IMG/VR virus record: IMGVR_UViG_3300045921_000197
Coordinates: 1 to 21,602 of that record
Direction: 5' to 3' (one strand)
Origin: a virus
Length of the DNA stretch: 21,602 nucleotides
Of this stretch, positions 1 through 21,602 are shown piece by piece. The translations under genes were made by a program, and so were the position numbers. How positions within the stretch are numbered: the first letter of the stretch is position 1; each line of letters opens with the position of its first letter. The notes under the pieces were generated by a model. The model made no database searches, had not been told where the DNA came from, and saw only the letters and a list, made by a program, of their open reading frames with translations.

Positions 1-174
1 CACAAATATGATATTAATAAATTAATAAATTAAATATATAGTTAGGGCCACAAATATGATATTAATAAATTAATAAATTAAATATATAGTTAGGGCCACA
101 AATATGATATTAATAAATTAATAAATTAAATATATAGTTAGGGCCACAAATATGATATTAATAAATTAATAAAT
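1..174. repeat. Left-end tandem array of a 48-bp repeat
   Basis: Three exact 48-bp units start at 1, 49 and 97. A fourth, at 145, keeps only its first 30 bases before diverging into the sequence ahead of the first gene. Each unit has a regular plan: 12 bp (CACAAATATGAT), three 8-bp steps (ATTAATAA, ATTAATAA, ATTAAATA), then 12 bp (TATAGTTAGGGC). The GTTAGGGCCACAAAT junction is unusually G+C rich for this genome. The same array follows the large terminase gene at the right end. The role is not shown by sequence. An origin (iterons beside an A/T-rich unwinding region) or a terminase recognition site would fit. Confidence 0.97.
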
Positions 175-186
175 ACATTATATAAT
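36..186. other. Direct terminal redundancy (151 bp, matches 21452-21602)
   Basis: Positions 36-186 are identical to 21452-21602, so the window starts and ends with the same 151 bases. That is expected for a circular or circularly permuted genome cut inside a repeat array, or for a linear genome with short direct terminal repeats. The extra unit at 1-48 means the true copy number between the terminase gene and the first tail gene is uncertain; short-read assembly often miscounts such arrays. Confidence 0.85.
171..186 (+). promoter_or_regulatory. Promoter-like motif, copy 1 (upstream of tail-tip module)
   Basis: AAATACATTATATAAT matches 15 of 16 bases of the core found upstream of the genes at 5522 and 10150. 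It starts 41 bases before the ATG at 212, at the point where the last repeat unit diverges. Similarity does not extend upstream as it does between the other two copies. Placement at a module head suggests a promoter; this is inference. Confidence 0.45.
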
Positions 187-211
187 ATATATAAAAAAAA
201 AAAATTAATTA

Positions 212-1657
212 ATGTCTTTATTTTTAGTACAAAAACCTCAAGTTTTAACTCCTTGTAGAAATCAAATTGTTTGGGTTTTTAATTCTAATAATAGTAATCA
301 AAATGGTTTTAGATATATTTTTACTATATATGATAAAAATAATAATTTTATAGCTAAATTAACAGTTGCTAAAGAGCCTAAATTCGGATATGGTTATGCT
401 GATATATCATCGATAATAAGTGATAATATCAATTATGATATAAACACAACAGGTTTAACATCATCTTTAAATAATAGTATTTTCGAATATAAATTAAATA
501 TAAGTGAGACATATTTATATTACTGGGATTTCATAGATAATGTTTTTAATAATGGAAATGTTGGTTTTATATCTACATCGCAACCTCAATTTATTGTTGG
601 TGATATAATAGAAGTATCACAACAATATCCATATACTAACACTTCATATGAAGGTCAGACGCAGGTAATATCAGTCACTTTTTCTTCTCCTTATTGGTAT
701 GTTATAACAAATAAACCATTTGGTGTTTCTACCCCACCTGAACCAGGAAAAATCTATTACTCTAATAGAAAAAAAACAATTAATATAGGTCCTACTTATT
801 CAGGATTTTATTCATTTAATGGTAGAAAATCACATAAAGATTTTATAAATTGGAATTGTAACGAATATATAATTAATTCTAATGCTACCTCATCTACTAA
901 TAAGTTTTTAACTGATTTACCTAATGAATTCCATATGACACCTGAACAAGATATGTGGTTGAATATGTTTAGAGGAACCGAAAGTAATAATTCAATATCC
1001 GTTAGATATGTAAATAGCAATGGTGATATTTTACAATATAATAATATATGGTCGCAATCATATAATAGTAGAGGAGGACAATTAGCGGTTGGTCCAGGAA
1101 ATGCTACATACTCTACTATTATAAATGGTAGTGGTCCTATAGTAAAAGATACTACTGAATGGTATGATATTTATATGGTAAATCAAAGCAACGGTATACA
1201 AGTCAGTGAAAAGAAAAGAATTATTATAGATAGAAGATGTAAGATAGAAAATTACGAGATTTTATTTATGGATAAAATGGGTTCTTTTTTATCTTACGCA
1301 TTTCAACTTAGAAGCAAAGAGACTTTCACAGTTGATAGAAAGGAATACAATAAATTTTTAGGTGTTTTAAGTAGTGACGGTTGGAGTTATAATACACAAG
1401 ACGCAGGTTATAATATTTATTCTATAAATAGTAAAACGGAGTTAGAATTAAATACTAATTGGATGAATGATGCTTCTAGTTTTTATTTTAGGCAATTAAT
1501 TGAAAGTCCTGTTACTTTTTTAAAGGATGTTGATGGTTTATATTATCCAGTTATAGTTATTGATAATGGTGGGGAAGTTAAAAAACAAAAAAATGGAGTA
1601 TTAATAAGAAAATCTATAAAAGTTAGATACGCTAATAATGAAATAAGTAACATATAA
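212..1657 (+). CDS. Tail protein, probably tail tip/baseplate
   Basis: 481 residues, no membrane segment, mostly short beta-prone stretches rich in Asn, Ser and Tyr. The opening (MSLFLVQKPQVLTPCRNQIV) and the layout resemble a protein type that recurs in Bacteroidota siphoviruses next to the large tail-tip protein. Here that large protein follows after only 3 bases, which implies co-transcription and joint assembly at the distal tail. The ATG at 212 follows a run of A and no Shine-Dalgarno, as is usual in this genome. It is the first gene after the repeat array and a promoter-like motif. Exact role (distal tail, hub or adaptor) is not determined. Assignment as a virion tail protein rests on context and family resemblance, not on a catalytic motif. 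Confidence 0.6.
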   Translation: MSLFLVQKPQVLTPCRNQIVWVFNSNNSNQNGFRYIFTIYDKNNNFIAKLTVAKEPKFGYGYADISSIISDNINYDINTTGLTSSLNNSIFEYKLNISETYLYYWDFIDNVFNNGNVGFISTSQPQFIVGDIIEVSQQYPYTNTSYEGQTQVISVTFSSPYWYVITNKPFGVSTPPEPGKIYYSNRKKTINIGPTYSGFYSFNGRKSHKDFINWNCNEYIINSNATSSTNKFLTDLPNEFHMTPEQDMWLNMFRGTESNNSISVRYVNSNGDILQYNNIWSQSYNSRGGQLAVGPGNATYSTIINGSGPIVKDTTEWYDIYMVNQSNGIQVSEKKRIIIDRRCKIENYEILFMDKMGSFLSYAFQLRSKETFTVDRKEYNKFLGVLSSDGWSYNTQDAGYNIYSINSKTELELNTNWMNDASSFYFRQLIESPVTFLKDVDGLYYPVIVIDNGGEVKKQKNGVLIRKSIKVRYANNEISNI

Positions 1658-1660
1658 ATT

Positions 1661-4534
1661 ATGAGTAAAGCGAGAATACTATTAACAAAACCTTACGGAG
1701 GATATTTAGATATTAAAGAAGATACATCTTTCCCTATAAATTTTAGTTTAGGTGATATTCGTGATATATCTAAAAAGAATGGTTCCTTTTCTAGAACAAT
1801 AACAATAATTGGCGATAAAGAAGCTAATAAAATATTAGGTTATCTATATGATGTTAATATAGAACAAGAAACATTTAATATAAACAAATTACAAGAATGT
1901 TTAGTTGAACAAGACGGTATAGTCATATTAGATAATATGTATTTACAACTTTCTAGAGTTAGAAAAGTTCAAAAATCAAATACGAATGAATATGATATTG
2001 AATATGAGGCAGAGTTAAGAGATAGCTCAGCTGATTTTTTTTCAAAGATAAATAATTTAATGTTGACAGATTTAGATTTTAGTGAATTTAATCACTTATA
2101 TAATATCTCATCTATAACACAATCTTTCAATAACACTTATTTAGAAGGTTATAAATATATATTACCTTATATAGGTCAAGATGTAAATCAATATGATATA
2201 AAAGATTTTACTCCAGGTATGTATGTTAGGAATTATTGGGATAAAATTTTCAATAGTGCTGGATATACATATACTTTCGAAGAAAAGGATGACTTTGAAA
2301 TACAATTTGATAAGTTATTTATACCTTATAATGGTGATATACCTAAGATAATCGAAGATGAAACAAAATGGGTAATAGCGAATAAAAATAATTTACCTTT
2401 AACATACACGGTTGTTTCTAATATTATATACCCTCAACCAACTATTATCATATTTGAAAATGAAATACAAGACGATTTTTCGTATTATAATCCCGTTTTA
2501 GGTGAATATACAGTTCCTTTTAATTTATCAACTAATGATAAGATTTTATATGAGTTTAAGATAACTTATGATATGCAAATACATAATCATAATTCTTTCA
2601 CTGTAAGCGCAATTGGACATGATAAACTTCCTATCGAATATAGTGTTAGATTTTTTGCAGGTAAAACATTAAATACATCAAATAGCGCCATAGGCTCGAA
2701 AATACAAGTACCTATAAATCAAGTTATATCACCTGGGCAAACAATAACGTTAGCCTCAAGTGTTTCAGATGTTATAACAGTTCCAGTTAGTGGTTTATCA
2801 ATTAATGATGTTTTAAAAACATGGTTTAATACTTGGGAGAATAGTGCTAAGAATAATTTAGCTCATCAAAAATGGTCTACGGGAGGTAGTTTCTTTAGCG
2901 CATCTAATAAACATATAACAAATAAAGCCATAATAAAAAGTTTAGAAGTAACAATAAAACAAGATTTAGAGACTATTCCTATAAATTCTATTTTAAATAT
3001 GAATTTATTTGTACCAAAAAAAATAAAACAGAGTGAATTTATAAAATCCATATCAATGATGTATAATCTTTTTATAGATGTTGATAAGAATAATGTAACT
3101 AACTTAATAATAAAAACTAGAGATAAATATTATGATGATGGTGATATTGTTGATTGGAGTTATAAGTTATCTAAAGATATAGAGCAGGAAATAAAGTTTT
3201 TACCTGAATTAACAAATAAAAAAATCATATTAACATATAAGCAAGATGATGATACACCTAACAAAGGTTATTTTGATAATGTTAAGGAGATTTATGGACA
3301 AATAGAGTATATTTTTGAGAATGAATATATTAAAGGTATAGATAAAAAAGAGTTAATTTTTAGTCCTACACCTAATATAAATACATCATTTGGTGCTAAT
3401 ATACCTATATTAAATGGTTCCGCACCTAAGACAAATATAAGAATTTTATTAGATAATGGTTTATATAATTGTAATAATTATCAAATAAGAGAAAATATAA
3501 ACACTATTCATAATTTAAAAATCTATCCTTTTATATCACATTTTAACAGTCCAAACTATCCTACATTTGATTTAAATTTTGGTATATGCGATTATTATTT
3601 TTATAATCCTGAAAAAACAACAAATAATAATTTATACAATTTACATTGGAGAAGAACCTTTAATCAAATTGATAAAGGTAAAATGTTAACAGCCTATTTT
3701 AAATTAAATAATATTGACATACAGAAATTAAAATTAAATAATAAAATAAGAATAGATAATTCATATTGGAATATAAATAAAATAATAGATTATAATGCTA
3801 ATAGTGATGAATTAACAAAGGTTGAATTGATATCAATAGATGATGAATTAAAATTACCGGAAATAAAAAGAAGAAATATATTAAGACCTAATTTAATAAA
3901 TACACCCATTAAAGATGTAAAACCTATAAGAGATGAATATCTAAATAACAATAATTCAAATACTATTGTTAAAGGTATATATAATATAATTTCAAATATA
4001 AATTACGGTACAGTAAGAGGTAATAATAATATAATTGATGCCAACGGTGAAATAGATATAATAGGTAACAATAATAATATAAAATCATCGTCATTTGTAA
4101 TAGGCTCAGGAAATACTGTTAACGATAGTTTAGAAAATGTTTATATATTAGGAACTAATATAAACGCTACACAAAGTAATACATTTTACACTAAAAATAT
4201 CAATATAGAAGGTAGTATAAATGGTGTTAGTATATCTAAAGTTATATATGATTTGAAAACAATAGGAACATATTCCTCTAATTCTAATATAACAACAGAA
4301 GTATCTCTTGTTTATACAAACACAAACATAGTTACTCTTTATCTTCCTAGTGCCGTAGGTATCACCGGTTCTATATACAAAATAAAGGATAGCGGTGGTA
4401 ATGCTAAAAATAATAACATAACAATAAGCGGTACATTATCTCAACTTATAGATAACTCTTCATCATATATTATCAAATTAAACTATGAAAGTATAAGTGT
4501 TATAAGTGATGGTTCGAAATGGTGGATAATATAA
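1661..4534 (+). CDS. Large tail-tip/fibre protein with beta-roll-like repeats
   Basis: 957 residues. The N-terminal part (about 1-110, with phrases such as FSLGDIRDISKKNGSFSRT) is of a type found in the large distal-tail protein of Bacteroidota siphoviruses and probably anchors it to the tail tip. The long middle is beta-rich. Around residues 783-840 a 10-14 residue repeat appears (VRGNNNII, IIGNNNNI, VIGSGNTV, ILGTNINA), which resembles the left-handed beta-roll/beta-helix repeats of trimeric fibres. The last 100 residues (LYLPSAVGITGSIYKIKDSG, ending ISDGSKWWII) look like a compact fibre-tip domain found in receptor-binding proteins. The gene lies 3 bases after the preceding tail gene. Likely function: tail tip plus host recognition; receptor unknown. 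Confidence 0.65.
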   Translation: MSKARILLTKPYGGYLDIKEDTSFPINFSLGDIRDISKKNGSFSRTITIIGDKEANKILGYLYDVNIEQETFNINKLQECLVEQDGIVILDNMYLQLSRVRKVQKSNTNEYDIEYEAELRDSSADFFSKINNLMLTDLDFSEFNHLYNISSITQSFNNTYLEGYKYILPYIGQDVNQYDIKDFTPGMYVRNYWDKIFNSAGYTYTFEEKDDFEIQFDKLFIPYNGDIPKIIEDETKWVIANKNNLPLTYTVVSNIIYPQPTIIIFENEIQDDFSYYNPVLGEYTVPFNLSTNDKILYEFKITYDMQIHNHNSFTVSAIGHDKLPIEYSVRFFAGKTLNTSNSAIGSKIQVPINQVISPGQTITLASSVSDVITVPVSGLSINDVLKTWFNTWENSAKNNLAHQKWSTGGSFFSASNKHITNKAIIKSLEVTIKQDLETIPINSILNMNLFVPKKIKQSEFIKSISMMYNLFIDVDKNNVTNLIIKTRDKYYDDGDIVDWSYKLSKDIEQEIKFLPELTNKKIILTYKQDDDTPNKGYFDNVKEIYGQIEYIFENEYIKGIDKKELIFSPTPNINTSFGANIPILNGSAPKTNIRILLDNGLYNCNNYQIRENINTIHNLKIYPFISHFNSPNYPTFDLNFGICDYYFYNPEKTTNNNLYNLHWRRTFNQIDKGKMLTAYFKLNNIDIQKLKLNNKIRIDNSYWNINKIIDYNANSDELTKVELISIDDELKLPEIKRRNILRPNLINTPIKDVKPIRDEYLNNNNSNTIVKGIYNIISNINYGTVRGNNNIIDANGEIDIIGNNNNIKSSSFVIGSGNTVNDSLENVYILGTNINATQSNTFYTKNINIEGSINGVSISKVIYDLKTIGTYSSNSNITTEVSLVYTNTNIVTLYLPSAVGITGSIYKIKDSGGNAKNNNITISGTLSQLIDNSSSYIIKLNYESISVISDGSKWWII

Positions 4535-4554
4535 AAAATACTATTAAAATAATT

Positions 4555-5466
4555 ATGAGTTATAACAATAGAAATTTAGAAGGAATTTTACAACAAGGTA
4601 ATCAAACTGGTAATAATGATATCATTATTAACGGTTCTTGTCTAATATTAAGTGATGTTGGAAGTGGTTTTATACAAATGGATAATCTCACTATAGGTAA
4701 TACTGATAATTCATTTATTGAAGTTTATAGTGATAGTATAAAAATTAATAACTACAAAAATTCATTTTATAGTAAAATATACAATGAAGGTAAAGTTATA
4801 GAATTATCGCAATATAATTTTAGTAATGGAGAATTAGCCAGTTTAATTCTAGAAAATGAAAGAGTTTATATTCATGGTAGTAGTTCATATTATGCACTAC
4901 CTAATAATTACGGCAGGAACGGTCAGTTTTTGATGACGGACGGTAATGGGGAGACTTATTGGAAATACCCATCCATAATAAAAACTAACACAACAGATAT
5001 CGTAGCAAATAATTCAGATACCTATATATTAGGTATATATACAGATTGTTTAACAACTCCTGAAACTATAATAACATTTAAAGGTTTAGTTACGAAAACA
5101 GCAGCTGGTACTGCATCACCAATTTTCAATGTTAGAGTAGGTAATAATCAATCATTGTCTGATGCTATAATACATCAATTCGTATGTTATAACCAAACAG
5201 CTCATTCTGATGTAGGTGAATTTGAAATAAGGTTAGTTGTTAGAGTAAGAGGTTTAAATGGGGTATCACATGCGAGCTTTAGATTTAATCATAGAAATAC
5301 AACAACAGGTTTCGCTAATGTTGCTCAAGTTCAATTAATAGAAAACACATCTAATACATATGATAATACAGGTGAATATTATATTGGTTTATCAGTTAAT
5401 CCTGGTAATTCCGCGTCTTGGACATTTAAACAGATAATAATAACTATTGATAATTTTAAGATGTAA
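4555..5466 (+). CDS. Putative tail fibre / receptor-binding protein
   Basis: 303 residues from the ATG at 4555 (MSYNNRNLEGILQQGNQTGN). A longer frame begins at 4519 but would overlap the previous gene; the start at 4555 lies 20 bases past that stop codon behind an A-rich leader, as other genes do. The N-terminal half carries Asn/Gly-rich beta segments and a phrase (GRNGQFLMTDGNGETYWKYP) typical of fibre or shaft proteins just ahead of a C-terminal domain. The C-terminal half, about 150 residues, reads as a beta-sandwich: RVGNNQSLSDAIIHQF, FEIRLVVRVRG and YYIGLSVNPGNSASWTF are alternating hydrophobic strands. This fits a receptor-binding head. It closes the tail-tip module. Function is inferred from position and composition. 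Confidence 0.55.
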   Translation: MSYNNRNLEGILQQGNQTGNNDIIINGSCLILSDVGSGFIQMDNLTIGNTDNSFIEVYSDSIKINNYKNSFYSKIYNEGKVIELSQYNFSNGELASLILENERVYIHGSSSYYALPNNYGRNGQFLMTDGNGETYWKYPSIIKTNTTDIVANNSDTYILGIYTDCLTTPETIITFKGLVTKTAAGTASPIFNVRVGNNQSLSDAIIHQFVCYNQTAHSDVGEFEIRLVVRVRGLNGVSHASFRFNHRNTTTGFANVAQVQLIENTSNTYDNTGEYYIGLSVNPGNSASWTFKQIIITIDNFKM

Positions 5467-5470
5467 ATAA

Positions 5471-5500
5471 TATATAAATTAGTAAAATACATTATATTAT
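5471..5500 (+). promoter_or_regulatory. Promoter-like motif, copy 2 (upstream of tape measure)
   Basis: This 30-bp stretch matches 10118-10147 at 28 of 30 positions. The core AAAATACATTATATTAT at 5484-5500 is identical in both. It occupies the gap between the fibre gene and the tape-measure gene, its core starting 38 bases before the ATG. Conservation between non-coding stretches at the heads of two gene blocks points to a transcription signal. It does not match the Bacteroidota housekeeping consensus. Confidence 0.55.
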
Positions 5501-5521
5501 ATAAATATATTATAAGATAAT

Positions 5522-7978
5522 ATGAATAATAAAGCAGAAGAAAGAATAATAAATATAAAAAATGAATTAAGAAAAGCTACAAAAGAGGCTGTTGAATTAA
5601 GTTATCAATTATCTGAATTAGAAAAACCAGGTTCTAATGCCACTGAAGAACAAATAGCTGCGGTTAGTGAAAGATTGTCTGAAGCTACTAACAGAGCATC
5701 TGAATTGAAAGATTTAATTGGAGATACCAATAAAAGAATTGCTAATTTAGCTAGTGGTTCTAAATTTGAACAATTATCAAATATCATGGGCGATATTGGT
5801 AGCAAAATTAAATCATTCAATTTTTCACAAGCACAGGTCGGAGCCTCTGATTTACTAAAAGTCAGTAAATCAATAACATTTAAAGATGCTATTGGTTCTT
5901 TAAATTCGTTAGGTTCTACATTTCTACAGATAGGTAAATCATTGATAACAAATCCTTTATTTTTATTAGCTGCAGCCATATCATCATTAGTTATTATTGT
6001 AGGTAAAGTTATTGATAAGTTAGGTTTAATGAAAATCATAACGGAGCAAGTTGGTAAAGTTTTCGATTGGCTTATAGGATTATTAGAAAAGACATTTTTA
6101 TCTATAGCTGATTTTTTCGGTATAACATCTAAAGCTGAGAGAGAAGCTACAGAAGCTATGGTTAGAAATGCTGAACAGGCTCAGAAAAACTTAAAATTAC
6201 AAGAAAAAATAAACGAAGAAGTAATACAAAGAATAGATAATGAAATTAGAATGTATAAATTATTAGGTAAGGATACAGAAGAATTGGAAAGAAAGAAAGT
6301 TGAGCAGATTAGAAATACAGCAAAAGAGAGATATAAAGCTGATTTGCTAGCTTATCAAGCTGCATTAGCACAGAATAAATTAACAAGAGAAGAAATAGAA
6401 AATTTAAAAGAAAAAGCTAGAATTAGCAGATTAGCGGCTCAACAAGCAACCGCAGATTTAATATATTTCGAAGAAAAAATTAAGAAAGAAAAAGAAGATA
6501 ATAGAAAAAAAGATAAGGAAAATCAAGAGAAAATTTCAAAAGAAATAGCCGAAAAAAGAAAATCTGATTATGAAAAAGCTTTAAAGGAAAAAAGAGAATA
6601 TGAAAAAGATAGATTAAAAATATCAAGAGAAATTAAAGATTTAGAACTATCACTAATGTTAGATGGTATAGAAAAAGACTTAGCTATCAATAAAGAAAAA
6701 TATAATAGACTTATTAAAGATACAATTGATAATGAGAAAATATTAAAAGAAGAAAAAAATAAAATAATAGAATTATTAGAACAAGAAGCTATTAAAGCAG
6801 AAAATAATATTATAGAAACGTATAGAAAAAATAAAGAAGAAAAGGAAAAAGAACATAATGATAAATTATTAAATTTACAAAAAGAATATCACAGCAAATT
6901 TAATAAAATAGGATTAAATGAATTTGAAAAATCGATATTAGAATTAGAAGATAAATATAAAGAAGATTTAGAACTTTTAAATAATTTTTTTAACGAAAAG
7001 ATTATATCAGAAGAGGAATACAATTCAAAAATTATATCTTTAAAAAAAGAAAAAGATGAAAAAGAAGAAAAGATAAGAAAGGAAGCTATAGAAAAAGAAA
7101 AGAAAGAAATAAGAGATAAATTAGAACAAGATACTAAAGATTTGAAAGAAGGATTGAAATCTTTATCAGAAGCTTTTAGTTCTTTAGGTACAGTATTAGG
7201 TTCTGAATTGTCCTTAGGTATAGGTAGAGCATTTATTGGTATAAACAATTTAATAGAAATATCACAAAAAGAATTTGAGGATAGCACAAAAGGTAGAATA
7301 GAAATGTTCAAGAGCTATACCCAATCTATAGGCGAGAGCATACAATCTTTTTTATCTTTAGCTATTCAATTTAACAATGATAAATTAAAAAAACAAACTG
7401 AAAATATAGAATTAGAAACTAATTTACAGACTGATATATTAAAAAAACAACTAGATAATAGATTAATAAGTCAGGAGGAATATGATGAGAGTATAAGAAA
7501 TCTTAACGAAAAGGCTAATAAAGAAAAAGATATTATTGGTAGAAAATCTTTTGAAGATAATAAAAAACTTCAAATATCGCAAGCAACTATAGCCGGTTTA
7601 CAAGGTATAGTACAAGCTTTTGCTGGTGCTATGAGTTTAGGACCTATAGCAGGTCCTATTGTTGGTTCTGCTTTATCTTCCGCTGTCGCTAGTTTAACAG
7701 CTATAAACATTTCTAAAATAAAATCAACTAAATACGGTTCTTCTAATTCTTCTACTGGCTCTTCTTCGGGTATTTCTTCTTATAATTCATCTAATTCATC
7801 GTCTATAACACCATCTTTTAATTTATTTGGTAGTAATAATAATAGTAATACTGTAGGTAATAATATGCAAAATAATAATAATTATATAAATGTTAATGTT
7901 AAAAGTCAGGTATCCGTTAGTGAAATCAATACAATACAGAATAAAGTAGCTGTTCAAGAAGAAAGAGCTTCTTTATAA
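5522..7978 (+). CDS. Tape measure protein
   Basis: 818 residues; the longest highly charged, coiled-coil gene in the tail region, which is the signature of a tape measure protein setting tail length. In order: an Ala/Glu-rich helical start; a hydrophobic segment at about 145-165 (LFLLAAAISSLVIIVGKVI); a Lys/Glu-rich coiled coil over about 200-545; a second helical section; a Gly/Ala hydrophobic stretch around 685-730 (GLQGIVQAFAGAMSLGPIAG) of the type near the C-terminus of many tape measures; and a Ser/Asn-rich tail. The chaperone candidates lie downstream (8819, 9348), not upstream as is usual. A promoter-like motif lies just before it. Hydrophobic parts may help DNA entry through the host envelope, as inferred for the family. 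Confidence 0.85.
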   Translation: MNNKAEERIINIKNELRKATKEAVELSYQLSELEKPGSNATEEQIAAVSERLSEATNRASELKDLIGDTNKRIANLASGSKFEQLSNIMGDIGSKIKSFNFSQAQVGASDLLKVSKSITFKDAIGSLNSLGSTFLQIGKSLITNPLFLLAAAISSLVIIVGKVIDKLGLMKIITEQVGKVFDWLIGLLEKTFLSIADFFGITSKAEREATEAMVRNAEQAQKNLKLQEKINEEVIQRIDNEIRMYKLLGKDTEELERKKVEQIRNTAKERYKADLLAYQAALAQNKLTREEIENLKEKARISRLAAQQATADLIYFEEKIKKEKEDNRKKDKENQEKISKEIAEKRKSDYEKALKEKREYEKDRLKISREIKDLELSLMLDGIEKDLAINKEKYNRLIKDTIDNEKILKEEKNKIIELLEQEAIKAENNIIETYRKNKEEKEKEHNDKLLNLQKEYHSKFNKIGLNEFEKSILELEDKYKEDLELLNNFFNEKIISEEEYNSKIISLKKEKDEKEEKIRKEAIEKEKKEIRDKLEQDTKDLKEGLKSLSEAFSSLGTVLGSELSLGIGRAFIGINNLIEISQKEFEDSTKGRIEMFKSYTQSIGESIQSFLSLAIQFNNDKLKKQTENIELETNLQTDILKKQLDNRLISQEEYDESIRNLNEKANKEKDIIGRKSFEDNKKLQISQATIAGLQGIVQAFAGAMSLGPIAGPIVGSALSSAVASLTAINISKIKSTKYGSSNSSTGSSSGISSYNSSNSSSITPSFNLFGSNNNSNTVGNNMQNNNNYINVNVKSQVSVSEINTIQNKVAVQEERASL

Positions 7979-7993
7979 AAAATAATTAATAAA

Positions 7994-8428
7994 ATGAACT
8001 CTTATATAGGTTTATTAAATAAATTAGAGCAATTTTGTAAACAACATCCAATGATAAAGAGATTTGGTTCTGATTTTTATGAACAGATGTCAAATATATC
8101 TTCGGAAAGTAATAAGTTCCCTTTCGTTTTTGTTGTACCTATCAGTAAAAAATTAGGTGAATTTTCTAATGTATTTACTATAGATATTTATTGTTGGGAT
8201 TTGATAAGGGAAGATAGAGCTAATATAAATACTTGTTTATCTGATACTTATTTAATTTTAACAGATATATTTATTTATTTATTTAATAATGATGATTACG
8301 AAATTAACGTTATAGGATTTCCTACTATATATCCATTAAATAATAGTTTAATGGATTATGCGGTGGGTAACGTGATGAGAATAGAGTTTGAAATAGATAC
8401 TTACTGCTCATCGGATATACCTGAATAA
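7994..8428 (+). CDS. Putative tail terminator / neck protein
   Basis: 144 residues, mixed alpha/beta. The pattern (helical start; FPFVFVVPISKKLGEF; an aromatic beta strand; a D...L.DIFIYLF helix; then DYAVGNVMRIEFEIDTYCSS and a terminal Pro) matches my recollection of a small Bacteroidota phage protein near the neck genes, thought to cap the tail or join it to the head. It starts 15 bases after the tape-measure gene and precedes an HK97-gp10-like gene, so a tail-completion role is plausible. No catalytic motif. Function is inference; it could be another minor tail or connector protein. Confidence 0.45.
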   Translation: MNSYIGLLNKLEQFCKQHPMIKRFGSDFYEQMSNISSESNKFPFVFVVPISKKLGEFSNVFTIDIYCWDLIREDRANINTCLSDTYLILTDIFIYLFNNDDYEINVIGFPTIYPLNNSLMDYAVGNVMRIEFEIDTYCSSDIPE

Positions 8429-8441
8429 TATAGTATATTAT

Positions 8442-8765
8442 ATGTTAAATATCAAATTGACTAATTTTTTTAAGGAATTAATAATAAAAGAAGATTTAAT
8501 AAATACTGGTAATTTATTAAATAGTGTTAAAGTTTTTATTGAATATAAGGAATATGAAATAAATGTTAACATTATTGGTAAGAATTATCTTAAATATTTA
8601 GATGCTAAGTATAAATTAGTTGATAAATTTATAAATAGCGATATTTTTAACGAAGAGATAGCTTACATTTTACTTGAAAATTCTTTAAAAGAAATAATTA
8701 ATATAATAGATAATAATAATTATAATATAATTGAACCAAAAATTAATTTATTTATAAATAATTAA
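8442..8765 (+). CDS. Putative HK97 gp10-like neck protein
   Basis: 107 residues. The phrase DLINTGNLLNSVKVFIEYKE followed by NVNIIGKNYLKYLDAKYKL resembles the 'TG.L..S..v ... Y..YL' pattern of HK97-gp10-like head-tail/tail-completion proteins. The C-terminal third is low-complexity Asn/Ile. It begins 13 bases after the previous gene (leader TATAGTATATTAT). Length is near the lower end for the family. It would sit at the tail-head interface. Moderately supported by motif and neighbours only. Confidence 0.45.
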   Translation: MLNIKLTNFFKELIIKEDLINTGNLLNSVKVFIEYKEYEINVNIIGKNYLKYLDAKYKLVDKFINSDIFNEEIAYILLENSLKEIINIIDNNNYNIIEPKINLFINN

Positions 8766-8766
8766 A

Positions 8767-8804
8767 TTTTATATATATTTTTTTAATATATATATATATA
8801 AAAA
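8767..8804 (+). terminator. A/T-only hairpin between neck and chaperone genes
   Basis: TTTTATATATATT at 8767-8779 can pair with the ATATATATAAAA-type end of the alternating AT run finishing at 8804. The stem has no G:C pair and several registers are possible, so it may be no more than composition. It lies in the 53-base gap before the gene at 8819. Confidence 0.2.
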
Positions 8805-8818
8805 TATAATTATATATT

Positions 8819-9367
8819 ATGATAAAAATTGGTGATTATGAAATGAAAAACTCCTTGAGAGAGTGGACTGTAAATGAATATGAAAAAATAATTAAAATAA
8901 TAAATAATGAAGAATATGATTTTATAGATAAATACATCAAAGTTATGGAATTTCTTGGAGTTCCTGATTACATATTAGAAAATATGACAGATGAGGATTT
9001 TTTTAATATAGTTAAAAACATATTAGATAATAATATAGAAAAGGAATATAAAAGATGTATAGAGATAGATGGATATATATATTCAGCTTACAAAGAAAAT
9101 GAAAAATATAAATTAACCGTAAGAGATATGTCTTATATTGAGAAAGTATTGAAATCTGATGTTAATGATATGTTATCTAGAATTATGGCTATAATTTATA
9201 AGAGAGATGATTTGAGTAATAAAGAACATTATGATGAAAGTCACTTAGAATATAAAGCTAAATTATTTAAAAATGTTAGTGCTGATATAGTTATACCTTA
9301 TTTATTATTAATAGAAGAAAAGATTGTAAGTAAATTAATTTATTTAAATGAGAAACAAGCTACCTAA
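8819..9367 (+). CDS. Putative tail assembly chaperone, first of a pair
   Basis: 182 residues, acidic, helical, no membrane segment. Its first 60 residues (LREWTVNEYEKIIKIINNEE, then a Lys/Leu helix, then NMTDEDFFNIVKNI) align by eye with the start of the next protein (KNWNEVTLYQYQELLSINNS, then MNFDDLIDILRNV), so the two look like paralogues. Position beside the tape measure and the overlap of 20 bases with the next gene recall the gpG/gpGT chaperone pair of siphoviruses, which binds the tape measure during assembly. I see no clear slippery heptamer in the overlap, so separate initiation seems more likely than frameshifting. Function is inference. Confidence 0.45.
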   Translation: MIKIGDYEMKNSLREWTVNEYEKIIKIINNEEYDFIDKYIKVMEFLGVPDYILENMTDEDFFNIVKNILDNNIEKEYKRCIEIDGYIYSAYKENEKYKLTVRDMSYIEKVLKSDVNDMLSRIMAIIYKRDDLSNKEHYDESHLEYKAKLFKNVSADIVIPYLLLIEEKIVSKLIYLNEKQAT

Positions 9368-10106
9368 GAATTGGAATGAAGTCACTTTATATCAATATCA
9401 AGAATTATTATCTATAAATAACAGTGAATATGAAAGTGATATAGATATTTTATTAGATAAAATATCTATATTAACAGGTATAGATATAGATGATGATGAA
9501 TTTATTGCTATGAATTTCGATGATTTAATAGATATATTAAGAAATGTATCTTGGATTGAAACCGAACCACCTAATAATTTTGTTTCTAGATATTATAAAT
9601 TTGAAATAAAAGATATAAATAAAATAAAATTAGGTGAATTTATTGATATAGAAGCTTTAGCTGAAGATGGATATATTAAAAATTTACATATAATATGTTC
9701 AATTTTATATAAACAATATAAAATTGATGAATGGGGTAATAAAATAGAAGAACCTTATATATATGATATATACGATAGAGCTAATATTTTTTCAGAAGCT
9801 CCTATTGGTAATATTTGGGGAGTTCTAAAACATTATTTAGATTTTAAAAACAATTTAATAAATAAATATTATATATTATTTAATAATGAAAGTTTTGAAT
9901 TAGAAGATACAGAAGGATTAACTCCAGAGGAAATAGAAGATATAAAAAAAGAAATAGAAGAAGATAAAAAAAAATCTAAATGGAGTTGGATGTCTCTTAT
10001 TAATAAATTATCAAATGGAGATATAACTAAATATGATAAAATAACGGATTTGCCTTTATTACTTATATTTAATGAGTTAATTATGAGAAAAGAAATGAAT
10101 ATTTAA
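9348..10106 (+). CDS. Putative tail assembly chaperone, second of a pair
   Basis: 252 residues. The start (MRNKLPKNWNEVTLYQYQEL) and later phrases (YYKFEIKDINKIKLGEFIDI, LHIICSILYKQYKIDEWG) match a recurring Bacteroidota phage protein located near the tail tube and tape measure. The C-terminal part has a very acidic helix (EGLTPEEIEDIKKEIEED) followed by KSKWSWMSLINKLSNGDITK, a form also seen at the ends of such chaperone-like proteins. It overlaps the previous gene by 20 bases in another frame and resembles its N-terminus. Probable role: solubilising the tape measure and recruiting tail tube subunits. Not proven; no enzyme motif present. Confidence 0.5.
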   Translation: MRNKLPKNWNEVTLYQYQELLSINNSEYESDIDILLDKISILTGIDIDDDEFIAMNFDDLIDILRNVSWIETEPPNNFVSRYYKFEIKDINKIKLGEFIDIEALAEDGYIKNLHIICSILYKQYKIDEWGNKIEEPYIYDIYDRANIFSEAPIGNIWGVLKHYLDFKNNLINKYYILFNNESFELEDTEGLTPEEIEDIKKEIEEDKKKSKWSWMSLINKLSNGDITKYDKITDLPLLLIFNELIMRKEMNI

Positions 10107-10117
10107 AAAAAAAGTAC

Positions 10118-10147
10118 TATATAAAGTAATAAAATACATTATATTAT
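10118..10147 (+). promoter_or_regulatory. Promoter-like motif, copy 3 (upstream of capsid module)
   Basis: 28 of 30 bases match 5471-5500, including the identical core AAAATACATTATATTAT at 10131-10147. Only two bases separate it from the ATG at 10150, so a promoter here would give a leaderless or nearly leaderless message, or initiate further upstream than at the other copies. It stands at the head of the protease-capsid-tail tube block. Confidence 0.5.
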
Positions 10148-10149
10148 GT

Positions 10150-11094
10150 ATGGATAAATATTTAATTTCTATAGATGACGAATTAGGTGAAGATTTAGGT
10201 ATAAAATTAATATCATTTGTCAAAAAACCCGCTATATTAGTTAAAGGTATAGCATTTAATCGTAATTATAACGAATTAAAATTCAGTAAAGATGATGTTA
10301 AGATGAGAATTGTCGCACCCGCGATGATACCAATGGATATATATAGATATTCACCGGAAGAAGATTATGAATATGAAGTTAGATTTACTAAAGAAGTTAT
10401 AGAAAAAATTAGAGATAAGTTTATGAAAAACTTATCCAATAGAAATATTTTTAATTTAGAACATACGGATGAAATAGTACCGGCGTATATTCTAGAAACA
10501 TGGATAGTTGGTGATAAACCAGAGTTAGATAAATCTTACTCAGAATATGCTATAGATGTTCCTAGTGGTACATTGATGATTATGACACAAATAACAGATA
10601 GAGATTATTATAATAAACTAGTAGAAAATGAGCAATTTTCATATTCAATAGAAGGTTTTTTTGGTTTGGAGGATTTAAAATTTATCATGCAAAAAAATAA
10701 AAAAAAATTTATGGAACAATTGAAACTACCTGATGGACATCATCAAATAGACGACAAAATTTATTTTATTGAAAACGGTGAAGTTTTAAAAATTGAAAAA
10801 ATTACAAAAGAAGAAAAATCTAATTTTTTTGATAATAAAAATAATACAGAAAAAGAAGAAGATTTTGAAGAAGAAAAGGTAGATAGCAATGAAAATAATA
10901 TACTGAACGAAAGTGAAATTATTGCTATTTTACAACCCAAGTTTGATGAGATATATAAATTGATAGCTGATTTATCTTATAAAATAGAAAATATTATTGA
11001 AAATAAACAAGAAAAAGAAAATGTAACAGAAGATTATAAAATGAGTATAACCGATAAATTCAATAATCTTCAAAAATTTCTAAAAGGAAAATAA
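10150..11094 (+). CDS. XkdF-like prohead protease with C-terminal scaffold
   Basis: 314 residues. Residues 1-175 follow the XkdF-type phage serine protease layout: a His in FNLEHTDEIVPAYILETWIV (His105), a strand with VPSGTLMIMTQITD (Pro138 onward), then FSYSIEGFFG with Ser166 and Glu168. His105 and Ser166 are the likely catalytic pair. After residue 190 the protein becomes acidic and low in complexity, then forms a helical coiled coil (about 255-314) typical of a scaffold. Protease-scaffold fusions directly upstream of the major capsid gene are common in HK97-fold phages; the protease matures the shell and removes the scaffold. The capsid gene follows after an A-rich gap of 16 bases. An in-frame ATG at 11041 could allow a short scaffold product, but nothing else supports that. 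Confidence 0.7.
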   Translation: MDKYLISIDDELGEDLGIKLISFVKKPAILVKGIAFNRNYNELKFSKDDVKMRIVAPAMIPMDIYRYSPEEDYEYEVRFTKEVIEKIRDKFMKNLSNRNIFNLEHTDEIVPAYILETWIVGDKPELDKSYSEYAIDVPSGTLMIMTQITDRDYYNKLVENEQFSYSIEGFFGLEDLKFIMQKNKKKFMEQLKLPDGHHQIDDKIYFIENGEVLKIEKITKEEKSNFFDNKNNTEKEEDFEEEKVDSNENNILNESEIIAILQPKFDEIYKLIADLSYKIENIIENKQEKENVTEDYKMSITDKFNNLQKFLKGK

Positions 11095-11110
11095 AAAAAA
11101 AAAAAATAAA

Positions 11111-12028
11111 ATGAGAGAATTAAAATTTGATTTAAATGTTAATGCTAATGCCTTATTGTGTCCTAATCCTATCGATTTCTATTCTAAAGCTTATATATCT
11201 GAAGATGTTATCGATAATTTCAGATTAATACCAGGTGTTAAAACTTCAACCAAAATTGCTAATGTTTTGTTTGAAGATTTATTAAAATCTTCCACATGCA
11301 ACTTTATATCTACAGATGTTTCACTTGATGCGGTTGAGATTGATGTTTGTCCTATTTCTGCTATGGTTCAGATTTGTAGATTTGATTTAGAACAATCTTT
11401 TCTATCGGAACAATTATCTAAAGGTTCGAACGGTTCATTTGAAGTATCGTCTTTTATGTCATATTATTGGGATGAAATGGCTAAAGAAATAAATTCAGAG
11501 ATAGCCAATTTAAGATGGAAAGGTAACACAGGATTGACTTCATCATATTTAAAAGAATGTGATGGTTATCAAGTTAAGTTACAATCTAATACGGATGTTA
11601 TTAAAGTTTCAGCTACATCTTCTATAACAACCTCAAATGTATTAGGAGAGATGTTGAAAGTTTATCAAGCTTTACCTTCTAAGGTTCAAAATAAAATTAG
11701 CGATTTGAGATTTTACGTTTCAAGTGATATAGCTACAGCTTATAGATTTTCAGTAGCATCTGGAAATACATTAGCATATGTAACTAAAGACCTTGATTTA
11801 AGTTTCCTAGGTATTAAAATAGTAGTACAAGAAGGTATGTCACCTAAAAAAATGGTTCTAACTTTAAAGGATAATCTTATTTATGCTTTCGATGGACCAG
11901 GTGATGGTAAAGAATTGAGAGCGGTAAATTTAGAGGATACAGTGGCTGAACCTTTGTTAAGAACAAGAGCTAACTTAAAAACTGGGTTTCACTTTGTAAA
12001 TCCTGATGAAATCGTTTATTATAGTTAA
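11111..12028 (+). CDS. Major capsid protein (HK97-fold type)
   Basis: 305 residues, Ser/Thr/Val rich with much less Asn/Lys than neighbouring genes, as expected for an abundant structural protein. The pattern NLRWKGNTGLTSSYLKECDG, then SNVLGEMLKVYQALPSKVQN and LRFYVSSDIATAYRF, matches the major capsid protein family of Bacteroidota siphoviruses and corresponds to the P-domain and spine helix of the HK97 fold. It lies directly after the protease-scaffold gene. The start at 11111 follows a long A run (AAAAATAAA), with no Shine-Dalgarno. A 17-bp stem hairpin starts 7 bases after the stop codon. Confidence is high from sequence pattern plus position. Confidence 0.82.
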   Translation: MRELKFDLNVNANALLCPNPIDFYSKAYISEDVIDNFRLIPGVKTSTKIANVLFEDLLKSSTCNFISTDVSLDAVEIDVCPISAMVQICRFDLEQSFLSEQLSKGSNGSFEVSSFMSYYWDEMAKEINSEIANLRWKGNTGLTSSYLKECDGYQVKLQSNTDVIKVSATSSITTSNVLGEMLKVYQALPSKVQNKISDLRFYVSSDIATAYRFSVASGNTLAYVTKDLDLSFLGIKIVVQEGMSPKKMVLTLKDNLIYAFDGPGDGKELRAVNLEDTVAEPLLRTRANLKTGFHFVNPDEIVYYS

Positions 12029-12034
12029 TAATAA

Positions 12035-12081
12035 AAGATACGAAAGGTTTTTTTTTTATTAACGAAAACCTTTCGTATCTT
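12035..12081 (+). terminator. Strong hairpin after the major capsid gene
   Basis: AAGATACGAAAGGTTTT (12035-12051) pairs perfectly over 17 bp with AAAACCTTTCGTATCTT (12065-12081), with a 13-base loop. No U-tract follows the right arm; instead TAAAAAAATA follows. It may be a terminator, a partial terminator, or a stem that protects the 3' end of the abundant capsid message. Confidence 0.75.
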
Positions 12082-12102
12082 AAAAAAATATAGAAAAAAT
12101 AG

Positions 12103-12612
12103 ATGGCTTGCAATAATTTAATAAGTATATTACACGGAACTTGCAGCAACAATTCAGGTGGATTATTTAATGTTGCTAAAATCTTTGATATGGAAGATGT
12201 TATCACTTATAGTGTTGATACAAATACTCATACTGTTTCACAATTAACAATATCTTCAACAGCATCTCTTCTACATTTTAAGAGAAACACATCTAGCTAC
12301 GAAAGCTTAGGTAAAATAGATTTAATTAGCGGTTCTACTTATCAAGAAGTGAAAATTAATTTTGTTTTTCATATGAGAGAGGCTGCTAAATCTAAAGCTA
12401 TTAAAATGATGGCATTAGGACAAAGATATCTTGGTATAGCTTTAGGTGATGTTAATGGTAGATATTGGTATTTCCCTAATTCACAAGTTTTTGATATTGG
12501 AGACGGTTCTGGTAAAGTTAGAGCTGACGGTTCTAAATATTCATTAGTTTTTCTATGTGAATTAGATGAAATAGAATATGAATTACCTTCTTCTATATGG
12601 AATTCACTTTAA
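12103..12612 (+). CDS. Putative major tail tube protein
   Basis: 169 residues, beta-rich, with few of the Asn/Lys runs seen elsewhere. Phrases such as FKRNTSSYESLGKIDLISGS, VKINFVFHMREAAKSKAIKM and GQRYLGIALGDVNGRYWYFP, ending in a strand-rich tail, fit a tail tube fold: two beta-sheets with one helix between. It comes directly after the capsid gene and stands alone between two hairpins (12035-12081 and 12619-12648), as one expects of a gene expressed at high level. The start at 12103 is 21 bases past the first hairpin. The call is by pattern and position; a decoration protein is the main alternative. Confidence 0.6.
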   Translation: MACNNLISILHGTCSNNSGGLFNVAKIFDMEDVITYSVDTNTHTVSQLTISSTASLLHFKRNTSSYESLGKIDLISGSTYQEVKINFVFHMREAAKSKAIKMMALGQRYLGIALGDVNGRYWYFPNSQVFDIGDGSGKVRADGSKYSLVFLCELDEIEYELPSSIWNSL

Positions 12613-12618
12613 TAAATT

Positions 12619-12648
12619 ATAAAAGGTGGTTTTAAAACCACCTTTTAT
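12619..12648 (+). terminator. Palindromic hairpin after the tail tube gene
   Basis: ATAAAAGGTGGTTTT (12619-12633) is followed at once by its exact reverse complement (12634-12648), a perfect 30-base palindrome. A real stem would be 11-13 bp with a small TTAA-type loop. The right arm ends in TTTTATAT, which gives a weak U-tract. Its GGTGG/CCACC core stands out in this A/T-rich genome. Confidence 0.75.
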
Positions 12649-12668
12649 ATAAAATAAAAAAAATCGGT

Positions 12669-13076
12669 ATGATTTACATAAAAAAGAATAATACAAACGC
12701 AATATATCTAACTTTAAGTGAAATTGTGAGTATATCAAATCCGAATTTTTTGTTTAAATTTGAATACGATAGTTATACGGAACAAAATGCTATATACTAC
12801 TCTTCACCTGATATATCATTATCTAAAAAAAGATATAATAAGTTTATATTAGTTGATGATAGTGTAAATGGTTCTACATCTTCAACACAATCTTATATAG
12901 GTTTCACTTCTTCTATTAATCTTAAACCAGGTCAATGGTCATATACTATTTATGTAACAAATCAAAATATTGATGTTTATAATTTAGTCGGTGTTACATA
13001 TTCGCAAAATATAATCGAAACTGGTAGAATGTTTGTTGATGGTGTAGATACTTCTATTGATTTTAGATATAATTGA
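12669..13076 (+). CDS. Small beta-sandwich virion protein
   Basis: 135 residues. The phrases NAIYLTLSEIVSISNPNFLF, LKPGQWSYTIYVTNQNIDVY and ETGRMFVDGVDTSIDFRYN give alternating strands and no helix. I recall this type as a common small protein among structural genes of Bacteroidota phages; its fold may be Ig-like, and decoration, neck or fibre roles are all possible. It stands between the tail tube hairpin and the portal gene, and its start at 12669 follows AAATCGGT, without a Shine-Dalgarno. I cannot assign a precise role. Confidence 0.5.
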   Translation: MIYIKKNNTNAIYLTLSEIVSISNPNFLFKFEYDSYTEQNAIYYSSPDISLSKKRYNKFILVDDSVNGSTSSTQSYIGFTSSINLKPGQWSYTIYVTNQNIDVYNLVGVTYSQNIIETGRMFVDGVDTSIDFRYN

Positions 13077-13098
13077 AAAAAAAAAAATAAAAATGTAA

Positions 13099-14286
13099 AT
13101 GGCTTTTAATATATTTGGTTTAAAATTTGGTAGAGATTATAAACCTATAACACAATATATTCCTGAACCTAATAGAACTCCTTTTGCGTTTTCAACTCCT
13201 TTTATGAAGATTGGTTCAGGTAATTTATCATTACCTGTAATTGATAAATATTATACAATAAATGGTGTAGTTAAATTTGGTGATGATAATCTATATCCAC
13301 AATTGTTAAATCAAGTTTATTATATTTCACCTATGCATGGTAAGTTAATAGAGTTTATAACAAATGCTGTAATAGGAGGTGGGTATGATTTTGTTATGGT
13401 TAATTTGAATTCTAGAGAGAAAGTTGAATTACTTACATTTGAAAAAAAACATAAGATAGATAAATTAGCTAAACTTTTGACTAGAGATTATATAATTCAT
13501 AGAAGAGTTACTGTTATAATAACAAGAGATAATACTGGTAAATTATTAAGAATAAAAAGAATAGACCCATCAACAATAAGAAATTTCATAGATGTGGATA
13601 GTTTTTTATATTCTCCTGATTGGAGCAGAGGTATAAATAATAATGTTAAAGAATATAAAAGATATAATTTTAATAGAAAAGAAACAGAAACACTATATGT
13701 ATATCAAGATGAGACACCTGGTCAGGATATTTATCCTATACCTCAATATAATAGTATATTGAATTGGGCTTATCTAGACGGTGATATTGCTTTTTTACAA
13801 AAAAGTAATATTCAAAACGGTGTTTTTCCTTCAGCAGTAATAAGAAGACCGAAACAATTTTCTTCCATAGAAGAAATTAATAGATTTAAGGTTGAGATAG
13901 GTTCTAAAGTTGGTGCGGAAAATGGAGGAAGATTAATGGTTTTGACAGGTAATGGTATGGATGATACTCCTGAATTTATTCAGGTTAATACAAATAATAA
14001 TGATAAGTTATTTTCGACAACTTTAAGAGATTTAAATAGAGAAATAGCTATAGGCCATGGTTTAGACCCTTCAATAGCCGGTATATCCAATGGTGGTACA
14101 CTCGGTAATAATCAGCAAATTGAGATGTTATATGCTATTTTTGAAAAAAATATAGTAATGCCTATTAGAAGAGTTATGGAAGAAATATTAAATGATATAA
14201 TTGATATAGCTAAAATACCTAATTCTATTAGAATAAAGGAATATCAAATTATAGAAAAAACAATTATTGAAAAAAATAATCAATAA
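13099..14286 (+). CDS. Portal protein
   Basis: 395 residues. The N-terminal part contains KFGDDNLYPQLLNQVYYISP then HGKLIEFITNAVIGGGYDF, a classic portal opening in phages of Bacteroidota. The middle includes RIKRIDPSTIRNF and a wing-like region. The section DLNREIAIGHGLDPSIAGIS followed by LGNNQQIEMLYAIFEKNIVM matches the portal stem and crown region, where a helix lines the DNA channel. An ATG six bases upstream is followed at once by a stop, so the start is at 13099. Length is on the short side for portals (often 400-500). The connector gene follows one base after the stop codon. The portal forms the ring at the capsid vertex through which the terminase drives DNA. Its place after the capsid and tail tube genes is unusual. 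Confidence 0.8.
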   Translation: MAFNIFGLKFGRDYKPITQYIPEPNRTPFAFSTPFMKIGSGNLSLPVIDKYYTINGVVKFGDDNLYPQLLNQVYYISPMHGKLIEFITNAVIGGGYDFVMVNLNSREKVELLTFEKKHKIDKLAKLLTRDYIIHRRVTVIITRDNTGKLLRIKRIDPSTIRNFIDVDSFLYSPDWSRGINNNVKEYKRYNFNRKETETLYVYQDETPGQDIYPIPQYNSILNWAYLDGDIAFLQKSNIQNGVFPSAVIRRPKQFSSIEEINRFKVEIGSKVGAENGGRLMVLTGNGMDDTPEFIQVNTNNNDKLFSTTLRDLNREIAIGHGLDPSIAGISNGGTLGNNQQIEMLYAIFEKNIVMPIRRVMEEILNDIIDIAKIPNSIRIKEYQIIEKTIIEKNNQ

Positions 14287-14287
14287 A

Positions 14288-14806
14288 ATGAATATTACAT
14301 ATTTCGTAACAGAAAAATGGATTAAAGATAACACTTCAATAGGTGATAATGTAAATTATAAAGATGTTGTTATAAATTTAAAACCTGTATGTGATGCATA
14401 TATAAGACCTATATTAGGTACTTATTTTTATAAAGATTTATTAAATAAATGGAATAATCAAACCGCATCAGCAACTGAATTGACATTGATAGAAGATTAT
14501 ATAAAACCATCTATTGCTTGGAAAGCAGCTTCTGAGAGTGTATTAACTTTATCATATCAATTAAAAAACAAAGGTTTACAGATACAAAATGGTGATTACA
14601 GCTCATCACCTGAGTATAAAGTGATAATGTTTATGTATCATCATTATTCGGATAGAGCTTCTTTGTATATCGATTTATTAAAAAAATACATTATAGATAA
14701 TAAACATTTGTTCAACAACTACACTTCTAGTTTAAATAAGGATAGCATTATTAAAAATAATAATAATATTGATGATATTTTTAATAAAAATATAATAATA
14801 ATATGA
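14288..14806 (+). CDS. Head-tail connector (DUF6712-like)
   Basis: 172 residues from the ATG at 14288 (MNITYFVTEKWIKDNTSIGD), which lies one base past the portal stop codon; a longer frame from 14267 would overlap the portal and is less likely. The helical pattern, with VCDAYIRPILGTYFYKDLLN, then EDYIKPSIAWKAASESVLTL and NKGLQIQNGDYSS, is that of DUF6712-type connectors, gp6-like adaptors that bind beneath the portal. Position directly after the portal fits. The Asn/Ile-rich tail is low in complexity and probably disordered. Its stop overlaps the next start (ATGA), suggesting translational coupling. Confidence 0.65.
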   Translation: MNITYFVTEKWIKDNTSIGDNVNYKDVVINLKPVCDAYIRPILGTYFYKDLLNKWNNQTASATELTLIEDYIKPSIAWKAASESVLTLSYQLKNKGLQIQNGDYSSSPEYKVIMFMYHHYSDRASLYIDLLKKYIIDNKHLFNNYTSSLNKDSIIKNNNNIDDIFNKNIIII

Positions 14807-15066
14807 ATATTAATGATTATATTTTAATGATTATTGGTATAATGATAAGTATTATAGGTTTTTTTCTAAAAAATACTATTAATGAATTAAAGAGAATTAT
14901 AAATGTGACAAATGAAACAAAATCTAGGTTAGATTTGATTGAGAGAGAGTATGGAATAAAATATATACACACAACTGAAAAGTTCGATGAATTAAATAAT
15001 ACGGTTAAGGATTTAATAAAAGAAATAAAAATATTAAATAAAGAGTTACATAAAAAAAAAGATTAA
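14803..15066 (+). CDS. Small membrane protein with coiled coil (holin/XhlA-like)
   Basis: 87 residues. Residues 5-23 (DYILMIIGIMISIIGFFLKN) form one membrane segment; the rest is charged and helical, with heptad-like spacing from about 28 to 85. This resembles haemolysin XhlA-type lysis accessory proteins in layout only, though XhlA usually has its membrane segment at the C-terminus. It overlaps the connector gene by 4 bases (ATGA) and is followed within 7 bases by another small membrane protein, so the two may act together in lysis. No endolysin lies nearby. Function is inference. Confidence 0.45.
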   Translation: MNINDYILMIIGIMISIIGFFLKNTINELKRIINVTNETKSRLDLIEREYGIKYIHTTEKFDELNNTVKDLIKEIKILNKELHKKKD

Positions 15067-15072
15067 TCTTAT

Positions 15073-15252
15073 ATGAGAAGATTATTTAAAGAAGGTTTAT
15101 TTACAACAATCATAGGTTTGATAATACTTATGTATAGTTCTTTAGTAATATGGTATGGTAAATCTACACCATATGAGATGAGTGGTTGGGTCGCTATAGG
15201 AATATTATTTTTAAGAAGTAAAGATAGTTTAATAAATTTAGGTAAAGAATAA
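15073..15252 (+). CDS. Small two-segment membrane protein, holin candidate
   Basis: 59 residues, starting ATGAGAAGATTATTTAAAGA at 15073. Two hydrophobic stretches, about 9-27 (LFTTIIGLIILMYSSLVIW) and 38-47 (SGWVAIGILF), are joined by a short polar loop (YGKSTPYEM). The C-terminus has FLRSKDSLINLGKE; a similar L-L-R-[SA]-K-D-S-L ending is one I recall from small membrane proteins of many Bacteroidota phages, in the lysis or late position. A holin that permeabilises the inner membrane is the likely role. It begins 6 bases after the previous gene and ends the structural operon; the strong terminator at 15284 lies 31 bases further on. Confidence 0.55.
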   Translation: MRRLFKEGLFTTIIGLIILMYSSLVIWYGKSTPYEMSGWVAIGILFLRSKDSLINLGKE

Positions 15253-15283
15253 TAAAATATTATATATTAAAATAAATCTAATC

Positions 15284-15332
15284 AAAATAAAGCCTGGATT
15301 TCAATCAATAAAAAATCCAGGCTTTATTTTTT
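15284..15332 (+). terminator. Rho-independent terminator at the end of the structural block
   Basis: AAAATAAAGCCTGGATTT (15284-15301) pairs with AAATCCAGGCTTTATTTT (15313-15330) over 18 bp with an 11-base loop, followed by TT and more T-rich sequence. GCCTGGA/TCCAGGC forms a G+C-rich heart. The A-tract before and U-tract after make it potentially active in both directions. It separates the virion genes from the nuclease-polymerase genes. Confidence 0.9.
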
Positions 15333-15396
15333 CATATTTTTTAATTTTATATATAAATTATATTTTTTTTAATATTAAAAAATAAAATTAAAAAAT

Positions 15397-15873
15397 ATGA
15401 ATTATTCTAGTAAGTTTTACAGAGATTTAAAATATGGTGAGATAGGTGAAAAAATTATATCATCTTATCTAATTGATAAGGGATATAATATATTAAATTT
15501 TAACAAAGATAAAGATTATGATATAAAGGTAGAAAAAAATGGTATTATTAAAACTTTAGAAATAAAAACAGATAGATATGAATTTTTTAAGAATAAAAAA
15601 ACTAACAACATGTTTATAGAAACGGAATGTAATGGTAAGAAAAGTGGTGTAAAAGCTACAAAAGCAGATTATTTAATATATTTTTACCCTGATTACGAAG
15701 TAGCTTATTTAATAAGTATTAATAATATTAATGAGTTATTAAGATTTGGAATAAGAAGTTCTTTCAGCGGTGATGGTGGTAAAGTTGTTGGTTATCTATT
15801 TAATAGATTTGAGTTCGGAAAATATTTTAAAATATTGAATATACCTAAAGATAAAATATGGGATTTAAATTGA
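15397..15873 (+). CDS. PD-(D/E)XK superfamily nuclease
   Basis: 158 residues. The conserved core is visible in order: a helix with Gly-Glu (LKYGEIGEKIISSYL, Glu18), the acidic Asp42 in KDYDIKVEK, and Glu55-x-Lys57 in TLEIKTDRYEFF. This is the restriction-endonuclease-like fold used by resolvases and recombination nucleases. The later part (NMFIETECNGKKSGVKATKA, DYLIYFYPDYEVAYLISI) matches small phage and Holliday-junction-resolvase-like members. It could resolve branched replication intermediates or trim DNA for packaging. It follows the terminator at 15284-15332 and precedes the polymerase-like gene by 42 bases, making a two-gene replication/recombination set. Active residues are intact by eye. 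Confidence 0.72.
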   Translation: MNYSSKFYRDLKYGEIGEKIISSYLIDKGYNILNFNKDKDYDIKVEKNGIIKTLEIKTDRYEFFKNKKTNNMFIETECNGKKSGVKATKADYLIYFYPDYEVAYLISINNINELLRFGIRSSFSGDGGKVVGYLFNRFEFGKYFKILNIPKDKIWDLN

Positions 15874-15915
15874 AATTAATTTTAATTTAATAATTAAAAA
15901 TACTAATGAGAAGAT

Positions 15916-17505
15916 ATGAATAGCATTTTAGATAATATAAAAAAATCAGTTGAAAGTTTAGAATGGTCATCACCGAGTAAAATGAAAAAGGCTATAGAAC
16001 TTTGTATATCTATATATAATTTATATATATATGATGGTGGTGATTTTTCTTATTATAGAAGATTAAGTAAACAATACTTTATATCGATAATAAAAACTAA
16101 ATCTTACATTTATGAAATTAAGAATAATTTAATAATAAATAAAATATTAATACCCGATCCGTCGAATTCTTATGATGTCAAGAAAGGTAAAGGTAAAGCT
16201 TACAAATTTAATAATGATTTAATAAATGGAAATTACACTTTTATTAATGAAATAAGAAATAGAGTAAATGGAAGTGACATTAATTTAAATAATATAGAAA
16301 AATACTTAATTAATAATATTAATAATATTAATTTTCAATTAAACGAAAATGTATATAATTTATACAAATCAGTGTTAAATGGTAATATTAATAATGTTAA
16401 AATTGAGAAATATATAGAAAAATCCTTTAAAAAATTAAAATTCAAAAAAGAAGTCAATTATTTTATCGATAACTACAAATTAAATAGAAATGATATTAAA
16501 ATAAACAATGAGATAGATTTTAATTTTATATCTCTAAAATTGGAAAATGATGAAATTAGAGTTTCTTTAGAAAAAGGTATAGAATTAGCTAAAAAGAGTA
16601 ATAAAGATTTAATTTTATATAAAGATAAAGCTTATATAGAAAATATAAATGATTTTATAAAAAGAAAAGAAAGAGAAATAAAATTAATATTTAGAAAATG
16701 TGTATATGAGATTAATAATAATATTTTTAGAATAAATAGAAACGAAACTAATAGAAGATTGGATTATAATCTAACGAATATGAAAAATGAATTGTTAGAT
16801 TATTTAGAGTTAGATGGTGAAGAATTAGTTGAGATAGATATATCTAATGCTCAATTCGCTTTATTATCTTATATAGTTAAAGATTTAGATACCTCATTTA
16901 TCAAAAAAACGCAAGAAGGTTCATTATATAATGACGATAAAGATAATTGGTTTAGAATAGCTTTCGATAAAGTTAAAAAAGAACATGATTTATATAGAAG
17001 TAAATATCCAAAAACTATGAAATTTATAGATATTTACAAAAATAATTACGGTTATAAATATTTCAGTATTATGCTTCAGAATGTTGAAAGTTTAATAATG
17101 ATAGATTATTTATTACCTAATTTAATAAATAAATATGATATATTCACGATACATGACGCTATAAGAGTTAAAAAAAGTCAATTTATTGAAGTAAAGAAAG
17201 AAATGGAATTTTTATTTGATAAAATAGGTTTTAAATGTAATATAAGAAATAAAAAAAATAGTTTATATATTAAAAAAGAGACTGAAATAATAAATTACAA
17301 AGGTATAAAAAACGTTGAAATAGAAAAAATATCTTCAGATGATAAAAAATTATTTTTACGAAAAATAAAAGAATTACGGGATATAGGTTTTGAACCATCA
17401 GAATATTTAATATACTCTTTGAATATTTTTGATAAATATAAAAGTTGGTATATTTACAATAAATGGGTTGAAAAAGAAAGATATAAGTCAATAGAAAATT
17501 ATTAA
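15916..17505 (+). CDS. Polymerase-like protein with family-A/T7-type palm motifs
   Basis: 529 residues; the only replication enzyme candidate. Residues 276-320 read like the approach to family-A motif A: RRLDYNLTN (280-288), then a Leu-rich turn and EIDISNAQFALLS with Asp308, Ser310 and Gln313. In DNA polymerase I the last position is Glu (DYSQIE); in T7-like RNA polymerases it is Gln (DGSCxGIQ). Motif C is FTIHDAIRV with His413-Asp414. Between them MLQNVESLIMIDYLL (386-400) mimics the Gln...Met helix of polymerase I. The fingers (motif B) are short; only YKNNYGYKYFS, about 375-385, resembles the YG element, and the usual Arg/Lys pattern is unclear. The N-terminal 270 residues are charged and unassigned, with no 3'-5' exonuclease motif seen. 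Candidate roles: replicase, primase-like or RNA polymerase-like protein. GAGAAG before the ATG is a rare weak Shine-Dalgarno. Confidence 0.5.
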   Translation: MNSILDNIKKSVESLEWSSPSKMKKAIELCISIYNLYIYDGGDFSYYRRLSKQYFISIIKTKSYIYEIKNNLIINKILIPDPSNSYDVKKGKGKAYKFNNDLINGNYTFINEIRNRVNGSDINLNNIEKYLINNINNINFQLNENVYNLYKSVLNGNINNVKIEKYIEKSFKKLKFKKEVNYFIDNYKLNRNDIKINNEIDFNFISLKLENDEIRVSLEKGIELAKKSNKDLILYKDKAYIENINDFIKRKEREIKLIFRKCVYEINNNIFRINRNETNRRLDYNLTNMKNELLDYLELDGEELVEIDISNAQFALLSYIVKDLDTSFIKKTQEGSLYNDDKDNWFRIAFDKVKKEHDLYRSKYPKTMKFIDIYKNNYGYKYFSIMLQNVESLIMIDYLLPNLINKYDIFTIHDAIRVKKSQFIEVKKEMEFLFDKIGFKCNIRNKKNSLYIKKETEIINYKGIKNVEIEKISSDDKKLFLRKIKELRDIGFEPSEYLIYSLNIFDKYKSWYIYNKWVEKERYKSIENY

Positions 17506-17558
17506 AAAAATCATTTTAAATATTTAATATATAGTTTATATAAAAAAATATTTTAAAA

Positions 17559-17732
17559 ATGAAAAATTTAAAATTATTAAATAGTGTTTCAGTTAGAAAA
17601 AATGATATAATAAATGAAATTATATCTACTAATCTAATTTTTTTAAAAAGTATAAAAAAATTAGATAAAATGTACAAATTAAAAAACAAGATTATTCTTG
17701 ATAATTTAATAAAAATTTATCTTAAAAAATGA
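17559..17732 (+). CDS. Small hypothetical protein
   Basis: 57 residues starting MKNLKLLNSVSVRKNDIINE and ending in a basic helix (LIKIYLKK). Net charge is strongly positive; no membrane segment or metal motif. Its TGA stop overlaps the ATG of the next gene (ATGA), which supports real translation and coupling. It stands 53 bases after the polymerase-like gene. A nucleic-acid-binding or accessory role is possible from charge alone; I do not recognise a family. Confidence 0.5.
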   Translation: MKNLKLLNSVSVRKNDIINEIISTNLIFLKSIKKLDKMYKLKNKIILDNLIKIYLKK

Positions 17733-17914
17733 ATAGAAATGATTTCATTGAATATATTGAAAATAAAAGAGGTTGGGTAGATTTAATAGATATTCTTAAT
17801 TTAATATCTATATATACAGATGAATACGGCTTATTAAAAACTAATTTATCTATTGAAAATGAGTTAATTTATATGTATAATAAATTAAAAGAAGATAATA
17901 TTAAAAAAAATTAA
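17729..17914 (+). CDS. Small hypothetical protein
   Basis: 61 residues, acidic to neutral, with a Leu/Ile-rich helix (WVDLIDILNLISIYTDEYGL) and a second helix near the C-terminus (NELIYMYNKLKEDNIKK). No known motif. The start overlaps the preceding stop codon by 4 bases, so the two small proteins are probably made together. After it comes a 123-base gap carrying the palindrome and promoter described separately. Not recognised. Confidence 0.5.
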   Translation: MNRNDFIEYIENKRGWVDLIDILNLISIYTDEYGLLKTNLSIENELIYMYNKLKEDNIKKN

Positions 17915-17946
17915 TAAAAAAAATAATATATAATAATCATAAAAAA

Positions 17947-17968
17947 ACATTTTGTGTTACACATTTTG
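17947..17968 (+). promoter_or_regulatory. Operator-like repeat upstream of the accessory-gene promoter
   Basis: ACATTTTG occurs at 17947-17954 and again at 17961-17968. Centred between them is a perfect 11-bp palindrome, TGTGTTACACA (17953-17963). Such a compact arrangement 15 bases ahead of a promoter suggests a binding site for a regulator. No phage repressor gene is recognised in the window, so the binder would be a host protein or an unidentified phage protein. Confidence 0.4.
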
Positions 17969-17982
17969 CGTTTAAAAAAAAA

Positions 17983-18013
17983 TTGTATAATGATATTTAA
18001 AATATTAAATTTG
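17983..18013 (+). promoter_or_regulatory. Bacteroidota-type promoter
   Basis: TTG at 17983-17985 and TAAATTTG at 18006-18013 are 20 bases apart, matching the Bacteroidota housekeeping consensus (-33 TTTG/TTG and -7 TAnnTTTG). Transcription would begin near 18018-18022 and leave a leader of about 20 bases before the ATG at 18038. It probably drives the genes up to the terminase region. A TATAAT at 17986-17991 within the spacer is likely chance. Confidence 0.6.
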
Positions 18014-18037
18014 CAATAAAATATAAAACATAATATT

Positions 18038-18406
18038 ATGAATAAAATAAATGAACATATTAAAATTATCAAGAAAAATATGACTTATATACCTGATTTT
18101 CTTGATACAAAATCAGATTTAGATTTATGGTATATTATAAACTGTTGTAATGATATTATCATAGAACTTATAAATGATAATTTTATTGATGATATATCTA
18201 TAAATAAATTATCTAAGGAATATATTGATATAAACAAATATTTAAAAATTATAACATCTCCTGAAAAGTATTTTTTAATACATGTTTATTTATTAAATAA
18301 CATAGAAAATAGTATTAAATACTGCGAAAATCAAGAGTTATATGAAGCTTGTTCGAATTTAAAAAAATTAGAAAAAGAATTAAATAGAGATTTTTATGTA
18401 TTTTAA
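18038..18406 (+). CDS. Hypothetical helical protein, first gene after promoter
   Basis: 122 residues, all-helical by composition, no membrane segment. It has a cluster of aromatic and Cys residues (DLWYIINCCNDIIIELINDN) and a second helix pair (YFLIHVYLLNNIENSIKYCE). The last helix is charged (LKKLEKELNRDF). It is the first gene after the Bacteroidota-type promoter, so it is probably expressed early, perhaps in host takeover or regulation. The end overlaps the next gene by 11 bases. No family recognised. Confidence 0.5.
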   Translation: MNKINEHIKIIKKNMTYIPDFLDTKSDLDLWYIINCCNDIIIELINDNFIDDISINKLSKEYIDINKYLKIITSPEKYFLIHVYLLNNIENSIKYCENQELYEACSNLKKLEKELNRDFYVF

Positions 18407-18647
18407 AATATTTTTATTTACTTGGTTTTTTACAAATTTTGAACCTTTTCAGGTTTTTTTAGAAAAATTATTCATAACAATTAATGATAAAATTAATCAA
18501 TATAATAATTTAAAGATTATAAATAATCATTTATATAATATATTAAGTTGTCATAAATGCTTATCTTTTTGGGTTTGTATAATATCAACTGGTGATTTTT
18601 TATCATCTATATTACTTTCATTTATTGCAAATTTATTAAAAAAATAA
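18396..18647 (+). CDS. Small membrane protein with C-x2-C-x3-W motif
   Basis: 83 residues. Two hydrophobic ends, about 1-13 (MYFKIFLFTWFFT) and 57-80 (SFWVCIISTGDFLSSILLSF), flank a polar middle. Just before the second segment is Cys52-x2-Cys55-x3-Trp59 (LSCHKCLSFW). Short membrane proteins with a C-x2-C...FW element occur in many phages; their job is unsettled, and the motif could bind metal or form a disulphide. It overlaps the previous gene by 11 bases. It is a secondary candidate for a lysis or membrane-remodelling role. Confidence 0.5.
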   Translation: MYFKIFLFTWFFTNFEPFQVFLEKLFITINDKINQYNNLKIINNHLYNILSCHKCLSFWVCIISTGDFLSSILLSFIANLLKK

Positions 18648-18657
18648 TATTTTATAT

Positions 18658-18885
18658 ATGACAAAAAACGAAATAGAAAAAATAGAAGAGATTATAAATA
18701 ACAAATCAGATTATAGTAAATTTAACATAAAATGGTTGAAAAGTATATTAGAAAAATATGACCCTAATATTACTTATAATATATTCGACCAAAATGACAG
18801 CTGTCTTTGTAGCTTTTATAATAGAAAAAGGTATAAAGAAAATTTCATATCTTATTGGAATAATAAAAAAAATGAATATAAATGA
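18658..18885 (+). CDS. Small hypothetical protein with Cys-x-Cys motif
   Basis: 75 residues, helical start (MTKNEIEKIEEIINNKSDYS) and a C-terminal phrase NDSCLCSFYNRKRYKENFIS. I recall similar short proteins, with a Cys-x-Cys followed by a basic aromatic stretch, in Bacteroidota phages, where their role is unknown. Its TGA stop overlaps the start of the sigma-like gene (ATGA), so it is coupled to it and could act as a partner. That link is inference. Confidence 0.5.
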   Translation: MTKNEIEKIEEIINNKSDYSKFNIKWLKSILEKYDPNITYNIFDQNDSCLCSFYNRKRYKENFISYWNNKKNEYK

Positions 18886-19409
18886 CTTTAATAGATAAAG
18901 TTTATAAAGAAAGATATAAAGATATATTTATTTACACACAAAAGGCTATAAATTTTTATAAAAGAAGGTATGATGCACATGCTATCATAAGCGAAAGCTA
19001 TATTTACGCGTATAATAAAAATTATAAAATAGATATAACAGAAGATGAATTAGAAGGAGATATAAAAAGTTTTATTAAAAATACAATAAAATGGAGTAGA
19101 AGTTTTATTAATAACAATAAAAAATTAAATGATATAAATAAATCAGAATGTATTGACAGTATTAATTTATATTATGATGATTTTATTTTAGATGAGACTA
19201 TAATAAATAATCTAATAGAAGAATATTTAAAAACTTTAAACAGAATTGAAAAGAGGTTATTTGAAATTTATTATTATAAAGATATAAATACAAAAGAAAA
19301 AATAAGAAATTATTTAGGTATAAGTAATATTTCTGCACAAATGACTAATAAAGAGTGCAGAAGAATATATAATAGATTTAGAGAATACATTATAAAAAAA
19401 AATATATAA
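18882..19409 (+). CDS. Sigma-factor-like protein
   Basis: 175 residues. The C-terminal third reads like sigma region 4: LNRIEKRLFEIYYYKDINTK, then EKIRNYLGISNISAQMTNKE and a basic helix (CRRIYNRFREYI). This resembles the helix-turn-helix that binds the -35 box. The N-terminal section (YDAHAIISESYIYAYNKNYK) sits where sigma region 2 would be, followed by SFIKNTIKWSRSFINNN, also consistent with region 2 helices. The match is weaker than in cellular ECF sigma factors, so it may be a divergent phage sigma or a DNA-binding protein of similar build. It could direct RNA polymerase to the motif at 171, 5471 and 10118. It is coupled by ATGA to the previous gene. Confidence 0.5.
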   Translation: MTLIDKVYKERYKDIFIYTQKAINFYKRRYDAHAIISESYIYAYNKNYKIDITEDELEGDIKSFIKNTIKWSRSFINNNKKLNDINKSECIDSINLYYDDFILDETIINNLIEEYLKTLNRIEKRLFEIYYYKDINTKEKIRNYLGISNISAQMTNKECRRIYNRFREYIIKKNI

Positions 19410-19414
19410 ATAAT

Positions 19415-19723
19415 ATGAAACTAAAAGAATGTTATAAAGGTTATGTCGTTAATAAACTTATTAACGGTAAAATGATATGTTTAGATACTAATAATATAAA
19501 TAAAGATGAATATGAATGGTATTTTAAAAACGGGTTTTCTGAATTTTTTGAAAATTCGGAAAATAAAATAAATGACGATAAAATAACATGCTTAGATACT
19601 AATGATGTAAATGAGAATGAATGTAGTGAATGGTATTGTAAAAACGGGTTTATTGGATTTCCAAAAAATTCAGAAAATAAAATAATAAAATATAAAAACG
19701 ACGAAAATAATAAAAAATCATAA
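19415..19723 (+). CDS. Small protein with internal tandem duplication
   Basis: 102 residues. After an opening LKECYKGYVVNKLINGK, two copies of a unit of about 38-40 residues follow each other: MICLDTNNINKDEYEWYFKN... and ITCLDTNDVNENECSEWYCK..., both continuing NGF and ending NSENKI. The DNA of the two copies (about 19470-19571 and 19578-19685) is alike but clearly diverged, so the duplication is not recent. The 'KGYVV.....NGK.I.LD' opening resembles small Bacteroidota phage proteins of unknown role. The start lies 5 bases after the previous stop codon; AATACATTATA at 19384-19394 lies 31 bases upstream. Function unknown. Confidence 0.55.
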   Translation: MKLKECYKGYVVNKLINGKMICLDTNNINKDEYEWYFKNGFSEFFENSENKINDDKITCLDTNDVNENECSEWYCKNGFIGFPKNSENKIIKYKNDENNKKS

Positions 19724-19749
19724 ATAATTATTATTTTAATAATAATTAT
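19724..19749 (+). terminator. A/T-only hairpin before the terminase genes
   Basis: ATAATTATTATT (19724-19735) pairs with AATAATAATTAT (19738-19749), a 12-bp stem with no G:C pair and almost no loop, so the terminal pairs would open. It lies in the 99-base gap before the small terminase gene, directly after the stop at 19723. It may be a weak terminator or only a result of base composition. Confidence 0.35.
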
Positions 19750-19822
19750 ATTGTTTACGTATTAAAAAAATAAAAAGTGTAGTTTTTTTTTATTTTTATA
19801 AATAAAAAAATAAAAAAAAAAT

Positions 19823-20206
19823 ATGAAAGCTGAACCATCATTAGTCATAGAAGAAATAATAGAATTAAGAACTAAAATGGGTTACTCCACTACTTCTTTA
19901 GTTAAACATTTAAATGATAAATACGGTATAAAAACATCAAGAGCTTACAAGTTAATAAAGGAAGCTAGAATATTACTAGGTGAAGTTTATAGGAAAGTAA
20001 ACGAAGATAATATTGCTGATGCTATAATGTTTATGGAAAATCAAAAACAAAAAGCAATAAGTGATGGTAACTATAAATTAGCATTAGATATACAAAAAGA
20101 ATTAAATAAAATAAATCAATTATATATGGAAAAAACAGAAATTAATCTAATTGGCTCTATCGATGTTACTAAATTGTTTGGTTTTGATGAGGATTTAAAT
20201 GAGTAG
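19823..20206 (+). CDS. terS: Terminase small subunit
   Basis: 127 residues. The N-terminal half holds a helix-turn-helix of the type that recognises the packaging site (EEIIELRTKMGYSTTSLVKH, then YGIKTSRAYKLIKEARILLG). The C-terminal half is helical (ENQKQKAISDGNYKLALDIQ) and would form the ring that contacts the large subunit. It lies 24 bases ahead of the large terminase gene, as is common. The 48-bp repeats next to terL are candidate binding sites. The start at 19823 follows a run of A, without Shine-Dalgarno. Small terminases diverge rapidly, so the call rests on pattern and adjacency. Confidence 0.7.
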   Translation: MKAEPSLVIEEIIELRTKMGYSTTSLVKHLNDKYGIKTSRAYKLIKEARILLGEVYRKVNEDNIADAIMFMENQKQKAISDGNYKLALDIQKELNKINQLYMEKTEINLIGSIDVTKLFGFDEDLNE

Positions 20207-20230
20207 AGTAAGATATATTTTTTTTACCAT

Positions 20231-21451
20231 ATGATAAAACTAAACACTAAATATAAACCTCTAATATTAGGAAAACAAAGATATAATATAATTTCTGGTG
20301 GTAGAGGTAGTGGTAAATCATTTGCAGTCGCATCTTATTTATTAGCTCTTACATTAGAAAGAGGTAATGTTATATTATTTTCTAGATGGACTATGAATTC
20401 TGTTAAAATTTCTGTTTATCCAGAATTTCTAGATAAAATAGAAATGTTAAATTTATCTAGAATGTACGAAATAACAAAAAATGAAATCATAAACAAAGAA
20501 ACAGGCTCTAGAATTATATTTAAAGGTATAAAAACCGGTTCATCTATACAAACAGCCAATTTAAAATCGATAGCTAATTTGAATATTGTTGTTATAGATG
20601 AAGCAGAAGAAATACCAGATGAAGAAACTTTCGATAAAATAGATTTAACAGCTAGAAGAAAAGATAAAATAAACAAAGTAATAATTATTTTTAATCCTAC
20701 ATCTAAAATTCATTGGATATATAAAAGATTTTTTGAAAGTGTCGGAGTACAGCCATGTAGATGTTATACAAATGATGATAGTAATTATATACACACTACA
20801 TATTTAGATAACATTAAAAATTTATCTGATAGCATATTAAAACAAATTAATAAAATTAAAAAAAATAATCCTGAAAAATATAGACATATAATATTAGGTG
20901 AATTTTTAGATGTAGCTGAAGGAGTAATATTTAAAAATTGGGAAATAGGAGAGTTTGATGATAGTTTAGATTATGGTTTCGGTCAAGATTTTGGTTTTTC
21001 ACCCGATCCGGATGTTCTTGTTAAAGTTGCTATAGACAAAAAGAAAAAAATAATATATTTAGAAGAATGTATTTATTCAAATAATTTATCTACATATGAA
21101 TTAATATCCTTAGTTAAACAATATGTTAAGGAAAAAGAAATAATAGCTGATAGTTCTTCTAATAGGTTAATTGAGGAATTAAAAAGAGAAGGTTTAACTG
21201 TAATACGTTCAGATAGAAGTTCCGGTTCTATAGAAGAAGGTATAAAATTAATTTTAGATTATAAAATAATTATAACATCGAATTCTACTAATTTAATTAA
21301 AGAGTTTAATAATTATATATGGTCAAAAACAAAACCAGGTAAACCTAGAGATATGTATAATCATGGAATAGATGCTGCTAGATATTATATATCTTATAAC
21401 TTAAAACATATAAAAAATGATGATTTCGGTATTTATAAATTTACTATTTAA
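20231..21451 (+). CDS. terL: Terminase large subunit
   Basis: 406 residues; the packaging ATPase and nuclease. Walker A is GGRGSGKS (23-30), Walker B is IVVIDEAEEI with Asp123 and Glu124, and IIFNPTSKIHWIYKRF (about 152) is the coupling section of PBSX-type terminases. The RNase-H-like nuclease supplies an Asp in GQDFGFSPDPD (about 254), a second in EIIADSSSNRLIEEL (about 306) and a third in NHGIDAARYYI (about 381). All required residues are seen, so the enzyme should be active. It drives DNA into the prohead through the portal and cuts genomes from the concatemer. The stop codon is 13 bases before the first full repeat unit of the right-end array. Confidence 0.95.
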   Translation: MIKLNTKYKPLILGKQRYNIISGGRGSGKSFAVASYLLALTLERGNVILFSRWTMNSVKISVYPEFLDKIEMLNLSRMYEITKNEIINKETGSRIIFKGIKTGSSIQTANLKSIANLNIVVIDEAEEIPDEETFDKIDLTARRKDKINKVIIIFNPTSKIHWIYKRFFESVGVQPCRCYTNDDSNYIHTTYLDNIKNLSDSILKQINKIKKNNPEKYRHIILGEFLDVAEGVIFKNWEIGEFDDSLDYGFGQDFGFSPDPDVLVKVAIDKKKKIIYLEECIYSNNLSTYELISLVKQYVKEKEIIADSSSNRLIEELKREGLTVIRSDRSSGSIEEGIKLILDYKIIITSNSTNLIKEFNNYIWSKTKPGKPRDMYNHGIDAARYYISYNLKHIKNDDFGIYKFTI

Positions 21452-21464
21452 ATATAGTTAGGGC

Positions 21465-21590
21465 CACAAATATGATATTAATAAATTAATAAATTAAATA
21501 TATAGTTAGGGCCACAAATATGATATTAATAAATTAATAAATTAAATATATAGTTAGGGCCACAAATATGATATTAATAAATTAATAAAT
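21465..21590. repeat. Right-end copy of the 48-bp tandem array
   Basis: Two full units start at 21465 and 21513, and a third, at 21561, keeps the first 30 bases. The array begins 13 bases after the large terminase stop codon, and those 13 bases (ATATAGTTAGGGC) are themselves the tail of a unit. The array then ends in the same non-repeat sequence (ACATTATATAAT) that follows the left-end array. One full unit fewer is present here than at the left end. Confidence 0.97.
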
Positions 21591-21602
21591 ACATTATATA
21601 AT

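Follow-up and report, generated by a model that had tools for sequence, protein, structure and literature searches.

How does a small tailed phage replicate its DNA when its genome shows no known replication gene? This question is raised by the window analysed here, which is the whole stretch of 21,602 bases and a complete virus record, and in particular by one open reading frame at 15916-17505 that an earlier, sequence-only reading had described as a divergent family-A/T7-like polymerase and as the sole replication enzyme candidate. The second of these claims was upheld by our scans: Pfam and PHROG searches of the window genes revealed no helicase, primase or other polymerase, and six-frame scans of the window and of its closest relative, the 27.6-kb collinear phage contig L173 (G001), returned no DnaB_C, Toprim_2, DNA_pol_A or Prim-Pol. 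Structural genes were recognised by the Pfam and PHROG scans (tail, tape measure, a Peptidase_S78_2 protease, capsid, portal and terminase), and nearly all window genes lie on the plus strand. Both contig ends have an exact 151-bp repeat in common (36-186 = 21452-21602), which lies within a 48-bp tandem array: this end repeat indicates that the genome is probably complete, with a length of ~21.45 kb and a circular or terminally redundant form, and hence that the lack of other replication genes is probably real. L173 exhibits no end repeat, which makes the lack of replication genes in that contig less secure. The array is AT-rich, is found between the terminase and tail genes and spans window positions 1-186 and 21452-21602, although the count of 48-bp units in the contig may not equal the true copy number:

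1-174, + strand: exact 48-bp tandem array, 3.6 copies, candidate iteron or origin (TRF score 348, 100% matches)
21452-21602, + strand: array copy at the opposite contig end, 151 bp identical to 36-186 (end overlap, TRF)

The polymerase gene and its parts are the following:

15916-17505, + strand: winged helix-turn-helix (wHTH)/family-A-like polymerase gene, 529 aa, ATG at 15916 to stop at 17505 (ORF, family alignments, AF2 model)
15973-16215, + strand: predicted wHTH, aa 20-100, candidate origin-binding domain (AF2, Foldseek; kept in the collinear phage L173)
16525-16701, + strand: IF3-N-like insert, aa 204-262, between wHTH and palm (Foldseek)
16756-16758, + strand: Arg281, counterpart of the Pol I GR motif, a template/primer contact (invariant in 42/42, hhalign)
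16837-16854, + strand: motif A, Asp308 to Gln313 (D, N and Q in 42/42; hhalign to Pol I DYSQIE)
16939-16968, + strand: motif B remnant, Lys342...Phe350-Asp, O-helix equivalent (K invariant; Arg and Gly lost)
17077-17088, + strand: Gln388-x2-Glu391, counterpart of the Pol I Gln before motif C (QG..AD; 42/42, hhalign)
17152-17157, + strand: motif C, His413-Asp414 (D in 42/42, H in 41/42)
17287-17502, + strand: low-confidence C-terminal tail, aa 458-529 (mostly pLDDT < 50)

Motif A reads VEIDISNAQFALLS and motif C reads FTIHDAIRV, whilst the C-terminal tail is without counterpart in L173, where the protein stops at 456 aa.

Relatives of the polymerase

Direct searches did not reveal the family to which this protein belongs: the polymerase gave no match in Pfam (including at the DNA_pol_A cut-off), PHROGs, NCBIfam, PADLOC or in phmmer against the PDB, nor was a match obtained in two scans of IMG/VR or when phages were searched by tblastn with the full-length protein. 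The entry point was a palm-only tblastn, which identified the 634-kb uncultured phage LR745206 (28%, E 7e-5) with an ORF of 418 aa that reads EIDISNSQPLFLS ... VKELTYKVLFG ... LQKAES ... ITVHDSI. Chained searches then led to huge phages and 47 IMG/VR contigs, followed by Hymenobacter plasmids and further viral contigs; a weak match to a Nostoc plasmid was also obtained, and tblastn with members of the window family in the phage collection identified huge phages only. In sequenced bacteria, family members occur at 29 loci, nearly all from Bacteroidota, and they often adjoin a tyrosine integrase (integrases account for 8 of 69 neighbouring ORFs), with DUF3871 and AAA_24 ATPase genes also found nearby: these neighbours indicate that the bacterial loci are integrated mobile elements. 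In PADLOC the family was not tied to any consistent defence family, and in the open-licence literature we found no paper describing it. The polymerase belongs to an apparently undescribed family that is widespread in mobile elements of Bacteroidota and in giant phages; our analysis names a replication candidate for phages without a recognised replication gene and for this family, which is found in prophages, plasmids and huge phages and is unnamed in the profile libraries searched.

The closest relative is that of L173, whose polymerase is 42% identical over its full length. In the tree these two group together (100/99), with Taibaiella soli L208 next (99/94), and a second scan aimed at this pair did not return a third close member; in phages with a related TerL the motif pair was absent from the stretches examined. 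The window and L173 phages have at least 12 (~13) proteins in common, and the polymerase is the best conserved of these (40% over 458 aa, E 3e-110), with roughly 25-37% identity for the others that give long matches. TerL similarity between the two phages is not detectable in spite of these common proteins, and the terminase has therefore been exchanged.

Several further members deserve mention. A tight polymerase subfamily (L083-L129, L137-L177) is found in uncultured phages of 595-735 kb and in numerous large phage contigs of IMG/VR, where it coexists with a full replisome. A very divergent family polymerase (L175, 5042-6241) is located on a phage fragment of 14 kb, where it runs opposite to portal and capsid genes resembling those of the window, an arrangement that suggests that related phages have exchanged the polymerase. 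In Tenacibaculum (L185, 7965-10022) the polymerase ORF extends into a C-terminal region that by eye appears GIY-YIG-like, perhaps a homing endonuclease fusion, and a Hymenobacter member (L183, 8181-9746) exhibits a Ser-rich insert between motifs A and B that arises from 21- and 27-bp repeats.

Conserved residues and profile comparison

The motifs initially assigned to the ORF (motif A with Asp308/Gln313 and motif C with His413-Asp414) are well supported by the family: eight residues are invariant in all 42 aligned members (R281, D308, N311, Q313, K342, Q388, E391 and D414), and G335, Y338, F350, P365 and H413 are kept in nearly all of them. The invariant residues correspond to the motifs of family A, namely motif T (GR), motif A, the Lys of the O-helix, and motif C together with the Gln that precedes it, with Arg281 pairing with the GRLSSSxPNLQNIP motif of Pol I in hhalign. 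The fingers are indeed reduced, as had been proposed: motif A to motif C comprises 106 residues in the window polymerase, whereas Pol I has 177 and T7 DNA polymerase 179. After motif B, the shortening is for the most part family-wide, with the Lys-to-Gln stretch spanning 46-52 residues in most members, whilst ~20 further residues are missing before motif B in the window polymerase and L173 (the A-to-B spacing is 34 in the window polymerase, 53 in Pol I and 53-57 in the compact members). The pair also departs from the family within motif B: the Arg at K-4 (37 of the 42 members have R or K there) is Tyr in the window polymerase and Tyr or Thr across the pair, and the motif-B Gly is lost in both (Asp in the window polymerase), with the K-x7-[YF] pattern of the O-helix retained (K342...F350). 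The absence of the motif-B Arg and Gly means that, judged on its residues, the window polymerase is a family-A-like homologue and not a canonical member of family A, and together with the loss of the ~20 residues it may have weakened or altered catalysis.

Five residues after the catalytic Asp, Gln is found in 42/42 members, at a position occupied by Glu in both Pol I and T7 DNA polymerase and by Gly in both T7 RNAP (G542) and N4 RNAP II. Gln313 had been read as a sign of a T7-type RNA polymerase, which does not hold, since the T7 RNAP equivalent is Gly542 and its own Gln sits at +7. As Asp +5 is the established steric gate of family A, the presence of a bulky Gln there would fit dNTP use.

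Profile-profile comparison led to the same side. Against a profile combining Pol I and T7 DNA polymerases, the family profile scored 54.9 in hhalign (E 7e-6, taken as one comparison), its 186 aligned columns running collinearly from motif T by way of A, B and Q to motif C, with reversed, shuffled and TerL controls scoring no higher than 20; the significant score depends on this mixed profile, as the comparison with Pol I alone was weak (E 0.058) and T7 DNA polymerases were needed. Against T7-type RNA polymerases, the alignment scored 29-32 and was confined to 35 columns in the neighbourhood of motif C. These comparisons favour homology to family A, with the window family apparently nearer to Pol I/T7 DNA polymerase than to T7-type RNA polymerase.

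Predicted structure

In order to gain a structural view of the protein we used an AlphaFold2 model run on the 42-sequence alignment (pLDDT 77.1, pTM 0.67, 188 residues at or above 90); a model from the single sequence (pLDDT 33.6) was set aside. The model comprises a winged helix (aa 20-100), a polymerase core of reduced size (aa 147-452) and the IF3-N-like insert. Thus, the 270 N-terminal residues that had been left unassigned contain two predicted elements. The secondary structure of the first (H20-39 E48-50 H52-58 H62-74 E78-80 E94-98) is that of the winged-helix region, and in Foldseek the N-terminal domain matches winged-helix and lambda-O-like N-terminal domains. The insert is a hairpin-helix-hairpin that matches the IF3 N-terminal domain 1tif (71 columns, rmsd 2.5, TM_target 0.68, 22% identity) and, with an rmsd of 2.0, 6o6d (Foldseek).

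The core resembles DNA polymerases. The top PDB rows in Foldseek are KlenTaq and the apicoplast polymerase, at modest E-values of 4e-3 and above, and the best 50 rows in VIA-align are all family-A DNA polymerases (50/50), with no RNA polymerase among them; the top match (Z 13.6, rmsd 3.6 over 246 residues) superimposes model residues 147-452 on Taq 423-832. The Taq matches start at residue 423, past the exonuclease-like domain, which agrees with the exonuclease having been reported as absent. A palm holding Asp308 and Asp414, which had been set beforehand as the test of the polymerase assignment, is predicted from fold and secondary structure: Asp308 is located within strand 302-309 and Asp414 within the 409-419 hairpin, the usual places in a palm. 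DNA polymerases are thus favoured by the profile comparison as well as by the fold, and of the initial description as family-A/T7-like it is the family-A type with its palm that stands, whilst the leaning towards RNA polymerase does not.

Comparison with known systems

Pol I and T7 DNA polymerase have in common with the window polymerase the palm and fingers fold, the motif order T, A, B, Q, C and the catalytic Asp pair; they differ from it by its lack of an exonuclease, the Gln in place of Glu at the steric gate, the shortened A-to-C span and the missing Arg and Gly of motif B. At the N-terminus the likeness is to lambda O and RepA, in that the window phage combines a predicted winged helix with a repeat array in its genome; wHTH initiators of the lambda O and RepA type are without a polymerase core, whereas the window protein carries one. 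ColE2 Rep and the AEP-type PrimPol proteins (pRN1, NrS-1) may serve as a functional analogy, being element-encoded proteins for both initiation and DNA synthesis, but their catalytic fold differs and the window genome gave no Prim-Pol match.

The nearest described relative is divPolA2, found in barbaviruses and other phages such as ICP1-like vibriophages: Yutin et al. (2024, PMC11348598) describe it as a divergent PolA that has no exonuclease, carries an N-terminal domain without assignment and accompanies a regular polymerase (PolB in barbaviruses), with a possible role in repair or as an RNA polymerase. Both are of ~400-450 aa, with a family-A palm, no exonuclease and an N-terminal globular domain replacing the normal thumb; the window family aligns collinearly with one divPolA2 sequence over 175 columns (hhalign, E 0.003) and the Barba31A 'DNA polymerase' matches the window model in Foldseek (E 2.4e-5). 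The motifs differ (DFKAFE for motif A and FDE for motif C in the representative AUR84708, compared to D-x-x-N-[SA]-Q and HD[SA] in the window family), as does the context: divPolA2 coexists with a regular polymerase, whereas the window polymerase is the only one recognised in its genome.

Possible role in phage replication

On balance we lean towards the view that the protein is a compact, exonuclease-less DNA polymerase of family-A type, joined at its N-terminus to a winged helix, and that it acts as the replication initiator of the phage, i.e. that it may both start DNA replication and synthesise DNA. This builds on computed results, namely homology and domain layout, conservation of the catalytic carboxylates, the lack of other recognisable replication genes and the strong conservation of the gene; an initiator with its own polymerase is the simplest reading because it makes use of both ends of the protein. 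In such a scheme the wHTH would bind the origin of the phage, for which the AT-rich 48-bp array is a candidate, and the palm would then extend a primer (the 3' end of a transcript, or one that is self-made) and open a D-loop, in a manner resembling that of Pol I at ColE1 or of Rep at ColE2. The protein would recruit the host replisome, and replication of the genome would subsequently fall to the helicase, primase and Pol III of the host, as the phage encodes none of these. Against the array as origin counts that it is without consistent counterpart near the gene in relatives: TRF around the polymerase gene detected no consistent iteron array there and in most relatives no array at all, although in Kapaibacteria L205 a 46-bp array lies 155 bp from the polymerase gene.

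A wider form of this proposal, which we offer tentatively and hold to be rather unlikely, is that small tailed phages and Bacteroidota elements share an undescribed class of initiators in which the winged helix binds the origin and a minimal family-A core starts synthesis, by a primer-independent or transcript-primed start, and so replaces a separate initiator, primase and polymerase. Two Hymenobacter plasmids with a family polymerase also encode a separate replication initiation protein, which means that the family polymerase need not be the initiator everywhere; together with the huge phages, which would not need it as a sole replicase, this indicates that its role may differ between elements. 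Should the wHTH and palm cooperate, the result would be a family-A initiator-polymerase, a combination of which we found no description, and the small size and missing exonuclease would make it a natural test of the minimal Pol I needed for catalysis.

Among the alternatives, the one that survives best, though we judge it unlikely, is an accessory or repair DNA polymerase as suggested for divPolA2, with replication performed by the host upon recruitment by some undetected small protein. The occurrence of divPolA2 alongside a regular PolB and in variable neighbourhoods (PMC11348598), the presence of the window family in huge phages and several small ORFs at 17559-18885 that remained without assignment in Pfam and PHROG would all fit this explanation. 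An accessory gene is nevertheless expected to vary or be lost, and here the gene is the only replication-like one and encodes the most conserved common protein in two small phages, which counts against such a role. That the protein is mainly a DNA-binding initiator, with a core that has degenerated in the window lineage and is now structural or regulatory, we regard as improbable: the shortened fingers and the missing motif-B Arg and Gly of the window protein and L173, along with the retained wHTH, point in this direction, but neither phage has lost any of the 8 family-invariant residues, among them the two catalytic Asp and the Lys of motif B. Finally, a single-subunit RNA polymerase of the T7/N4 type transcribing from the shared A/T motif is very improbable, since a weak PDB profile match (E 0.22) that pairs motifs B and C with N4 RNAP II, the RNAP role left open for divPolA2 by Yutin et al. 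(PMC11348598) and the three exact AATACATTATATNATNTA copies upstream of genes at 172, 5486 and 10133 are set against the invariant Gln where T7 and N4 RNAPs have Gly, the 35 profile columns aligned to RNAPs and the best 50 VIA-align rows being DNA polymerases throughout, so that the transcriptase once suggested to serve this motif is left without support.

Further observations on the window

The three exact copies of AATACATTATATNATNTA (172-189, 5486-5503 and 10133-10150) each lie shortly upstream of a gene start and are a possible phage promoter, with the pattern having been derived from the same copies and its significance thus not being independent. Directly upstream of the polymerase gene, the ORF at 15397-15873 (158 aa) exhibits a sub-threshold match to the PDDEXK_5 nucleases (E 0.0024) and also matches a PHROG of unknown function (E 8e-13); its product is possibly a partner nuclease of the polymerase. 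The ORF at 18882-19409 (175 aa) gave no match in profile and PDB searches and is weakly similar to the syntenic L173 ORF (26% over 73 aa); by eye its C-terminus has the look of a helix-turn-helix and its product could be a regulator. Two diverged 114-bp tandem copies (81% matches) at 19464-19685 lie within the ORF at 19415-19723. The best match of the terminase among deposited phages is to Nonlabens phage P12024S (48%), which suggests a host from the Flavobacteria/Bacteroidota.
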